Shown here in pieces: positions 1-64,000 of a DNA stretch of 64,000 nt; within the stretch, counting starts at the first letter, position 1; each line of letters opens with the position of its first letter. Where the stretch lies: contig DASVOS010000004.1 in assembly GCA_036383255.1 (NCBI GenBank), positions 372,001 through 436,000 on the forward strand. Reading direction: 5' to 3'. Below the pieces are notes generated by a model that was given only the letters and a program-made list of their open reading frames with translations, was not told the DNA's origin and did not search any database. The position numbers were made by a program, and so were the translations under genes. The stretch comes from Gammaproteobacteria bacterium (GTDB lineage Bacteria > Pseudomonadota > Gammaproteobacteria > Natronospirales > REEB76).

Positions 1-1064
1 CTGGACTCATAAGGGAAGCGCAGACGCACGCGGTATCCCCCGTCCTCGCGGCCGTGCTCGAGGGTCGCGCGTCCGGGCCAGGCTAGCTCCAAGCGCTCGC
101 GCACGTTCTCCAGCGCCATCTGGCGGCCGGGCCGCGCGGCGCCACCCGACTCCGGCAGCGGATTGTGGATCTCAAGCTCCACCACCCCGTCCGTGAGCCG
201 GCCCGATACGCTCACGGTGCCGCCTTCGGCGCGGGGCTCGACGCCGTGGTAGATCGCGTTCTCGACCAGCGGCTGCAGGGTGAGGCGCGGCAGGCGCGCA
301 TCTTCCGGCACGCCGTCCAGCCGCCACTCGAGCTTCAGGCGCTCGCCGAGCCGCAGCGCCTCGATGCCCGCGTACTGGCGCGCCACCGCCAGCTCCTCCG
401 CCAGCGCCACCCGCGCCGAGGAGTCCGCCAGGCTCGCGCGGAACAGGTCCGAGAGGTCTTCCACCGCGCGCTCCGCGAGCTCGGGCTTGCCGCGGATCAA
501 TGCCGCGATGGTGTTCATGCTGTTGAACAGGAAGTGGGGCCGGATGCGCGCCTGCAGCACTTCGAAGCGGGTGCTGGCCTCGCGCCGCACGTTGCTCTTC
601 CACTGATGCAGTACGTAGAAGTAGCGCAGCACCAGCGCACTCACGATGGCGCAGATCATGAGGTTGCGCAGCACGAAGCCGGAATGGCTGGCGGGCAAGA
701 GTTCCTGGCCGATGCCGGTGTTCTGGGTGAGCTGGTAGGCGATCTCGCTCATCACGCCGGTGACCACGAGCAGCAGGGCGTAGCTCAGCGCCGCCGCCCG
801 CTGCAGCGGCATGCGCATCAGGCGCGGCCGAACCGCACACAGGAGGCCGCTGGAGGTGAGCGCGATCCACTGCAGGAACAGCGAGATGCGGGCGAGATCC
901 AGCCACAGCGGCACGCCTTCGCCGGGCAGGTGCTTGGCGATGGCCAGCACCAGCGCGGTGAGTTCGGCGATCAGCACCACCACCAACACCACCGAACCGG
1001 TGCAGAGTTCGGGCAGGAAGAAGTCGTCGGACGGCGCCGGCGTGGTAGGGGTGATCGCGGCCAT
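1..1064 (-). CDS. algZ: AlgZ/FimS-type membrane sensor histidine kinase, 3' end cut by the window edge
   Basis: The gene starts with ATG at 1064 and stays open to the left edge, giving 354 residues without a stop. Residues about 20-150 hold four hydrophobic segments. They are followed by the LytS/AlgZ-type dimerisation box RPHFLFNSMNTIAALI, with the probable phospho-His near residue 177, and an ATPase N-box LVENAIYHGVEP. In this family the kinase pairs with a LytTR-type response regulator (AlgR) that controls alginate, twitching and virulence genes in Pseudomonas. An algR gene would be expected just beyond the left edge; that part is inference. The gene lies 47 nt downstream of the secreted FG-GAP gene and may be co-transcribed with it. 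No strong Shine-Dalgarno sequence is visible. Confidence 0.85.
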   Translation of the reverse strand, partial: MAAITPTTPAPSDDFFLPELCTGSVVLVVVLIAELTALVLAIAKHLPGEGVPLWLDLARISLFLQWIALTSSGLLCAVRPRLMRMPLQRAAALSYALLLVVTGVMSEIAYQLTQNTGIGQELLPASHSGFVLRNLMICAIVSALVLRYFYVLHQWKSNVRREASTRFEVLQARIRPHFLFNSMNTIAALIRGKPELAERAVEDLSDLFRASLADSSARVALAEELAVARQYAGIEALRLGERLKLEWRLDGVPEDARLPRLTLQPLVENAIYHGVEPRAEGGTVSVSGRLTDGVVELEIHNPLPESGGAARPGRQMALENVRERLELAWPGRATLEHGREDGGYRVRLRFPYES

Positions 1065-1111
1065 GCAAAAAGTGTCGGCGCTTCCGCGCCGGGTTGCAAT
1101 AGCGGGCGCGC

Positions 1112-2344
1112 TCAGCCGCGGGCGCTGCGGCGCCGGGCGAAGGTGGCGAGCAGAGCGAGGGTGAAGAGGTCCAGCGCGCCGCCGCCGTTGCTCGACTGGG
1201 GATCGTGGGTGCCGCCGATGCGGTGCACCTGGCTGCTCGGCGGCTTGCTGCTGGCATGGACGGCGCTGCCTGCGGGCGTCACCACCACCACGCCGGCGTC
1301 CAGGTTGGCGCTGACGAGCTGCGGTTTGCCGCCGATGTTCATGATCAGGGTGCCGTAGGAGCCGTAGTCCAGGAACAGCTGCTGTGGCGCTTCGAACGCG
1401 CCCGCACCCTGGTTCGCGAACAGGCTGACGCTGCCGTCGCTGTAGTTGTCGGTGACGAGGTCGGCGAGCCCGTCGCCGTCCAGGTCCGCGCTGCCGATCC
1501 AGCCTGGCTGCGATCCGGTGGGGTGGAACGCCGGCGCGGCGAAGCTGCCGTCGCCCAGGCCCATGAGCACGCCCACGCTGTCGTCGTCCCGGTCCGCCAC
1601 CAAGAGGTCCTGGAAGCCGTCGCCGTCGATGTCACTCGCCGTGAGCGCCACCGGTCCCGCACCCACGGTGAACGCAAGCGGCGCGCCGAAGCTGCCGTCA
1701 CCGGCGCCGGACAGGGACAGGATGCTGTCGCGGGCTGTGTCGGAGGCCACGAGGTCGGGAATGCCGTCGCCGTTGAAATCCGCCACCGCCACCGCGGTGA
1801 CGTCGCCGCCCACGGTGTAGCTCACGGGCGCCGCGAAGCTGCCGTCGCCGCGGTTGAGCAGCACGCTCACGGTGCCCGCGCTGCCGCCGGCGGTGACGAT
1901 GTCCACGAAGCCGTCGCCGTTGAGGTCGGCCGCGGTGAGCGAGGCCGGGCCTGGGCCCGCCTCGCCGCTGGCATAAGCCACGTCTGCCGCCAGCGTGGCT
2001 TCGCCGGCGTTGAGCAGCACCCGCACGCCGGAGGCGGCATCGGTGGCGTCGCTCACCAGTACGTCGAGCCGGCCATCGCCATCCACGTCCGCGAGGGTGA
2101 GCGCGGTCATGCCGGGCATGTCCGGATAATCCTGGGTGTGGCCTGTGAACTCGCCCTGGGCGTCCAGGCAGATGATGCTGATCGTGGCATGGCCTGCCTC
2201 GAGGGCGACCACGTCCTCGAAGCCGTCGCCGTCCATGTCGCCGGAAACCATGGTGGCGCCGGTGCCCGCCGCCATCGCAGGGATGGCGGGGTAAAGCAGC
2301 GCGCCCGCGAGCGAGGCGGCTAGCAAGATCTTGTGAAGGCGCAT
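1112..2344 (-). CDS. Secreted FG-GAP/VCBS repeat protein with GlyGly-CTERM-like tail
   Basis: The product is a 410-residue exported protein. The start at 2344 (MRLHKILL...) was chosen because AGGGGA precedes it and a clean signal peptide ending near PAMAA follows; an upstream in-frame ATG at 2365 has neither. Six copies of a DxDGDGxxD calcium-type loop recur (for example DMDGDGFED, DLNGDGFVD, DFNGDGIPD), each within a 50-60 residue FG-GAP blade, so an integrin-like propeller is expected. The C-terminus is Ser/Gly-rich, then GGGALD, a short hydrophobic stretch and an ARRRSARG basic end. This is the layout of the GlyGly-CTERM sorting signal cut by rhombosortase. Ligand and function are unknown. 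Confidence 0.8.
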   Translation of the reverse strand: MRLHKILLAASLAGALLYPAIPAMAAGTGATMVSGDMDGDGFEDVVALEAGHATISIICLDAQGEFTGHTQDYPDMPGMTALTLADVDGDGRLDVLVSDATDAASGVRVLLNAGEATLAADVAYASGEAGPGPASLTAADLNGDGFVDIVTAGGSAGTVSVLLNRGDGSFAAPVSYTVGGDVTAVAVADFNGDGIPDLVASDTARDSILSLSGAGDGSFGAPLAFTVGAGPVALTASDIDGDGFQDLLVADRDDDSVGVLMGLGDGSFAAPAFHPTGSQPGWIGSADLDGDGLADLVTDNYSDGSVSLFANQGAGAFEAPQQLFLDYGSYGTLIMNIGGKPQLVSANLDAGVVVVTPAGSAVHASSKPPSSQVHRIGGTHDPQSSNGGGALDLFTLALLATFARRRSARG

Positions 2345-2541
2345 CGAAAGCATCCCCTGATCCACTCCGGGAGCATGGTTCTTCTTTTATGGCACGCCAC
2401 CCCATGGCGTACCGTGACCATGTTCTCCAGGGGACAGAATATAGGGAGGGCTTCCTGACAGCGGCAAGCGCCCTGCCAGACCTTCCGCCCGGCAAGGGGT
2501 TTTTACATATTCAGGGTGCGAAAGGCTTGGAATCCGCGCAA

Positions 2542-3408
2542 TCAGCGCTGGAACAGGTCGTGCTTGATCCTGAACAGGGAAGAGATATCTTCATCGCCAT
2601 GCCCCTGTTCCATGAGACGGCGGTAGTGCACCCGGGTCATCTCCACCACCGGCAGCTGCACCCCTTGGGCGGCGGCCATCTGCTGCACGATCTTGAGGTC
2701 CTTGTCGTGCAGCGAGACCTTGAAGCCCAGCGGGAAGCTCATGCGCATCATGTTGGGGCCCCGGTTCGTCAGGAACCAGGACTGGGCCGCGCCGCTGCCG
2801 ACCACCTCGATGACCTTGTCGAGGGGCAGGCCCTGGGCCTCGGCGAAAGCCAGCGCCTCGCTCACCGCCTGGGCCACGCCCGCCACCACGATCTGGTTCA
2901 CCGCCTTGGTGGCCTGGCCCGCGCCCGCCGGACCCATGAGCGCGAGGCGTTTGCCCAGGGCCTGCAGCACCGGCTGCGCGCGCTGGAACGCCGCCTCGGT
3001 GCCGCCGCACATGATGGCGAGCGTGGCGTGCTTCGCGCCCTCGGTGCCGCCCGACACCGGGCAGTCCAGGAAATCCACGCCGCGCTCCGCGAGCTTGGCC
3101 GCCGCCGTGCGTGCGGTGTCGGCACTCACGGTGGAGCAGTCCAGCACCAGCGCGCCGCGCTTCAGCCTGGGAGCGAGCAGGTCCACCACCGCGAGCACGT
3201 CCGCGTCCGCGCTCACGCAGAGCACCACCGCCTCGCACACGCCGGCAAGCTCGGGGATGGCGGCGGCAGGCGCACAGCCGGTCTCGGCGGCGAAGGCCTC
3301 AGCGCGTCCGGGGCTGCGGTTGTAGACGGCGGCGAGCAGGCCGGCCTTGTGCAGGTTCAGCGCCATGGAATAGCCCATGGCGCCCAGGCCGATGAATCCG
3401 GTCTTCAT
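2542..3408 (-). CDS. NAD(P)-dependent beta-hydroxyacid dehydrogenase (GlxR/MmsB family)
   Basis: The 288-residue protein has the full beta-hydroxyacid dehydrogenase layout. An N-terminal Rossmann motif GFIGLGAMGYSMALNL is followed by the substrate-binding CPVSGGTEGA segment and the catalytic-lysine helix GAGQATKAVNQIVV. Family members reduce tartronate semialdehyde or oxidise 3-hydroxyisobutyrate or 4-hydroxybutyrate; the sequence alone does not decide the substrate. It starts 4 nt downstream of the speA stop and is probably translated from the same message. No polyamine link is known for this family, so the pairing may be incidental. Confidence 0.85.
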   Translation of the reverse strand: MKTGFIGLGAMGYSMALNLHKAGLLAAVYNRSPGRAEAFAAETGCAPAAAIPELAGVCEAVVLCVSADADVLAVVDLLAPRLKRGALVLDCSTVSADTARTAAAKLAERGVDFLDCPVSGGTEGAKHATLAIMCGGTEAAFQRAQPVLQALGKRLALMGPAGAGQATKAVNQIVVAGVAQAVSEALAFAEAQGLPLDKVIEVVGSGAAQSWFLTNRGPNMMRMSFPLGFKVSLHDKDLKIVQQMAAAQGVQLPVVEMTRVHYRRLMEQGHGDEDISSLFRIKHDLFQR

Positions 3409-3412
3409 CCGC

Positions 3413-5299
<1,887 letters not shown>

Positions 5300-5430
5300 G
5301 TCTCTCCGGGTTCGGCTGGTGTGGCGGGAAATCGCGCAAGAGTACGGCAACGCTGCCCCTCTGAAAAGACGCCGCCGCCGGCTTCCCTGCGCCCTGCCGG
5401 GCGGCCGGAACCGGGCGTGCCGACAAGCCG

Positions 5431-5436
5431 TATAAT
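5431..5436 (+). promoter_or_regulatory. Consensus -10 element for speE
   Basis: A perfect TATAAT lies 29 nt before the speE start in the speA/speE divergent region. No good -35 hexamer is visible at 16-18 nt upstream, so the promoter may depend on an activator or be weak. Confidence 0.55.
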
Positions 5437-5465
5437 CGCGGCATATTCCGGGGCGCGGGGATGCC

Positions 5466-6323
5466 ATGAAGCTGGACGGCGGCTGGTTCACCGAGATCGC
5501 GGCTGAGGAGGGCGTGGCCCTGTCCCTGCAGGGCCGCCGGCTGCAGGTGGAACAGACCCCTTACCAGACGGTCGAGATCTACGAGACCGACAGTTTCGGC
5601 ACCATGATGGTCATCGACGGCTGCGTCATGGTCACCGACCGCGACAGCTTCATCTACCACGAGATGATGGCCCACCCGGTGCTGTTCACCCACCCCTCCC
5701 CCCGGCGCGTGCTCATCATCGGCGGCGGCGCCTGCGGCACCCTGCGCGAGGTGCTCAAGCACAAGGGCGTGGAGTCGGTGGTGCAGGTGGAGCTGGACGA
5801 GCGGGTCACGCGCCTGGCCGAGCTGCACTTCCCGGAACTCTGCGAGGCGAACGCCGACCCGCGGGCGCGGCTCGCCTTCGGCGACGGCATCCCCTGGGTG
5901 CGGGACGCCGCGGACGCGAGCCTGGACGTGATCATCATCGACAGCACCGACCCGGTAGGGCCGGCGGAGGGGCTGTTCTCGGAGGCGTTCTACCGCGAGG
6001 CGCTGAGGGCGCTGCGGCCCGAGGGCCTGCTGGTGCAGCAGAGCGAGTCGCCGTTCTTCTACCCGGAGACGATCCTGGACATGCACAAGGGGTTGCGTGG
6101 TGCCGGGTTCGCGGACAGCCGGACCCTGAGCTTCCCGCAGCCCACCTATCCTTCAGGCTGGTGGTCGGCGACGCTGGCGAAGAAGGACGGGCGCCTCAAC
6201 AGCTTCCGCCGCCGCGACGCCGAGGACAAGCCGTTCCCGACCCGCTATTACTCCGCGTCGGTGCACGAGACCGCGTTCGTGCTGCCGCCGTTCCTCAAGG
6301 AGAGCCTGGCCGCACTGCGCTGA
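5466..6323 (+). CDS. speE: Spermidine synthase (polyamine aminopropyltransferase) with altered SAM loop
   Basis: SpeE transfers an aminopropyl group from decarboxylated SAM to putrescine. The 285-residue protein has the N-terminal beta domain (YQTVEIYETDSFGTMMVIDG, YHEMMAHPVLF) and the Rossmann domain. The second conserved motif, IDSTDPVGPAEGLF, is intact and carries the expected catalytic Asp. The first loop reads GGGACGTLRE; the usual form is GGGDGGxxRE (GGGDCG in Xanthomonas-type enzymes as I recall them), so the Asp is replaced by Ala. The codons there are GGC GGC GGC GCC TGC GGC. Activity or substrate choice could be affected. It is divergent from speA. Confidence 0.88.
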   Translation: MKLDGGWFTEIAAEEGVALSLQGRRLQVEQTPYQTVEIYETDSFGTMMVIDGCVMVTDRDSFIYHEMMAHPVLFTHPSPRRVLIIGGGACGTLREVLKHKGVESVVQVELDERVTRLAELHFPELCEANADPRARLAFGDGIPWVRDAADASLDVIIIDSTDPVGPAEGLFSEAFYREALRALRPEGLLVQQSESPFFYPETILDMHKGLRGAGFADSRTLSFPQPTYPSGWWSATLAKKDGRLNSFRRRDAEDKPFPTRYYSASVHETAFVLPPFLKESLAALR

Positions 6324-6332
6324 AGCGCAGCG

Positions 6333-6797
6333 TCACTGGTTGCCGCCGCCGCAGCTCTTCTCGATCTGCGACTCGAGCTGAGCCATCTGCTTCTCGCGTT
6401 CCTCGTCCGATATATAGGTCACGTTGCCCTTGGCGTCCACGCTGGTCGCGCGGCCGCCGGCGTTGAGCACGTTGAGCTTCTCGCGCAGTCCGTCGCAGCG
6501 TTCCTTCTGCTGCTGCTTCTGTTCCTGTTCCTCCTGCTCCCGCTGCGGGTCCTTCTGCTCCGCCTTCTTCTTGTCGGCGATCTGCTGCTGCAGGTTCTGC
6601 GAGTTCGCCAGCCCGGTCGGGTCCGGCGGCGGCGGCTTCACGTCCACCGTCTGGGCCTGCACGCCGGTGCCAGCGGGCGGCATCTGCGAGAAGTGCACGT
6701 GGCCGTCCTTGTCCACCCACTTGTAGACCTGGTCGGCTGAGGCCAGGCCGGCGGCGAGCGCCAGCCCGAGGCCGAGCGCGATGCTGAGCTTGTTCAT
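6333..6797 (-). CDS. DUF4124-containing periplasmic protein (second of pair)
   Basis: This 154-residue protein has a signal peptide ending at ASA and, directly after it, a DUF4124 core (DQVYKWVDKDGHVHFSQMPP). A Gln/Lys/Glu-rich helical stretch follows (about residues 80-110, likely coiled coil), and the C-terminus ends in an SCGGG motif. DUF4124 proteins are common in Gammaproteobacteria and have no established function. Its ATG overlaps the stop of the upstream DUF4124 gene by 4 nt, so the two are translationally coupled. It converges with speE, with only 9 nt between the stops. Confidence 0.8.
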   Translation of the reverse strand: MNKLSIALGLGLALAAGLASADQVYKWVDKDGHVHFSQMPPAGTGVQAQTVDVKPPPPDPTGLANSQNLQQQIADKKKAEQKDPQREQEEQEQKQQQKERCDGLREKLNVLNAGGRATSVDAKGNVTYISDEEREKQMAQLESQIEKSCGGGNQ

Positions 6798-7234
6798 GCG
6801 TCACCTCCGCAGGCCTGCACGATGTAGGCACGCGCCTCGTCCAGGGCCTTCTGCTTCTCGGCCGGCGGCAGCGGCTGCTTGTTGCCCTTGTCATCGAGTT
6901 GATAGAGCGAGTCGGCGTGCAGGTATTTGAACAGGCGGTCGCGACCGGCCTTGCAGGCGGGCGAGTCCTCGGGCTTCGGGGCCACGAGCTTCGCGTCGTT
7001 CGCCGGCGAGGCGGGCGCCGCCGGCGTGCCGGGCGGCGGCGCGTCGCCGGGGTTCGGCAGCGTGCCGCTGTTCTTGATCTCGAGCTGCTGCGCCTGGCCG
7101 CTGTGGGGTTCGGTGCTGTAGTGCACCTGGCCCTTGTCGTCCACCCACTTATATATGGGCGTGTCGGCACGGGCGGCGCCCATGGTGAGCAGGGAGGCGG
7201 CGAGCGCCGCGGCGATGCTGATCTTGATGTTCAT
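6794..7234 (-). CDS. DUF4124-containing periplasmic protein (first of pair)
   Basis: The 146-residue product carries a signal peptide (cleavage near ARA) followed by TPIYKWVDDKGQVHYSTEPHSG, the DUF4124 core. The middle is Pro/Ala-rich and the end, VQACGGDA, resembles that of its neighbour, so the pair probably arose by duplication. The start at 7234 is preceded by GAGGGT; an upstream ATG at 7258 would spoil the signal peptide. It begins 20 nt after the P-II gene stop, so P-II, DUF4124 and DUF4124 form a probable operon. Function is unknown. Confidence 0.8.
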   Translation of the reverse strand: MNIKISIAAALAASLLTMGAARADTPIYKWVDDKGQVHYSTEPHSGQAQQLEIKNSGTLPNPGDAPPPGTPAAPASPANDAKLVAPKPEDSPACKAGRDRLFKYLHADSLYQLDDKGNKQPLPPAEKQKALDEARAYIVQACGGDA

Positions 7235-7254
7235 GGCTGACCCTCGATGCGGGC

Positions 7255-7683
<429 letters not shown>

Positions 7684-7729
7684 CTATATACTGATAACAT
7701 AAAGTCGCAGACGCACCAGAGGGCGGCCG

Positions 7730-7999
7730 ATGGCACTGGACCCCAAGATCCTCGACGACCTGGCCCGCAAGCTGGCGGACTCGGTGCCGCCCGGCCTCAA
7801 GGACCTCAAGGCCGACCTCGAGCACAACTTCCGCGCCATGCTGCAGACCGCCCTCGGCAAGCTCGACCTCGTGACGCGCGAGGAGTTCGACGTGCAGGCT
7901 GGCGTGCTCTCCCGCACCCGCGAGAAGCTGGAGGAGCTGTCACAGCGCCTGGCGGAGCTCGAGACGGCGCTGGCCGCCCAGGATCAGGACCGCAAGTAG
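7730..7999 (+). CDS. ubiK: Ubiquinone biosynthesis accessory factor UbiK (YqiC/BMFP family)
   Basis: The 89-residue protein is almost wholly helical, with the family N-terminus MALDPKILDDLARKLADSVP and a C-terminal coiled coil rich in Leu, Glu and Gln. UbiK helps UbiJ assemble the soluble ubiquinone-synthesis complex. The weak site AGAGGG lies 8 nt before the ATG, and a TATACT -10-like box sits about 38 nt upstream. It is followed after 11 nt by the ComM gene, an adjacency I recall from Pseudomonas genomes. Confidence 0.85.
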   Translation: MALDPKILDDLARKLADSVPPGLKDLKADLEHNFRAMLQTALGKLDLVTREEFDVQAGVLSRTREKLEELSQRLAELETALAAQDQDRK

Positions 8000-8010
8000 G
8001 TCCGGGCCCG

Positions 8011-9522
8011 GTGCTCGCCAAGATCCATAGCCGCGCGCAGGCCGGCGTAGATGCTCCCGCCGTCACCGTCGAGGTGCATCAGTCGAACGGCTTACCCGCC
8101 CTCAACATCGTCGGCTTGCCGGAAGCCGCGGTGCGCGAGAGCAAGGACCGGGTCCGTAGCGCGCTCATCAACTCCCGCTTCGACTTCCCCGCCCGCAAGC
8201 TCACCGTGAACCTGGCGCCCGCCGACCTTCCCAAGGAAGGCGGCCGTTTCGACCTGCCGATCGCCTTGGGGATACTCGCCGCCTCCGGCCAGATCGACGC
8301 CGCCGCCCTCAAGGACGCGGAGTTCATCGGCGAGCTTTCCTTGAGCGGCGAACTCAGGCCCGTGCGCGGCGCACTGCCGGCCGCGCTCAAGGCCCGCAAG
8401 GCGGGCCGTGCGCTGGTCTTGCCCCTGGAGAACGCGGACGAGGCGGCGCTGGTCTCGGGCGTGGACGTGCTGGGCGCGCGGCACCTCCTGGACGTGTGCG
8501 CGCACCTCGCGGGGCGCCAGCGCATCGCGTCCCATGCCTCCTCCCTGGTCTCCTTCCGCCCGAGCTACGATGACCTCGCGGACGTGCGCGGCCAGCACCA
8601 GGCCAAGCGCGCGCTGGAGATCGCCGCCGCGGGCGGTCATTCGCTGCTGTTCGTCGGTCCTCCCGGCACCGGCAAGAGCATGCTGGCGGGGCGCCTGCCC
8701 GGCATCCTGCCGCCCATGACCGAGGACGAGGCACTGGAGACCGCCGCGGTCGCTTCCATCAGCGACGCAGGTTTCGAGGCCCGCGACTGGCGCAAGCGGC
8801 CTTACCGCAACCCGCATCACACGGCATCGGCGGTGGCGCTGGTGGGCGGCGGCTCTTTCCCGCGTCCCGGCGAGATCTCGCTGGCGCACCATGGCGTCCT
8901 GTTCCTGGATGAATTGCCGGAATTCGACCGCAAAGTGTTGGAAGTGCTGCGCGAGCCCCTGGAGAGCGGCGCCATCGTGGTGTCGCGCGCCGCGCGCCAG
9001 GCGGAGTTTCCCGCGGCGTTCCAGCTCATCGCCGCCATGAACCCCTGCCCCTGCGGCTACCTGGGCGATCCCTCCGGCCGCTGCCGCTGCACGCCGGACC
9101 AGGTACAGCGCTACCGCTCGAAAGTGTCGGGCCCGCTCCTGGACCGCATCGACCTGCACGTGGAGGCGCCGCGCGTGGCGCGCGAGGCGCTGCGCCCCGA
9201 CGCGCCGGCGGACGGCGAGGCCAGCGGCACGGTGGTGCAACGGGTGGTGGCGGCGCGGGAGCGCCAGCTCGCGCGCCAGGGCAAGCCCAACGCGCGCATG
9301 AGCACGCGTGAGGTGAACAAGCATTGCAAGCCCGATGCTCCCGGCCAGCAGTTGCTGGAGCGCGCCATGGAGCAGCTCGGCCTCTCGGCTCGTGCCTATC
9401 ACCGCATCCTGAAGGTAGCGCGTACCATCGCCGACATTGCGGGACATGAGACCCTGGCCTCGACGCACGTCGCGGAGGCCGTGGGCTATCGCGTGCTGGA
9501 TCGGCAGAAGGGACTCGCGTGA
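8011..9522 (+). CDS. comM: YifB/ComM family Mg-chelatase-like AAA+ ATPase
   Basis: ComM drives branch migration of recombination intermediates during natural transformation. The 503-residue protein begins with GTG; no other start fits. It has the N-terminal ChlI-type domain (SNGLPALNIVGLPEAAVRES), Walker A GPPGTGKS, Walker B GVLFLDELPEF, the Cys-rich segment MNPCPCGY...GRCRC typical of the family, and a C-terminal helical lid. Length is normal. It is 11 nt from ubiK, and its stop overlaps the next gene's GTG start. Confidence 0.92.
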   Translation: MLAKIHSRAQAGVDAPAVTVEVHQSNGLPALNIVGLPEAAVRESKDRVRSALINSRFDFPARKLTVNLAPADLPKEGGRFDLPIALGILAASGQIDAAALKDAEFIGELSLSGELRPVRGALPAALKARKAGRALVLPLENADEAALVSGVDVLGARHLLDVCAHLAGRQRIASHASSLVSFRPSYDDLADVRGQHQAKRALEIAAAGGHSLLFVGPPGTGKSMLAGRLPGILPPMTEDEALETAAVASISDAGFEARDWRKRPYRNPHHTASAVALVGGGSFPRPGEISLAHHGVLFLDELPEFDRKVLEVLREPLESGAIVVSRAARQAEFPAAFQLIAAMNPCPCGYLGDPSGRCRCTPDQVQRYRSKVSGPLLDRIDLHVEAPRVAREALRPDAPADGEASGTVVQRVVAARERQLARQGKPNARMSTREVNKHCKPDAPGQQLLERAMEQLGLSARAYHRILKVARTIADIAGHETLASTHVAEAVGYRVLDRQKGLA

Positions 9523-10109
9523 GGATCGCCGAGGATTCGCCGCAGCGCCTGGTGCTGCGCGACCGCACCCTCTGGATCGGCGTGCTGCTGGTGTTCGCGG
9601 CGGCTTTCCTGGTCTACATGTCGCTGCGACAGGCGCATCCCGCCGGCATGTGGGTGGGCGCAGGCCTGTTCGTGCTGTTCGGGCTCGCATTCTTCTCCGC
9701 TTCCGATGTGGTGTTCGACCGGTCCACCGGCGAGATCACTCTCACCCGCCTGGTGCTCTGGCGCCGCAGCCGGCGGGTGTTGCGCTTCAGCGAGATCAAG
9801 GCGGTCGAGATAGAGGACGCGCCCGGCGAGCGCACGCCCACCTGCCGCCTGGCCCTGGTCACGGCGGAACGCCGCTTCCCGCTCACGACCGTGTACGACC
9901 GGGGACGGAAGGATTACGAGGAGATGCGCGCCGCGGTGTTGCGCGCCATGGGCCGTGCCGGGGAGCCCGCGCCGGACCCGCTCGAGTCCCTGGTGCGCCA
10001 GGGCCGCACCGTGGAAGCGGTGGAGCTGCTCAGGCGGCGGGAGAGCCTGGACCTCGTCACGGCACGAGAGCGGGTGCGGGAGATGGAGCACAAGCTCAAG
10101 GGCAGCTGA
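9519..10109 (+). CDS. Membrane-anchored PH-like protein with an L7/L12-like C-terminal helix pair
   Basis: I do not recognise a named family. The 196-residue protein starts at a GTG that overlaps the comM stop. Two transmembrane segments lie at about residues 19-36 and 44-60. A small beta-rich domain follows (DVVFDRSTGEITLTRLVLW..., FSEIKAVEIED), resembling bacterial PH-like domains. The tail, VRQGRTVEAVELLRRRESLDLVTARERVREME, matches the pattern of the ribosomal protein L7/L12 C-terminal fold (a GKKIEAIKLVRE...LKEAKELVE-type layout). This combination recurs in uncharacterised membrane proteins. Function is unknown. Confidence 0.7.
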   Translation: MRIAEDSPQRLVLRDRTLWIGVLLVFAAAFLVYMSLRQAHPAGMWVGAGLFVLFGLAFFSASDVVFDRSTGEITLTRLVLWRRSRRVLRFSEIKAVEIEDAPGERTPTCRLALVTAERRFPLTTVYDRGRKDYEEMRAAVLRAMGRAGEPAPDPLESLVRQGRTVEAVELLRRRESLDLVTARERVREMEHKLKGS

Positions 10110-10193
10110 ACTCCCGTAGCCGCGCGCGGTCCAAGCCGCGGGGATGAATCGGTTTCCAGTCTGGATCCAATCAAGTACAACAGGAGTCTTCCC

Positions 10194-11726
10194 ATGAAAC
10201 GTGCACAGATATTCGGCGCGCTGCTGCTGGCGGCGTCGCTGCCGGCCCTGGCGGACGAGGCCAAGCCCGCGGCCCCGGCCGCGGACCAGCAGTCCGCCAC
10301 CCAGGGCTCGGTGACCGTCGGCGGCAAGAGCATCGCCTACACCGCCAACGCCGGCACCCTGGCGCTGAAGGACGGCAAGGGCGAGCCCACCGCCACCATG
10401 TCCTACGTGGCCTATTTCGCCAACGGCGCCTCCGCGCCGAACCGCCCGATCATGTTCATCTACAACGGCGGCCCGGGCTCCTCCACCATCTGGCTGCACA
10501 TGGCCTCCTTCGGCCCCAAGCGCGCGCTGCTCGGCGACGCCAAGCACACCCCGCCGGCCTCGTACCAGCTCGTCAGCAACGAGTACAGCCTGCTGGATGC
10601 CACCGACCTCGTGTTCGTGGACGCGGTCGGCACCGGCTTCGGCCGGGTGCTGGACAAGGACGTGGGCGGCAAGGGCGAGGCGAAGGACTTCTACGGCGTG
10701 GACCAGGACGGCAAGGCCTTCACCCAGTTCATCGAGCGCTTCCTGACCAAGTACAGCCGCTGGAACTCGCCCAAGTACCTGTTCGGCGAGAGCTACGGCA
10801 CGCCGCGCTCGGCGGTGGTGGCGAACGACCTCGTCAACGACGCGGTGGACCTGAACGGCGTGATCCTGCTTTCGGCGATCCTGAACTTCGACCTCAACGC
10901 CGACTTCCCGCAGGTCAACCCCTCGATGGACCTCCCCTACGCGGTGATGCTGCCGACCCAGGCCGCCGCGGCCTGGTACCACAAGAAGGCGGGCGCCGGC
11001 GTCAAGGATCTCCCGACCTACCTGCACCAGGTCGAGGACTTCGCGATGCACGACTACCTGGGAGCGCTGCAGGAGGGCTCCGAGCTTTCCGCCGACAGGA
11101 AGCGCGCCGTGGCGCAGAAGATGTCCGAGTACATCGGCCTGCCGGTGGACTACCTGCTGAAGGCGAACCTGCGCGTCACCGGCCCTCAGTTCGAGCAGCA
11201 GCTCCTGCAGGGCAGCGAGGAGGCCACCGGCCGCTTCGACGTGCGCTACGCGGGCCCGCAGCTCGATCCCCTGGGTGAGTTCGCGTTCTACGACCCGCAG
11301 TCCTCCGCCATCGGCTCGCCGATCGTGTCGCTGTTCAACGACTACGTCCGCGGCCAGCTCAAGTTCGGCCAGGACCTCACCTACCTGCCGGTGAGCGGCG
11401 AGGTGGGCAACGCCTGGGACTTCAAGCACCAGCAGCCGGGCGTGCCGTTCGCGCTGCCCACCACCACCAACGTGATGCCGGACCTGGCCTCCGCCATGGC
11501 CCAGAACCCGGACATGAAGGTGATGCTGAACTCGGGGTACTACGACCTGGCCACGCCCTACTACTCGGCGGTGTACGTGATGCACCACCTGCCGATGCCG
11601 GACGCGCTGCAGAAGAACATCTCCTACCAGTTCTATCCGGCCGGCCACATGGTGTACGTGAACCTGGACAGCCTGAAGCTGCTGCACGACAGCGTGGCGA
11701 AGTTCATCGCCTCCAGCCACAAGTAA
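10194..11726 (+). CDS. Secreted serine carboxypeptidase-like protein (peptidase family S10)
   Basis: The 510-residue protein has a signal peptide (MKRAQIFGALLLAASLPALA) and the S10 fold. The oxyanion motif NGGPGSST lies near residue 91, the nucleophile motif GESYG has Ser at residue 200, the acid is in GYYDLATP and the His is in PAGHM near the end. S10 enzymes remove C-terminal residues at acid pH; bacterial ones are secreted or periplasmic. It stands alone, with a perfect intrinsic terminator 24 nt after the stop. Confidence 0.9.
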   Translation: MKRAQIFGALLLAASLPALADEAKPAAPAADQQSATQGSVTVGGKSIAYTANAGTLALKDGKGEPTATMSYVAYFANGASAPNRPIMFIYNGGPGSSTIWLHMASFGPKRALLGDAKHTPPASYQLVSNEYSLLDATDLVFVDAVGTGFGRVLDKDVGGKGEAKDFYGVDQDGKAFTQFIERFLTKYSRWNSPKYLFGESYGTPRSAVVANDLVNDAVDLNGVILLSAILNFDLNADFPQVNPSMDLPYAVMLPTQAAAAWYHKKAGAGVKDLPTYLHQVEDFAMHDYLGALQEGSELSADRKRAVAQKMSEYIGLPVDYLLKANLRVTGPQFEQQLLQGSEEATGRFDVRYAGPQLDPLGEFAFYDPQSSAIGSPIVSLFNDYVRGQLKFGQDLTYLPVSGEVGNAWDFKHQQPGVPFALPTTTNVMPDLASAMAQNPDMKVMLNSGYYDLATPYYSAVYVMHHLPMPDALQKNISYQFYPAGHMVYVNLDSLKLLHDSVAKFIASSHK

Positions 11727-11750
11727 GCTGATCCGCGTTTGATGTAATCT

Positions 11751-11785
11751 GGCCGCGCACCGGAAGGTGCGCGGCCTTTTCTTTT
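11751..11785 (+). terminator. Rho-independent terminator after the S10 peptidase gene
   Basis: GGCCGCGCAC and GTGCGCGGCC form a perfect 10-bp stem around a 6-nt loop, followed at once by TTTTCTTTT. This is a textbook intrinsic terminator. Confidence 0.9.
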
Positions 11786-11794
11786 GGGGACGCC

Positions 11795-12052
11795 ATGAGC
11801 TGGTGGGTCTATGTCATCGAGTGCGACAGCGGCGCCTGGTACACCGGCATCACCAGTGATCTCGAGCGGCGCTTCCAGCAGCACGCCTCCGGCAAGGGCG
11901 CCAAATACTTCCGCATGGACAGGCCCAGGCGCATCGTGGCGGCGCAGCCCTGCGAGTCGAAGAGCGAGGCGCTCAAGTCGGAGGCGGCGCTGAAAGCCCT
12001 GGGCAGGGAAGCCAAGGCCGAGTGGATACGCCGGAATCCCCGGGACGCTTAG
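11795..12052 (+). CDS. GIY-YIG nuclease-fold protein (YhbQ/UPF0213 type)
   Basis: This 85-residue stand-alone GIY-YIG domain shows the variant first motif WVYVIEC...WYTGITSDLERRFQQH and the later segments KYFRMDRP and SEAALKALGREAKAEWIRR. Small members of this family have weak nuclease activity and have been linked to DNA repair. GGGGA lies 5 nt before the ATG. The last codon and stop overlap the stop of the convergent membrane gene by 4 nt. Confidence 0.85.
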   Translation: MSWWVYVIECDSGAWYTGITSDLERRFQQHASGKGAKYFRMDRPRRIVAAQPCESKSEALKSEAALKALGREAKAEWIRRNPRDA

Positions 12053-12429
12053 GGTTTCGCCCGCAGCATCCAGGTGCTGAGCCACAGCAGTCCGCCCAGC
12101 ACCGGGAACAGCCAGAAGAAAGGCCCTATCCAGAGGGCCGCCCAGGTGCCGGCTAGGATGTAGAAGCCGCCCGTCACCCAGGGGATCACCGCGAGGCTCG
12201 CGTCGCCGCGGTGCAGCTTCTTCCAGCACCACAGCAGCAGCACGCCGAACACCAGCATGGTGCCGCTCACCCAGAACCAGATGAGCTCCTGCAGCTTCAA
12301 GGCCTCCGGCGCCACGCCCGCCAGCGTGGCGCTCACATGCGTGGACCATTGGTGGCCGTGGCCGAACGCCCCGAGGCCCACCATGAAGGACGTGATCAGG
12401 AACAGAGCAGAGAAGAATTTGCGTGTCAT
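12049..12429 (-). CDS. Small integral membrane protein, four transmembrane segments
   Basis: The 126-residue protein has four hydrophobic helices (about residues 7-24, 45-67, 80-98 and 102-120) separated by short loops; the second ends in WCWKKLHRGD. I do not recognise the family. It converges on the GIY-YIG gene with overlapping stops and diverges from rep across 84 bp. Function is unknown. Confidence 0.65.
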   Translation of the reverse strand: MTRKFFSALFLITSFMVGLGAFGHGHQWSTHVSATLAGVAPEALKLQELIWFWVSGTMLVFGVLLLWCWKKLHRGDASLAVIPWVTGGFYILAGTWAALWIGPFFWLFPVLGGLLWLSTWMLRAKP

Positions 12430-12501
12430 GTCGGACGCTCCCTACGCGGTCTGCACAATTCCCCCGGTGTCACAAGACTGCCGCGCCCCGGCGGCGCCGT
12501 C

Positions 12502-12507
12502 TAATAT
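12502..12507 (+). promoter_or_regulatory. Putative -10 element of a leaderless rep transcript
   Basis: TAATAT ends 6 nt before the rep ATG and no Shine-Dalgarno sequence precedes the start. A transcript from this box would begin at or next to the A of ATG. Confidence 0.5.
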
Positions 12508-12513
12508 AAACCC

Positions 12514-14538
12514 ATGCCGCGTCTTTCCCCTCTCGACCGCCTGAACCCCGCCCAGCGCGCGGCGGTGCAGTACCTGGACGGCCCGATGCTGGTGCTCGCC
12601 GGTGCCGGCAGCGGCAAGACCCGCGTCATCACCCGCAAGATCGCCCACATGGTGGGCGAGCGCGGCATCAAGCCCGAGGCCATCGCCGCCGTCACCTTCA
12701 CCAACAAGGCGGCGCGGGAGATGAAGGCGCGGGTGGGCGAACTCTTGGACGCGGAGCGGGCCAAGGGACTCACGGTCTCCACCTTCCACACCCTGGGCAT
12801 GCGCCTCCTGCGGGAGGAGCACGCACGCATAGGCTACCGGCGCGGCTTCACCTTGTTCGACGCGGAGGACAGCCTCACGTTGCTGCGCGAGCTCCTGAAG
12901 GTGGACCGGTTGGAGAAGGCGGAAGTGCTGGAGCGGGCCCAGTGGCAGATCTCCGCCTGGAAGAGCGGCCTCGTCACGCCGGAAGAGGCGGTGAAGAAGG
13001 CCGGCAGCGACCATGACCGGCGCCACGCGCGGCTTTATCTCGACTACCAGCGCAACCTGCAAGCCTACAACGCCATGGACTTCGACGACCTCATCTCGAA
13101 GCCCGTGCACCTCTTGGAGAGCGACGCGGAGGCACGGGAGAAATGGCAAGGCCGGCTGCGCTACCTCCTGGTGGATGAGTACCAGGACACCAACGCCGCC
13201 CAGTACCGGCTGCTCAAGCTTCTTGCGGGTCCGCGCGCCGCGTTCACCGCGGTGGGCGACGACGACCAGTCCATCTACTCCTGGCGCGGCGCGGAACCCA
13301 GGAACCTGGCGTTGCTCAAGGAGGACTTTCCCACTCTCAAGGTGGTGAAGCTGGAGCAGAACTACCGGTCCACCCGGCGCATCCTCAGGGTCGCCAACAA
13401 GCTCATCGGCAACAACCCGCATCTCTTCGAGAAGCAGCTCTGGAGCGACCTCGGTGAGGGCGATCCGATCAGGGTGGTGGCTTGCCCGGACGCGCATGGC
13501 GAGGCGGAGCGCGTGGCCACCGAGATCACCGCCCACAAGCTCAAGTACAAGAGCCGCAACGGCGACTTCGCGATCCTCTATCGCAGCAACCACCAGTCGC
13601 GTCTGTTCGAGAAGGCGCTGCGCGAGCAGAAGCTGAACTACGACATCTCCGGCGGCACCTCGTTCTTCGACCGGGGCGAGGTGCGGGACCTCGTGGCCTA
13701 CCTGCGCCTGCTGGTGAACCCGGACGACGACTCGGCCTTCCTGCGCATCGTGAACCTGCCGCGCCGCGAGCTCGGGCCCGTGACCCTGGAGAAGCTGGGC
13801 GCTTTCGCCGGACAGAAGCACATCAGCCTGTTCGGCGCCTGCTTCGAGGCGGAGTTGCGCGGGCAACTGCAGGAGAGGGCGGCGGACAAGCTCAAGGAGT
13901 TCGCCACCTGGGTCTCGAAGACCGCCGAGGCCGCCGAGAGCGAGCCCGCCGCCGCGGTGGTGAGGCAGATGCTCGAGGACATCGCCTACGAAGGGTGGCT
14001 CAGGGACAGCGCCAAGGACCTGCCCACCGCCGAGCGCAAGTGGGAGAACGTGCAGGAGTTCGTGCAGTGGCTGGAGAGGCCCATCGCGGGCGAGGCCGGC
14101 ACGCTGGTGGACACCTTGGGCAAGCTCGCGCTCATGGATATGCTGGACCGCAACGCCGACGACAAGGACGGCGACGCGGTGCAGCTCATGACGCTGCACG
14201 CGGCCAAGGGCCTGGAGTTCCCCCATGTGTTCCTGGTGGGCATGGAGGAGGAGATCCTGCCGCACCGCAACAGCCTCGAGGGCGACAGCCTGGAGGAGGA
14301 ACGGCGCCTCTGCTACGTGGGCATCACCCGCGCGCGCCAGACCCTGACGCTCAGCTATGCCGACAAGCGCAAGAAGTACGGCGAGGAGATCGCCTGCGAG
14401 CCGAGCCGCTTCCTCAAGGAACTGCCGGTGGACGACCTCCTGTCCGACAGCGACGCGCCGCCGGCCACGGCGGAGGAGCGGGTGGCCCGCGGCAAGGCTT
14501 ACCTGGATTCCTTGCGAGGCTTGCTCAACGAATCGTGA
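12514..14538 (+). CDS. rep: ATP-dependent DNA helicase Rep (UvrD superfamily 1A)
   Basis: Rep is a 3'-5' helicase that clears proteins ahead of the replication fork. The 674-residue protein shows all SF1 motifs: Q-motif LNPAQRAAV, Walker A GAGSGKT (I), TFTNKAAREMK (Ia), DEYQDTN (II), DDDQSIYSWRGA (III), QNYRST (IV), LMTLHAAKGLEF (V) and VGITRARQTL (VI). Length matches Rep (about 670) rather than UvrD (about 720), and there is no long UvrD-type tail. A -10-like TAATAT ends 6 nt before the ATG with no Shine-Dalgarno sequence, so the mRNA may be leaderless. Confidence 0.93.
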   Translation: MPRLSPLDRLNPAQRAAVQYLDGPMLVLAGAGSGKTRVITRKIAHMVGERGIKPEAIAAVTFTNKAAREMKARVGELLDAERAKGLTVSTFHTLGMRLLREEHARIGYRRGFTLFDAEDSLTLLRELLKVDRLEKAEVLERAQWQISAWKSGLVTPEEAVKKAGSDHDRRHARLYLDYQRNLQAYNAMDFDDLISKPVHLLESDAEAREKWQGRLRYLLVDEYQDTNAAQYRLLKLLAGPRAAFTAVGDDDQSIYSWRGAEPRNLALLKEDFPTLKVVKLEQNYRSTRRILRVANKLIGNNPHLFEKQLWSDLGEGDPIRVVACPDAHGEAERVATEITAHKLKYKSRNGDFAILYRSNHQSRLFEKALREQKLNYDISGGTSFFDRGEVRDLVAYLRLLVNPDDDSAFLRIVNLPRRELGPVTLEKLGAFAGQKHISLFGACFEAELRGQLQERAADKLKEFATWVSKTAEAAESEPAAAVVRQMLEDIAYEGWLRDSAKDLPTAERKWENVQEFVQWLERPIAGEAGTLVDTLGKLALMDMLDRNADDKDGDAVQLMTLHAAKGLEFPHVFLVGMEEEILPHRNSLEGDSLEEERRLCYVGITRARQTLTLSYADKRKKYGEEIACEPSRFLKELPVDDLLSDSDAPPATAEERVARGKAYLDSLRGLLNES

Positions 14539-14543
14539 AAATG

Positions 14544-14571
14544 AAAAACCCCCTTCGAAGGGGGCTTTTCT
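14544..14571. terminator. Bidirectional terminator between rep and the cytochrome gene
   Basis: CCCCCTT and AAGGGGG form a 7-bp stem around CG, with an A-run on the left (14544-14548) and CTTTTCTT on the right, so it can stop both the convergent rep and cytochrome transcripts. Confidence 0.85.
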
Positions 14572-14590
14572 TCAGTCGGTCTAGCTTGGC

Positions 14591-15121
14591 TTACTTGCTC
14601 TGGCCCACCATGTACTCGAGCGCCTTCACCACGTCGTCGTCCGAGAGGGACGAGTTGCCGCCGTGGGCCGGCATCTGGTTGAAGCCCTTGAGCGCGTGCT
14701 CCTTCAGCACGTCCATGCCCTTCTTGATGCGCGGGGCCCAGGCGGCCTTGTCGCCCATCTTCGGCGCGCCGAGCAGGCCGCTGCCGTGGCAGGCGGCGCA
14801 GGTGCCCTCCCATATCTCCTTGCCGGACTTGGCAGCGCCGCCGCCCCCGCCCGCGGCGGGCGCAGCCTTGGCCATCTGGCTCTTGGTGTCGCCGGAGATC
14901 TGCACGTCGCCCACCGGCGCCAGGCGCTGATCGATGAGCTGCTCCTCGGTGGAACTGCCCTTCTCGTAGGCACCCGGCACGGAGTCGGCGATGCCGTTGG
15001 CCAGCCAGTACATGGCGACGGCGAAGGCCACCAGGATGCCCAGCACCAGCATGAAGGTGTCGTAGAAGTGCTGGTCGTGCTTGGCTTCGGCGGACTGTTC
15101 GGCGGCTTTCTTCTTGGCCAT
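14591..15121 (-). CDS. Membrane-anchored monohaem cytochrome c5-type protein
   Basis: The 176-residue protein is anchored by one N-terminal helix (about residues 24-43). An Ala/Gly-rich linker follows, then one class I haem domain with the CAACH haem-binding site; the likely Met ligand is in FNQMPAHGG. The layout matches the cytochrome c5 electron carriers that feed terminal oxidases. On the minus strand TATAAT (15159-15154) lies about 33 nt before the ATG. It is divergent from tRNA-Arg. Confidence 0.85.
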   Translation of the reverse strand: MAKKKAAEQSAEAKHDQHFYDTFMLVLGILVAFAVAMYWLANGIADSVPGAYEKGSSTEEQLIDQRLAPVGDVQISGDTKSQMAKAAPAAGGGGGAAKSGKEIWEGTCAACHGSGLLGAPKMGDKAAWAPRIKKGMDVLKEHALKGFNQMPAHGGNSSLSDDDVVKALEYMVGQSK

Positions 15122-15268
15122 GGCGGGATCCCGGTGACTGAATCAGGGGCGTGATTATAAAGGTTTAGCCGGAGCCGGGAGAGGTTTGGTTGGACGCCCC
15201 TGGGGGCCTCGGGTATCCTTGCGGCCCCTCGAAGTGCCCGCCGCACTAGAGCAAAATCACGTTTCAGA

Positions 15269-15345
15269 GCGCCCGTAGCTCAGCTGGATAGAGCGTGTGC
15301 CTCCGGCGCACAAGGTCAGGGGTTCGAATCCCTTCGGGCGCGCCA
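15269..15345 (+). tRNA. tRNA-Arg, anticodon CCG
   Basis: The 77-nt cloverleaf is complete: a 7-bp acceptor stem GCGCCCG/CGGGCGC, D-arm GCTC/GAGC, a 5-bp anticodon stem with loop CTCCGGC (anticodon CCG, reading CGG), T-arm with TTCGAAT loop, discriminator G and an encoded CCA. The CCA is also the first part of a 21-bp perfect hairpin that follows the gene. Confidence 0.96.
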
Positions 15346-15390
15346 AATACAAAGGCCCCCTGCAAAAAAGCAGGGGGCCTTTGTATTTGG
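15343..15390. terminator. Perfect 21-bp stem hairpin beginning inside the tRNA CCA end
   Basis: The arms 15343-15363 and 15370-15390 are exact reverse complements and enclose a loop of six A. Flanking AT-rich arm ends give weak U-runs in both directions, so this is probably the tRNA-Arg terminator. The arm includes the last CCA of the tRNA, which is unusual. Confidence 0.75.
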
Positions 15391-15735
15391 CGAGGTCAGA
15401 AAAGGGATTCGAACCCTGCGGGTTCGCCGGGCTGCTGCGCAGCCCGGACCTGGGCGGCCATTCTGGCCGGCCGTTCGGCGCTTCGCGCCTCACCCCTTCG
15501 GGCGCGCGCCATTTAAGGGAGGATTCGAATCCAAGGGTTCGCCGAGGGCTGCGCATTCCATGCTCCGCCCTCGGTCCAGGCCGCACCACTGCGCTACGCA
15601 TCCAGCTCCGCTTGCGGGCCGGGGCATACATCCCTGTATACCCGTCCGCGATTTCGTCTCGGACCCCTGGCCTCTTGACTTCATACTGTGCGCCATACAC
15701 TATATGCCACATACCATTTGCCACATGGGTTATCC
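15391..15735. repeat. Cluster of palindromes and tRNA 3'-end-like fragments
   Basis: No gene is seen in these 345 bp. Several hairpins are packed together: GGGCTGC/GCAGCCC (about 15428-15445), a CCGAGGG/CCCTCGG arm pair (about 15541-15573), and an imperfect GGGCATAC/GTATACCC hairpin with loop ATCCCT (15622-15643). T-arm-like motifs (GGGATTCGAACCCT near 15403, GGATTCGAATCC near 15521) and a copy of the tRNA-Arg 3' end (CCCTTCGGGCGCG, near 15495) recur. It looks like decayed tRNA-derived and REP-like repeats. The last 60 bp hold the padR promoter region, with TTGACT at 15675-15680 and two direct TGCCACAT repeats 15 bp apart just before the gene. Confidence 0.6.
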
Positions 15736-16059
15736 ATGGGTACCGAAGCTTTCGAAAACCTGCGTCTGGAGCTGCGCCGGGGCTCCCTGATCCTGGCGGT
15801 GCTGGCCGAGCTCAGGACCGAGCAGTACGGCTACACCCTGCGCAAGGCTCTCTCTGGCCACGGCATGGAGATCGACGAGGGCACCCTCTATCCCCTGCTC
15901 CGGCGCCTGGAGTCCCAGGGACTCCTCACCAGCCAGTGGCGTGAGGAGGACAAGCGCAAGAAGCGCTTCTACCAGCTTTCCCCGGAAGGGGCCCGGATAC
16001 TGGAGCAGTTGAGCGCCGAGTGGCGCGCCATCAACGGCTCCCTCGAACAGATCCTGTAA
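15736..16059 (+). CDS. PadR family transcriptional regulator
   Basis: The 107-residue winged-helix protein contains the PadR core LRRGSLILAVLAEL...YGYTLRKALS, the wing EGTLYPLLRRLESQGLL and KRKKRFYQLSPEGARIL, plus a short C-terminal dimerisation helix. PadR proteins usually repress their own operon and the adjacent membrane gene. The start at 15736 was chosen over an upstream ATG at 15688 because PadR homology begins there. Two TGCCACAT direct repeats (about 15705 and 15720) lie in the promoter region and could be its operator. The next gene starts 9 nt downstream, so the two form an operon. Confidence 0.85.
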   Translation: MGTEAFENLRLELRRGSLILAVLAELRTEQYGYTLRKALSGHGMEIDEGTLYPLLRRLESQGLLTSQWREEDKRKKRFYQLSPEGARILEQLSAEWRAINGSLEQIL

Positions 16060-16068
16060 GGAGCCGCC

Positions 16069-17070
16069 ATGGAATCCCTCGACCGCTACCTCAACTTCAT
16101 CCGCTTCCTGCTGCCGCGCGGCAAGCAGGAGGACATCATCGCCGAGCTCTCCGGGGACCTGCACGCGCAGGTCGCTGACCGGGAGGCGGAGCTCGGCCGG
16201 CCGATAAACGAGGGCGAGCTCGAAGCGCTGCTCAAGCACTGCGGCCATCCCTTGATGGTGGCGGCGCGCTACCAGGCGCAGCAGCAGCTCATCGGCCAGC
16301 CGTTCTATCCCCTGTACCTGCTCGCCCTCAAGATGGTGCAGTGGGTGCTGTTGCCGCTGCTGCTGGTGATCGGCCTCATGCTGTCCGTGTTCCGGCCCCA
16401 CATGGTGGACGCGATGATCCAGGCGGTGGGCAATGCCATCGGCAGCGCCATCTTCACGGTGGGCCTGCTCACTGTGGCCTTCGCGGTGCTCGAGCGCCTG
16501 CAGGTCAAGCTGCATTTCCTCGACAACTGGCGGCTCAACGACCTGCCCAAGGTCCCGGTGATCCAGGATCCGTCGCAGATCACCCGCTCCGCCTCCTTCG
16601 GCGGCTTCGCGGGGCTCCTGTTCTTCATCGTCTGGTGGATGGACCTCATCCGCATCCCGCAGCTCCCGCACGTGCATTTCCTGCAGGCCCTGCCCGAGGG
16701 CTTCTTCTGGCCGGTGCTGCTGGTAGCGGGCGCGGAGATGCTGCTGCACCTCGTGAACCTGTTCCTGCCCTGGTGGACGCGCAGGCGCGCCGCCTTCCGG
16801 CTGGTGCTGGATATCTGTTCCCTGGTGCTGCTGGCTGCCATCGCCACCGCGTGGCCCTGGTTCGCCATCCATATGGACGCGGGTATGACGGCCGACATCG
16901 GGCCCTCGATCCGCGACGTGGCCAAGCTGGAGCAGGTGGTGAACCTGTCGCTGCTGGTCTCCCTCGGCATCATGGCCTTGAGCTACGTGGCGCGGCTGGT
17001 GCAGGACCTGCGGCGCGCCCAGGGCCTGCCTGCCTACGGCAACTGGCTCATGGCGATGTTCGCCAACTGA
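16069..17070 (+). CDS. PadR-associated multi-pass membrane protein with N-terminal HAAS-like domain
   Basis: The 333-residue protein begins with a soluble helical domain (residues about 1-75, including RGKQEDIIAELSGDLHAQVADREAEL...EALLKHCGHPLMVAARY) of the HAAS/permease-prefix type that commonly follows PadR genes. About six transmembrane helices come after it. Such pairs are thought to sense envelope or lipid state, with the HAAS domain linked to the regulator; that role is inferred from family context. GGAG lies close before the ATG. A short GTG open frame follows 4 nt after the stop. Confidence 0.75.
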   Translation: MESLDRYLNFIRFLLPRGKQEDIIAELSGDLHAQVADREAELGRPINEGELEALLKHCGHPLMVAARYQAQQQLIGQPFYPLYLLALKMVQWVLLPLLLVIGLMLSVFRPHMVDAMIQAVGNAIGSAIFTVGLLTVAFAVLERLQVKLHFLDNWRLNDLPKVPVIQDPSQITRSASFGGFAGLLFFIVWWMDLIRIPQLPHVHFLQALPEGFFWPVLLVAGAEMLLHLVNLFLPWWTRRRAAFRLVLDICSLVLLAAIATAWPWFAIHMDAGMTADIGPSIRDVAKLEQVVNLSLLVSLGIMALSYVARLVQDLRRAQGLPAYGNWLMAMFAN

Positions 17071-17074
17071 CGCG

Positions 17075-17341
17075 GTGAAGATCGTGCGAGAGAAGGCTGC
17101 CGCCTGGCGCTACTTGGTGCCGCTACTCCTGGTCCCGGCGGCGCTGCTCGCGGCGGCGCTCTGCCTGGAGAGACCGGAGACGCGCGGGTACCAGCTGCCC
17201 GCGTTCACCACTACCGGCGGCCAGGGTCCCCGCTCGGGCGCTTTCAGGCTATCGCCTGGAGCTGCTGCTGCAGCTCGTCGGGACTCAGGAAATCCAGCGG
17301 CAGGCCCAGCATCAGCTCCACGCGCCGCTCCAGGAACGTGA
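17075..17341 (+). CDS. Doubtful small open frame with N-terminal membrane helix
   Basis: A GTG-initiated frame of 88 codons follows the membrane gene by 4 nt. Its first 30 residues look real: a basic start, then YLVPLLLVPAALLAAALCL as a membrane helix. The last 33 codons lie antisense inside arsC and read like a shadow (Ala/Pro/Arg-rich). It may be a genuine third operon member, a truncated gene, or noise. Confidence 0.3.
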   Translation: MKIVREKAAAWRYLVPLLLVPAALLAAALCLERPETRGYQLPAFTTTGGQGPRSGAFRLSPGAAAAARRDSGNPAAGPASAPRAAPGT

Positions 17342-17717
17342 AGGCCTGGGCGAAGGCGGCGAGCCGCTCCGCCTCGCCGCCCGCCACCGACGCGGGGTCC
17401 GGCAGGCCCCAATGCACCCGCACCGGCGCGCCGGGCCAGAGCGGGCAGGGCTCGGCGGCGGCTTGGTCGCAGACCGTGATCACCACGTCCATGCGCGGGG
17501 CAGCCTCGCCGGTGAACTCATCCCAGCTCTTGCTGCGCAGTCCCGCGGTGTCCAACTCGCAGGTGCGCAGCACCGCGAGCGCCAGCGGATGCACCTCGCC
17601 CCTGGGGTGGCTGCCGGCGCTGTAGGCCTGGATGCGTCCGGCGCCGCGGGCGTTCAGGAGCGCCTCCGCCAGGATGCTGCGGGCCGAGTTCCCGGTGCAG
17701 AGAATCAGGACGTTCAT
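17244..17717 (-). CDS. arsC: Arsenate reductase ArsC, low-molecular-weight phosphatase type
   Basis: The 157-residue protein has the N-terminal phosphatase P-loop CTGNSARS (Cys7 to Arg13, CX5R), the VITVCDQAAAEPCPLWPG segment with the redox cysteines of thioredoxin-coupled ArsC, and a DP general-acid motif in WGLPDPAS. It reduces arsenate to arsenite. No arsR, arsB or acr3 gene is next to it, so it stands outside a classical ars operon here. Its 3' end overlaps the doubtful small frame on the other strand. Confidence 0.88.
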   Translation of the reverse strand: MNVLILCTGNSARSILAEALLNARGAGRIQAYSAGSHPRGEVHPLALAVLRTCELDTAGLRSKSWDEFTGEAAPRMDVVITVCDQAAAEPCPLWPGAPVRVHWGLPDPASVAGGEAERLAAFAQAFTFLERRVELMLGLPLDFLSPDELQQQLQAIA

Positions 17718-17871
17718 TGACCTGATTATGGCGTAACCAGCATCAGGAGGAGGTCCGGGTCCGGCGCGACCCTGGAGGCCGCGTGGCAGTAGAATCTTCC
17801 CCTCGCGCCGGGCAACTTTGCACCCTCCGCCCGGTCATTAGAGTGCGTCCGTCGTCTCCAGGGAGATCCCG

Positions 17872-20800
17872 ATGAAGCTGCGCCTCGCCGCCCTGTCTTT
17901 CCTCCTCGCCACTCTCTCGGCCCAGGCCGCAGCGCCGGATCCGGCGCTCCTCGGCGGGCTCACGTGGCGGTTGATCGGGCCGTTCCGGGGCGGGCGCGTG
18001 CTCGCGGTGTCGGGCGTGCGCGGCGACCCCAAGCATTATTACTTCGGCTCGGTGGACGGCGGCGTGTGGGAGACCACCGACACCGGCCGCACCTGGCAGC
18101 CGATCTTCGATGCCATGCCGGTGGGTTCCATCGGCGCGCTCGCGGTGGCGCCCTCGGACCCGAAGGTGATCTACGTGGGAAGCGGCGAGGCGGACATGCG
18201 CTCCGACATCGCCTACGGCAACGGCATGTACAAGTCGGTGGACGGCGGCAAGACCTGGAGCCACATCGGCCTCGACGACTCGCACCAGATCGGCGAGATC
18301 CTGGTGGACCCGTCCAACGCGAACGTGCTGTTCGTGGCGGTGCTCGGCCACGCTTACGGTCCCAACACCATGCGCGGCGTGTTCCGCAGCCGCGACGGCG
18401 GCCAGACCTGGATCAAGGTGCTCTATAAGGATGCCGACACCGGCGCCATCGACCTCGCGTTCGGTGCCGACGCGAAGACCGTCTATGCCTCGCTGTGGCA
18501 GACGCGCCGCCCGCCCTGGAACGTGTATCCCGCTTCCAACGGGCCCGGCTCCGGCGTCTACAAGTCCAGCGACGGCGGCGACACCTGGGTGGAGATCACC
18601 GGCCACGGCATGCTGCGCGAGGGCCTGGGCCGCGTCGGCCTCGCCACCGCGCCCTCCAGCCCGAACGTGCTGTACGCGCTGGCGGACGCCAAGGACGGCG
18701 GCCTGTACCGCTCCGACGACGCCGGCGACCACTTCACGCTGGTGTCCTCCGACAAGCGCATCTGGACCCGCGGCTGGTACTTCGGCGGCGTGAGCGTGGA
18801 CCCGAAGGACCCGGACGTGGTGTACGTCTCCGACACCGCCATGTACAGGTCCACTGACGGCGGCAAGACCTTCCAGCCGTTCCTCGGCGACCCGACCGGC
18901 GACGACTTCCACACGCTGTGGATAGATCCGGATGACGGCAAGCGCATGATCTCGGGCGTGGACCAGGGCGCCATCATCAGCCAGAACGGCGGCGCGACCT
19001 GGACCAGCTGGTACAACCAGCCCACCGGGCAGTTCTACCACGTCACCACCGACACGCGCTTCCCGTACTGGGTGTACGGCGCGCAGCAGGATTCGGGCGC
19101 CGCCGCGGTGCCGAGCCGCACCAGCGACGGCACCGATGGCATCAACATGCGCCAGTTCCACGAGGTCACCGCCGGTGGCGAGAGCGGCAACATCGCGCCG
19201 GACCCGGAAGACCCGGACGTCGTATACGGCGGCGCCGTGGACCGGCTCGACCAGAAGAGCGAGCAGACCGCGAACGTGGACCCGACGCTCGCCTACCCGG
19301 ACATCTACCGCAGCGAATGGACGCTGCCGCTCACGTTCTCGCCCAAGGACAAGAAGGCGCTGTACTTCGGCAACCAGCACCTGTTCCGCACCCGCGACGG
19401 CGGCAAGCACTGGGACCTCTTGAGCCCCGACCTCACGCGCAAGACCCTCACGGTGCCGCCGAGCCTGGACAAGGTGTCCGCCGCCAACACCGCCACCGTG
19501 GGCGAGCGGCGCGGCGTGATCTACGCGATCGCGCCCTCGCGCTTCTCCGCCTCGGACATCTGGGCCGGCACCGACGACGGCCTCATCTGGCGCACGCGCG
19601 ACGACGGCAAGCACTGGACCGACGTCACGCCCGAGGCGCTCATCCCTTGGTCCAAGGTCGGCATCCTCGAGGCCGGGCACTTCTCCGCCGGCACCGCCTA
19701 CGCGGCGGTGGACCGCCACCGGGTGGACGACTACAAGCCCTACATCTACCGCACCCACGACGGCGGCAAGACCTGGACGCTGATCACCGACGGCATCCCG
19801 GACGGCAGCTTCGTGAATGCCGTGCGTGAGGACCCGCTGAAGCCCGGCCTGCTGTACGCCGGCACCGAGCTCGGCGTGTACGTGTCCTTCGACGACGGCG
19901 GCCGCTGGCAGCCGCTGCAGATGAACCTGCCCGTGACCTCGGTCCGCGACCTGGACGTGCACCACGACCAGTGGAGCGACGACCTCGTGATCGCGACCCA
20001 TGGCCGCGCGTTCTGGGTGTTGGACGGCATCTCCGCCCTGCGCCAGCTCGACAAGCTCGCGGCGGTGGAGCTGTTCAAGCCCGGCACCGCGGTGCGCATG
20101 CACCTCGCGGCCTTCACCGGCACGCCCATGCACCGCGATGAGCCCCAGGCCGCGAACCCGCCCAACGGCGCGCTCCTGGACTACTGGCTCGCGGCAGACG
20201 CGCAGGAGGTGACGCTGGATATCCTGGACGCCAAGGGCAAGCCGGTGCGGCACTTCTCCAGCACCGACAAGCACGCAGCGCCGGACCTCGCCAGCATCGG
20301 CGCCACGCCGGACTGGTTCCCGGCACCCACGCCGCTCCCGGCGAAGGCCGGCATGCACCGTTTCGTGTGGGACCTGCGTCACCTCGCACCGGAGGCGCTG
20401 GGCGGCGCCGACGCGAACGGCGTATGGGTGCTGCCCGGCAGCTACACCGTGAAGCTCACGGTGGACGGCAAGAGCCGGACGCGCACGCTCCAGGTGGTGA
20501 ACGACCCGCGGGTGAAGGCGAAGCCCGCCGACCTCGCGCGCCAGCAGGCGCTCGCGTTCAAGGTGCAGGCGGAACGGGCCAAGCTCGCCGGCGTGACAGC
20601 GGAAGTGAGCGGCATGCTGAAACAGCTCGCGGCCCTCGCGCCCAAGGCACCGCCTGAACTCGCCAAGCACCTCAAGGCCTTCGAGGGCCAGATCACCGCC
20701 GAGACCGAGCTGCACGCGGTGCCGCCGGGCTACGGCCAGCCGGGCGCGGCGCCGGAGAAGCTCGGCAGCCTCTCCTACGTGGCGGGCGCCATGGACGCGC

Positions 20801-20988
20801 TGCAGCCGGCGGTGGAGAACGCCGACGGCGCGCCCACGCCGGACGCGCTCAAGGGCTTCGCGCTGCAGCAGGCCAAGGCCGCCGCCGCCATCGCCGCCTG
20901 GCACAAGCTCAAGGCGGAGCGGGTGCCGGGGCTGAACGTGGAGCTCAAGGCGGCGGGGATGGACGAGCTGGGCAAGCACGGCGACTGA
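17872..20988 (+). CDS. Large secreted sortilin/VPS10-like beta-propeller protein
   Basis: The 1038-residue protein has a signal peptide (cleavage near AQAAA) and then two propeller domains built of BNR/Asp-box blades. The hallmark SxDGGxTW recurs many times: TTDTGRTWQP, SVDGGKTWSH, SRDGGQTWIK, SSDGGDTWVE, STDGGKTFQP, TRDGGKHWDL, THDGGKTWTL. The final 300 residues contain a beta-sandwich-like domain and a long charged helical tail. This matches the abundant family often annotated as glycosyl hydrolase or sortilin-like; no enzyme activity is established, and I see no glycosidase catalytic motif. A TAGAGT -10-like box precedes it. It stands alone, upstream of a LytTR regulator. Confidence 0.82.
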   Translation: MKLRLAALSFLLATLSAQAAAPDPALLGGLTWRLIGPFRGGRVLAVSGVRGDPKHYYFGSVDGGVWETTDTGRTWQPIFDAMPVGSIGALAVAPSDPKVIYVGSGEADMRSDIAYGNGMYKSVDGGKTWSHIGLDDSHQIGEILVDPSNANVLFVAVLGHAYGPNTMRGVFRSRDGGQTWIKVLYKDADTGAIDLAFGADAKTVYASLWQTRRPPWNVYPASNGPGSGVYKSSDGGDTWVEITGHGMLREGLGRVGLATAPSSPNVLYALADAKDGGLYRSDDAGDHFTLVSSDKRIWTRGWYFGGVSVDPKDPDVVYVSDTAMYRSTDGGKTFQPFLGDPTGDDFHTLWIDPDDGKRMISGVDQGAIISQNGGATWTSWYNQPTGQFYHVTTDTRFPYWVYGAQQDSGAAAVPSRTSDGTDGINMRQFHEVTAGGESGNIAPDPEDPDVVYGGAVDRLDQKSEQTANVDPTLAYPDIYRSEWTLPLTFSPKDKKALYFGNQHLFRTRDGGKHWDLLSPDLTRKTLTVPPSLDKVSAANTATVGERRGVIYAIAPSRFSASDIWAGTDDGLIWRTRDDGKHWTDVTPEALIPWSKVGILEAGHFSAGTAYAAVDRHRVDDYKPYIYRTHDGGKTWTLITDGIPDGSFVNAVREDPLKPGLLYAGTELGVYVSFDDGGRWQPLQMNLPVTSVRDLDVHHDQWSDDLVIATHGRAFWVLDGISALRQLDKLAAVELFKPGTAVRMHLAAFTGTPMHRDEPQAANPPNGALLDYWLAADAQEVTLDILDAKGKPVRHFSSTDKHAAPDLASIGATPDWFPAPTPLPAKAGMHRFVWDLRHLAPEALGGADANGVWVLPGSYTVKLTVDGKSRTRTLQVVNDPRVKAKPADLARQQALAFKVQAERAKLAGVTAEVSGMLKQLAALAPKAPPELAKHLKAFEGQITAETELHAVPPGYGQPGAAPEKLGSLSYVAGAMDALQPAVENADGAPTPDALKGFALQQAKAAAAIAAWHKLKAERVPGLNVELKAAGMDELGKHGD

Positions 20989-21022
20989 GGTACGGCCGGT
21001 TCGCCGCATGCGGCGGACCGGC

Positions 21023-21028
21023 TATCAT
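21023..21028 (+). promoter_or_regulatory. Putative -10 element of a leaderless LytTR transcript
   Basis: TATCAT ends 6 nt before a GTG at 21035 that fits the protein start. No Shine-Dalgarno sequence precedes either this GTG or the alternative ATG at 21008. Confidence 0.45.
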
Positions 21029-21034
21029 TCCCGC

Positions 21035-21895
21035 GTGAACGAGAGCCTCCAGGAACTCACGCCCGCCACTGTGCGCCGCATCGCCGTGATGCAGCTGGCG
21101 TTCTTCGCCTTGCTGCTGGCGGGCTTCGCCGTCTCCGGCACCTACACCCAGATCGCAGACCACGCCCGCGACGGGATCCCGCTCGAGTTCTGGCGGCCGT
21201 TCACCTGGGAGACCACGAGCTGCCTCGTGCTGTGGCTGCTCGTCCTCCCCATGGCCTGGTGGGTGCGGCGCTTCCCCCTGAGCCGCGCCAGCTGGATGCG
21301 CGACCTGCCGGTGCACCTCATGAGCACCGTGCCGTTCTCCCTCCTGCACGTGGCCGGGATGGTGGGGCTACGCAAGCTGGTGTACCGCCTGATGGGCGAC
21401 AACTACGACTTCGGCGCCTGGTGGCCCAACTGGCAGTACGAGTACCGCAAGGACTTCCTGGCCTACTGGATCACCGTCGGTGGCCTCGCGGCCTTCCATA
21501 TATACGGTTTGTGGCTGGACAGCCGGCGTCCTGCCCCCGTCGGTGACGGCGCGGATCCGGTGGAGGCACCCCTGGAGCGGCTGGTGGTGCGCAAGTTGAA
21601 CCGCGAGTTCATCGTGAACCTGGCGGACGTGGACCGCATCGAGGCGGACGGCAACTACGTGAGCCTCCATGTGCAGGGCAGCGTGTACCCGCTGCGCGAA
21701 TCCCTGGCGGCGCTGGAGAAGCGGCTGGACGGCAGGCGCTTCGCGCGGGTGCATCGGGGCCACATCGTGAACATCGACCGCATCCGCGAGATCCAGCCCT
21801 GGGATCACGGCGACTACCGCATCCTGTTGAAGGACGGCAGCTTCGTGAACTTCAGCCGCAGATATCGCAGCCGCCTCAGCCACCTCTTTCACTGA
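21035..21895 (+). CDS. Membrane-bound LytTR-domain transcriptional regulator
   Basis: The 286-residue protein places four transmembrane helices (about residues 15-38, 57-77, 92-115 and 136-156) before a C-terminal LytTR DNA-binding domain. That domain is recognised by FIVNLADVDRIEADGNYVSLH, RESLAALEKRL, FARVHRGHIVNIDRI and the final DGSFVNFSRRYRSRL. It lacks a receiver domain, so it probably reads a membrane signal itself. An ATG at 21008 is an alternative start, but the GTG at 21035 gives the better N-terminus and sits 6 nt after TATCAT. The stop codon lies inside the left arm of a palindromic repeat. Confidence 0.82.
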   Translation: MNESLQELTPATVRRIAVMQLAFFALLLAGFAVSGTYTQIADHARDGIPLEFWRPFTWETTSCLVLWLLVLPMAWWVRRFPLSRASWMRDLPVHLMSTVPFSLLHVAGMVGLRKLVYRLMGDNYDFGAWWPNWQYEYRKDFLAYWITVGGLAAFHIYGLWLDSRRPAPVGDGADPVEAPLERLVVRKLNREFIVNLADVDRIEADGNYVSLHVQGSVYPLRESLAALEKRLDGRRFARVHRGHIVNIDRIREIQPWDHGDYRILLKDGSFVNFSRRYRSRLSHLFH

Positions 21896-22091
21896 AAGCT
21901 GCTGCGCTCGGCGGGGCGTTGTTGCGCTTCGGCTCGCAGTCGGTCATGCGCATCAGAGTGCACTCCCTCCTGCTCGCCTCGCGCGCCTAGCCCCATTCGC
22001 TACGCTTCCTGCTTCGCTCATGGTCCAGTGCGTACATCCATGTACGCCCGCGCGGCGCATGCGCCGCGCCCTTCGCTCGCGACGCTTTCAG
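21892..22091. repeat. Palindromic repeat element, copy A (200 bp)
   Basis: The outer arms CTGAAAGC (21892-21899) and GCTTTCAG (22084-22091) are exact complements and cover the LytTR stop codon. The core opens with TGCTGCGCTCGGCGGGGCG and ends with CTTCGCTCGCGACG, as in copy B. An inserted internal hairpin GCGTACA-TCCA-TGTACGC lies at 22030-22047, which makes this copy longer than the others. No gene is seen here. Confidence 0.75.
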
Positions 22092-22109
22092 CGTAGTCCT
22101 TGCACAGAC

Positions 22110-23366
22110 TTATGGTAAGGATATTTTCAGGATCAGCGGTGCCTCCAGCTTGTCCATCGGAGCCAGTTGGCCCTTGTCGTCGAAGCGGCTCCACTGGGCA
22201 TTCGCCACCAGGTAAAGCTCGCCGTCCACCACCACGAACAGCGTCGGTTCCGGCACCCGCGGATCGGAAGCCTCCAAGACGTCCGCGCCGGTCACCGCCA
22301 GGCCGTCCTGGCTGAGCTTGAGACTTACCAACCGCTGCGGCTCGGCGCCGTTCTGGCTGGCGATGAGAGAACCGGCATGGAGCTTCAGCCCGTCCACGTA
22401 GTAGGGCGAGACATGCTCGGGCATGCGCAGCCTCAGCAGCCGGTGCGCCGGGAGCTCATAGGCATAGAGGCCGTTCGGGTAATCCGAGATGTAGAGATGG
22501 CGGCCGTCGGCCGACAGCGCGAGACCTTGGGCGGAATCCAAGGCGCCCGCCGGTGTGAGCCGTTGAAGCGCTTCCGCTCCGGGCGCCAGCCAGAACACCC
22601 CGCCGAACGCATCGGACACGTAGACGCCGCCGTCCGGGACCACGCAGAGGTCGCCGAAGGCATGCGCCGCCGTGTCCGGCGGCGCATAGCGTGCGAGCAG
22701 CTTCCCGGTACCCAAGTCGAAGCGCAGCAGCTCGGTCTTGCCGTCCAGTTTGGGGTCATAGTCCTGCATCTGGGGCAGGGCATCGCTCACGGCCCACAGC
22801 ACGCCGCGGGCGGGATCCACGGCGATGCCCAACACGCTCCACAGGCCGGCACGGCGGTCCGCGAACGGCATCTCCTTGCCGGCATGCACCCGTACGATCT
22901 TGCGCAGGTGCACGCTCGCCACGAAGAAGTCGCCGCTCCCCGGGTCGTGCGCCAGGCCCTCGGGGATGAAGTCCGGTTCGGCGAGGCGGAACGCCGGCGT
23001 CACGCGGCCCACCGGCTGCAGCAGCGCGGCGAAGCGCTGCGTCAGGGCCGGATATCCCGGCGCCTTGGCGAGTTCGGCGAACTCCGGCTTGCCGAGGTCG
23101 ATGTGGATGCCCTGGGCCGCTAGCTCGTCCAGGCCGGCCAGCGCGCCGGCGGTGTCGCCGCGCCGGGCCCGTGCCAGCGCCTGCAGGTATTCGGCACGCG
23201 GGTAGCCGGGACGAAGCTCCAGGATCTTTGCCGCGGCCGCCTCCAGCGAGACATAGTCCTGTCCGTCGGCGGCCTTCTGCAGCTGCGCCTTCAGGTCCGC
23301 CAGCTGGACGTCGGCGGATGCGCTGGAAGCGAAGGTCAGCAGCAGGGCTATATAGAAGCTGCGCAT
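22110..23366 (-). CDS. Periplasmic SMP-30/gluconolactonase-like six-blade propeller with TPR-like N-terminus
   Basis: The 418-residue protein starts at 23366 (MRSFYIALLLTFASSASA), seven nt after GGAG; the ATG at 23372 is too close to that site. After the signal peptide comes a helical TPR-like region (about residues 20-110). A propeller follows whose blades read FIPEGLAHDPGSGDFFVASV, GIAVDPARGVLWAV, GDLCVVPDGGVYVSDAFG and SADGRHLYISDYPNGLYAYEL, as in SMP-30 and strictosidine-synthase-like proteins. A lactonase role is possible but unproven. It is divergent from the PQQ dehydrogenase across 162 bp, and the adjacency suggests a shared sugar or alcohol oxidation pathway. Confidence 0.72.
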   Translation of the reverse strand: MRSFYIALLLTFASSASADVQLADLKAQLQKAADGQDYVSLEAAAAKILELRPGYPRAEYLQALARARRGDTAGALAGLDELAAQGIHIDLGKPEFAELAKAPGYPALTQRFAALLQPVGRVTPAFRLAEPDFIPEGLAHDPGSGDFFVASVHLRKIVRVHAGKEMPFADRRAGLWSVLGIAVDPARGVLWAVSDALPQMQDYDPKLDGKTELLRFDLGTGKLLARYAPPDTAAHAFGDLCVVPDGGVYVSDAFGGVFWLAPGAEALQRLTPAGALDSAQGLALSADGRHLYISDYPNGLYAYELPAHRLLRLRMPEHVSPYYVDGLKLHAGSLIASQNGAEPQRLVSLKLSQDGLAVTGADVLEASDPRVPEPTLFVVVDGELYLVANAQWSRFDDKGQLAPMDKLEAPLILKISLP

Positions 23367-23528
23367 GGGCATCTCCGGAGTGATATCCGCTTGACCGCCG
23401 GGCCGGCGCTTGGTTCCCGGCCCCGGCCTGCCGCCGCTCGTCCCAGGGCAGCGCCGCTCGTCCCATCCGCCGTGGCAATCCGCGGGTTCAGCGCTAGAGT
23501 GAGCCCATCCATGGCACGGAGCGGGGAC

Positions 23529-25460
23529 ATGCGCGGGATATTCATCTTCTTTGGGACGCTGATGCTGGGCACCGCCGTGGCGGCGCCGGATGCGGGCTGG
23601 CCCGCCTATGGCGGCGATGCCGGCGGCAGCCGCTACTCGCCCCTGGCTGAGATCACCCCCGCCAATGTGGAAGAGCTGAGGGTGGCCTGGATCTTCCGCA
23701 CCGGCGAGCTGGGGGAGGGCGTGAAGGACTGGAAGCGTTCGGCCTTCGAGGCCACGCCCATCCTCCATGACGGCGTCCTCTATCTCACCACCTCCAGCAC
23801 CGACGTGGTGGCGGTGGATGCCGCCACCGGCACGTTGCGCTGGAAGCACTCGAGCGAGGCGCGCAAGGACCTGCACTACTCCGACGGCGTGTCCCGCGGC
23901 GTGTCCCTGTGGGTGGACGAGGCGAGCTCCGCCTCCGCTCCCTGCCACGCGCGCATCTATGCACCGACCCTGGATGGCCGCCTGCTGGCCCTGGACGCGG
24001 GGGACGGCAAGCCCTGCGAGGGTTTCGGCGAGGGCGGCGCGGTCAACTTGCTCAAGGATGTGCGGTCACAATTCGAGGAAGGCGACGAGTGGCGGGATTA
24101 TCTCGTCACCTCGCCGCCGGCGATCATCGACGGCAAGGTGGTGGTGGGTTCGTCCATCGGCGACAACCGCGCCGTCGTGGAGGAGCTCGGCGTCGTGCGC
24201 GCCTTCGATGCGCGCAACGGCAAGCTGCTCTGGAGCTGGGATCCGATCCCGCGGGACCCCTCGAATCCCGTGTTCAAGGAGTGGGACGCCGGGAGCGTGA
24301 AGACCGCCAGCGCGGCCAACGCCTGGGCGCCGCTCTCGGTGGACTTGGGCAGGCACCTAGTGTTCGTGCCCACGGGCTCCGCGAGCCCGGACTTCTTCGG
24401 CGGCGAGCGTCCCGGCGACAACCGCTGGGCGAACTCGGTGGTGGCGCTGGATGCCGCCACCGGCAAGCTCGTCTGGGGCCGGCAGCTGGTGCACCACGAC
24501 ATGTGGGACTACGACGTGGCTTCGCAGCCCACGCTGGTGGACCTGGTGCACGACGGCCGGCACGTGGATGCGCTGATCCAGGCCACCAAGACCGGTTTCC
24601 TCTACACCTTCGACCGCGCCACCGGCGCGCCCCTGTTCCCCATCGTGGAGAAGCCCGTCCCGCAGGACGCGGTGCCGGGCGAGCGGCCCTCGCCGACGCA
24701 GCCCTTCCCCGCCGCGCCGCCGCCGTTGGTGCGCCAGGACCCGGTGAAGCCGGAAGAGGCCTTCGGCGTCGCGTACTTCGACAAGCGCGGCTGCAGGAAG
24801 CGCATCGAGCAGTACCGCTCAGAGGGCATCTTCCAGCCGCCTTCCACCAGGGATTCCCTCATGCGCCCCGGCAATGCCGGCGGCTCCAACTGGGGCGGCA
24901 TCGCGTTCGACCCGAAGCGCCAGATCGCCGTGGCCGACACCATGGACCTGCCGTTCGTGGTGGCGCTGGTGCCTCGGGACCAGCTGGAAGCGCAGTCGGA
25001 CGATCCGCAGTACGAGCACTGGGAGTTCGCGCGCCAGCGCGGCACGCCGTACGGCATGCGCCGCACCGCCTTCAAGTCGGGCCTGGGCATCCCCTGCGTG
25101 CGACCCCCCTGGGGCACGCTCACCGGCGTGGACATGCAGCGCGGCACCATCAAGTGGAGGATCCCGCTGGGCGATACCCCGGGCATCCACATGAACCTCG
25201 GCGTCCCGGTCCTCGGCGGACCCATCGTCACCGCTTCCGGCTTGATCTTCATCGGCGCGACCCTGACGGATGATCGCTTCCGCGCTTTCGATACCGAGAC
25301 CGGCAAGCTACTGTGGGAAGTGAAGCTGCCGGCCGGCGGCCAGGCCACGCCCATGACATATTCCGTGGATGGGCGCCAATATGTAGTCATCGCCGCGGGT
25401 GGATATAAGGGCGATTCGACCCGTGGCGACTATCTTGTCGCTTATGCTCTCCCTAGATGA
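23529..25460 (+). CDS. PQQ-dependent quinoprotein dehydrogenase
   Basis: The 643-residue protein has a signal peptide (MRGIFIFFGTLMLGTAVAA) and one large eight-blade quinoprotein propeller: GWPAYGGDAGGSRYSPLAEI, LRVAWIFRTGELG, a VVAVDAATGTLRW tryptophan-docking repeat, and LGVPVLGGPIVTASGLIFIGAT near the end. It resembles the catalytic domain of membrane glucose/quinate-type dehydrogenases, but without their N-terminal transmembrane helices, so it is probably periplasmic and passes electrons to a carrier. No cytochrome domain is fused. The start at 23529 is chosen for the signal peptide; longer in-frame starts read as non-coding. Its stop overlaps the TonB receptor start (ATGA). Confidence 0.85.
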   Translation: MRGIFIFFGTLMLGTAVAAPDAGWPAYGGDAGGSRYSPLAEITPANVEELRVAWIFRTGELGEGVKDWKRSAFEATPILHDGVLYLTTSSTDVVAVDAATGTLRWKHSSEARKDLHYSDGVSRGVSLWVDEASSASAPCHARIYAPTLDGRLLALDAGDGKPCEGFGEGGAVNLLKDVRSQFEEGDEWRDYLVTSPPAIIDGKVVVGSSIGDNRAVVEELGVVRAFDARNGKLLWSWDPIPRDPSNPVFKEWDAGSVKTASAANAWAPLSVDLGRHLVFVPTGSASPDFFGGERPGDNRWANSVVALDAATGKLVWGRQLVHHDMWDYDVASQPTLVDLVHDGRHVDALIQATKTGFLYTFDRATGAPLFPIVEKPVPQDAVPGERPSPTQPFPAAPPPLVRQDPVKPEEAFGVAYFDKRGCRKRIEQYRSEGIFQPPSTRDSLMRPGNAGGSNWGGIAFDPKRQIAVADTMDLPFVVALVPRDQLEAQSDDPQYEHWEFARQRGTPYGMRRTAFKSGLGIPCVRPPWGTLTGVDMQRGTIKWRIPLGDTPGIHMNLGVPVLGGPIVTASGLIFIGATLTDDRFRAFDTETGKLLWEVKLPAGGQATPMTYSVDGRQYVVIAAGGYKGDSTRGDYLVAYALPR

Positions 25461-27526
25461 GCATGCGTCACCTTCTCCTTTATCTCGTGCTGCTGCCAGC
25501 GACTGCCTTCGCCGATGATGTCATCGAGCTCGGGCAGGTGACCGTCACCGACACCCGCGCGCCGGTACCGCTCAGGACGCTCGCCGACAACACCACGCGC
25601 CTGGACGAGACCAGCCTCGCGCTCAAGAGCGAGACCCATCCGGCGCAGGTGTTCAGCCTGGTGCCTGGCGCCTGGGTCACGGCCGGCGGCGGCCAGGAGA
25701 GCCTCATGAGCCTGCGCTCGCCGCTATTCACGGGGCAGGGCGCCTGCGGCGCGTTCCTGCTGCTGGAGGACGGCATCCCGATCCAGCCCGCCGGTTTCTG
25801 CAACGTGAACGCGCTGTTCGAGCTTGATCTCGAGCAGGCGGCCGCGGTGGAGGTGATCCGCGGCCCGGGGTCGGTGCTCTACGGCAGCGACGCCCTGCAC
25901 GGCATCGTGAACGTGCTCACCCGCGCGCCGGACAGCGAGCCTCAAGACAGCGCGGGCCTCGAGCTCGGCAGCCACGGCTACGCGCGCGCCGAGAGCAGCG
26001 TCGGCGCCTGGGACGGCGCGCGCGGCTGGCGGCTCAGCGCGAACGCGGCCCACGACGGAGGCTTCCGCGCCGACGCCGGCTTCGACCAGCAGAAGCTGGA
26101 CATGCGCTACGACCATGCCGAAGGGGACTTGAGCGCCGAGACGCTGTTCGCATTCACCAACCTCAACCAGGACACGGCGGGCTACATCTACGGACCGGAT
26201 GCCTACAAGGACGATGCGCTGCGCGAGTCCAATCCCACGCCCGGCGCCTACCGCGATGCCCGCAGCCTGCTGCTGGCCCAGCGCTGGCAGCGGGACCTGG
26301 GCGGCGGCACCGAGCTCGACTTCACCCCCTATGCACGGCGCAACACCCAGGCCTTCGTGCAGCACTTCATCCCCGGCACGCCGGTGGAGGACAACGCCCA
26401 GAACAGCCTGGGCTGGCAGCTGATGCTGCGCACCCGGCCGTCGGATTCAGTGGAAGCGCTCTACGGCCTGGACGGCGAGTACGTGCACGGCAGCCTGCAG
26501 GAGTTCCAGCCCACGGCCCTCACCACCGGCACGCCGGAGCAGAATGCGAGCCGGCCCCAGGGCCTGCACTACGACTACGCGGTGGACAGCCGCACCCTCG
26601 CGGCCTATGCCGACCTGCGCTACACCCTGGCGCCGCGCTGGATACTGGATGGCGGCCTGAGGGCCGAGGGCGTGCGCTACAGCTACGTGAACTTCCTGCC
26701 GGCCGGCGACACCCAGGCGGATGGCACGCCCTGCGCGCTGGGGCCCTGCCTCTTCAACCGCCCGGCGGACCGCAGCGACGAGTTCGTGAACCTGCTGCCG
26801 AAAGCGGGGATCACCTGGCTCGCCTCGGACTCCCAGAGCGCCTACTTCAAGCTCGGCCGCGGCGCGCGGGCGCCCCAGGCGGCGGAACTCTACTCGCTGC
26901 AGTCCCAGCAGGATGTGGCAGACCTCAACTCCGAGACCCTGGACGACTATGAGCTGGGCTGGCGCGGCAAGGCCGGCGACTTCGGCTGGGACGCGGACAC
27001 CTACTACATGCTGAAGCGGCACTTCATCTTCCGCGACGCGAACGGCTTCAACGTCAGCGACGGCCGCACCCGGCACCGCGGGGTGGAGTTCGCGCTCTCC
27101 TACGCACTCGCGCAGCGGTGGACGCTGCTCCTGGACGGCAGCTACGCGGTGCACAGCTATGCCTTCACCGCGGCGCTGGCCCAAGGCAACAGCGTGCAGG
27201 ATGGTGACGACATGAAGTACGCGCCACGGAGCCTGGGCTCGCTGCGCCTGCGCTGGCAGCCGCAGGAGGCCACCACCCTGGAGGCGGAGTACCAGCACGT
27301 GGGCGGCTATTGGCTGGATGAGTCCGACAGCCACCGCTATGGCGGCCATGACCTCCTGAACCTGTACGCCCGCCATGCCTTAAGCGGCGGCTGGACGCTG
27401 GCGTTGCGCATCCTCAATGCCGCCGACACCGCCTACGCGGAACGCGCCGACTTCTCCTTCGGCAATTACCGCTACTTCCCGGGTGATGGGCGGCAGCTCT
27501 TCGCGGGGATCGAGAAGGCCTGGTAA
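25457..27526 (+). CDS. TonB-dependent outer-membrane receptor
   Basis: The 689-residue protein has a signal peptide (cleavage after AFA), a TonB box-like stretch DVIELGQVTVTDTR and a plug domain (LEQAAAVEVIRGPGSVLYGSDALHGIVNVLTR). A 22-strand barrel follows and ends in FAGIEKAW. The plug carries two cysteines (GACGAFLLLEDG and GFCNVN) that may form a disulfide. It is translationally coupled to the PQQ-type dehydrogenase, so its ligand may be that enzyme's substrate or PQQ itself; E. coli PqqU/YncD is a precedent for PQQ uptake, but this is inference. The stop touches the left arm of repeat copy B. Confidence 0.88.
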   Translation: MSMRHLLLYLVLLPATAFADDVIELGQVTVTDTRAPVPLRTLADNTTRLDETSLALKSETHPAQVFSLVPGAWVTAGGGQESLMSLRSPLFTGQGACGAFLLLEDGIPIQPAGFCNVNALFELDLEQAAAVEVIRGPGSVLYGSDALHGIVNVLTRAPDSEPQDSAGLELGSHGYARAESSVGAWDGARGWRLSANAAHDGGFRADAGFDQQKLDMRYDHAEGDLSAETLFAFTNLNQDTAGYIYGPDAYKDDALRESNPTPGAYRDARSLLLAQRWQRDLGGGTELDFTPYARRNTQAFVQHFIPGTPVEDNAQNSLGWQLMLRTRPSDSVEALYGLDGEYVHGSLQEFQPTALTTGTPEQNASRPQGLHYDYAVDSRTLAAYADLRYTLAPRWILDGGLRAEGVRYSYVNFLPAGDTQADGTPCALGPCLFNRPADRSDEFVNLLPKAGITWLASDSQSAYFKLGRGARAPQAAELYSLQSQQDVADLNSETLDDYELGWRGKAGDFGWDADTYYMLKRHFIFRDANGFNVSDGRTRHRGVEFALSYALAQRWTLLLDGSYAVHSYAFTAALAQGNSVQDGDDMKYAPRSLGSLRLRWQPQEATTLEAEYQHVGGYWLDESDSHRYGGHDLLNLYARHALSGGWTLALRILNAADTAYAERADFSFGNYRYFPGDGRQLFAGIEKAW

Positions 27527-27657
27527 AAATCATCTTAAAGCTGCTGCGCTCGGCAGGGCGTTGTTGCGCTCGACTCGCAATCGGTCACGTACACCAAGAG
27601 TACGCTCCCTCTGCTCGCCTAGCCCTGCCTTCGCTCGCGACGCTTTAAGATGATTTT
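27526..27657. repeat. Palindromic repeat element, copy B (132 bp)
   Basis: The arms 27526-27541 and 27642-27657 are perfect 16-nt complements (AAAATCATCTTAAAGC type). The core runs TGCTGCGCTCGGCAGGGCG, then a GTAC/GTAC mini-hairpin (CACGTAC...AGTACG), then CTTCGCTCGCGACG. The left arm begins on the last base of the TonB receptor stop codon. This is the cleanest copy of the family. Confidence 0.85.
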
Positions 27658-27664
27658 CTAGAGA

Positions 27665-27695
27665 GATGAAATGAAACGGGGCCTCGCGGCCCCGT
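27665..27695 (-). terminator. Intrinsic terminator of the dsbA gene
   Basis: ACGGGGCC/GGCCCCGT (27676-27683 and 27688-27695) form an 8-bp stem with a TCGC loop. On the minus strand it is followed by TTTCATTTCAT, a fair U-tract, 25 nt after the dsbA stop. Confidence 0.75.
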
Positions 27696-27720
27696 CTTGC
27701 ATCTCAAGATTACCGTCAGC

Positions 27721-28368
27721 TTAGTGCTTGCCGCCGGCAGCCCGTTCCTTGGCGATCAGGAACTCCACGCATTTCATGATGTCGGCGGAACCCATGCCGT
27801 AGCCGGCACCGGTCTTCCACTTGCCGTTCACGATCACGGTCGGCACGCCCTGCACGTCGTAACGGTTGCCGAGCTGCTGGGACTGGGCGATGCGCGACTG
27901 CACGCCGAAGGAATCCCAGGCGCCGTCGAAGTCCGCGGGCTTCACGCCGTATTTGCCGAAGAAGGCCTTGATGGCGTCCTTGTCGTCGCGCAACTCGCCC
28001 TGGTTGTCCAGATGGATGGCGTTGAAGAACGGCTCACGGATCTTCTCGCCCACGCCGAGCACGTCGGCGGTGAAGGCGGCCTGGGCGTCCACGTAGAACT
28101 CGGAGCCCTTCATGGCGGCGGGCACGCGCTTGAACACCACATCCTTGGGCTTGCGCTTCTCCCACAGCTCCACGAAGGGCTCGAGGGCGAAGCAGTGCGG
28201 GCAGCCGTACCAGTAGAACTCGATGACCTCCACCTGGCCGGGCTTCACGTCGGTGGACTGGGGCGGGTTCACGGCCACGTAGTTCACGCCTTCCGTGAAC
28301 GAGGTCATGTCGGCGGAAGCCGCCGCGGAGGCGAGCATCAGGATGGGGAGCAGCAGCCACTTCTTCAT
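27721..28368 (-). CDS. dsbA: Thiol:disulfide interchange protein DsbA (second of tandem pair)
   Basis: DsbA introduces disulfides into periplasmic proteins. The 215-residue protein has a signal peptide ending ASAAASA, the active site YGCPHC in a thioredoxin fold, a helical insertion and the cis-Pro loop VQGVPTVIVNG. It lies 16 nt downstream of a second dsbA, with which it shares the CPHC site and EFYWYGCPHCFALEP layout; the two are moderately similar and arose by duplication. The group follows the cytochrome c4 gene as in Pseudomonas and Xanthomonas relatives. Confidence 0.93.
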   Translation of the reverse strand: MKKWLLLPILMLASAAASADMTSFTEGVNYVAVNPPQSTDVKPGQVEVIEFYWYGCPHCFALEPFVELWEKRKPKDVVFKRVPAAMKGSEFYVDAQAAFTADVLGVGEKIREPFFNAIHLDNQGELRDDKDAIKAFFGKYGVKPADFDGAWDSFGVQSRIAQSQQLGNRYDVQGVPTVIVNGKWKTGAGYGMGSADIMKCVEFLIAKERAAGGKH

Positions 28369-28384
28369 CTGTCAGGTCCTCGGG

Positions 28385-29035
28385 TTATTTCGCAGCAGCG
28401 GGCATGGCCGCCTGCTCTTGGGTCACGAGCTGGTTCACCACCAGCATGATCTGGGAATAGGGTACGCCGAAGTCGCCGCCGGTGAGCCACTTGCCGTTCA
28501 CCACCAGGGTCGGCACGCCGAACTGGAACAGGCCGTAGCGGTCCGCCAGCACGTTGGCCTGGGCGATCTTGGCATCCAGCGCCGGCGAGCTCCAGGTGGC
28601 CTCGAACTTCTTCGGGTCCACGCCGAACTGCTTGACGAAGAAGCGCTCGAAATCCGCCTCCGTCTGCATCACGTCCTTGGCCTGGTGGATCTCGTCGAAG
28701 GTGGCCTTGTGGGACTTGGCGAGGATGCCGAGCGCCTCGGCGGTGTAGTAGGCGCGGGCGGCCGGTTCCCAGTCCGGCTGCAGGACCGCCGGCACGCGCT
28801 TCAGCACCACGTCCGCGGGCTTGCTGCGCTCCCAGGACTCGAGGTACGGCTCCAGCGCATTGCAGTGCGGGCAGCCGTACCAGAAGAAGTCCAGCACCTC
28901 GATCTGGCCGGGGTTCACGGAGGTGGGCTGCGCTGGCAGCACCGTCTGGTAGTTCACACCCTGCTTATAAGTGTCGGCTTGGGCGGAGCCCGCGACCAGC
29001 AGCAACAGGGATGCCAGGAATGCGATGGATCTCAT
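28385..29035 (-). CDS. dsbA: Thiol:disulfide interchange protein DsbA (first of tandem pair)
   Basis: This 216-residue paralogue has a signal peptide (cleavage after GSAQA), active site DFFWYGCPHCNALEP and cis-Pro loop FQFGVPTLVVNG. GAGG lies before the ATG at 29035. Two active-looking DsbA copies next to each other suggest divided substrate sets, perhaps one serving c-type cytochromes such as the neighbouring c4; this is inference. A gap of 55 nt separates it from the cytochrome c4 stop. Confidence 0.93.
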   Translation of the reverse strand: MRSIAFLASLLLLVAGSAQADTYKQGVNYQTVLPAQPTSVNPGQIEVLDFFWYGCPHCNALEPYLESWERSKPADVVLKRVPAVLQPDWEPAARAYYTAEALGILAKSHKATFDEIHQAKDVMQTEADFERFFVKQFGVDPKKFEATWSSPALDAKIAQANVLADRYGLFQFGVPTLVVNGKWLTGGDFGVPYSQIMLVVNQLVTQEQAAMPAAAK

Positions 29036-29090
29036 GCCGACCTCGGTGCCTCAGGAGTACATAACGCGGAGCGCCCGGCCTGGTGGACCG

Positions 29091-29717
29091 TCAGTGCTGC
29101 GGCGTGGCGCCGTGCAGGCCCTCGATGTAGCTGGCCACCGCCTGCATCTCGGCGGGGGTGAGCCGCGCGGCGATGGTCTCCATCATCTTGTTTGGGTCGG
29201 TGGTGCGGCTGCCGGCAGCGTAGGCTTGCAGCTGGGCCACCACATAGGCGCCGTGCTGGCCGCCCAGGGCGGGGACCTTCATGAGCGCGTTACCGGAACC
29301 ATCCGGGCTGTGGCAGGCGGAACAGGCCGGCACGTTCTCGGCCTTGTTGCCGTTGCGGTAGAGGGACTCACCCTGCTTCACCTGGCCGGCCTCGGCCTCG
29401 CCCACGTTGCGGGTCTGGCTGGAGAAGTAGGCGGCCAGGTCCTGCATGTCCTGGTCGCTGAGCTTCTGGGCCTGGGGCGACATGATGGGGTTCTGGCGCT
29501 TGCCGGACTTGAAGTCCCCGAGCTGCGCCTGGATGTAGCTCGCGTTCTGGCCGGCGAGCTTGGGGAACTGCGGGCTCGCGCTGTTGCCGTCCATGCCATG
29601 GCAGGCGCCGCAGACCGTGGCCTTGCCCTTGCCGGCGGCGGCATCGCCGTCTGCCTGGACTTCGAGGGCCACGCCGGTGGCGGCCAGGAGCAGGGCGATC
29701 GTCAGCAGCTTCTTCAT
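29091..29717 (-). CDS. Dihaem cytochrome c4
   Basis: The 208-residue exported protein contains two c-type haem domains with sites CGACH (about residue 36) and CSACH (about residue 130), each followed by its Met-ligand region (NPIMSPQAQ and PNKMMETIAARL). This is the cytochrome c4 layout, an electron donor to terminal oxidases. AAGGAA precedes the ATG. It diverges from engB across 105 bp, a conserved gammaproteobacterial arrangement. Confidence 0.92.
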   Translation of the reverse strand: MKKLLTIALLLAATGVALEVQADGDAAAGKGKATVCGACHGMDGNSASPQFPKLAGQNASYIQAQLGDFKSGKRQNPIMSPQAQKLSDQDMQDLAAYFSSQTRNVGEAEAGQVKQGESLYRNGNKAENVPACSACHSPDGSGNALMKVPALGGQHGAYVVAQLQAYAAGSRTTDPNKMMETIAARLTPAEMQAVASYIEGLHGATPQH

Positions 29718-29822
29718 GGGCGCGGTTCCTTGGGCTGTTCGGGATGCGATTTTCGGGCGGGGAAACCGCCCGTTCAGGAGCCCTGGATTTTACACTAGGG
29801 CCCCCACCCGCCAAGGGCTGCC

Positions 29823-30425
29823 ATGCGCCTGGACTTCCGCCACATGCGTTTCCTGCTGAGCGCCGCCGCCCTGGCAGGCCTGCCCGCCGACACGGGCCGC
29901 GAGGTCGCCTTCGCGGGGCGCTCCAACGCCGGCAAGTCCAGTGCCTTGAACGCCATCAGCGGCGTGTCGGGCCTGGCCCGGGTCAGCAAGACTCCCGGGC
30001 GCACCCGGCTCATCAACCTGTTCGGCCTCGAGGGCGGCATGCGCTTCGTGGACCTGCCGGGTTACGGCTACGCCAAGGTGCCGGAGGCGGAGCGCCTCAA
30101 GTGGGGCGCCATGGTCGAGGACTACCTCAACGCACGCCAGAGCCTGGCCGGCCTGATCCTGGTGATGGACATCCGCCATCCCCTCACGGAGTTCGACCGG
30201 CAGATGCTGGGCTTCGCCGGGGACCTCAGCCTCCCGGTGCATGTGCTTCTCTCGAAGGCGGACAAGCTCGGCCGCGGTGCCGCCGCCAAGACCCTCGCCG
30301 ACACCCGCAAGGGCCTGCGCGGTTGGGGTACGGCCCAGCTCTTCTCGGCCCACTCGGGCGAAGGGGTCGAGGAGGCGCAGAAGCTCCTGGCGGCGTGGCT
30401 CACGGGAGAGACGGAGAAAAAATAA
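29823..30425 (+). CDS. engB: Ribosome biogenesis GTPase EngB (YihA/YsxC)
   Basis: EngB is an essential GTPase for large-subunit assembly. The 200-residue protein shows G1 GRSNAGKSS, G2-region TPGRTRLINLF, G3 DLPGYGYAK, G4 LSKADKL and G5 FSAHSGEG. A TACACT -10-like box lies about 27 nt before the ATG. Its stop codon lies inside the terminator stem of the convergent small RNA. Confidence 0.95.
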   Translation: MRLDFRHMRFLLSAAALAGLPADTGREVAFAGRSNAGKSSALNAISGVSGLARVSKTPGRTRLINLFGLEGGMRFVDLPGYGYAKVPEAERLKWGAMVEDYLNARQSLAGLILVMDIRHPLTEFDRQMLGFAGDLSLPVHVLLSKADKLGRGAAAKTLADTRKGLRGWGTAQLFSAHSGEGVEEAQKLLAAWLTGETEKK

Positions 30426-30461
30426 CCCCGGCGCCAAAAGGGGGAAAAGCGCCGGGGTTAT
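30416..30461 (-). terminator. Intrinsic terminator of the engB-polA intergenic RNA
   Basis: A perfect 13-bp stem (30422-30434 with 30449-30461) encloses a C/T-rich 14-nt loop. On the minus strand six T follow. On the plus strand no T-run follows, so the terminator works for minus-strand transcripts. Confidence 0.85.
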
Positions 30462-30544
30462 CAGGAGCTACATCCGGCTTGGGGAGACCGGCTGTAGGGC
30501 CCGCCCATGGGAGACGGGGCGGGTTGAACGCCGTTGCGACGCTC
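30416..30544 (-). ncRNA. Probable ErsA/Spot 42-position small RNA, about 129 nt
   Basis: The RNA is predicted from structure and context. It lies between convergent engB and polA, where Pseudomonas has ErsA and E. coli has Spot 42. From an inferred start near 30544 it would contain hairpin 1 (30500-30523: 7-bp GC stem, loop reading CGTCTCCCAT on the minus strand), hairpin 2 (30468-30497: stem CTACA/TGTAG plus CCGG/CCGG, loop TCTCCCCAAG) and the terminator hairpin with a poly-T tail. Both loops present UCUCCC, able to pair with Shine-Dalgarno sequences. The length is close to the roughly 130 nt I recall for ErsA. The start site and function are inference. Confidence 0.65.
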
Positions 30545-30550
30545 AAGCTA

Positions 30551-30579
30551 TAAGACCCGCGAGCGGGGATTTTCGTTCC
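30551..30579 (-). promoter_or_regulatory. Sigma-E/AlgU-like promoter for the small RNA
   Basis: On the minus strand GGAAC (30579-30575) is followed 19 nt later by TCTTA (30555-30551). This fits the AlgU/sigma-E pattern GAACTT-N16/17-TCTGA in both elements and spacing, and envelope-stress control is known for ErsA. Confidence 0.5.
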
Positions 30580-30626
30580 ATCCACGCAACAAAAATTTTG
30601 TATCCCCCTGTAACTGCTGGGCTCCA

Positions 30627-30670
30627 GTGACATAAATCAGTTAATTATCCAATTGATTAATTTAATGTCA
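30627..30670. repeat. AT-rich imperfect palindrome between the small RNA and polA
   Basis: GTGACAT and ATGTCAC bound a 44-bp AT-rich segment whose interior is itself partly self-complementary. With its flanks (about 30590-30710) it is among the most AT-rich DNA in a very GC-rich window. It could be a polA terminator-like stem or a regulator site; no function can be assigned. Confidence 0.5.
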
Positions 30671-30753
30671 CAGGATATCCACAGGCGAAATTGAGGGGAA
30701 ATTAACCAGATTGGTCGAGGGATTTCCGAGGCGAGAAGCGCGCGGAAAGAGGG

Positions 30754-33519
30754 TCAGTGGGCTTCCTGCCAGTTGGAGCCGACACCCACATCGACCGTGA
30801 GCGGCACCTTCAGCTTGGCGGCACCGGACATGAGCACCGGGATCTCCTTCTCGATCACCGTCAGCGCGCCCTGCTCCACCTCGAACACCAGCTCGTCGTG
30901 CACCTGCATGACCATGCGCGCCTTCACGCCGCTCTGCTTGAGCCATGCGTGCACGGAGATCATGGCGCGCTTGATCACGTCCGCCGCGGTGCCCTGCATG
31001 GGCGCATTCACTGCGGCGCGTTCGGCATACTGGCGCACCTGCTGGTTCTTGGACTTGATGTCCGGCAGGTACAGGCGCCGGCCGAACACCGTCTCCACGT
31101 AGCCCTGCTCGCGGGCGAGCAGGCGGGTCTGGTCCATGAACTGCTTCACGCCGGGATAGCGCTTGAAGTAGAGGTCCACATACTCCTGCGCCTCGCCGCG
31201 GCCGATGCCGAGCTGCTTGGCGAGGCCGAACGCGGACATACCGTAGATGAGGCCGAAGTTGATGGCCTTGGCGGCGCGGCGCCGCTCGTCGCTCACCTCC
31301 TTGGGCTTGAAGCCGAACACCTCGGCGGCGGTGGCGCGATGGATGTCCATGCCCTGCTCGAAGGCCTTGAGCAGGCCGGCGTCGCCCGAGAGGTGCGCCA
31401 TGATGCGCAGCTCGATCTGCGAGTAATCCGCCGCCACCAGCACGTGGCCCTTGGGCGCGACGAAGGCCTGGCGGATGCGCCGGCCCTCCTCGGTGCGCAC
31501 GGGGATGTTCTGCAGGTTCGGGTCGGTGGAAGACAGGCGCCCCGTGGCCGCCACCGCCTGGTGGTAGGAGGTGTGCACGCGGCCGGTCTTGGCGTCCACC
31601 TGCTCCGGCAGCTTGTCGGTGTAGGTGGACTTGAGCTTGTTCAGGGAGCGGTACTCCAGGATCACCTTCGGCAGCTCGTGCTCCTCGGCGAGCTCCTCCA
31701 GCACGTCCTCCGCCGTGGAGGGCTGGCCGCTGGCGGTCTTGCGCACCACCGGGATCTCCATCTTCTCGAACAGGATCGCCTGCAGCTGCTTGGGCGAGTC
31801 CAGGTTGAAGGGACCGCCGGCGAGTTTCTGGGCCTTCTCCTGCAGCCCGGCCAGCTTCTGGGTGATCTCCGCGCTCTGGGCCTTGAGCATGGCGGTGTCG
31901 ATGAGCACGCCGCAGTGCTCCATCTCCAGGAGCACCGGCACCAGGGGCATCTCGATCTCGTCGAACACCTTGCGCAGCGCCGGCACCGAGCGCAGCTTCG
32001 GCCAGATCGCCTGGTGCAGGCGCAGCGTCACGTCCGCATCCTCGGCCGAGTACTTTGCGGCGTCCTCGATGCGCACCTGGTCGAAGCCGATCTGCTTGGC
32101 GCCCTTGCCGGCCACGTCCTCGTAGTGGATGGTCTTGTAGTCCAGGTACTTCTCGGCGAGGGAGTCCATGTCGTGGCGGCTCGCCACGCTGTCCAGCACG
32201 TAGGACTCCAGCATGGAGTCGTAGCGCATGCCCTGCATGTGGATGCCGTAGTTCGCCAACACGTGGGCGTCGTACTTGATGTGGTGGCCGAGCTTCTGCT
32301 TCTTCGGGTCTTCCAGCAGCGGCTTCAGGCGTTTCAGCACCTTGTCCCGGTCGAGCTGGACGGGAGCGTCGGCGTAGCGGTGCGCCAAGGGAACGTAGGC
32401 GCCCTCGCAGGCCTTCACCGCGAAGGACACGCCCACGATCTCGGCCTGCATGTACTCGAGGCTGGTGGTCTCGGTGTCGAAGGCGAAGAGCTCGGCGGCC
32501 TCGAGCTTCTTCATCCACTCGTCGAAGCTGGCTTCGTCCAGCACCGCCGTGTGCACGCCGGGCGGCGGCGCCGGGCGGGTGGGCGGCGCCGGCGGGGGCG
32601 CCACGTCCTTCTCGCGGTGCGGTTCCTCGCCGCCCTCGTCCAGCGCCCGCAGCCAGCTCTTGAACCCGAAGCGGGTATAGAGCTCGCGCAGCCGCGCCTG
32701 GTCCGGGGCGCGCATGGCGAGCTCCTTCGGTCCCAGCGGCAACTCCACGTCGCAGCGGATGGTGGCGAGCTGGCGCGAGAGCAGCGCCGCGTCCCTGTGC
32801 TGCTCGAGCTTGGGCGCGAGGGTCTTGGCGCCGCGCACCGGCACCTGCGCCACCTCGCCCAAACGCTTGTACATCTCTTCGAGGCTGCCGAAATAGGTGA
32901 GTAGCGGCGCCGCGGTCTTGGGTCCGATGCCCGGCACGCCCGGGATATTGTCGGAGCTGTCGCCCACCAGCGCCAGGTAGTCCACGATCTGCTCGGGCCA
33001 GACGTCGAACTTCTCCTTCACGCCCTCGCGGTCGAGGCGCGTCTCGGTCATGGTGTTTATGAGCGTGATGCGCCCCTCGTCGTCCACCAGCTGCGCCATG
33101 TCTTTGTCGCCGGTGGAGATCAGCACCGTGAGCCCCTGCTCCAGGCCGCGCTTGGCGAGCGTGCCGATCACGTCGTCCGCCTCCACGCCCTTCACCTTGA
33201 GCAGCGGGAAGCCCAAGGCCTCCACCAGCTCGTTGAGGGGGTCCACCTGCGCGCGCAGGTCGTCCGGCATGGGCGGGCGGTTCGCCTTGTACTGCTCGAA
33301 CAGGTCGTCGCGGAAGGTCTTGCCGCTGGCGTCGAACACCACCGCGGTGTGCTCCGGCGTGTGCTCCTGCATCATCCGCTTCAGCATGTTCGCCACGCCA
33401 TAGATCGCGCCGGTGGGTTCGCCCGAAGGCGAGGTGAACGGCGGCAGGGCGTAGAACGCGCGGTAGAGGTAGGAGGAGCCGTCCACCAGCACCAGCGGCG
33501 GTTTCTCGCGCTTGTTCAT
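30754..33519 (-). CDS. polA: DNA polymerase I
   Basis: The 921-residue enzyme has all three domains. The 5'-nuclease is at the N-terminus (MNKREKPPLVLVDGSSYLYR; GDKDMAQLV; LVGDSSDNIPGVPGIG). The 3'-5' exonuclease follows with its DxE motif intact (FAFDTETTSLEYM). The family A polymerase carries motif A ADYSQIELR, motif B RRAAKAINFGLIYGMS and motif C VHDELVFEV. Proofreading should therefore be active. The start at 33519 overlaps the lptM stop by 4 nt; the longer in-frame start at 33609 is a read-through of lptM. Polymerase I fills gaps and removes Okazaki primers. Confidence 0.97.
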   Translation of the reverse strand: MNKREKPPLVLVDGSSYLYRAFYALPPFTSPSGEPTGAIYGVANMLKRMMQEHTPEHTAVVFDASGKTFRDDLFEQYKANRPPMPDDLRAQVDPLNELVEALGFPLLKVKGVEADDVIGTLAKRGLEQGLTVLISTGDKDMAQLVDDEGRITLINTMTETRLDREGVKEKFDVWPEQIVDYLALVGDSSDNIPGVPGIGPKTAAPLLTYFGSLEEMYKRLGEVAQVPVRGAKTLAPKLEQHRDAALLSRQLATIRCDVELPLGPKELAMRAPDQARLRELYTRFGFKSWLRALDEGGEEPHREKDVAPPPAPPTRPAPPPGVHTAVLDEASFDEWMKKLEAAELFAFDTETTSLEYMQAEIVGVSFAVKACEGAYVPLAHRYADAPVQLDRDKVLKRLKPLLEDPKKQKLGHHIKYDAHVLANYGIHMQGMRYDSMLESYVLDSVASRHDMDSLAEKYLDYKTIHYEDVAGKGAKQIGFDQVRIEDAAKYSAEDADVTLRLHQAIWPKLRSVPALRKVFDEIEMPLVPVLLEMEHCGVLIDTAMLKAQSAEITQKLAGLQEKAQKLAGGPFNLDSPKQLQAILFEKMEIPVVRKTASGQPSTAEDVLEELAEEHELPKVILEYRSLNKLKSTYTDKLPEQVDAKTGRVHTSYHQAVAATGRLSSTDPNLQNIPVRTEEGRRIRQAFVAPKGHVLVAADYSQIELRIMAHLSGDAGLLKAFEQGMDIHRATAAEVFGFKPKEVSDERRRAAKAINFGLIYGMSAFGLAKQLGIGRGEAQEYVDLYFKRYPGVKQFMDQTRLLAREQGYVETVFGRRLYLPDIKSKNQQVRQYAERAAVNAPMQGTAADVIKRAMISVHAWLKQSGVKARMVMQVHDELVFEVEQGALTVIEKEIPVLMSGAAKLKVPLTVDVGVGSNWQEAH

Positions 33520-33932
33520 GGCTGGGCCGGACCCTGGGTGGCGGCGGCAGGCGCAGGCAGCGGCGCAAGCACCGCGCCCGGCAGCGTCACCGGCGGCTGT
33601 AGCACGCAAGGGGCGGGCGTGAGTTGCGGCACGCCGTCCGCGTCGGCGGTCTCCATGGGTGCCGCGGAGACCGCGGGCGCACGGGTGCTGCCCGGCGGCG
33701 GCAGGAGCAAGAGGTTCAGCGGCATGCCGGTGGCGGTCTGGCGGCGCTCGTCCTCATATATGCAGTCCGCCAGCAGGAGGTCGCGGGGGCGCAGCACCGG
33801 CGGCGGCAGGGTGCTGGGGAAGGCCACCGTCGGCATCCTGAGGAACAGCGGGCCGATCTGGCCGCAGCCGGCCAGCGACAGCAGCGGCAGCAGCGCCAGC
33901 AGGCGGGACGGGGATACGGAGCGGGGCGGCAT
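33516..33932 (-). CDS. lptM: LptM-like lipoprotein with long proline-rich tail
   Basis: The 138-residue protein has a lipobox LSLAGC (Cys23) followed by GQIGPLFLRMP, matching the LptM (YifL) signature LAGCGQKGPLYLP; LptM helps mature the LptDE lipopolysaccharide translocon. The usual protein is only about 50-70 residues, so the Pro/Ala-rich 90-residue extension is unusual. TATACT ends 6 nt before the ATG with no Shine-Dalgarno sequence. The stop overlaps the polA start (ATGA), so polA translation may depend on lptM. In E. coli the gene lies beside dapF instead. Confidence 0.72.
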   Translation of the reverse strand: MPPRSVSPSRLLALLPLLSLAGCGQIGPLFLRMPTVAFPSTLPPPVLRPRDLLLADCIYEDERRQTATGMPLNLLLLPPPGSTRAPAVSAAPMETADADGVPQLTPAPCVLQPPVTLPGAVLAPLPAPAAATQGPAQP

Positions 33933-33938
33933 CCGGCC

Positions 33939-33944
33939 AGTATA
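33939..33944 (-). promoter_or_regulatory. Putative -10 element of a leaderless lptM-polA transcript
   Basis: On the minus strand TATACT is followed by GGCCGG and then the lptM ATG, a 6-nt gap. No ribosome-binding site is present. Confidence 0.5.
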
Positions 33945-34001
33945 AACGGTGCGGCCGGGGCGGCGGTGCTAGAGTGTCGCGCAGCGATGGGGAGGTGAGA
34001 C

Positions 34002-34664
34002 ATGCATCTCGCGTTGTGGGGCTTCGGCCTTGTGACCTTGCTGGTGGGTCTGCTCGGCCTGCTGCTGTTCTTCGGCGGCTGCAAGCACCTCCTGCACGGG
34101 CGCTTCGGCGCCGGCAGCGGGCGGCTCTTGTTCGGCCTCGTGTTCCTGTTCTTCTTCGCGTTCGTCTCCTCCGCGGCGCTCGGGCTGCGCGCATACCTGC
34201 GCCTTACCTACGAACAGCCGGTGGCGACCTTGAGCTTCGCCGCGCTCGGCAACCAGTCCTACCGCGCCACCCTCACGGATGCCTCCGGCCGCATCACCAC
34301 CGCCGAGCTGCGCGGCGACGACTGGCAGCTGGACGCGCGGGTGCTGAAGTGGAAAGGCGCCGCCACGGTGCTGGGCCTGGATCCCCTGTACCGGCTGGAA
34401 CGGCTGGAAGGCCGCTATCGCAACGCCGGTCAGGAGAGCCATGACTACCACAGCGTCCTGGAGCTCTCGGCGGACACGGGCCTGGACCTCTGGCGCCTGG
34501 CCAAGGGCCATGGACGCTGGCTGCCCTGGGTGGATGCCACCTATGGCAGTGCCACTTACCTGCCCATGGCCGATGGAGCCCGGTACAGCGTCTCCCTGAG
34601 CCCCACGGGCCTCCTTGCCAGGCCCAGCAACCCCGCGGCAGAAGAGGCCCTCAAGCACTGGTAG
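34002..34664 (+). CDS. Hypothetical membrane protein with two N-terminal helices and a soluble beta-rich domain
   Basis: The 220-residue protein has membrane helices at about residues 5-27 and 45-67, then a soluble domain with LSFAALGNQSYRATLTDASG, GDDWQLDARVLKWKG and a final TYLPMADGARYSVSLSPTGLLARP. Homologues of this shape are often labelled multidrug efflux pump, but nothing here supports transport. A strong site GGGGAGGTGA lies before the ATG, and a TAGAGT -10-like box lies further upstream. It is divergent from lptM across 69 bp. Function is unknown. Confidence 0.65.
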   Translation: MHLALWGFGLVTLLVGLLGLLLFFGGCKHLLHGRFGAGSGRLLFGLVFLFFFAFVSSAALGLRAYLRLTYEQPVATLSFAALGNQSYRATLTDASGRITTAELRGDDWQLDARVLKWKGAATVLGLDPLYRLERLEGRYRNAGQESHDYHSVLELSADTGLDLWRLAKGHGRWLPWVDATYGSATYLPMADGARYSVSLSPTGLLARPSNPAAEEALKHW

Positions 34665-34668
34665 CCCC

Positions 34669-34712
34669 TTGCAAAGCTTCCACATTATGTTATATAATTT
34701 ATAAGACATAAT
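34669..34712 (+). promoter_or_regulatory. Near-consensus sigma-70 promoter overlapped by a palindrome
   Basis: TTGCAA (34669-34674), an 18-nt spacer and TATAAT (34693-34698) make one of the best promoters in the window. ATTATGT (34684-34690) and ACATAAT (34706-34712) flank the -10 element symmetrically and look like a repressor operator. Confidence 0.65.
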
Positions 34713-34746
34713 CCGGTTGCGGGACCGGTCAAGAGTGGAGGTCGAG

Positions 34747-35238
34747 ATGGGGCTCATCAGGGGTTCTGAGACGCCGGACATGCTGCCTAGCCATGTGCAC
34801 GACATCGGCACGTCCACCTGCCTGTTCTGTCCATTCGGTGCCGGCGTGGAGGCCGGTGACCGGCTCTATGTCTACGACGAGCGGACCGCCTACGGCCGCC
34901 AGCAGCGGGAGCGGTTGGTCGAGGTGACGGCGGTGAAGCAGTTCCGCTCCACCGGCCGCGTCATCACGCTGGACCTCAACATGATCTCGGCGGAAGAGGC
35001 GGCGCGTATCGCCGAGGACAGTGAGACCAGCGTGGAAGCCATGCTCGAGCACCGGCCCGGCAACCCCACCTACGATGCCAAGCATCCGCCGGTGGTGGTG
35101 TACTTCGAGCCTTGCGACGAGGACGACACCACGGGCTCCCGAACCCGGCCGGGTGCCGCCGTGAGCCTGGACGGCCGGCCCCAGAACCAGCACGAGTCCC
35201 GCCTGAGCCGGTTCTTTTCGCGCCTCGGCCGCCGCTAG
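34747..35238 (+). CDS. Hypothetical protein under a palindrome-controlled promoter
   Basis: The 163-residue protein starts at 34747 (MGLIRGSET), 6 nt after GGAGG. I recognise no family. Visible features are a CLFC motif near residue 26, a beta-rich segment (GVEAGDRLYVYDERTAYG...LVEVTAVKQFRSTGRVITLDLN) that could be a small ASCH- or PUA-like fold, an acidic helix (AEEAARIAEDSETSVEAMLE) and a basic disordered C-terminus ending RFFSRLGRR. No signal peptide or membrane helix is seen. The overlapping palindrome suggests repression by an unknown factor, possibly itself. Confidence 0.6.
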   Translation: MGLIRGSETPDMLPSHVHDIGTSTCLFCPFGAGVEAGDRLYVYDERTAYGRQQRERLVEVTAVKQFRSTGRVITLDLNMISAEEAARIAEDSETSVEAMLEHRPGNPTYDAKHPPVVVYFEPCDEDDTTGSRTRPGAAVSLDGRPQNQHESRLSRFFSRLGRR

Positions 35239-35253
35239 ATTCGGCAGCGCTTC

Positions 35254-35688
35254 TCAGCGCATCGAAGCCTTGTCCAATACCGCCATCGTGATGCGCGAGA
35301 CGCACACCAGGCGGTCCTTGCCGTCCGTGATCCTGATCTCCCACACCTGGGTGGTGCCGCCCAGGTGCAGCGGTCGCGCGGTGCCCTTCACCTCGCCCTC
35401 GCGCATGGCACGCACGTGGTTCGCGTTGATCTCGAGACCTACGCAGAGCTGCCTGTCACGGTCAACCACCAGGTTCGCGCCGGTGCTGCCGAGCGTCTCC
35501 GCCAGCGCCACTGAGGCGCCGCCGTGCAGGATGCCGGCGGGCTGCTTGGTACGGCTGTCCACCGGCATCACGGCCGAGAGATAGTCCTCGCCCACTTCCG
35601 TGTAATGGATACCGAGGTGGCTCACCAGCGTCTCCCGCTGGTAAGCGTTGAGATCCTCGACGGTGAAGGGTTTGAACCAGATGGCCAT
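35254..35688 (-). CDS. Hotdog-fold acyl-CoA thioesterase (PaaI/YdiI family)
   Basis: The 144-residue protein has the hotdog core with LGIHYTEVGEDYLSAVMPVDSRTKQPAGILHGGASVALAETLGS; HGGASVALAET carries the catalytic acid of the MenI/YdiI-PaaI group. The C-terminal strand has GTTQVWEIRITD. Members hydrolyse aromatic or fatty acyl-CoA. It converges with the 34747 gene (15 nt between the stops). Confidence 0.85.
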   Translation of the reverse strand: MAIWFKPFTVEDLNAYQRETLVSHLGIHYTEVGEDYLSAVMPVDSRTKQPAGILHGGASVALAETLGSTGANLVVDRDRQLCVGLEINANHVRAMREGEVKGTARPLHLGGTTQVWEIRITDGKDRLVCVSRITMAVLDKASMR

Positions 35689-35720
35689 GCCCTGAGCCTA
35701 ACTCAGTCTCGGGGGAGAAA

Positions 35721-35837
35721 TACTGACTCAGGGTCAGTAAGAAAAGATTCCTGTCCGGCCTTGCCAAGTCTGTAGTACTGTTGTATATCTGCATAACACC
35801 TAGGAGAGGAGGTGGCCGGCCAGGATGGACGGCCGCC
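35721..35837 (+). promoter_or_regulatory. Promoter and hairpins upstream of the DUF885 gene
   Basis: TTGCCA (35761-35766), 17 nt and TATATC (35784-35789) form a good sigma-70 promoter. Upstream, TACTGAC/GTCAGTA (35721-35727 and 35733-35739) is a perfect inverted repeat. In the leader, GGTGGCCG/CGGCCGCC (35811-35837) forms a hairpin whose loop carries CAGGATGG, like the AGGGAT-loop hairpins elsewhere in the window. Confidence 0.6.
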
Positions 35838-35880
35838 GTCCCGAGCGACTCCACCAAAACCACACACAGAGGAACGTCCC

Positions 35881-37635
35881 ATGAGATCCAAACTTCTGAC
35901 GCTGGCCGTGAGCCTGGCGCTCGCCGGCCTCAGCCAGGCTGCCCTGGCGGAAAGCCAGCCCCCGGCCTGGGTGGCCGAGAGCAACCAGGACACCCAGATC
36001 CTGCTCAAGACCTTCGCCGACTTCGCGCCGGAATCCGCCGGCCAGGTCGGGGTGGACGGCCTCGACGACCAGGCCACCAACCTCACCCCCGACTTCATCG
36101 CCCGCCTGAACGCCGCCCTGGACGCCGACGTGGCGCAGTTCAACGCGCTCATGGCGAAGACCACGGACCCGCACGTGAAGCAGGACCTGCAGATCCTCAT
36201 CACCGCCGCGAACAACGCCAAGCACGACAACGAGCTGGGCCACAAATACCTGCTCAACTTCACCGACGTGCCGCAGCTGGTGTTCGGCGGCACCCGCGCC
36301 CTGGTGGACCCGCAGATCCCGCTGGAACGCCAGCAGAAGGTGGTGAAGCGGCTCGAGGCCTACGCCGGCATGCTGCCGGGCCGGCCCTCGATCTTCGACC
36401 AGGCCAAGGCGCTGTTCGAGGCCGACCTCAAGCGCCCCGGGCTCGTCGGACCCTACAAGGGCGAGATCGAGCAGGACCTGCAGGACCAGCCGCACTACGT
36501 CAGCGGCCTGAAGCAACTGCTGAGCCAGAGCAAGGTCACCGGCTGGGAGCCGGCCTTCGCCAAGCTCGAGGCCCAGATGAACGACTACATCGCCTGGGAG
36601 AAGGCGGTGGTGCTGCCGCACGCGCGCACCGAGAGCCGCTACCCGGCGGAAGAGTTGTATGCCAACAACCTGCACGACCTGGGCGTTGACGAGGATCCGC
36701 GCGCCCTGATCCAGGAAGCCGAGTTCTCCTTCAGCGAGATCCAGCACCAGCTGGAGTTCGTCGCCGCGCAGGTGGCCAAGGAGCACGGCTACAAGAGCAG
36801 CGACTACCGCGACGTGATCCGCGAGCTGAAGAAGACCCAGCTCAACGGCAAGGACATCCTGCCGTTCTACAAGAAGCGCCTGGCGGCCATCGAGGCCATC
36901 ATCAGCAAGGAGCACATCGTGACGCTGCCTAGCCGCGCCATGGTGATCCGCATGGGTTCCGACGCCGAGTCCGCCCAGCAGCCGGCGCCGCACATGAACA
37001 CCCCGCGCCTCATCGGCAACACCGGCGAGTACGGCGAGTTCATCCTGCCCGACAACGCCGGCCAGAAGGGCGGCATGGATGACGACACCTTCGACGCGGC
37101 GGCCTGGACCTTGACCGCCCACGAGGGCCGTCCCGGCCACGAGCTGCAGTTCGCCAGCATGATCGAGGGCGGCACCTCCATCGCCCGCGGCGTGTTCGCG
37201 TTCAACAGCGCCAACGTGGAAGGCTGGGCCCTGTACTCGGAAGCCGAGATGCAGCCCTACGAGCCCATCGACGGCCAGCTCATCGCGTTGCGCGACCGGC
37301 TGCTGCGCGCCGCCCGCGCGTTCCTGGACCCGATGGTGAACCTCGGCATGATCACGCCGGCGGACGCCAAGGCGTTCCTGGAGCGTGAGGTGGTGCTGTC
37401 GCCGGCCTTCGCCAAGGAGGAGGCGGACCGCTTCGCGTTCCGTGCCCCCGGCCAGGCGACGAGCTATTACTACGGCTACCACAACTTCATGACCATGCGC
37501 GGTGCGGCCCAGGTGGCGCTGGGATCGAAGTTCAACCGCCAGAAGTTCAACGACTTCATCTTGAGCCAGGGTCTCCTGCCCCCGAGCCTGATGCAACAAG
37601 CCGTGAACGAAGAGTTCATCCCGAGCCAGAAGTGA
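35881..37635 (+). CDS. Secreted DUF885 family putative metallopeptidase
   Basis: The 584-residue protein starts at 35881, with GAGGAAC upstream and a signal peptide ending AALA. DUF885 proteins are large helical zinc-peptidase-like proteins; the hallmark HEGRPGHELQ is present near residue 415, followed by NVEGWALYSEAEM, the probable third metal ligand region. Activity has been shown for few members, so the peptidase role is inferred. An intrinsic terminator follows. Confidence 0.82.
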   Translation: MRSKLLTLAVSLALAGLSQAALAESQPPAWVAESNQDTQILLKTFADFAPESAGQVGVDGLDDQATNLTPDFIARLNAALDADVAQFNALMAKTTDPHVKQDLQILITAANNAKHDNELGHKYLLNFTDVPQLVFGGTRALVDPQIPLERQQKVVKRLEAYAGMLPGRPSIFDQAKALFEADLKRPGLVGPYKGEIEQDLQDQPHYVSGLKQLLSQSKVTGWEPAFAKLEAQMNDYIAWEKAVVLPHARTESRYPAEELYANNLHDLGVDEDPRALIQEAEFSFSEIQHQLEFVAAQVAKEHGYKSSDYRDVIRELKKTQLNGKDILPFYKKRLAAIEAIISKEHIVTLPSRAMVIRMGSDAESAQQPAPHMNTPRLIGNTGEYGEFILPDNAGQKGGMDDDTFDAAAWTLTAHEGRPGHELQFASMIEGGTSIARGVFAFNSANVEGWALYSEAEMQPYEPIDGQLIALRDRLLRAARAFLDPMVNLGMITPADAKAFLEREVVLSPAFAKEEADRFAFRAPGQATSYYYGYHNFMTMRGAAQVALGSKFNRQKFNDFILSQGLLPPSLMQQAVNEEFIPSQK

Positions 37636-37652
37636 CCTGACCCGAAGACCAG

Positions 37653-37691
37653 CCGGCCCCGTCGCGCGAGCGGCGGGGCCGGTTCTTTTTT
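37653..37691 (+). terminator. Intrinsic terminator after the DUF885 gene
   Basis: CCGGCCCCG and CGGGGCCGG form a perfect 9-bp stem with a 12-nt loop, followed by TTCTTTTTT. Confidence 0.88.
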
Positions 37692-37741
37692 GCGGCAGGC
37701 GTTCGGCGCTATCATCGTCCCGAACAAGACCGGGAGGACCC

Positions 37742-37843
37742 ATGGCCACCAGGAAGAAGACCAGCAGGAAGAAGAAGGGCGGCACCGGCACCGGCAGGAC
37801 CGGGGCAAGGAAGAGGCTCAAGCACAAGAAGAAGACAGCTTAG
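37742..37843 (+). CDS. 33-residue Lys/Arg-rich small protein
   Basis: ATG at 37742 follows GGGAGGA by 4 nt and opens a 33-codon frame that ends in TAG at 37841-37843. The product is extremely basic: about half the residues are Lys or Arg (MATRKKTSRKKKGG... ending KHKKKTA), with a Gly/Thr linker in the middle. Lys and Arg are spread as in the nucleic-acid-binding tails of histone-like or ribosome-associated proteins. The next gene starts with GTG on the following base, so they are co-translated. Function is unknown. Confidence 0.6.
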   Translation: MATRKKTSRKKKGGTGTGRTGARKRLKHKKKTA

Positions 37844-38233
37844 GTGGACCTCGAGGACCTGAGGAGGGATCACGACGAGTTCACCGGCAAGGCCAGCGAC
37901 GTCGCGCGGCAGCTGGCCTTCGCCGGCATCGCGCTGGTCTGGATCTTCCGCAGCGGTGAGGGGCGGGAGGCCTCGCTGCCGGCCGCGCTGCTCTTCCCGA
38001 CCGTGCTGCTGGTGTCCGCGCTGGCGGCGGACCTGCTGCAGTATTTCCTGGGTTCGGTGGTGCTGGGCTTCTACGTCGCCGCCCGGGAGCGGCAGCTGGG
38101 GCCTCTCAGCAAGAAGCAGTTCGAGAATCCCGCCTGGCTGCCGTGGACCGCGGACATCCTGTGGTTCGTGAAATGCGGCCTGGTCATCGCCGCCTACGTG
38201 GCGATCTTCGTCTACGTCGCGAAGTTGTTCTGA
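37844..38233 (+). CDS. Small membrane protein with three hydrophobic segments
   Basis: The 129-residue protein starts with GTG directly after the stop of the basic small protein. A short amphipathic N-terminus (DLEDLRRDHDEFTGKASDVARQ) precedes a hydrophobic stretch around residues 25-40 and helices around 45-75 and 108-128. No family is recognised. Zero spacing to the upstream gene points to a two-gene unit. It converges with the SDR gene, with 9 nt between the stops. Confidence 0.65.
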   Translation: MDLEDLRRDHDEFTGKASDVARQLAFAGIALVWIFRSGEGREASLPAALLFPTVLLVSALAADLLQYFLGSVVLGFYVAARERQLGPLSKKQFENPAWLPWTADILWFVKCGLVIAAYVAIFVYVAKLF

Positions 38234-38242
38234 ACCGGAAGC

Positions 38243-39001
38243 TCAGCTGCGCAGATACGAAGCGCCATTTATATCCAGGATGCAGCCGCTGGCGAACATC
38301 ATGCCGTCGGCGGCGAGGTGCAGGATCGCCTCCGCCACTTCCTCCGGCGACGCCACACGGTTGAAGGGACTCTGCCTGCGGATGCCTTCTCCGACCGGCC
38401 CCTCCAGCAACTCCGCCACCATGTCGGTGCTGACGAAGCCCGGCGCCACCACCCCCACGAAGATGTTCCAGGGCGCGAAGGACTGGGCGAGCGACTGGGA
38501 CAGCTGGTTCAGACCCGCCTTGCTGGCGCCATAGGCCGGCGCCTCCGGTTCGCCGCGGAAGGCGCCGCGGGAGGAGACGTTGACGATGCGTCCTCCCCCC
38601 TGCTTCCTCATCACCTCGGCCGCGAGGAAGCACAGGTTCGCCGGCGCCGTGAGGTTCGCGCCCAGGGTGTCGCGCCAGGTGGCCTGCCAATCGGCGTAGG
38701 AGAGGCCGGGGATGGGCTTGAGCTGGTAGATGCCGGCGTTGTTCACCAGCACGTCGAGGCAGCCATAGTGGACCGCGACCTCGCGCACCAGTTTCTCGCA
38801 GGCGACGGGGTCAGTGAGCTCCGCGGCGAAGGACCGGTGGCCCTGGCCCGGCAGCTTTGCGGCCACGCCGTCGCCCGCGCCGCCCGCCTTGCGCTGGTGC
38901 ACCGCCACCCGCGCGCCCGCGGCGGCGAAGGCCTGCGCCGCGGCGAGGCCGATGCCGCGCGTGGCACCGGTCACCAGTACCGTCTTGCCCGTGAAGTCCA
39001 T
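38243..39001 (-). CDS. SDR-family oxidoreductase (FabG-like)
   Basis: The 252-residue protein has the classical short-chain dehydrogenase motifs: cofactor loop TGATRGIG (residues 12-19), NNAG, catalytic Ser in VNVSS, YGASK (Tyr and Lys), and PGFVSTDM. It resembles 3-oxoacyl-ACP reductase-like enzymes, but the substrate cannot be assigned. It is divergent from the carboxylesterase across 57 bp. Confidence 0.85.
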
Positions 39002-39030
39002 GCCGGTGCTCCCGTGAAGTCACGGGATGA

Positions 39031-39051
39031 TAACAAAGGAGTTGTTACAAT
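39031..39051 (+). promoter_or_regulatory. TAACAA/TTGTTA inverted repeat overlapping a -10 box
   Basis: TAACAA (39031-39036) and TTGTTA (39042-39047) form a perfect inverted repeat 5 nt apart. TACAAT (39046-39051) overlaps its right arm and ends 7 nt before the esterase ATG. This suggests a leaderless transcript controlled by an operator between two divergent genes. Confidence 0.5.
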
Positions 39052-39058
39052 CCTCCGC

Positions 39059-39727
39059 ATGAGCGAGCTGCTTCCCACCGTCGAGGTCCAGACCGGTCCC
39101 GCGCCCGTCGCCAGCGTCATCTGGCTGCATGGCCTGGGCGCGGATGGCCACGACTTCGAGCCCATCGTGCCCGAGCTCAGGCTGCCGCCGGAACTGCAGG
39201 TGCGCTTCGTGTTCCCCCACGCGCCGGTCAGGCCCGTGACGCTCAACAACGGCTACCCCATGCGCGCCTGGTTCGACATCGTGAAGATCGGCGCCAACCA
39301 GCCGCGGGACGTGGCCGGCATGCAGGCCTCGCGCGCCGCGGTGGAGGAGCTCATCGCCCGCGAGAACAGCCGTGGCATCCCCACCGCGCGCATCGTGCTG
39401 GCGGGCTTCTCCCAGGGCGGCGCGGTGGCGCTGTTCGCGGGCCTGCAGCATCCGGACAAGCTCGCTGGCATCATGGCGCTCTCCACCTGGCTGCCGGTGA
39501 CGGAGGGCATCGGCCTGAAGCCCAGCGCCGCGAACCTCGCCACGCCGATCTTCTGGGGCCATGGCATCCAGGACCCGGTGGTGCCGCTCATCCTGGGCGA
39601 GCAGACCCGCAATGCGCTCACGCAGCTCGGCTGCGTCATCACCTGGCATTCCTATCCCATGCCTCACAGCGTCAGCATGGAAGAAGTGGCGCATATAGGC
39701 GCGTGGCTTCAATCGGTTCTCAGATAG
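39059..39727 (+). CDS. Carboxylesterase/phospholipase family alpha/beta hydrolase
   Basis: The 222-residue enzyme is of the EstB/acyl-protein-thioesterase-like group. It has the oxyanion motif WLHGLGADGHDF, nucleophile GFSQGG, acid in HGIQDPVVP and His in MPHSVSMEE. The start at 39059 was chosen because homology begins at SELLPTVEVQ and a TACAAT box lies 7 nt upstream; the longer open frame upstream is non-coding. It hydrolyses short-chain esters; the physiological substrate is unknown. Confidence 0.88.
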   Translation: MSELLPTVEVQTGPAPVASVIWLHGLGADGHDFEPIVPELRLPPELQVRFVFPHAPVRPVTLNNGYPMRAWFDIVKIGANQPRDVAGMQASRAAVEELIARENSRGIPTARIVLAGFSQGGAVALFAGLQHPDKLAGIMALSTWLPVTEGIGLKPSAANLATPIFWGHGIQDPVVPLILGEQTRNALTQLGCVITWHSYPMPHSVSMEEVAHIGAWLQSVLR

Positions 39728-39736
39728 CAGAACCAA

Positions 39737-39855
39737 TGCGGCACAGGGATGTACCGCACGCGAGCCAAGCACGTCCGTGCTTGGCTCGGCGGAGCGAGTC
39801 TGCACATGCGCCGGACTCGCGAGATGAAAAATCCAGGGATGGATTTTTCGTCATC
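39737..39855. repeat. Run of four hairpins between the esterase and tamB
   Basis: There are four consecutive stems. TGCGGCAC/GTACCGCA has loop AGGGAT (39737-39758). A perfect 12-bp CGAGCCAAGCAC/GTGCTTGGCTCG has loop GTCC (39761-39788). GCGAGTCTG/CGGACTCGC is imperfect (39794-39819). AAAAATCC/GGATTTTT has loop AGGGAT (39827-39848), extended by a GATG/CATC outer pair. The last reaches the tamB stop. They may end both convergent transcripts and belong to a repeat family with AGGGAT loops. Confidence 0.7.
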
Positions 39856-42800
39856 AATGCTCAAGGGTATAGATGATGTCGGCGCTGTTGGCGGCGCCGG
39901 TCTGCGCCTGGAGGATCCACTTGGTGCTCAGGGTGTAGATGACCCTGAAGAAATAGAACGGGTCGTTGATGCCCTGGCCATAGCTCACGTATAGCCGCGG
40001 CGAGAGATACTTGCCCAGCATCCAGGACGGCGTGTAGGTGCCGCCGTTCTGCACGCTCTGGATGCTGAAGTCCGAGGCGATGCTGCCGCCGCCCAGCGGG
40101 ATGGTGACGTTGATGGCCTGGCTCTGGTTCGCGCTGGCGTTGGAGTTGCTGGACAGGCTGCTGGCCGTGACCACGCCGGGGGTGGAGAGCGCGGAGCCGG
40201 TGCCCTCCAGGCCCGGCGTGCCGAACAGGAGATAGTTGGTCATCTGCGCCTGCGGCAGCGGCGGGTCGGAGAACAGCGTCACCAGCGGATCGCGCAGGGT
40301 GCCGCGCACGATGACGCCCACCTTCTGCTCCACGCTGCCGAGCTGCACCAGCTCCGGGTGGGTGGCGGCGCGCACCGCGCGGATGTCGAGGGCGGGGTCG
40401 GAGATCGGCCCGCCGGTGAACATGAGCCGACCGTATTCGATGGCCAGGCTCTGCTTGATCGCCTTGTACTCGTACCGCCCATCCTCGATGCCGAGTTCGC
40501 CGTTGCCGGTGGTGGCGTGGCCCGGTTCGTCGCCCGCCGTCACCGCGCCCGTGACCCGGCCCGAGAGACCGAAACCGTTGACCCGAACGTCGGGGCCCAT
40601 GATCACCCTCACCTGCGAGCGCAGGTGCCATTTCTCTTCCGGCAGCCCGCCTTCCTCGCCCACGATCACCTGGTCCGCTGACACCTGCGCGCTGCCGGTG
40701 AGGTCGCGGGGCCGGATGTCCGCGTGCGGCACGGTGACGCTGCCGTCCACCCGCAGGTTGCGGCCGTCGGCGGCGAAGCCGATGTCCGGCGACAGGTCCA
40801 GCTGGGCCTCGGGTATGTCCACGCTGCGGAAGTCCTGGCCGCGCAGCCGCCCCTGCACATGCCAGGTGCCGCTGTCGCGCCGCGCCGAGGCGGTGAGCGC
40901 GAGGTCGCCCCCACCGGAGCGGGCGCCGCCCTCGAGCTTGAGCAGGTCGCCGTTGCCGTCGAGCCTTAGCTTGAGGTCGGTCATGTGCAGGCCGATGCGC
41001 GCCACCGTCACCTCGCCGCCGCTGAACGTGGCGTTGCCGGCGAACTGCGGGTCGGCCGGCGTGCCGGCCAGTGCCACGTCCAGCGTGAGCCGGCCCTTGG
41101 CCTGGCTCACCTGCGGCAGCAGCGCCGGCACCAGCTCGAAGTCATGCATGTCGCCGCGGATGCGTCCGCTCAGGCGCTGCTCCGCGCCGGCGATGCGCAC
41201 GTCGGCGTTGAGGTCGCCGCCGTCGCTGAGCCGCCAGGCCACGCGTCCGGTGGTGAGGCGGGGGTTCACGTGCAGGTGCGCCTCGCCGCCGGTGTAGTCG
41301 AGCAGCGTGATCTCCTTGCCGCCGGCGCTGTTGCTGACGCGGCCCGGCGAGAGCCGCGCGTCCAGGTCGAGGTGGTGGTTCTGGGCGCCGCCGCCCGCCG
41401 TGGCCGTCGCATCCAGCGTGCCGGCGTAGGCCAGGCCCGGCGGCAGCAGCGACTGCAGCGAGCCCAGGGGCAGCGCCGTGAGGGAGCCTTGCGCCTTCCA
41501 GCGCTGCCTGTCCGCTTCCAGGCTCGCGCAGGCCCGCGCCTTGTCCTGCATGAGGCAGGCGAGCGGCAGCTTCAGCACGTGGGGCGCGAGCGTCAGGGAC
41601 CAGGGCGTGGCAGCGTGCCACGGCCCTGCGCCCGCCGGCGTCACGTCCACGTGGGCTAGCGTGCCCTGCCAGTTCTTGTCCGCGTAGGCGCCGTCGCCTG
41701 CGAGGTGCAATGCGCCGCGGTCCGAGTCCATGTCCACCCGCAGTGTGTGATGGGCCAGGCTGCCGTCGGCGCGGGCGTCGAGCTGGCTGAGCTGGATGCC
41801 CGGCATAGCGACGCCGACGCCGCGCAGCAGCGCGCCGCCGCCCGTATCGCCGCTGGCGCGGGTGCTGAAGTGCAGGCCCTCCGCCTGCCAGCGGTGCCAG
41901 GCGAAACGGGTGAGGTCGAGGTCCGCCTGCAGCAGCGTGTAGTGGCGGCCCGCGTCCAGCTTGCCCTGGCTGTGCAGCGCGCCGGAAGCATCGGGCCAGG
42001 CCTGCGCGAGGTCCGGCGCGTCCACCCGCCAGTTCAGGCGGGTGCCGGCGTTGTCGCCGTCCAGGTGCAGCGCGTCGTCGCCGAGGCGCGCATCGAGCTC
42101 GACTTGCTGCCAGTCACCGCCGGTGAACGCCGCGTTGCCGGCGGCGAGCAGCGGGCTGCCGCGCAGCGTGCCCTTGAGGGTCTGCAGCTTGAGCTGCGTG
42201 CGGGGCGGCGCGCCTGCCGGCAATTCACCCGCGCCGTCCAGCACTGCCGCGAGCGTGCCGGGCCACTGCCGGGACAGGCGTGAGGTATCCGCCCCGGCCA
42301 CCTCGGCATGGGCTTGCCAGTGCCGGCTCGCCTGCTGGTAGCGGCCGGAAGCCGTGAGCCGTCCGCCGAGCCAGCGGCCCGTGAGCTTGTCGAGGGTGCC
42401 GCCGGCGAGGTCGCCGTGGGCGGCGAGCAGCCAGTGCCCCTGGGGCAGGAGCGGCTTCATCCATGCTTGCTTGAGCTTCGCATCGCCGCGCAGGCCGCTG
42501 GCGTCCGCCGTGAGCGTCCAGGCGTGCGTGCCGTTGCGGGCCAGGCGCAGCGCCGCCTGCACCTCGGCCTTCGGCGCGATGGCGCCGTTCAAGTCGGCGC
42601 GCCACGCGTCCCGGTCTCCCTCGAGTCTCAACTGGCCCTGAGGCGAGACGATCTCGGGCGCGTCCAGCGGCCAGCCAAGGTCACGCCAGCCGCCGCTGAG
42701 CGAAGTGCGCGCATCCGCGGTGAGGCCTAGGCTGCCCTTGAGGTCCACGCGGCCGCCGTTGGCGAAGTCCAGGATCAGCGTGCGCAGGCCCAGCGCCTCG

Positions 42801-43747
42801 CGCTTCAGCGTCGCGTCGAAGCGTGCGTTGGCGCCGTGCACGAACGGTGCGCCCCGCAGCGTGGCCTCGCCCTTGAGCGCGGTGGCGGCGAGGCCGCCGC
42901 GGAAGCCGAGGCGCGTGTCGAGCCCGTAGTCCGGCCAGCCGGCGCGCACCTTGCCGAGCTCGAGGCGCGCGAGCTTGAGCTCGCCGCCCCAGGTGGGCGC
43001 CGTGAACGCGTCCTTCAGCGTGCCGGTGAGGCTCGCCGCGTAGGGCGCCGCCAGGGTCTGGCTCAGGGTGAGCGCCCGGTCATCGCCCTTGATCTCGGTG
43101 TGGCCGTGCAGCGCCGCCCAGCCGGGCTGGGTGTAATCCCAGTCCAGCGACGCGTCCACGCCGTAGCCGTGGCGCGGGGCGAGCCGGGCGTCGCCCTGCA
43201 CCGTGAGCTCCGGCCCGCGGGCTTCCAGCTCGTGCACCTGGATCGCGTCGTTGTCCACCCGCGCGCTGAACGCGAGGCTGTCGAGCCGGACCGGCGGCGC
43301 CGTGGGGGAGGGCGAGAACGTGATGTCGCTGGCCTCCACCCGGCCGAGCGACAGGCTCACGGGCAGCAGCGGCATCACCGGCGGCTGGAGCGGGAACGTC
43401 AGCGGCTTGCCGGGCCCGGCGGAGCGCACCTCCACGCGGACACCTTCCGCCCGCACCGTGCTCAGGGAGACGCGGCGTATGAACAGCGCCACCGGCCGCC
43501 ACTGCAGCGTGAGCGTGTCGATGTGGGCGTGCAGCGAGCCCGAGGTCCAGTCCACGCCGTGCAGTACCATGACGCGGTCGAGCGCGCCCTCGCTGGATTG
43601 TACGTGCAGCGCGCCGTGGGTCCGGGACTCGGCCTGTGACAGCGCCCAGCGCAGCGCGCTGCCGCTGCGCAGCCAGAGGGTGAAGCCGATCAGCGCCACC
43701 AGCAGCAGCACCGCGAAGGCCAGCAGCAGGCGCATGAGCCGCTTCAC
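39854..43747 (-). CDS. tamB: Translocation and assembly module inner-membrane component TamB
   Basis: TamB is a long beta-taco protein that spans the periplasm, partners TamA and is implicated in phospholipid transport to the outer membrane and in autotransporter assembly. The 1297-residue protein has a single N-terminal membrane anchor (LLLAFAVLLLVALIGFTLWL), many AsmA-like repeats and the conserved C-terminal DUF490 region (GTLRDPLVTLFSDPPLPQ, MTNYLLFGTPG, YGQGINDPFYFFRVIYTL). Its ATG overlaps the tamA stop by 4 nt. Confidence 0.93.
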   Translation of the reverse strand: MKRLMRLLLAFAVLLLVALIGFTLWLRSGSALRWALSQAESRTHGALHVQSSEGALDRVMVLHGVDWTSGSLHAHIDTLTLQWRPVALFIRRVSLSTVRAEGVRVEVRSAGPGKPLTFPLQPPVMPLLPVSLSLGRVEASDITFSPSPTAPPVRLDSLAFSARVDNDAIQVHELEARGPELTVQGDARLAPRHGYGVDASLDWDYTQPGWAALHGHTEIKGDDRALTLSQTLAAPYAASLTGTLKDAFTAPTWGGELKLARLELGKVRAGWPDYGLDTRLGFRGGLAATALKGEATLRGAPFVHGANARFDATLKREALGLRTLILDFANGGRVDLKGSLGLTADARTSLSGGWRDLGWPLDAPEIVSPQGQLRLEGDRDAWRADLNGAIAPKAEVQAALRLARNGTHAWTLTADASGLRGDAKLKQAWMKPLLPQGHWLLAAHGDLAGGTLDKLTGRWLGGRLTASGRYQQASRHWQAHAEVAGADTSRLSRQWPGTLAAVLDGAGELPAGAPPRTQLKLQTLKGTLRGSPLLAAGNAAFTGGDWQQVELDARLGDDALHLDGDNAGTRLNWRVDAPDLAQAWPDASGALHSQGKLDAGRHYTLLQADLDLTRFAWHRWQAEGLHFSTRASGDTGGGALLRGVGVAMPGIQLSQLDARADGSLAHHTLRVDMDSDRGALHLAGDGAYADKNWQGTLAHVDVTPAGAGPWHAATPWSLTLAPHVLKLPLACLMQDKARACASLEADRQRWKAQGSLTALPLGSLQSLLPPGLAYAGTLDATATAGGGAQNHHLDLDARLSPGRVSNSAGGKEITLLDYTGGEAHLHVNPRLTTGRVAWRLSDGGDLNADVRIAGAEQRLSGRIRGDMHDFELVPALLPQVSQAKGRLTLDVALAGTPADPQFAGNATFSGGEVTVARIGLHMTDLKLRLDGNGDLLKLEGGARSGGGDLALTASARRDSGTWHVQGRLRGQDFRSVDIPEAQLDLSPDIGFAADGRNLRVDGSVTVPHADIRPRDLTGSAQVSADQVIVGEEGGLPEEKWHLRSQVRVIMGPDVRVNGFGLSGRVTGAVTAGDEPGHATTGNGELGIEDGRYEYKAIKQSLAIEYGRLMFTGGPISDPALDIRAVRAATHPELVQLGSVEQKVGVIVRGTLRDPLVTLFSDPPLPQAQMTNYLLFGTPGLEGTGSALSTPGVVTASSLSSNSNASANQSQAINVTIPLGGGSIASDFSIQSVQNGGTYTPSWMLGKYLSPRLYVSYGQGINDPFYFFRVIYTLSTKWILQAQTGAANSADIIYTLEH

Positions 43748-45474
43748 AGGTCAGGCCCGATGCTGATGTGGATGTGGATGCGGTCCAGGTCCGGGCGCTT
43801 GATCGGGTGGGCCACGTCGAAGCGGATCATGCCGATGGGCGTACGCCAGCGCAGTCCGGCGCCCACGCCCTTCTGCAGCGACACGGTGAAGCTGTTGGTG
43901 GCGTCGCCGGCGTCCACGAACGCGGCCACGCCGAAGATCGGCCCGAACAGGTGGTCGATCTCGACGCTGCCCACCGTGAGGTCCTTGCCGCCCACGTTGT
44001 TGCCGTTCGCATCGCGCACGCCGAGGGAGTTGTAGTCGAAGCCGCGCACACTCTGGTCGCCGCCGGCGAAGAAGCGCTGCGAGATCGGCAGCTCGTTGAA
44101 GCTCTCCACCGCGGTGCCGGCGACCTCGCCGCGCAGCAGCAGGCTGTCCGCGTCGCTGAGCGGGATCAGCAGCTTGCCCATGAGGTGCAGCTGCGCGAAG
44201 CTCGTGTCCGAGAACAGCGAGTCGCTGGCGCCGCGCAGGTCCGCGGACAGGCGGTAGCCGCGGGTGGGCAGGATCAGGTCGTCGCTCTTGCTGCGCGACA
44301 CGGTGACGCCGGGCAGCAGCAGCCGGCTGCGCGTCACCACGCCCTCCACCTCGCTGCGGTCGTGCTGCAGCTGCAGGTACTGGTTCAGCGACCAGGCGCC
44401 CGGCGAGCTGAAGCGGCTCACGCCCAGGATGTCGGTGTAGGCGATCGCGTTGCCCAGCACCTCGCGGCTGTTGCCGTAGCTGTACACAAGACGTTCGCTG
44501 GCCGGGTCGCTCAGCGGCACGGTGTAGTTGACGAGGAAGCTGCGCATCACCCGCGAGAACTGGGTCTGCACGCTCAGGGTGTGGCCCCGGCCGTTGAGGC
44601 GGCGGTTGGCCCAGCCCAGCGTCAGGCGCGGGCCGGTGTCGGTGCCGTAGCCCGCGCCCACGGTGTACTTGTTGCGCTTGCGCGGCGTCAGCGTCACCCG
44701 CACCGGGATGCGCCGGTCGGCGGCCTCGCCGCGCAGCGCCTCCACGTTCACCGAGTTGAAGTAGTCGGCGTCGTTGAGTGCGTACTGCAGCGACAGCAGC
44801 GCCTCGTTGTCGAAGGGGTCGCCGGGCTTGAACCTGACGTAGCGCTCCAGGAACGCCGGGTCCATGAAGTCCTGCACGAAGCTCACGGCGCCGAAGAAGT
44901 AGCGCGGGCCGGTGTTGAAGCGCAGCGTGATGTCGGCCCAGCGCTCCTGGGGGTTGACCGCCAGGCGAGTCTCGGTGAAGCGCGCGTCGATGTAGCCGCG
45001 CCGCGCCGCCAGCTCCTGCAGCGTGCGCTTGCTCTGCTCGTAGGCCTTCTGGTCGAGCGTGTCGCCCGCCTTGTAGGGCAGCGAGGCGAAGAACTGGTCG
45101 TACACGTCGTCGAGCTTGCCGGCGCCGGTCAGGATCACCTCCACGTGCCGCACCTTCACCGGCGGCGGCAGCGTCACGCTGTAGTGCGCCGCCCAGCCGT
45201 CGCCCACGGGGGTGAGCTTCGACTCCACGCGGGTGCCGTAGTAGCCGAAGGGCTGCAGCGACTGGCGGATCTCGTCCGGCGCCCGCGCGTCCAGCCGCTC
45301 GACCATGCTCTCGGTGAGGTTGGGCGCGTCCCGGTAGGACGCGATGCTGAGGTAGGCCATCACGTTCTTGAGCAGCACCCCGTCCACGCCGTCCACCGTC
45401 ACGTCCACGTGCGGGGCCGCCGCCGCGGCGCGGGCCCAGGCCAGCAGGAAGAGCAGCAGCGCGCCGCGCCGCAT
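43744..45474 (-). CDS. tamA: Outer-membrane assembly module TamA (Omp85 family)
   Basis: The 576-residue protein has a signal peptide, three POTRA-like repeats (about residues 22-270) and a 16-strand barrel. The Omp85 loop-6 motif VRGFDY is visible (SVRGFDYNSLG), and a C-terminal strand ends in SIGPDL. It is the outer-membrane partner of TamB. The start ATG overlaps the peptidase stop by one base (TGATG). Confidence 0.93.
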   Translation of the reverse strand: MRRGALLLFLLAWARAAAAAPHVDVTVDGVDGVLLKNVMAYLSIASYRDAPNLTESMVERLDARAPDEIRQSLQPFGYYGTRVESKLTPVGDGWAAHYSVTLPPPVKVRHVEVILTGAGKLDDVYDQFFASLPYKAGDTLDQKAYEQSKRTLQELAARRGYIDARFTETRLAVNPQERWADITLRFNTGPRYFFGAVSFVQDFMDPAFLERYVRFKPGDPFDNEALLSLQYALNDADYFNSVNVEALRGEAADRRIPVRVTLTPRKRNKYTVGAGYGTDTGPRLTLGWANRRLNGRGHTLSVQTQFSRVMRSFLVNYTVPLSDPASERLVYSYGNSREVLGNAIAYTDILGVSRFSSPGAWSLNQYLQLQHDRSEVEGVVTRSRLLLPGVTVSRSKSDDLILPTRGYRLSADLRGASDSLFSDTSFAQLHLMGKLLIPLSDADSLLLRGEVAGTAVESFNELPISQRFFAGGDQSVRGFDYNSLGVRDANGNNVGGKDLTVGSVEIDHLFGPIFGVAAFVDAGDATNSFTVSLQKGVGAGLRWRTPIGMIRFDVAHPIKRPDLDRIHIHISIGPDL

Positions 45475-47369
45475 CAGCCGGCGAGCTCCAGCGGCGCGAG
45501 CGCGTCCGCGGGTGTGAGGCCGAACACCTGCGCGTAGAACGCCAGTTCCGCCTCCAGCACGCGGCGCAGGGTGTCGGCGCGGCGGAAGCCATGGCCCTCC
45601 TCGGGGAAAGTGAGGCAGGCGGTGGGCACGCCGTTGCCCTTGAGCGCCAGCACCATGCGCGCGGTCTGGTCCGGCGGCACCACGGTGTCCTTGAGGCCCT
45701 GGAAGAACAGCACCGGCACGCGGATGCGTGCCGCCGCATGCAGCGGCGAGCGTTCGCGGTACACCTCGCGCGCCGCCGGCCAGGGGCCGAGCAGCATGTC
45801 GCCGTAGCGTGCCTCGAACTTGTGGGTGTCGGTCATGGCGGTCTCGAGTTCGCTGATGCCGTACTGGATGGAGGCGGCGCGGAACGCATCGCGGAACGCC
45901 ACCGCCGCGAGCGCGGTGAAGCCGCCGGCGCTGGAGCCGCTCACGGCGGCGCGGCAGGGGTCGGCGAGGCCCTTACCGGCAAGGTACGCGAGCGCGCGCA
46001 CGCAATCCTCGATGTCCTTCACACCCCACTCGCCGGCGAGGCTGCGCCGGTAGGCGCGGCCGTAGCCGGTGCTGCCCCGGTAGTTGAGGTCGAACAGCGC
46101 GAAGCCGCGGCTGGTCCAGAACTGCACGCGCGGCTCCAGCGCGGCCCCGTTCATGGAAGTGGGCCCGCCGTGGCAGCGCAGGATGAGGGGCGGCCGCTCG
46201 CCCTCGGGGACTGCACATGACCCATGGGCAGGCGGGTAGTACCAACCGTGGGCCGTCTCGCCCCCGGAAGTGGGGAAGCTCACCGCCTCGGCACGGCTTA
46301 TGTAACCGTCCTGCAGGGCGAATCCCGGGCCGCTCACCTTCGCCAGCGCACCGGGCTCGCCCGCTACCACCGCCGGCGCCGCGTCCCAGGCGCCGCCCAC
46401 CAGGGCGATACGTCCTTCCGCTGCGTCCAGATGCTCGATGTGGGTATAACGCGCCTCCAGGGGCTGGCGCTTACCGCCGGCTCCGATCCGCACCAGGCTC
46501 GAGGCGCCGCGCTCGACCCGCACCGCGGCGACCCCGCCTCCGGCGAGGAAGCCGTAGCTCGACATGCCGAAGTTCCACTGGGCGTAGCCGTAGTCCGCCG
46601 CGTCCGGGCAGAGCGCCTCGGCCTTGCCGCCGGCGTATCTATAGAGGTTCCACCAGCCGGTCCTGTCCGACACGAAGTGCAGCAGGCCCTCCGGCGACCA
46701 GCGGGGCTGGAAGATGGACTCCTCCGGGCCGCCGGCGATGCGGCGCGCGTCCCGCAGCGAACCATCGGCGGCGATCCTGGCGAGCCAGAGCTCGCAGCCG
46801 TCCCAGGGCATCTGCGGGTCGTCCCAGGCGAGCCAGGCGAGTTGCCCGCCATCCGGCGAGAGCGCCGGCGAGCTGAAGAAGTCGCGGCCCTGGGCGAGCG
46901 GCGTGAGGGCACCGTCTTCGAGCGACACCGCCACCAGCGCATCCTCCGGCCGCGCGCCGTCCGTGTCCTCGCACACGCAGAGGAGCCGCCCGCGTGGTGC
47001 ATCCCATGACAGATCCGCGTAGCGGCGCGGGCCCGGCTCGGTGATGCGCCGCGGCGCGGCATCTTCCAGCTTATAGATGCATTGGTCCGCGTCGTTGCAG
47101 AAGAACACGCCACCGGCGGTGACGGAATAGGCGCCGCCGCCATACTCATGGGCGCGGCTGCGCACGCTGAAGGGGCGCGGCGTGAGGTCATGGTTCGCGC
47201 CGCCTGCGTGGTGCACCAGCACCACCCGCCCGCCTTCCTCGGGCCGGCCTTCCAGCCAGTAGGTGCCGTCGGCGGCCGCGCGGGGCTGCATCAGGCGCCG
47301 CTGCGCCCCGGCCGCCATCTCCACCGACAGGGGCGAGGGCCAGCTGCCGCAGGCCGCGGCGCGCTTCAT
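45474..47369 (-). CDS. S9 family prolyl-oligopeptidase-like serine peptidase
   Basis: The 631-residue protein combines an N-terminal seven-blade propeller (repeats such as SPDGGQLAWLAWDDPQMPWDG) with a C-terminal alpha/beta hydrolase domain. The latter has the nucleophile motif SGSSAGGF, acid in LKDTVVPPDQ and His in EEGHGFRR. No signal peptide is evident, so it should be cytoplasmic, acting on oligopeptides. It overlaps the NRDE gene by 4 nt and tamA by 1 nt, which places it in the middle of the tam operon. Confidence 0.88.
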   Translation of the reverse strand: MKRAAACGSWPSPLSVEMAAGAQRRLMQPRAAADGTYWLEGRPEEGGRVVLVHHAGGANHDLTPRPFSVRSRAHEYGGGAYSVTAGGVFFCNDADQCIYKLEDAAPRRITEPGPRRYADLSWDAPRGRLLCVCEDTDGARPEDALVAVSLEDGALTPLAQGRDFFSSPALSPDGGQLAWLAWDDPQMPWDGCELWLARIAADGSLRDARRIAGGPEESIFQPRWSPEGLLHFVSDRTGWWNLYRYAGGKAEALCPDAADYGYAQWNFGMSSYGFLAGGGVAAVRVERGASSLVRIGAGGKRQPLEARYTHIEHLDAAEGRIALVGGAWDAAPAVVAGEPGALAKVSGPGFALQDGYISRAEAVSFPTSGGETAHGWYYPPAHGSCAVPEGERPPLILRCHGGPTSMNGAALEPRVQFWTSRGFALFDLNYRGSTGYGRAYRRSLAGEWGVKDIEDCVRALAYLAGKGLADPCRAAVSGSSAGGFTALAAVAFRDAFRAASIQYGISELETAMTDTHKFEARYGDMLLGPWPAAREVYRERSPLHAAARIRVPVLFFQGLKDTVVPPDQTARMVLALKGNGVPTACLTFPEEGHGFRRADTLRRVLEAELAFYAQVFGLTPADALAPLELAG

Positions 47370-48133
47370 GGCTCCGCCGCGAGCTGGAAGCGGCGGGTCT
47401 CGAGGCTCTCGCCGGCGGCGTCGAAGCGCCGCTCCGCGAACTGGATGCCGCCGTCCCGGTGCAGCAGCAGCAGCGTGGAGCAGCGGGTGCCGTAGTCGGG
47501 ATCCACCATGAACGCCGCGGAGGCGAGCCGCTCCCGCTCCAGGCCGATGCCCGTATCCGGCAGCGCGTCGTCCGCCGCCGGCCTGCGGTCCGCCAGCAGG
47601 CGGAACAATGCCTCGCTGGTGACGGCGCCGGTCTCGAGCAAGAGCTTCATGCGCGTGGCCGCGGAACGCACCTTGGGCCAGGGCGTGTCCAGGAGGTGGT
47701 TGCTGAGGCCATGGATGCCGGGCTCCACCTCAGCGGGGACGCCGCCGCGGTTCGAGTAGTAGTGCAGCGACTCACGGTCGCCGCAGAGGAGGCCGAACGC
47801 GCCGTACTCGCCGGCGCGCTGCTCCACCTCATGCAGATAGCCGGCGGCGGAGAGGTCCCCGGTGAGGAAGCCCGTGGTGAGCTCACCACGGGAGCGCGGC
47901 GCCTTCGGCGGATGGAGGCCGTCGCGGTAGTTGGTGATCACGGCATAGCGTCCGCCGGCGGTCACTCCAAGCCACGTACCGCCCGCTTCCAGGTCGCGTC
48001 CGGCCAGGAGTTGCGGCGCCTCGGGCCAGAATGCCGCTGGCGCGGCGGCGCGCGCGTGACGCTCGTCCCGGTTGCCAGCGAGGATCAGGCTGTAGTCGGG
48101 ATGCGCGCGCAGAGCGAATACGAGCAGGCACAT
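47366..48133 (-). CDS. NRDE family protein (TANGO2-like)
   Basis: The 255-residue protein begins with the family signature MCLLVFAL...YSLILAGNRDE, with Cys2 as a possible N-terminal nucleophile after Met removal; GGTWLGVTAGGRYAVITNYRD follows. The relative TANGO2 is linked to haem or acyl-CoA handling in eukaryotes; the bacterial role is open. A consensus TATAAT ends 5 nt before the ATG with no Shine-Dalgarno sequence, so the whole NRDE-S9-tamA-tamB operon may start as a leaderless mRNA. Confidence 0.85.
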   Translation of the reverse strand: MCLLVFALRAHPDYSLILAGNRDERHARAAAPAAFWPEAPQLLAGRDLEAGGTWLGVTAGGRYAVITNYRDGLHPPKAPRSRGELTTGFLTGDLSAAGYLHEVEQRAGEYGAFGLLCGDRESLHYYSNRGGVPAEVEPGIHGLSNHLLDTPWPKVRSAATRMKLLLETGAVTSEALFRLLADRRPAADDALPDTGIGLERERLASAAFMVDPDYGTRCSTLLLLHRDGGIQFAERRFDAAGESLETRRFQLAAEP

Positions 48134-48138
48134 ATCAC

Positions 48139-48144
48139 ATTATA
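48139..48144 (-). promoter_or_regulatory. Consensus -10 element of a leaderless NRDE-tam operon transcript
   Basis: On the minus strand a perfect TATAAT is separated from the NRDE ATG by only GTGAT (5 nt). The -35 region would fall in the left arm of repeat copy C. Confidence 0.55.
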
Positions 48145-48157
48145 TGGCTGTGAAAGC

Positions 48158-48286
48158 GCCCCAAAGCTACTGCGCTTGGCATAGCTTCGTTGCGGTCCGG
48201 CTCGCGCTCCTCACGTACCTTAAGAGTACGCTCCGGGCGCTCGCCTCCCGCGCCTCACTCTGCCTTCGCTCGCTACGCTTTGGGGC
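48158..48286. repeat. Palindromic repeat element, copy C (129 bp)
   Basis: The outer arms GCCCCAAAGC (48158-48167) and GCTTTGGGGC (48277-48286) are exact complements and differ in sequence from those of copies A and B. The core shares TACTGCGCTTGGC, a CACGTAC...AGAGTACGCTCC mini-hairpin and GCCTTCGCTCGCTACG. The right part encodes the last residues and stop of the EamA gene. Confidence 0.8.
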
Positions 48287-49184
48287 TCGTATATCTTTTC
48301 CGCGCGGCCAAGGGCAGGAGCGCGAGACCGGCGAAGATCAGCAGCATGCCAGCCAGTTCCTCTACAGGCGGCCGTTCGCCCAACTGCAGCCAGCCGCTCA
48401 TGACCCCCACCACGGGTACGATCAGCGAGGAAAGGCCGCTGATGGTGGCCGGGAGCCGGCCCACGATGAACAGCCACAGGAGCCAGGCCAGGGCGGTGGC
48501 GAACACCACGTTGTAGAGCAGTACCACCGTGAACACCGGCGTCCAGTCGGTGGCACGCCCCGGCACCAGCCAGGCCAGCAGCGCCAATGGCAGCGAACCC
48601 AGCACCATCTGCCAGCCCGTGAGGGACAGGAGCTCCCAGCGGTCCTTGACAGGGATCCGCTTCACCACCAGCACCGACAGCGCCCAGGCGATGCCGCCGC
48701 CGATGGCGAGCGCGCTGCTGCCGAGGTCGGCGCCGTGGCGCCAGGGGGCGAAGATCAGGGTGAGGCCGAGGAAGGCCAGCAGCACCGCCAGCCACTGCAG
48801 GCCCTTCAGGCGCTCGCCCAGGAAGAACGGGGCGAACAGCAGCAGCCAGAACGGCATGGTGAACACCAGCACCGCGCTCTTGCCGGCGCCGCCGTGCACC
48901 AGCGCCCAGGTGGTGCAGCCGGTGAATATGCTGGTCTGCAGGAGGCCGAGCAAGAGCACGCGCCGGGGATGCGGCGGCATGAGGCGCTGGCGCGCGAGCG
49001 GCAGCACCGCGAGCAGCAACAGGCCGCCGCCCAGGCAGCGTTGCGCGCCGAAGGTGAAGGGCGCCACGTAGTCCAGCGCGACCTTCACCGCCACCCAGTT
49101 GTAGCCCCACACCAGGGCCAGGAAGCCGAACGCGGCGAGCGCGGCGCCGTCCAGCCTCGCCTCGGTGTGCAGCTCAGCGTTCAA
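48273..49184 (-). CDS. EamA/DMT family transporter
   Basis: The 303-residue inner-membrane protein has ten transmembrane helices in two EamA repeats (about residues 15-145 and 155-290), with FGAQRCLGGGLLLLAVLPLAR in the first. DMT exporters move amino acids or metabolites outward. Its last residues (TSPKA) and stop lie inside repeat copy C, so the element has reshaped the C-terminus. Its start overlaps the nudC stop by 4 nt. Confidence 0.85.
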   Translation of the reverse strand: MNAELHTEARLDGAALAAFGFLALVWGYNWVAVKVALDYVAPFTFGAQRCLGGGLLLLAVLPLARQRLMPPHPRRVLLLGLLQTSIFTGCTTWALVHGGAGKSAVLVFTMPFWLLLFAPFFLGERLKGLQWLAVLLAFLGLTLIFAPWRHGADLGSSALAIGGGIAWALSVLVVKRIPVKDRWELLSLTGWQMVLGSLPLALLAWLVPGRATDWTPVFTVVLLYNVVFATALAWLLWLFIVGRLPATISGLSSLIVPVVGVMSGWLQLGERPPVEELAGMLLIFAGLALLPLAARKRYTSPKA

Positions 49185-50122
49185 CGCTGCGCCGCCCGGT
49201 TCGGGTCCGCGTGCCTCAGCTCCGCGAAGGAGCGGCCCGCTTCCTCCTCGAACCAGGCCTTTATCAACCTGTAGGAGATGGACCGGCTCGGCGGCATCAT
49301 CAGTCCCTGGTCCACCGACGCCGCGATCTCATCGCGCGAAAACCAGGCGGCGTGCTCCAGCTCGCCGTCGTTGCAGCGGATCGCGCTGCTCGCGGCCTCG
49401 GCGCGGAAGCCCAGCATGAGCGAACCCGGATACGGCCAGGGCTGTGAAGATTGGTAACGGATGCTGCTTACCTCGATGTTGGTCTCTTCGCGCACTTCCC
49501 GCGCCACCGCCGCCTCCAGCGTCTCGCCGTGTTCCACGAAGCCGGCGATGGTGGAGTAGCGGCCCTTGGGCCAGGAAGCCTGCCGCCCCAGCAGGCAGCG
49601 CGTGCCGTCCGTCACCAGCACGATGATGGCGGGATCGATGCGCGGGAAGAACGCGGCGCCGCAGGCGGGGCAGGCGCGCTCATGGCCGGCGCGGCGGCTC
49701 TCGGTGGGCGCGCCGCAGCGGCCGCAGTGCCGGTGCATGCGGTGCCAGTGCACCATGGCGCGGGCGTAGCCGAGCAGCGCCAGCTCGTCCGCGGGCAGGA
49801 GCGCGCTCACCCCGCGCAGGTCGTCGTGCCGCGCCTCAGGCAGCTCCGCGCCTTCCTCGAGGCCGAGCGCGAAGCAGGGACGGCCGTCGAGTTCGCCCAG
49901 CAGCACGCGGCAGAACGCCGCTTGCACGAGAGGCCGCGCGATGGAGGCATCCAGCAGCAGCGCGCGCGGCGCATCGCCCGCCCAAGTGTAGGAGCTTAGG
50001 TTCCCGCGCACCGGCACGTAGCGCGTCCCGGCGTCCGCCAGCGCCGCCGCGAGCCAGGCGGCGTCGCGGCGCCGCGCGTCCAGGCGCTCGGCGTCGAAAT
50101 GGAACGGGATGATGTCGTGCAT
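49181..50122 (-). CDS. nudC: NAD+ diphosphatase NudC
   Basis: NudC hydrolyses NAD(H) to NMN and AMP and removes NAD caps from RNA. The 313-residue protein has an N-terminal domain, a zinc ribbon (CGRCGAPT...CPACG, four Cys), the Nudix box GFVEHGETLEAAVAREVREETNIEV and the NADH-specific signature SQPWPYP directly after it. The start at 50122 (MHDIIPFHFD) was chosen; the upstream frame overlaps the HIT gene. A GATAAT box lies about 28 nt upstream. Confidence 0.92.
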   Translation of the reverse strand: MHDIIPFHFDAERLDARRRDAAWLAAALADAGTRYVPVRGNLSSYTWAGDAPRALLLDASIARPLVQAAFCRVLLGELDGRPCFALGLEEGAELPEARHDDLRGVSALLPADELALLGYARAMVHWHRMHRHCGRCGAPTESRRAGHERACPACGAAFFPRIDPAIIVLVTDGTRCLLGRQASWPKGRYSTIAGFVEHGETLEAAVAREVREETNIEVSSIRYQSSQPWPYPGSLMLGFRAEAASSAIRCNDGELEHAAWFSRDEIAASVDQGLMMPPSRSISYRLIKAWFEEEAGRSFAELRHADPNRAAQR

Positions 50123-50166
50123 GGTCCGGGGCAGGGGCGAGGGGCGCCCATTATCGCACGCCGTGT

Positions 50167-50586
50167 TCAGGCTTCCTTCAGCGCATCGCCCAGCAGCGAG
50201 CGCATCAGCGCCGCGAGTTTCTCGGCCTCGGCCGCGTAGTAGCGCTTGGCCGGGAGCTTGCCCCACACCGGCTGGGGCCAAGCCGGGTCGTGGCGGTAGC
50301 GCACGATGTGGTGCACGTGCAGCTGCGGCACTTGGTTGCCGAGCGCGGCGAGGTTGAGCTTGTCCGGCGCGAAGCCGCGCATCAGTGCGCGCGCGAGCAG
50401 CGCCGACTCGTCCCAAAGCTGCGCGCGCTCCTCGTCGCCGAGCTCGTGCACCTCGCGCAGGCCTTCGCGCTGCGGCACCAGGATGAACCAGGGGTAGTTC
50501 GCGTCGTCCATCAGCAAGAGGCGGCAGAGGCCGAGCGAGCCCAGGTCCCGGCAGTCCTTGGCGAGTTGCGGATGGAGTTCGAACAT
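50167..50586 (-). CDS. HIT domain hydrolase
   Basis: The 139-residue protein has the histidine-triad motif QLHVHHIVR and the N-terminal FELHPQLAKDCRDLG typical of proteobacterial HIT proteins, which cleave nucleotide phosphoramidates or dinucleoside polyphosphates. The start at 50586 matches family starts; an ATG at 50643 adds an implausible leader. It lies 44 nt upstream of nudC, so two nucleotide hydrolases sit together. Confidence 0.85.
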   Translation of the reverse strand: MFELHPQLAKDCRDLGSLGLCRLLLMDDANYPWFILVPQREGLREVHELGDEERAQLWDESALLARALMRGFAPDKLNLAALGNQVPQLHVHHIVRYRHDPAWPQPVWGKLPAKRYYAAEAEKLAALMRSLLGDALKEA

Positions 50587-50699
50587 CGGGCACCGATATG
50601 TTGAATGGCGTGGGACTTCGGACCCGGGGTCCCGGAGCGGCATGTTAAGCTGTTTTACATTATCCCTTGAATCGCCGGTCCCGGGGTACGCGACGCGTC

Positions 50700-53213
50700 A
50701 TGAGCGCTTCCAGCAAGGCCCTGCGTTATGCTGCGCTCGCCGTCCTGCTCACCGGCGTGTATTTCCTGTGCAACTACCTGCCGCTCTACCTCAAGCTCAC
50801 CCATAACGGGCTCGCCCCGCTGTGGCCCGCCACCGGCCTCAGCATCGCGCTCCTGTGGATCTGGGGCTACCGCTGGTGGCCGGTGATCGTGGTGGGCGAG
50901 GTGCTGAGCGCGCACCTGCTCGGCCGCAGCTGGGCCATGAGCGGTATGAGCGGGACGGCGCAGCTCGGCGAAGCTGTGCTCGCTGCCTGGCTGCTGGACG
51001 GCGTGGGCGTGCAGCCCACGTTCGCCCGCACCCGCGACGTGCTGCTGTTCGGCGTCGCCGGCTGCGTGCTGCCGGCGGTGCTCGGCGGCGCCATCGGCAC
51101 CGCGGGCCTGTACCTCGATGGGCTGGTGACGGCGCCGGCGCTGGCGTCCTCGTGGGGCGGCTGGTGGCTGGGGGACGCCATGGGCGCGCTGATCTTCACG
51201 CCGCTCATCGCCCAGTGGCGGCGCTGGCCGTTCAAGGAGCCGGCGGCCGGGCTGGAGTGGCTGTTCTCGATGCTGGTGCTGTTCCTCTGCGCCGCCGCCA
51301 TCGCGCGCATGCCCGTGTCGCTGGAGTCGAGCCTATTCTTCCTCCTGCTGCCGCTCATCGTGCTGATCTCGGCGCGCAGCGGCGGCGCCGGCGCCAGCAG
51401 CAGCGCCGCGCTGCTCGCGTTGTTCGTGCTCGCCTTCGACCTGCAGGGACTGCAGGACCCGTTCATGGCGGCGGTGCGCGTCGCGTTCGTCGGCGCCAGC
51501 GCCTTCACCGGCCACCTGGTGGCGACCGCGTTCGCGGAACGGCGCGCCGCGGACGCGGCCCTCTCCGCCGAGCAGGACCGCGCGCTGGTGATGCTGCAGG
51601 CGATCGGCGAGGGCGTCATCACCACCCACGCCAACGGCAAGGTCTACTTCATCAACGCGGTGGCGGAGAAGCTCACCGGCTGGCGCGCCGCGGACGCCGT
51701 CGGCCGCGCCATCGAGGACGTGTTCCCGCTCTCGCTCGCGAGCGGCGCCACCGAGGAACACACCGTGCGCCACGCGCTGGTGCAGGGCTCCGTGTCCGAG
51801 ATCCTCACCCGCCGCCTGTTGCGCGACCGGGTCGGCGTGCTGCGTCCCGTGGAGGGTGCCATCACCCTGGCGCGCGGCCGCGACGGCCAGGTCATCGGCG
51901 GCGTGGTGGTGTTCCGCGACGTGTCCGAGGCCGAGCACCTGCGCGAGCGGCTGGTGCACGAGGCCACCCACGACGCGCTCACGGGCCTGCGCAACCGCGC
52001 CGCCTTCGACAAGGAGCTGCGCGAGCTCACCGGCGGCAAGGACCGCCGGCAGAAGCACGCGCTGCTGTATCTGGATCTCGACCAGTTCAAGCTCATCAAT
52101 GACACCCGCGGCCACGAGGTGGGGGACCGGCTCCTGATCGAGCTCACCAAGCGCCTGCGCGCGCTGGTGCACCGTCCGGACGTGATCGCGCGCCTGGGCG
52201 GCGACGAGTTCGGCGTGCTGGTGCTGGACGCGCACGAGAAGACGGTGCAGCTCCTGGCGGAGGAGCTGAGGCGCACGGTGCTCGACTACCGCTTCAAGGA
52301 GCGCGACCTCGTGTTCAGCGTCGGCGTCAGCGTCGGCGTCACGTTCTTCTCGCCGGGCGAGCGCGCGCCGGACGTGCTGAGCCGGGCCGACATCGCCTGC
52401 TACATCGCCAAGGGCGCGGGGCGTAACGCCATCCACGTCTACCGCAGCGACGACCGCAGCATGATGCAGCACCACTCCGAGATGGCTCGCGTCTCGCAGC
52501 TCGAGACCGCCATGGACGAGGGCCGCTTCCGCCTGTTCGGCCAGCGCATCCTGAGGCTAGACGACGCCGCCCGCGACGGCCAGTTCTACGAGGTGCTGCT
52601 GCGCCTGTATGAGGATGGCCAGGTGGTGCCGCCGGCGGCGTTCCTGCCCACCGCCGCGCGCTTCGGCCTCGCCACCCGCATCGACCACTGGGTGGTGGAC
52701 CAGAGCTTCCGTTTCCTGGCCGACAAGCGCGGCCGGGGCATCCGCCTCAGCATCAACCTCGACCCGCGCACGCTCGACAGTCCCGACTTCCCGCGCCACG
52801 TGCAGGAGCAGCGCGCGCGCCACGGTGTGCAGCCGGCGGACGTGTGCTTCGAGGTCACCGAGAACGTGGCGCTGGAGAACCTCACCCGCGCGGTCGAGAC
52901 CATGCACCAGCTCAGCCGCGACGGCTTCCGCTTCGCGCTCGACGACTTCGGCAGCGGCGTGGCGAGCTTCGGCTACCTGCAGCAGCTGCCGGTGCAGTAC
53001 GTGAAGATAGACGGCCGCTTCGTGCAGAAGTTCGGCGAGGACCCGGTCAACCCGCTGGTGGTGCGCACGCTCTCGGAGCTCGCCCGCATGCGCGGCATCC
53101 AGTGCATCGCCGAGTGCGTGGAGAACGCCGCTACCAAGCAGGAACTGAGCAAGCTGGGCGTGGATTTCGGGCAAGGATTTTTCCTGCACAAACCCGAACC
53201 GCTTCCTGCATAA
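50700..53213 (+). CDS. MASE1-PAS-GGDEF-EAL c-di-GMP enzyme
   Basis: The 837-residue membrane protein has a MASE1 sensor with about eight helices (residues about 5-275), a PAS domain (GEGVITTHANGKVYFINAVAEKLTGW), a GGDEF cyclase with intact RLGGDEF, and an EAL phosphodiesterase. The EAL signature reads EVLLR, but the acidic and metal residues LSINLDP, EVTENV, LDDFGSG, VKIDG and IAECVE are kept. The usual inhibitory RxxD before GGDEF reads HRPD, so product inhibition may be lost. The ATG at 50700 fits better than the TTG at 50667. The stop lies 6 nt before repeat copy D. Confidence 0.88.
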   Translation: MSASSKALRYAALAVLLTGVYFLCNYLPLYLKLTHNGLAPLWPATGLSIALLWIWGYRWWPVIVVGEVLSAHLLGRSWAMSGMSGTAQLGEAVLAAWLLDGVGVQPTFARTRDVLLFGVAGCVLPAVLGGAIGTAGLYLDGLVTAPALASSWGGWWLGDAMGALIFTPLIAQWRRWPFKEPAAGLEWLFSMLVLFLCAAAIARMPVSLESSLFFLLLPLIVLISARSGGAGASSSAALLALFVLAFDLQGLQDPFMAAVRVAFVGASAFTGHLVATAFAERRAADAALSAEQDRALVMLQAIGEGVITTHANGKVYFINAVAEKLTGWRAADAVGRAIEDVFPLSLASGATEEHTVRHALVQGSVSEILTRRLLRDRVGVLRPVEGAITLARGRDGQVIGGVVVFRDVSEAEHLRERLVHEATHDALTGLRNRAAFDKELRELTGGKDRRQKHALLYLDLDQFKLINDTRGHEVGDRLLIELTKRLRALVHRPDVIARLGGDEFGVLVLDAHEKTVQLLAEELRRTVLDYRFKERDLVFSVGVSVGVTFFSPGERAPDVLSRADIACYIAKGAGRNAIHVYRSDDRSMMQHHSEMARVSQLETAMDEGRFRLFGQRILRLDDAARDGQFYEVLLRLYEDGQVVPPAAFLPTAARFGLATRIDHWVVDQSFRFLADKRGRGIRLSINLDPRTLDSPDFPRHVQEQRARHGVQPADVCFEVTENVALENLTRAVETMHQLSRDGFRFALDDFGSGVASFGYLQQLPVQYVKIDGRFVQKFGEDPVNPLVVRTLSELARMRGIQCIAECVENAATKQELSKLGVDFGQGFFLHKPEPLPA

Positions 53214-53218
53214 GTTCG

Positions 53219-53282
53219 CAATCCCGCATATAAAGCGTCGCAATGAAGCCCCGCCGAGCGCAGCAGCTTTTATGCGGGATTG
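53219..53282. repeat. Palindromic repeat element, copy D (short, 64 bp)
   Basis: CAATCCCGCATA (53219-53230) pairs exactly with TATGCGGGATTG (53271-53282). The interior keeps only the ends of the family core, AAAGCGTCGC and GCCGAGCGCAGCAGCTTT, in the orientation opposite to copy B. It covers the VOC gene stop and follows the GGDEF-EAL stop. Confidence 0.7.
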
Positions 53283-53635
53283 TGGCAGACCGCCTCGATG
53301 TTGTTCCCATCCGGGTCCGTCACGAACGCCGCGTAGTAGGTCGGCGAGTAGTTCTCCCTGAGGCCCGGCTTGCCGTTGTCTTTGCCGCCGGCACCCATCG
53401 CAGCCTTGTAGAAGGCATCCACTGCCTTGCGGTCCTTGGTGCGGAACGCGAGATGCGCGATGGGCTTGGGCGCGGGACCCTGGCCGGCCCAGATGGTGGA
53501 ACCGCCGTCTTGTCCGATGCCGAAGCCGCCTTCGTACTCTGACACCAGCTTGTAGCCCAAGGGGGCGAGGGCCTTGGCATAGAAGGCCTTGGCCTTGTCA
53601 GCATCCGTGACGCTGAGGGAGATGTGGTCCAGCAT
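53270..53635 (-). CDS. VOC (glyoxalase/bleomycin-resistance) family protein
   Basis: The 121-residue single VOC domain has the first metal ligand in MLDHISLSV, a second His in IAHLAFRT and a Glu in DPDGNNIEAVCHN. It resembles small glyoxalase-like proteins with no fixed substrate. AGGAGA lies before the ATG. Its last five residues (CHNPA) are encoded inside repeat copy D. Confidence 0.85.
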   Translation of the reverse strand: MLDHISLSVTDADKAKAFYAKALAPLGYKLVSEYEGGFGIGQDGGSTIWAGQGPAPKPIAHLAFRTKDRKAVDAFYKAAMGAGGKDNGKPGLRENYSPTYYAAFVTDPDGNNIEAVCHNPA

Positions 53636-53768
53636 GGTCGTCTCCTGAAGTGAGTGGGGTGGATGCCATTAGGCCTCTGCATCGCGCACGCCGCTATCAA
53701 TAACCTGCATGTTTTCAGGTGCTTGGAGGCTGCAGGAATCTGACAGTCCGACCTCCCAGGCGGGGGTC

Positions 53769-53774
53769 TAAAAT
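53769..53774 (+). promoter_or_regulatory. Putative -10 element of a leaderless AraC transcript
   Basis: TAAAAT ends 6 nt before the ATG at 53781; the intervening GGCCGC is not a ribosome-binding site. Confidence 0.45.
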
Positions 53775-53780
53775 GGCCGC

Positions 53781-54599
53781 ATGTCGCGCGAATACACCCA
53801 GCTCTATTCCAGCCCGCTGGTCACGGTGGGCGACGTGCTGTGCTCGGAAGGCTGCGGCGATGGTCGCCACGAGGAGAGCTGCCCGGTGGCGAGCCTCGCC
53901 TTCGTGCGCAGCGGCACCTTCGTGCGGCGCGACCGCATGGGCAGGCACGTGGCGGACGCCACCCGCGTGGTGTTCTTCGACCCTGCCGAGCCTTACATGG
54001 TGGACCATCCGCTGCCGGGTGGCGACCGCTGCACCACCGTTTCCTTCGACCCCAAGACCCTGCGCGAGGCGCTCAAGCCCCGGCGCGGCGAGCCGGAGCG
54101 GGCCTTCGACCGGACCACGCTCGCCGGCAGCAGCGAGATCCACCTGCTGCACCGCGAGCTCCTGCTCGCCACCAAGCTCGGCGACGGGATCATGGTGGAG
54201 GAGACAGCGCTCGCGTTGCTGCAGCTCTGCGTGCAGGGCGAGGAGAGCGCACCGCGCTTGCGGGGCGCCGCGGCGAACCGCGCCGCCGAGCTCGCGGGCC
54301 AGGCCCAGGTGCTCATCGCCGAGTCATTCACGGGGAAGGTGACGCTCGAATCCCTGGCGGAGCAGCTCGACGTATCGCCGTTCCGCCTGTGCCGCGCGTT
54401 CCGCCAGGCCACCGGCGGCAGCCTGCACCAGCACCTCACCCGCCTGCGCCTCGTCACCGCCCTGGAGAAGCTGTCGCAGTACCGGGAGCGGATCACGGAT
54501 CTCGCGCTGGACCTCGGGTTCAGCAGCCACAGCCACTTCACCCATGCCTTCCGCGGCTACTTCGGCCGCGCGCCCTCCGCGTACCTGGAACGGACCTGA
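53781..54599 (+). CDS. AraC family transcriptional regulator
   Basis: The 272-residue protein has a cupin-like N-terminal sensing domain (VFFDPAEPYMVDHPLPGGDRCTTVSF) and a C-terminal double helix-turn-helix: VTLESLAEQLDVSPFRLCRAFRQATGGSLHQHLTRLRL and ITDLALDLGFSSHSHFTHAFRGYFGRAPSAYL. It is divergent from the VOC gene (145 bp), a likely target by position. It converges on the GAF-GGDEF gene with 4 nt between the stops. Confidence 0.88.
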   Translation: MSREYTQLYSSPLVTVGDVLCSEGCGDGRHEESCPVASLAFVRSGTFVRRDRMGRHVADATRVVFFDPAEPYMVDHPLPGGDRCTTVSFDPKTLREALKPRRGEPERAFDRTTLAGSSEIHLLHRELLLATKLGDGIMVEETALALLQLCVQGEESAPRLRGAAANRAAELAGQAQVLIAESFTGKVTLESLAEQLDVSPFRLCRAFRQATGGSLHQHLTRLRLVTALEKLSQYRERITDLALDLGFSSHSHFTHAFRGYFGRAPSAYLERT

Positions 54600-54603
54600 G
54601 GGC

Positions 54604-56667
54604 TCAGCCCCCGGCCGGCCCGTCGTGGCTCATGATGCGGTTGCGTCCGGCCTTCTTGGCGGCATAGAGCGCCGCGTCCGCCGCCGCCACCAGTTCTGAA
54701 GCAGGCACGCCGCGGCTCGCCACCAGCGAGGCGGTGCCGATGCTGAGCGTCACGTACTCCGACACCTGCGAGCTGCCGTGGGCGAGGCGCAGCGCCTCCA
54801 CCCGCGTGCGCAGAGACTCGGCGTAGCCGCGCGCCTGCTCCGGGTCCAGGTCCGGCAGCACCAGCGCGAACTCCTCGCCCCCGTAGCGCGCCACGAAGTC
54901 GGCGGGCCGCATCAGCCCATCCGCCAGCGCCTGGGCCACCAGCTTCAGGCACTCGTCGCCGCGCAGGTGGCCGTGGCTGTCGTTGAGCGCCTTGAAGTGG
55001 TCGAGGTCGGCCAGCATCAGCGTCAGCGGCCGGCCGGTGCGGGTGGCCCAGCGCCACTCGTGCGCCAGCACCTCGTCCAGGCGGCGCCGGTTCGGCACGC
55101 CGGTGAGCGCGTCGTAGGAGGAGATGCGGTGCAGCTCCAGGTTGGCGCGCTTGAGCTTGTCGTTCGCGTCGGCGAGCTCGCGGTTCACCAGCGCCACGTG
55201 GATCGCCCCCGCCACCTGGTCCGCCACCGCGCGGCACAGGCTCTGCACCTGCGGCGTGAAGCTGTCGCGGGCGGTGCTCTCCAGGTTCAGCACGCCCAGG
55301 GTGCGCTCGTGGTAGCGGATCGGCACCACGTACTCTGAACGCACGTCCGGATGGCCCACCACGTAGTCCGGATCGCCGGCGTCGGCATACACCAGCTGCG
55401 GCTCGCCGGTGCGCGCGCAGCGGCCGCACACGCCGACGCTGGTGCGCCACTCGTCGCCGCCGGGGATGCGCAGCTGCATCTCGCCGGACATGGTCTCGAT
55501 GATGAAGCGCGCGCCGCTGTCGTCCAGTACCAGGATGCTGGCGACCGCGACCCCGAGCTCCACCGCCAGGTAGTCGGTGACCTTGCGCAGCAGCGCGTGC
55601 AGGTCGTCGCCCTGGGTCGCGAGCCGCGACAGCCGGTTCAGCGTCTCCATCACCCGCGTGTGCTCGCGTAGCGCGGCGTTGAGGCGTGCGCCCTCGATGG
55701 CGCCGGCGATCTGCTCGGCGATGCTGGTGAACACCTGGCGTGCGTGCGGAGTGAAGCCCTGCGGGTTCGCGCTCTCCAGGTTCAATACCCCCAGCACCCG
55801 GCCGCGGTAGCGGATCGGGACCACGAACTCGGCGCGCATGCCCGGCAGGCGCGACACGTAGTCGGACTCGGCCGCCACGTCCTCGATGTAGATGGCCTCT
55901 CCGGTGCGCACGCAACGCCCCGAGATGCCGGTGTCCACGCTCCACTCGCCGGCCGGCGCCACCCGTGGTGCGTTCTGGGCGAACACCTCCAGCACGAAGT
56001 TCCTGCCCGCGTCGTCCAGCAGCATGATGCTGGGCATGCACAGCGGGAAATGCGCGTTGATGTAGTCGGCGATCTGCTGCAGTAGCTCCGCTGGGCTGAG
56101 CGGCTCGAGCGCGATGCGCGAGACCTCGCTCATCACCTCGTTCAGCACCGCGTGTTCCATCAGCGTCTCGTACACGCGCGCGGCGTCTATCGGCCCCGCC
56201 ACCTGCTCGGCGACGGTCTCCAGGATCGGCAGCTGGTCGCAGAACGCGCCCTGTCGCGTGCTCTCCACGTTCAACACCGCGATCACCTCGCCGCGGTGGC
56301 GCACCGGCACGCACAGCTGGGCGCGCACGCCGGGCGTGGTCTCTATGTAATGGGGGACCTGTGTCACGTCGTCGTAGAGCGCGGGCTTGCCGCTCGCGGC
56401 GACCTCACCCACCACGCCGAGGCCCAGCGGGCGGGTGAAGCCGGGAGTGATGCCGGTGGGGACGTCCGAGCGCACCGCCTCGCACACGAAACGCTGGCGC
56501 TCCTTGCCGACGCTGGCGAAGGCGATGAAGTCCCAGCCGAAGTGCCGGTACAGGGCCTCGGTCACGCGGGCCAGCATCGGGCGCAGCTCGAGGTCGCCGC
56601 TCGCGATGCGAGCGATCTCGTTCAGCGCCTTCAGGTGGCGTTCCGCGGAGTTCCCCGTCTCGGACAT
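54604..56667 (-). CDS. Triple-GAF diguanylate cyclase
   Basis: The 687-residue soluble protein has three GAF domains in tandem (about residues 20-165, 185-335 and 350-505; each ends in a VLNVES/VLNLES signature) and a C-terminal GGDEF cyclase with active GGEEF and an intact inhibitory site RPAD just upstream. It should make c-di-GMP under control of small ligands bound by the GAF domains. The last two GAF domains are clearly similar (SGRCVRTGEAIYIEDV, CGRCARTGEPQLVYAD) and carry a conserved Cys, perhaps redox-sensitive. Confidence 0.9.
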   Translation of the reverse strand: MSETGNSAERHLKALNEIARIASGDLELRPMLARVTEALYRHFGWDFIAFASVGKERQRFVCEAVRSDVPTGITPGFTRPLGLGVVGEVAASGKPALYDDVTQVPHYIETTPGVRAQLCVPVRHRGEVIAVLNVESTRQGAFCDQLPILETVAEQVAGPIDAARVYETLMEHAVLNEVMSEVSRIALEPLSPAELLQQIADYINAHFPLCMPSIMLLDDAGRNFVLEVFAQNAPRVAPAGEWSVDTGISGRCVRTGEAIYIEDVAAESDYVSRLPGMRAEFVVPIRYRGRVLGVLNLESANPQGFTPHARQVFTSIAEQIAGAIEGARLNAALREHTRVMETLNRLSRLATQGDDLHALLRKVTDYLAVELGVAVASILVLDDSGARFIIETMSGEMQLRIPGGDEWRTSVGVCGRCARTGEPQLVYADAGDPDYVVGHPDVRSEYVVPIRYHERTLGVLNLESTARDSFTPQVQSLCRAVADQVAGAIHVALVNRELADANDKLKRANLELHRISSYDALTGVPNRRRLDEVLAHEWRWATRTGRPLTLMLADLDHFKALNDSHGHLRGDECLKLVAQALADGLMRPADFVARYGGEEFALVLPDLDPEQARGYAESLRTRVEALRLAHGSSQVSEYVTLSIGTASLVASRGVPASELVAAADAALYAAKKAGRNRIMSHDGPAGG

Positions 56668-56788
56668 GCTCGATCGCCGCTATGGCCGGCGCCGCCTTCC
56701 CTGGGCCCGCCGCCGTGGTTGTCTCATCCGCCGTCCCGGCAAATGTCCAATCCTGATGTTAAACCCGACACGCTCGCGCGTCTTGGCA

Positions 56789-56794
56789 TAGGAT
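56789..56794 (+). promoter_or_regulatory. Putative -10 element of a leaderless GDCCVxC transcript
   Basis: TAGGAT ends 7 nt before the ATG at 56802. No Shine-Dalgarno sequence precedes that start or the alternative ATG at 56793. Confidence 0.4.
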
Positions 56795-56801
56795 GTTCCC
56801 C

Positions 56802-57035
56802 ATGCCGCGCCTGATCCTCGTCTCGACCCTCATCTGCCCCGCCTGTGGATACGCGGAGATGGGGACCATGCCAACCGATGCCTGCCAGTACCTCTACGAG
56901 TGCTCCGCCTGCCGCGCGCTGCACAGACCCAAGGCCGGCGACTGCTGCGTGTACTGCTCCTACGGCTCGGTGCCCTGTCCACCGAAGCAGAGCCTCGGCC
57001 GCGACACGGGCGGCAAGCCCGCCTGGTGCCGCTAG
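56802..57035 (+). CDS. GDCCVxC-motif cysteine-rich small protein
   Basis: The 77-residue protein has paired metal-binding motifs CPAC and CSAC followed by GDCCVYCSYG and VPCPP. This is the signature of the GDCCVxC family, some members of which carry selenocysteine. All positions are Cys here. Function is unknown; a metal- or redox-binding role is likely. The start at 56802 (MPRLILVS) is preferred because it lies 7 nt after TAGGAT. Part of its 3' end is copied at 57789. Confidence 0.78.
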   Translation: MPRLILVSTLICPACGYAEMGTMPTDACQYLYECSACRALHRPKAGDCCVYCSYGSVPCPPKQSLGRDTGGKPAWCR

Positions 57036-57039
57036 TTCG

Positions 57040-57693
57040 TCAGAAATCCCAACGAGCCGAGGCAAGCCACTCGCGCGAGCCATTCTGATTGCCGTGCCTG
57101 TATTCGAGCCCTGCGCTGAACGGGCCGGCGGAGTGGTAACGCGCCGCCAGCGATATGACGTTCTCGCGCGCGTCCTGGCGCATATATATAACCCCAGAAG
57201 GTGCACGTTTGAACTCTAGAGCGGAATTGTCGTGCTCCAGGGCGGCATCCACCTCCAGCGCATCAGCCACTTCAGCCCGGACACCGACGGCCAACCATGG
57301 CGTGTGGTCGGACTGGGTCACCGAAATGCCTGGTCTCTCATACTTGGTGGAGTTGGCGCCGTAGCCTAATAGGCTGACGAGTTCGACTCGCTCTCCCAAC
57401 GGCAGCCGATAACCGACGCCCAAGCGGTAGTCATCCAGGGTCAGCTCGGGCTGGAATGGCGGGATCACTATGCCGATCGTCTGCTCGAAGCGGTTGTGCT
57501 GATATGAGCCTTCCACGAGGAACCCACCGCCGATGTCCCAGTCGCCACCCAATCGATATCCGTCGCCACCGCTGAAACCGTAGTCATTGCTCTGCTTGGA
57601 ATAGGCCAGGTCGAGATAGTCATAACCGAGGTTTCCCGCCGAAGCGGCGAAGCTCATCCCCCACAGCAGAAGTCCGCATACCCACATTCTCAT
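57040..57693 (-). CDS. Outer-membrane beta-barrel protein, duplicate 1
   Basis: The 217-residue protein has a signal peptide ending FAASA and alternating beta strands throughout, finishing with the aromatic terminal strand WLASARWDF. An eight-strand barrel is likely. It is the paralogue of the gene at 57829: same length, matching N-terminal YDY...GYRLGGDWDIGGGFLVEGSYQHN pattern and same C-terminus, but low overall identity. The ligand is unknown. Confidence 0.75.
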   Translation of the reverse strand: MRMWVCGLLLWGMSFAASAGNLGYDYLDLAYSKQSNDYGFSGGDGYRLGGDWDIGGGFLVEGSYQHNRFEQTIGIVIPPFQPELTLDDYRLGVGYRLPLGERVELVSLLGYGANSTKYERPGISVTQSDHTPWLAVGVRAEVADALEVDAALEHDNSALEFKRAPSGVIYMRQDARENVISLAARYHSAGPFSAGLEYRHGNQNGSREWLASARWDF

Positions 57694-57713
57694 TCAGATT
57701 TTCCCATCGGTAG

Positions 57714-57780
57714 TTATTGTGCGCCCAGCAGCGGCGCTAGCGCCTTCTCAAGGCTCTCTTTCGTCACCGGCGTGCCGCCT
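57714..57780 (-). pseudogene. 3' fragment of a TlpA-like gene (duplication remnant)
   Basis: This segment matches the end of the intact tlpA-like gene at a fixed 800-bp offset with about 87% identity over 60 bp. It encodes GGTPVTKESLEKALAPLLGAQ-like residues where the intact gene has GGTPVTEESLEKVLAPLLKAQ. Nothing of the catalytic part remains. Confidence 0.85.
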
Positions 57781-57788
57781 AGATGACT

Positions 57789-57821
57789 GCGACACGCGGC
57801 AAGCCCGCCTGGTGCCGCTAG
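57789..57821 (+). pseudogene. 3' fragment of the GDCCVxC gene (duplication remnant)
   Basis: The last 33 bp, including the stop TAG, repeat the 3' end of the GDCCVxC gene (57001-57035) with a 2-bp deletion and otherwise near-identity. It abuts the tlpA fragment and marks the duplication junction. Confidence 0.85.
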
Positions 57822-57828
57822 CCTCCTC

Positions 57829-58482
57829 TCAGAAATACCAGCGACCCGAGAGCAGCCACGCGCCTCCGCTGGCCGAGTGGTTGTCTCGTGAGACATAGCG
57901 CATCCCATAATCCAGGCCCACCGAGAACCGGTCCGTGGCGTGGAAGCGCAGTGCCCCCGTCAAAACCAGTTCGCGGGCATCCAGGTCTATGGCCGTCCCG
58001 AAGCGGCCCTCGTCGCGTGCCAGTATGCCGCGGTTATCCAGGTCCGCCGTCAGCTCCAGTTCCCAGCGTTCCGTCGTGAGCGTGCGCAGCCCGAACTCCA
58101 GGCCTGCGCCGTTGCGCGACATCGCGCCGAAGTAGGGATCGTGCGTATCGAGACGCAGGTTCACGAGGTAGAGGCCAGCGAACAGGTCAGTGGATGGAGT
58201 AGCCGCACTTCGGAAAGCCAGCTCCAGCCGGCGCCGGTCGATCCCGGCGTCACCACCCGGGTTGGCGGTGGGAGCGGACTCATGGCGGATCTCGGCACTG
58301 AGGAAGAACCGGTCCATGACAGCGTAACTCCCCTCCAGCAGGTAGCCCTGTCCAGTGCCCAGGCCGGGCTCAGCGCCGCTGGTGTAGCCTGCTCCGAGAT
58401 AGCTGTAGTCGAAGCCATCCGCGCGTACGGCCGCCGGTAGGAAAGCACTCAGCAACAGGATCCCCAACCAAATCACGCGCAT
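57829..58482 (-). CDS. Outer-membrane beta-barrel protein, duplicate 2
   Basis: The 217-residue paralogue of the 57040 gene has a signal peptide ending AVRA, FDYSYLGAGYTSG...GQGYLLEGSYAVMDRFFLSAEIRHE and the terminal strand WLLSGRWYF. GGGGGAG precedes the ATG. It follows tlpA (the genes run tlpA, barrel on the minus strand), though 31 nt separate it from the tlpA stop. An eight-strand barrel is likely; function is unknown. Confidence 0.75.
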   Translation of the reverse strand: MRVIWLGILLLSAFLPAAVRADGFDYSYLGAGYTSGAEPGLGTGQGYLLEGSYAVMDRFFLSAEIRHESAPTANPGGDAGIDRRRLELAFRSAATPSTDLFAGLYLVNLRLDTHDPYFGAMSRNGAGLEFGLRTLTTERWELELTADLDNRGILARDEGRFGTAIDLDARELVLTGALRFHATDRFSVGLDYGMRYVSRDNHSASGGAWLLSGRWYF

Positions 58483-58513
58483 GCATCACTCCCCCTTAGT
58501 CTTCCCAACCCGG

Positions 58514-59011
58514 TCATTGCGCCTTCAGCAGCGGCGCCAGCACCTTCTCCAGGCTCTCTTCCGTCACCGGCGTGCCGCCGGGCCAGAGCTTCGCGCGCAC
58601 GATGCCGTTCGCGTCGATCACGTAGGTCACGGGCAGCACCCGCGGCGCACGGAAGCCATCGTCCTCGGCCGTCTCCGCCACAAGGGCGGGATAGGAGAAC
58701 GGCGCCATGGCCTGTTTCACCAGCGCGAGATCCTTCGCCTCGTCCTCATCCAGCCCCACCAGCACCACGCCGCGCGGCGCATACTTCTTGGCGAACGCAT
58801 CCAGCAGCGGCATCTCCTCGCGGCAGGGTCCGCACCAGGTGGCCCACAGGTTCACCACCACGACCTTGCCCTTGAGCGCCGCGAGGTCGAAGGGCTTGCC
58901 GTCCAGCGTCATGCCCTTGAGCGGCGGTGCCGTATCGCCGGTGTCTAGTGCGTGCGCAGCCGGCAACCACGCGAGGGCGGCAAGAACGAGCAGGGTAGGC
59001 AAGGTACGCAT
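58514..59011 (-). CDS. TlpA-like periplasmic thioredoxin-fold disulfide reductase
   Basis: The 165-residue protein has a signal peptide (cleavage near AHA), the active site LWATWCGPCREEMP and the cis-Pro loop RVLPVTYVID. TlpA/ResA-type proteins reduce disulfides in the periplasm, for instance during cytochrome c maturation. The start at 59011 is 6 nt after a TATAGT box; the upstream in-frame ATG is less likely. Its 3' end is the template of the fragment at 57714. Confidence 0.88.
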   Translation of the reverse strand: MRTLPTLLVLAALAWLPAAHALDTGDTAPPLKGMTLDGKPFDLAALKGKVVVVNLWATWCGPCREEMPLLDAFAKKYAPRGVVLVGLDEDEAKDLALVKQAMAPFSYPALVAETAEDDGFRAPRVLPVTYVIDANGIVRAKLWPGGTPVTEESLEKVLAPLLKAQ

Positions 59012-59017
59012 GAGCCG

Positions 59018-59023
59018 ACTATA
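59018..59023 (-). promoter_or_regulatory. Putative -10 element of a leaderless tlpA-like transcript
   Basis: On the minus strand TATAGT is followed by CGGCTC (6 nt) and then ATG. No Shine-Dalgarno sequence is present. Confidence 0.45.
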
Positions 59024-59078
59024 AGGATTCACGCGTCCCGGGGCTATGCTTGGGGTGCCACTTTCGCTGGAGTCCCTC

Positions 59079-59585
59079 ATGCGCCGCCTCCTGTCCCTGC
59101 TGCTGTTGTTCACCCCCGCCGTCCTGGCCGCCGCACCCCAGGGGCTGGATGCCCTCGCCGGCTATGCCGGCCGCTGGAAGGCCGAGATCCATCGTTTCAA
59201 GACCGCCTACAGCGACCGGGGCGAGGACCTGTTCGAGCTGCGCAACGACTGCTGGCGCAGCGCCGGCTTCTTCGTCTGCGACCAGTTCGTGGGCGGCGAG
59301 TCCAAGGCCCTGCTGGTGTTCCTCTACGATGCCAAGAGCGGCGGCTATGCTAGCTATCCCATCGCCGCCGCCGGCGTTCCCGTGGTGCATCCCGGGGCGC
59401 TGGTCCTGCAGGGCCCGGTGTGGACCTTCCCCTGGGACACGGAGGAGGCGGGCAAGCTCACGCACTTCCGCGTCGTCAACACCTGGGAATCGGCCGACAG
59501 CATCCTGTTCCGCCAGGAATACTCCGCCGACGGCAAGCAGTGGACCCTGATGGCCGAGGGCCGCGAGACGCGCCTCAAGGATTAG
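59079..59585 (+). CDS. Secreted lipocalin-like family protein, paralogue 1
   Basis: The 168-residue protein has a signal peptide (cleavage near VLAAA) and a beta-rich domain of the DUF1579-like shape: LAGYAGRWKAEIHRFKTAYS, DCWRSAGFFVCDQFVGG, and a final SADGKQWTLMAEGRETRLKD. GGAG precedes the ATG at 59079. Two cysteines (DCW and FVCD) are shared with the two paralogues nearby. The function is not known. Confidence 0.7.
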   Translation: MRRLLSLLLLFTPAVLAAAPQGLDALAGYAGRWKAEIHRFKTAYSDRGEDLFELRNDCWRSAGFFVCDQFVGGESKALLVFLYDAKSGGYASYPIAAAGVPVVHPGALVLQGPVWTFPWDTEEAGKLTHFRVVNTWESADSILFRQEYSADGKQWTLMAEGRETRLKD

Positions 59586-59656
59586 CTTCTGTCAAACCGC
59601 ATGTGGCGGCGAAAAACGCTACCCTGTGCGCGTCCATATCCCCGGGGGTGATCCGC

Positions 59657-60181
59657 ATGAAGTCCCTGCTGTTCGCCGCGGCGCTCGCGGCTTCGAGCCT
59701 GCCCGCGCTGGCCGCCGATGCCACCTCGCCGCTGGACCGGCTCAACGTGTTCGCCGGCACCTGGAAGACCGAGTCCGAGAAGTTCGACACGCCCTACAGC
59801 AGCGCCGGCAAGGTCTCCTCCACCCTGGTTAACCAGTGCTGGAAGGCGGGCAACTTCTTCATCTGCAACCAGAGCGTCAACGGCCAGTCCGCCGTGCTGC
59901 TGGTGTTCACCTACAAGGGCGGCGACAGCTTCAACATCTCCAACATCCCCGCCGCCGGCGGCTACGCTTCCAACGGCTCGCTGGTGGTGAACGGCGGCGT
60001 CTGGACCTTCCCCGGCCAGACCCACAAGTTCGGCCAGGTGGTCTACTTCCGCACCGTCAACATCTACAGCGACAACGACGACCTGGACTACCGGGAAGAG
60101 TATTCGACCGACCAGCAGACCTGGACGCTGATGGCGAAAGGCCATGAGACCCGGCTGCGCAATCCCGCCACCGTCCCCTGA
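59657..60181 (+). CDS. Secreted lipocalin-like family protein, paralogue 2
   Basis: The 174-residue protein has a signal peptide (cleavage after ALA), LNVFAGTWKTESEKFDTPYSSAG, the pair QCWKAGNFFICNQSVNG and the terminal motif STDQQTWTLMAKGHETRLR. It lies 71 nt after paralogue 1 in the same direction and resembles it along its length, so a tandem duplication is clear. GGGGGTGA serves as ribosome-binding site. It converges with the EamA gene; the 94 bp between them hold nothing I can name. Confidence 0.7.
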   Translation: MKSLLFAAALAASSLPALAADATSPLDRLNVFAGTWKTESEKFDTPYSSAGKVSSTLVNQCWKAGNFFICNQSVNGQSAVLLVFTYKGGDSFNISNIPAAGGYASNGSLVVNGGVWTFPGQTHKFGQVVYFRTVNIYSDNDDLDYREEYSTDQQTWTLMAKGHETRLRNPATVP

Positions 60182-60275
60182 CGCTGATCTGAGTTGCATC
60201 ACCGGTTCTTGATCACGCGGCGGGTGCCCCTGCAGCGTTGGCGGTGTTGCGTCTACATATCTTCGACTAATGTGC

Positions 60276-61139
60276 TTAGAAGCTCACCGAGACCGCGGCG
60301 CCCAGGATCAGTGCGCCGCCGGCCAGCAGGCCCAAGCCCAGCGGTTCGCTGAGCACCAGCACGCCGAGCAGCGCGCCGGTGAGGGGCTCGAGGTTGCCGA
60401 TCACGCCGCTGGTGTGAGTGCCGAGTTCCTTCAGGCCCCAGTTCCAGAGATGGTAGGTGAGCGCGGTGCACACGAGACCGAGCACCGCCAGCGACCACCA
60501 GGTGGCGGCATGCAACGCGCCGAACTCAGGCCAGGGGCCGTCCAGGCGCGACAGCGGCAGCAGCATCAGCGTGCCCAGCAGTACCACGTAGTTGGTGACG
60601 CACCCGGGTGAGTACGTCCGCATCAGCCGGCGGCTGATCACCACCCAGGCAGAGAAGCAGACCAGCGAGGCCAGCACCAGCACGGGGCCGAGCCAGCCGG
60701 ATTGCGCGTGCGGGCTGCCGACGATGAGTGCCACGCCCAGGGTGGAGGCGAGGGTGGCGGCCCAGCCGCGCCAGCCCAGGCGCTCGTGCTCGAACAGCAC
60801 CGCCGCGCCCGAGAGCAGCACAGGGAACGCGCCCAGGAGCAGCGAGGTCACCACCGCGCCCGTGAGCTTCAAGCCAGTGAACAGGAGGTACATGGCGAGC
60901 GGCACACCGAGGAAGCTCGCCGTCAGGAACGCCGGCCAGTCGGCGCGCCGCGGCCACTCCTTGCGCCGCAACGTCAGCGGCAGGAGCGCGGCGGAGGCGA
61001 TGAGGAAGCGCAGCGTCACCGTGTCGAGCGGGGACAGCTCGTCGAGCGCCCACTTGCCGAACAGGAACACGGCGCCCCAGGCGCAGCTGGCGAACACCAG
61101 CGCCAGGAACGCCAACATCTTGCGCGGGTATATGGGCAC
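60276..61139 (-). CDS. EamA/DMT family transporter
   Basis: The 287-residue membrane protein has ten helices in two EamA repeats (about residues 7-135 and 147-283) with PLDTVTLRFLIASAALLPL and LEPLTGALLGVLVLSEPLGLGLLAGGALIL. It is distinct from the 48273 gene. A metabolite export role is expected from the family; the substrate is unknown. The 180 bp upstream, to the porin gene stop, show no gene that I trust. Confidence 0.85.
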   Translation of the reverse strand: MPIYPRKMLAFLALVFASCAWGAVFLFGKWALDELSPLDTVTLRFLIASAALLPLTLRRKEWPRRADWPAFLTASFLGVPLAMYLLFTGLKLTGAVVTSLLLGAFPVLLSGAAVLFEHERLGWRGWAATLASTLGVALIVGSPHAQSGWLGPVLVLASLVCFSAWVVISRRLMRTYSPGCVTNYVVLLGTLMLLPLSRLDGPWPEFGALHAATWWSLAVLGLVCTALTYHLWNWGLKELGTHTSGVIGNLEPLTGALLGVLVLSEPLGLGLLAGGALILGAAVSVSF

Positions 61140-61319
61140 AGCCCTCTCCAGATTCTGCCGCGATGCATTATGTCACGGGCAAGAAAGCGCCGCGCAAACT
61201 ACGCCTGGCGGTGCGCCTGCTGTTACTGAAGCGCGTGGTGCTGGACAAGATCCCACCCAGGTCACCGTCGAGCTCGGCACCACCCGCGCCTGAGCCTGCG
61301 GGCGCAGCAGCTTCCGGAG

Positions 61320-62093
61320 TTAGAAGTCTTTTTCGAGCAGCAGCCAGGTGTGGTGCCCGCCCACGAAGTACCCGTTGAGCGTGTAGCGGGCCGGGTCGCC
61401 GTTGGTCCAGGTGTGGGCGAGCGTCAGGCTCAAGCCCTGTCTGAGGTCGCAGACCAGGGAGAGCTTGTAGTCGGTGTAGTCGTTCGCGCTGTGGCTGGCG
61501 CCCGTCACCGGATCGCTGCCGGTCTTCTGGTTGCGGCCGAGGTGCTCGCCCAGCGTGAAGTGCCCGCCCAGGTACTGGGAGCCGTTCATGTCGATGTAGA
61601 GCGAACCCTTGGTGTCCGGCGTGCCGAAGGAATCCGTCACGCTGTAGTTCACCCGCAAGCTGTAGCTGCGCCAGGCGATGTAGCCATAGGCCTCGGTGGT
61701 GTTGGGTTCCGCCACCGGCGGCGTCTGGCGCGCGTAGTTGCCGGGGAACTGCAGGCGCAGCACGCCCGCCTTCCACAGCCAGTCCTGGTCAATGCGCTGG
61801 CGCCAGCCGGCCCAGCCGTCCACCTCCATGCCCACGTCGTCGCCGGGATAGAGCGCGTCGATCCAGTTGATACTGTTGGCGTCGATGCCGCCGTAGAAGC
61901 CGCCGTCCGTGTTGTTGTTCACGTCCAGCTCGCCCTCCACGGACGGGTTGCCGAGGCTCTGCGCGAGGCCGCGCCCCACGTAGTTGGTCATGAACTGCAC
62001 GTTGCCGGTGACGAGCGGCGGCTCATCGGCGGCGGCGGCCGCGCCGGAAAACCAGCCCGAAGCGAGCAGGATGCAAAGCAGGATCTTGCGCAT
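61320..62093 (-). CDS. TorF family putative outer-membrane porin
   Basis: The 257-residue protein has a signal peptide (MRKILLCILLASGWFSGAAAA) followed by the family N-terminus VTGNVQFMTNYVGRGLAQS and GFYGGIDANSINW, many amphipathic strands and a terminal Phe (LLLEKDF). The start at 62093 has GGGGAA 7 nt upstream. TorF-type proteins are presumed porins of unknown substrate. It is divergent from paralogue 3; the 252 bp between them include a GATAAT box near 62250 and no gene. Confidence 0.82.
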   Translation of the reverse strand: MRKILLCILLASGWFSGAAAAADEPPLVTGNVQFMTNYVGRGLAQSLGNPSVEGELDVNNNTDGGFYGGIDANSINWIDALYPGDDVGMEVDGWAGWRQRIDQDWLWKAGVLRLQFPGNYARQTPPVAEPNTTEAYGYIAWRSYSLRVNYSVTDSFGTPDTKGSLYIDMNGSQYLGGHFTLGEHLGRNQKTGSDPVTGASHSANDYTDYKLSLVCDLRQGLSLTLAHTWTNGDPARYTLNGYFVGGHHTWLLLEKDF

Positions 62094-62345
62094 GTTCTTG
62101 TTCCCCGAGCGACACCGGTGTGACCGGCCTGTGACCCCATGAGTTCCGGGCGCCATGGTGGCATCCCCGCCGCGCCGCGCTAAGTGCCAGATGGGCTGAG
62201 GTCCCCTGGGCCAGACCCGGGCGGTGCGGCGCGCCGCATTAGGGCGGATAATGCCCGCATTGTCCCGGAGCCGGCTGTCAGAAACCGGCAGGTTTCGGAC
62301 GCTGCGTCCCGGCCCGGGCGCATTCTAGTGGATGGGGTGCCGCAC

Positions 62346-62861
62346 ATGAAGCTTGCCGCCTGCGCGTTCGTCGCGTCTCTCCTCGCCGTGCCCGCGCTGG
62401 CGGCCGAGCCGCCCGCGCCCGCGGGCCTCGACCGGCTCGCCCAGCTCCTGCCCGGCACCTGGCGCACGGAAGGGCAGACCTTCGATAGCCCGTTCACCAA
62501 GGCGGGCCCCCAGCATTACACCACCCAGCGCGACTGCTGGCAGGGCGAGGGGAGCTACAAGTGCGTGTCGGTGGTGAACGGCACGCTGCAGATCTACGCG
62601 ATCTTCGGCTGGGATGCGAAGGACAACCTCTATCACGAGACCCAGGTCACGCCCCAAGGCAAGCAGCCCGAGTTCCGCGTCAGCGTGAGCGGCGATACCT
62701 GGAGCTACGGACAGGACATCGCGCGCTCCGATGGCAGCATCGTGCACTACCGTATCGTCCGTACCTATATGTCGCCCGCGAGCGCCAGCTACAGCTACGC
62801 CTATTCCCTGGACGGCAAGCAGTGGACCGAGATCGCCAAGGGCACCGAGACCCGCCTCTGA
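62346..62861 (+). CDS. Secreted lipocalin-like family protein, paralogue 3
   Basis: The 171-residue protein has a signal peptide (cleavage near ALAAE), LAQLLPGTWRTEGQTFDSPFTKAG, DCWQGEGSYKCVSVVNG and the terminal motif SLDGKQWTEIAKGTETRL. It shares spacing and both cysteines with paralogues 1 and 2 but lies apart from them, separated by a transporter and a porin. Function is unknown. Confidence 0.7.
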   Translation: MKLAACAFVASLLAVPALAAEPPAPAGLDRLAQLLPGTWRTEGQTFDSPFTKAGPQHYTTQRDCWQGEGSYKCVSVVNGTLQIYAIFGWDAKDNLYHETQVTPQGKQPEFRVSVSGDTWSYGQDIARSDGSIVHYRIVRTYMSPASASYSYAYSLDGKQWTEIAKGTETRL

Positions 62862-63155
62862 TTTCCGCTCCAGGCCCGCGCCCCGCGTGAGCCCCGTCAC
62901 ACTCCGCCGACGATTTACCCTCTTTTAAATTCCTCTTTAAAACTCCGTTACACGCTGCAGGTATACCTCTAGCGTCGATACGGAGAAACCCTGCAGGGTA
63001 CTACCCACAGTGTTTCTCCCTAGTCCCCTAGGGTGATCCCTGCAGGACTGGACGCAGTACCTTCGGCAAAGCCTGGAAACGGCAGGCTTCGCGGTCGGCC
63101 CGCATATCGGCACCCCGCCCATCTTGGGCTTTTCCACCGATATGTGAGGTCAGCG
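62862..63155 (+). promoter_or_regulatory. Long structured leader of the terminal secreted-protein gene
   Basis: No gene is seen in these 294 bp. The left part is AT-rich (about 62910-62950), as in a promoter region. Downstream are GGAGAAAC/GTTTCTCC (62982-62989 and 63012-63019), three CTGCAGG direct repeats (62955, 62991, 63040), AAGCCTG/CAGGCTT (63069-63075 and 63083-63089) and CATATCGG/CCGATATG (63103-63110 and 63137-63144). The last stem ends one base before the GAGGT ribosome-binding site (63146-63150). Confidence 0.5.
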
Positions 63156-64000
63156 ATGAAAGCATTATGTTCCGGCTCCCTTAAGGTCTTCTCCCGCCTG
63201 TTCACCGCCGTGCTGCTCCTGGGCGCGGCCGGCCTCGCCCACGCGGCGAGCCAGGCTCCCGGCGGCTTCCTGGAGAGCGACGAGACCACCGCCGTGCGCA
63301 CCCAGCTCAGCCCCGCCAGCATCGCGGGCTTCGTGCCTTCGCGCGGCGGCTTCGAGTTCCCGGCCCCCTACAACACCCATGGCGTGCGCGTCACCAACGG
63401 GTCCGACTGCGGCGGCCAGGACTGCGTGGACATGATCTACAGCTACTGGCGCAACATGAGCAACAGCGCCGGCAGCGACACCATGTACGTGTTCATCGGC
63501 CTGGACCAGGCGCGCGGCGGCAAGGGCCCCACGCTGTTCAAGTACGTGAAGAGCACGGACACCCTGTCCAAGGTCGGCCCGCTGTTCGACTCCAGCAGCA
63601 AGTACGCCCGCCAGACCGGCGAGGGCTGGTACTTCAGCTACGGCATGCCCACCAAGATCTACATGCAGGACAAGTCCAAGCTCCTGCGCTACGACGTGCT
63701 AAAGCACACCTTCGAGACGGTGTTCGACTCCACGACGAAGTACCCGAACACCATCATCACCCAGACCAACACCAGCAACGACGACGACGTGCACTCGGCC
63801 ACGCTCGAGGACGCGACCACCTACGCCAAGAAAGGCTGCGTCGTCTACACCGCCAGCAGCAAGAAGTTCGAGTTCTACGCCGGCGCCAAGATGGACGAGT
63901 GCCAGATCGACAAGAGCGGCCGCTACCTGGTGCTCAAGGAGAAGCTGGCGAGCGATCCCTGCACCACCTGCGACGTGGACAACGTCATCGTGGACCTCAA
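63156..64000 (+). CDS. Secreted protein of unknown family, 3' end cut by the window edge
   Basis: The frame stays open for 281 codons to the right edge. A long signal peptide (MKALCSGSLKVFSRLFTAVL... ending AHA) is followed by a propeller-like or beta-rich domain with GVRVTNGSDCGGQDCVDMIYSYWRNM, DTMYVFIGLDQARGGKGPTLFKY, SKLLRYDVLKHTFETVFDS, and a later Cys cluster CDECQ-like plus CTTCD. The seven Cys after the signal peptide suggest disulfides, matching the local DsbA and TlpA genes. I do not recognise the family. GAGGT precedes the ATG by 5 nt. Confidence 0.7.
   Translation, partial: MKALCSGSLKVFSRLFTAVLLLGAAGLAHAASQAPGGFLESDETTAVRTQLSPASIAGFVPSRGGFEFPAPYNTHGVRVTNGSDCGGQDCVDMIYSYWRNMSNSAGSDTMYVFIGLDQARGGKGPTLFKYVKSTDTLSKVGPLFDSSSKYARQTGEGWYFSYGMPTKIYMQDKSKLLRYDVLKHTFETVFDSTTKYPNTIITQTNTSNDDDVHSATLEDATTYAKKGCVVYTASSKKFEFYAGAKMDECQIDKSGRYLVLKEKLASDPCTTCDVDNVIVDL

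Follow-up and report, generated by a model that had tools for sequence, protein, structure and literature searches.

A predicted small RNA gene beside polA in a gammaproteobacterium, with a sigmaE-type promoter and C-rich loops like those of sX13

Small RNAs (sRNAs) encoded beside polA have been described in several bacteria. The sRNA sX13 of Xanthomonadaceae lies downstream of polA and carries three C-rich loops, with which it represses mRNAs that have G-rich motifs near the start codon in an Hfq-independent manner. Type IV pilus genes are among the mRNAs repressed via these loops, sX13 accumulates in salt and heat, and its authors raised the question of whether related sRNAs exist at the polA locus of other bacteria (PMC3771888). 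A search of that paper's text turned up no link to RpoE (PMC3771888). ErsA of Pseudomonas aeruginosa is an RNA of about 130 nt from the polA-engB intergenic region, is transcribed from a sigma22/AlgU promoter (GAACTT..TCAGA), and has a U-rich single-stranded stretch between its first two stem-loops (PMC8575079). Spot 42 (RF00021) of E. coli comes from the polA-yihA/engB locus. Our literature search found no paper that treats sX13 and ErsA as related, or that names both.

Here, we describe the corresponding locus in a gammaproteobacterial genome; the window is the whole stretch of 64,000 nucleotides that was analysed. Its sequence indicates that a real small regulatory RNA gene almost certainly lies between polA and engB on the minus strand. 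The gene for DNA polymerase I, polA (30754..33609, minus strand), is the upstream neighbour on the same strand, and the engB/yihA GTPase gene (29823..30425, plus strand) is convergent, its 3' end overlapping the U tract of the sRNA terminator. The predicted RNA, about 130 nt long, occupies 30416..30546 (minus strand), as judged by its fold z-score, DNA homologues, and covariation, and its 5' end would fall within a few nucleotides of 30546-30544. The predicted fold has an energy of -67.8 kcal/mol, against -44.9 +/- 3.8 in shuffled sequences (z = -6.0), and none of 200 shuffles was as good. Beside engB, the minus strand at 27721-29717 encodes two DsbA-like thioredoxin-fold proteins and a two-domain cytochrome c, going by ORF sequence only.

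The predicted RNA is almost fully structured, with hardly any single-stranded stretch. It folds into four hairpins, and three of them (hairpin 1, hairpin 2, and the terminator) have C-rich loops. The 5' hairpin (TTGAGCGTCGCAACGGCGTTCAA; 30524..30546, minus strand) and the terminator hairpin (30421..30462, minus strand) are each seen in the fold, the alignment, and the covariation. Hairpin 1 (30500..30523, minus strand) has the loop CGUCUCCCAU (also given as CGTCTCCCAT) at 30516-30507, and hairpin 2 (30468..30497, minus strand) the loop UCUCCCCAAG (also given as TCTCCCCAAG) at 30487-30478. The terminator combines a perfect 13-bp stem (ATAACCCCGGCGC/GCGCCGGGGTTAT) with the C-rich loop UUUUCCCCCUUUU, which contains CCCCC, and ends in the U tract TTTTTT (30416..30421, minus strand), read in the sequence. 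A sequence-only reading of the window had reported two hairpins with C-rich loops, the perfect stem, and the six T, and at the level of letters all of this was confirmed on the minus strand. Its inventory of two loops and a terminator was right but incomplete, as the 5' hairpin at 30546-30524 and the C-rich loop of the terminator had been overlooked.

A DNA search found homologues of the sRNA in 14 of the 19 genomes of the window's order, and all 14 share the strand of polA and sit 84-211 nt downstream of it. With this presence, always downstream of polA, the sRNA is not a chance pattern. In the alignment of the 14 homologues, the invariant cores are GCAA in the loop of the 5' hairpin, CUCCC in hairpin 1, and CCCCAAGCC in hairpin 2, while 16 of the 32 stem pairs show two-sided changes that preserve pairing. 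Altogether, 96.6% of the alignment cells pair, a figure that falls to about 45% in a control in which the partner is shifted by one column, and the covariation score was reached by none of 500 shuffles. The sequence-only reading had proposed looking in relatives for covarying stems around constant loops; both are found, and the loop cores are the opposite of freely variable. A small ORF in the sRNA (15 codons, AUG in loop 1) was considered and rejected: the AUG is missing in relatives, in which the loop reads CUCCCUGAG or similar.

The promoter is, in sequence, of the sigmaE/AlgU-dependent type. Both elements of the GGAAC-N19-TCTTA pattern pointed out earlier are present letter for letter on the minus strand at 30579-30551: the -35 element GGAAC at 30575..30579 and the -10 element TCTTA at 30551..30555, the spacer being N19 in the window and N18 in most relatives. 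GAAC-N17-19-TC occurs at the promoter position in all 14 homologues of the order, and GAACTT-N16-TC is the form in nearly all of them except the window's own copy, which deviates from the GAACTT consensus by reading GAACGA and by one extra spacer base. A sigma70 promoter-like match is also present at 30671-30644, about 100 nt upstream of the predicted sRNA start.

The window's genome encodes RpoE, above the NCBIfam cut-off, and after rpoE an RseA_N anti-sigma protein (RseA/MucA-type). GAACTT-N16-TCCAT precedes rpoE (read by eye; the stricter GGAAC pattern did not match there), and this same promoter form upstream of rpoE supports the GAACTT consensus in this organism. A sigmaE-type promoter ahead of rpoE itself is the classic autoregulatory arrangement. 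At this locus (L101, 2042-2683) rpoE and rseA are followed by a PDZ-domain protein and then lepA; no separate rseB/mucB-like ORF is among the ORFs listed after rpoE-rseA. An AlgZ-type kinase had been cited as fitting an envelope-stress network. The AlgZ/LytS-type histidine kinase motif, RPHFLFN, is indeed present (window position ~545, minus strand), but it lies 30 kb away and no evidence connects it with the sRNA locus.

The element extends well beyond the order. At E <= 0.001, R1, a covariance model built from the 14 order homologues and without the promoter sequence, has matches in 155 of the 369 Gammaproteobacteria searched, mostly once per genome. A phylum-wide search of 398 genomes gave matches in 17: 14 in Gammaproteobacteria and three, all weak, outside. 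polA or engB is within the stretch at 26 of the 30 class-wide loci examined (three of the 30 being from the window's own order), and among loci selected by engB the R1 matches adjoin polA. When 74 matches were aligned, 67 folded as four hairpins, 71 had CUCCC, and 62 had CCC in three or four hairpin loops. Compared with a background of 1.75%, the promoter pattern is found upstream of 27 of 30 other engB/polA loci and of 26 of the 27 top class-wide loci. In total, a sigmaE/AlgU-type promoter is present at 53 of the 57 inspected loci that belong neither to the order nor to sX13. This conservation lends strong support to the earlier proposal of an sRNA that combines an AlgU/sigmaE-type promoter with loops resembling the anti-Shine-Dalgarno sequence.

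The same data bear on whether there is a free RNA at all. It is highly improbable that the element is a mere terminator or attenuator for polA (or a bidirectional one for engB) from which no regulatory RNA is released. It does end in a strong terminator that directly faces the engB 3' end, but its stand-alone promoter is conserved, its loops are invariant, three further hairpins covary, and tandem copies exist, each with its own promoter.

The arrangement of the gene varies among genomes. Four tandem copies are present in one genome (G188; L108, contig C33, 1501-2254) and at least five are among the matches listed in another (G295; contig C8, 6558-7492). Tandem copies are also present at L131 (1501-1842), and G165 has two. 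In G188 and G165, six copies were read, and each has its own GGAAC..TC promoter. In one family (L124 and L127, 1501-1616) the sRNA lies away from polA, between hslV/hslU and a rimO-like gene (names given by reading translations), and the promoter is kept. At L027, L040, L121, and L138 the sRNA is inverted relative to polA; the promoter pattern is kept in the first three and unmatched in L138.

As for function, we consider it likely that the gene specifies a sigmaE-driven, trans-acting sRNA that represses translation by pairing its C-rich loops with Shine-Dalgarno regions rich in G, and that it belongs to a polA-adjacent family that includes sX13 and probably ErsA. Under envelope stress, the gene's own sigmaE (RpoE/AlgU) promoter would drive transcription of the RNA of about 130 nt. 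Three hairpin loops would expose YCUCCC/CCCC motifs and pair with GGGAG/GGGGAGA Shine-Dalgarno regions, and selected mRNAs would be translationally repressed. Genes of the envelope and the pilus (fimV, for example) are predicted targets, as is the gene for a TonB-dependent receptor. Translational repression like that by sX13 is the most likely mode of action, because the loop letters that are both exposed and invariant are rich in C and match sequences of the Shine-Dalgarno type. The existence of the gene, its structure, promoter, and conservation, and the sigma factor gene come from computation; its expression, the direction of regulation, and the targets are what we infer.

Candidate targets come from pattern searches, and fimV, lemA, and the TonB receptor were named by reading translations. 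Of 17 genomes of the order, 14 have GGGGAG within 25 nt of the fimV start codon, with 10 of 10 in the window's family and 4 of 4 in a second family. In the window's genome, the ribosome-binding site of the TonB-dependent receptor gene is perfectly complementary to loop 2 over its full 10 nt (-18.4 kcal/mol). fimV and the TonB receptor are accordingly named only as predicted targets, as G-rich ribosome-binding sites also serve translation itself and GGGGAG is a normal Shine-Dalgarno sequence. No compensatory loop-target change in fimV was found when families whose loop 2 has UCUCCCC were compared with those having UCACCCC; the fimV GGGGAG of the UCACCCC group pairs better with loop 1. lemA recurs as a pattern candidate in three relatives. 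hfq, a validated target of sX13, was rejected: its ribosome-binding site here is AGGAGA, with no G-run, and the G-rich motif is found in none of 10 genomes.

It could also be reasoned that, instead of repressing mRNAs, the C-rich loops sequester some other G-rich RNA or a protein that binds RNA. Several identical loops per RNA and the tandem gene copies of some genomes would suit such a sponge, but in the related sX13 such loops act directly on mRNAs to repress them (PMC3771888), and we regard a sponge as very unlikely. A CsrA-type sponge, which the sequence-only reading had suggested, is unlikely in particular and finds no support: the conserved loops are CUCCC, the complement of GGGAG, and contain no GGA.

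In Rfam, the window matches no family at the gathering threshold except a tRNA, and none is matched at the gathering score in 19 polA loci carrying the element. The best sub-threshold matches are alphaproteobacterial ar14 (RF02344; 35.0 bits, gathering score 58.8) and Burkholderia anti-hemB (RF02837; 31.2 bits, gathering score 49.5), which likewise have CCUCCC-type motifs in hairpin loops. Spot 42 shares the locus with the window RNA, but it has no R1 match, no sigmaE-type promoter that could be found, and no C-rich apical loops, and the window RNA has no gathering match to RF00021.

In addition to position, length, and promoter type, ErsA shares a C-rich terminator loop with the window RNA, but its middle domain is different. 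At Pseudomonas-like polA loci (the genomes being recognised by PrrF), a GAACTT..TCAGA promoter precedes an ErsA-type RNA in which the second and terminator loops are C-rich. Common descent with ErsA is likely on the basis of position and promoter. A direct orthologue of ErsA or Spot 42, acting mainly through single-stranded seeds and Hfq with the C-rich loops secondary, is nevertheless unlikely. The polA-engB position is identical, the promoter is of the sigmaE type as in ErsA, and Hfq is encoded in the genome, but the RNA offers almost no single-stranded stretch and lacks the U-rich single-stranded domain that ErsA has, and of 10 polA loci from Pseudomonadales R1 matches only four, weakly (14-24 bits). 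The label "ErsA-like" holds for position and promoter, while loop architecture and model scores favour sX13.

By loop architecture and by R1 matches at every tested sX13 locus, the characterised RNA most closely related to the window RNA is sX13 and not ErsA. R1 matches all nine loci, at the same position, with E of 1e-6 to 1e-12 in 28 kb; the loci themselves had been located separately with RF02232, the Rfam model of sX13, whose gathering score seven of the nine exceed. Both RNAs are encoded directly downstream of polA, measure about 115-130 nt, and carry, on stable stems, three loops rich in C (4C/4C/5C). They differ in that the window RNA has an additional 5' hairpin and in that the sigmaE promoter pattern is seen at only four of the nine sX13 loci. 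Against RF02232 the window RNA scores 20.7 bits (E 0.09) and does not reach the gathering score of 50, and it is therefore a relative rather than a member of that family.

The question of the sX13 authors can thus be answered with yes, class-wide and with a common sigmaE-type promoter, and sX13, ErsA, and many uncharacterised loci are joined as one testable envelope-stress family. More tentatively, and with somewhat less confidence than doubt, one ancient sigmaE-driven sRNA gene, established beside polA across much of the Gammaproteobacteria, may have given rise to sX13, ErsA, and the window RNA. It would act as a general envelope-stress brake whose several loops, multiplied in some genomes by tandem gene copies, mimic the anti-Shine-Dalgarno sequence and whose core target is type IV pilus/FimV assembly. 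Within the broader polA-adjacent family, which probably includes ErsA, the window RNA is sX13-like instead of ErsA-like.
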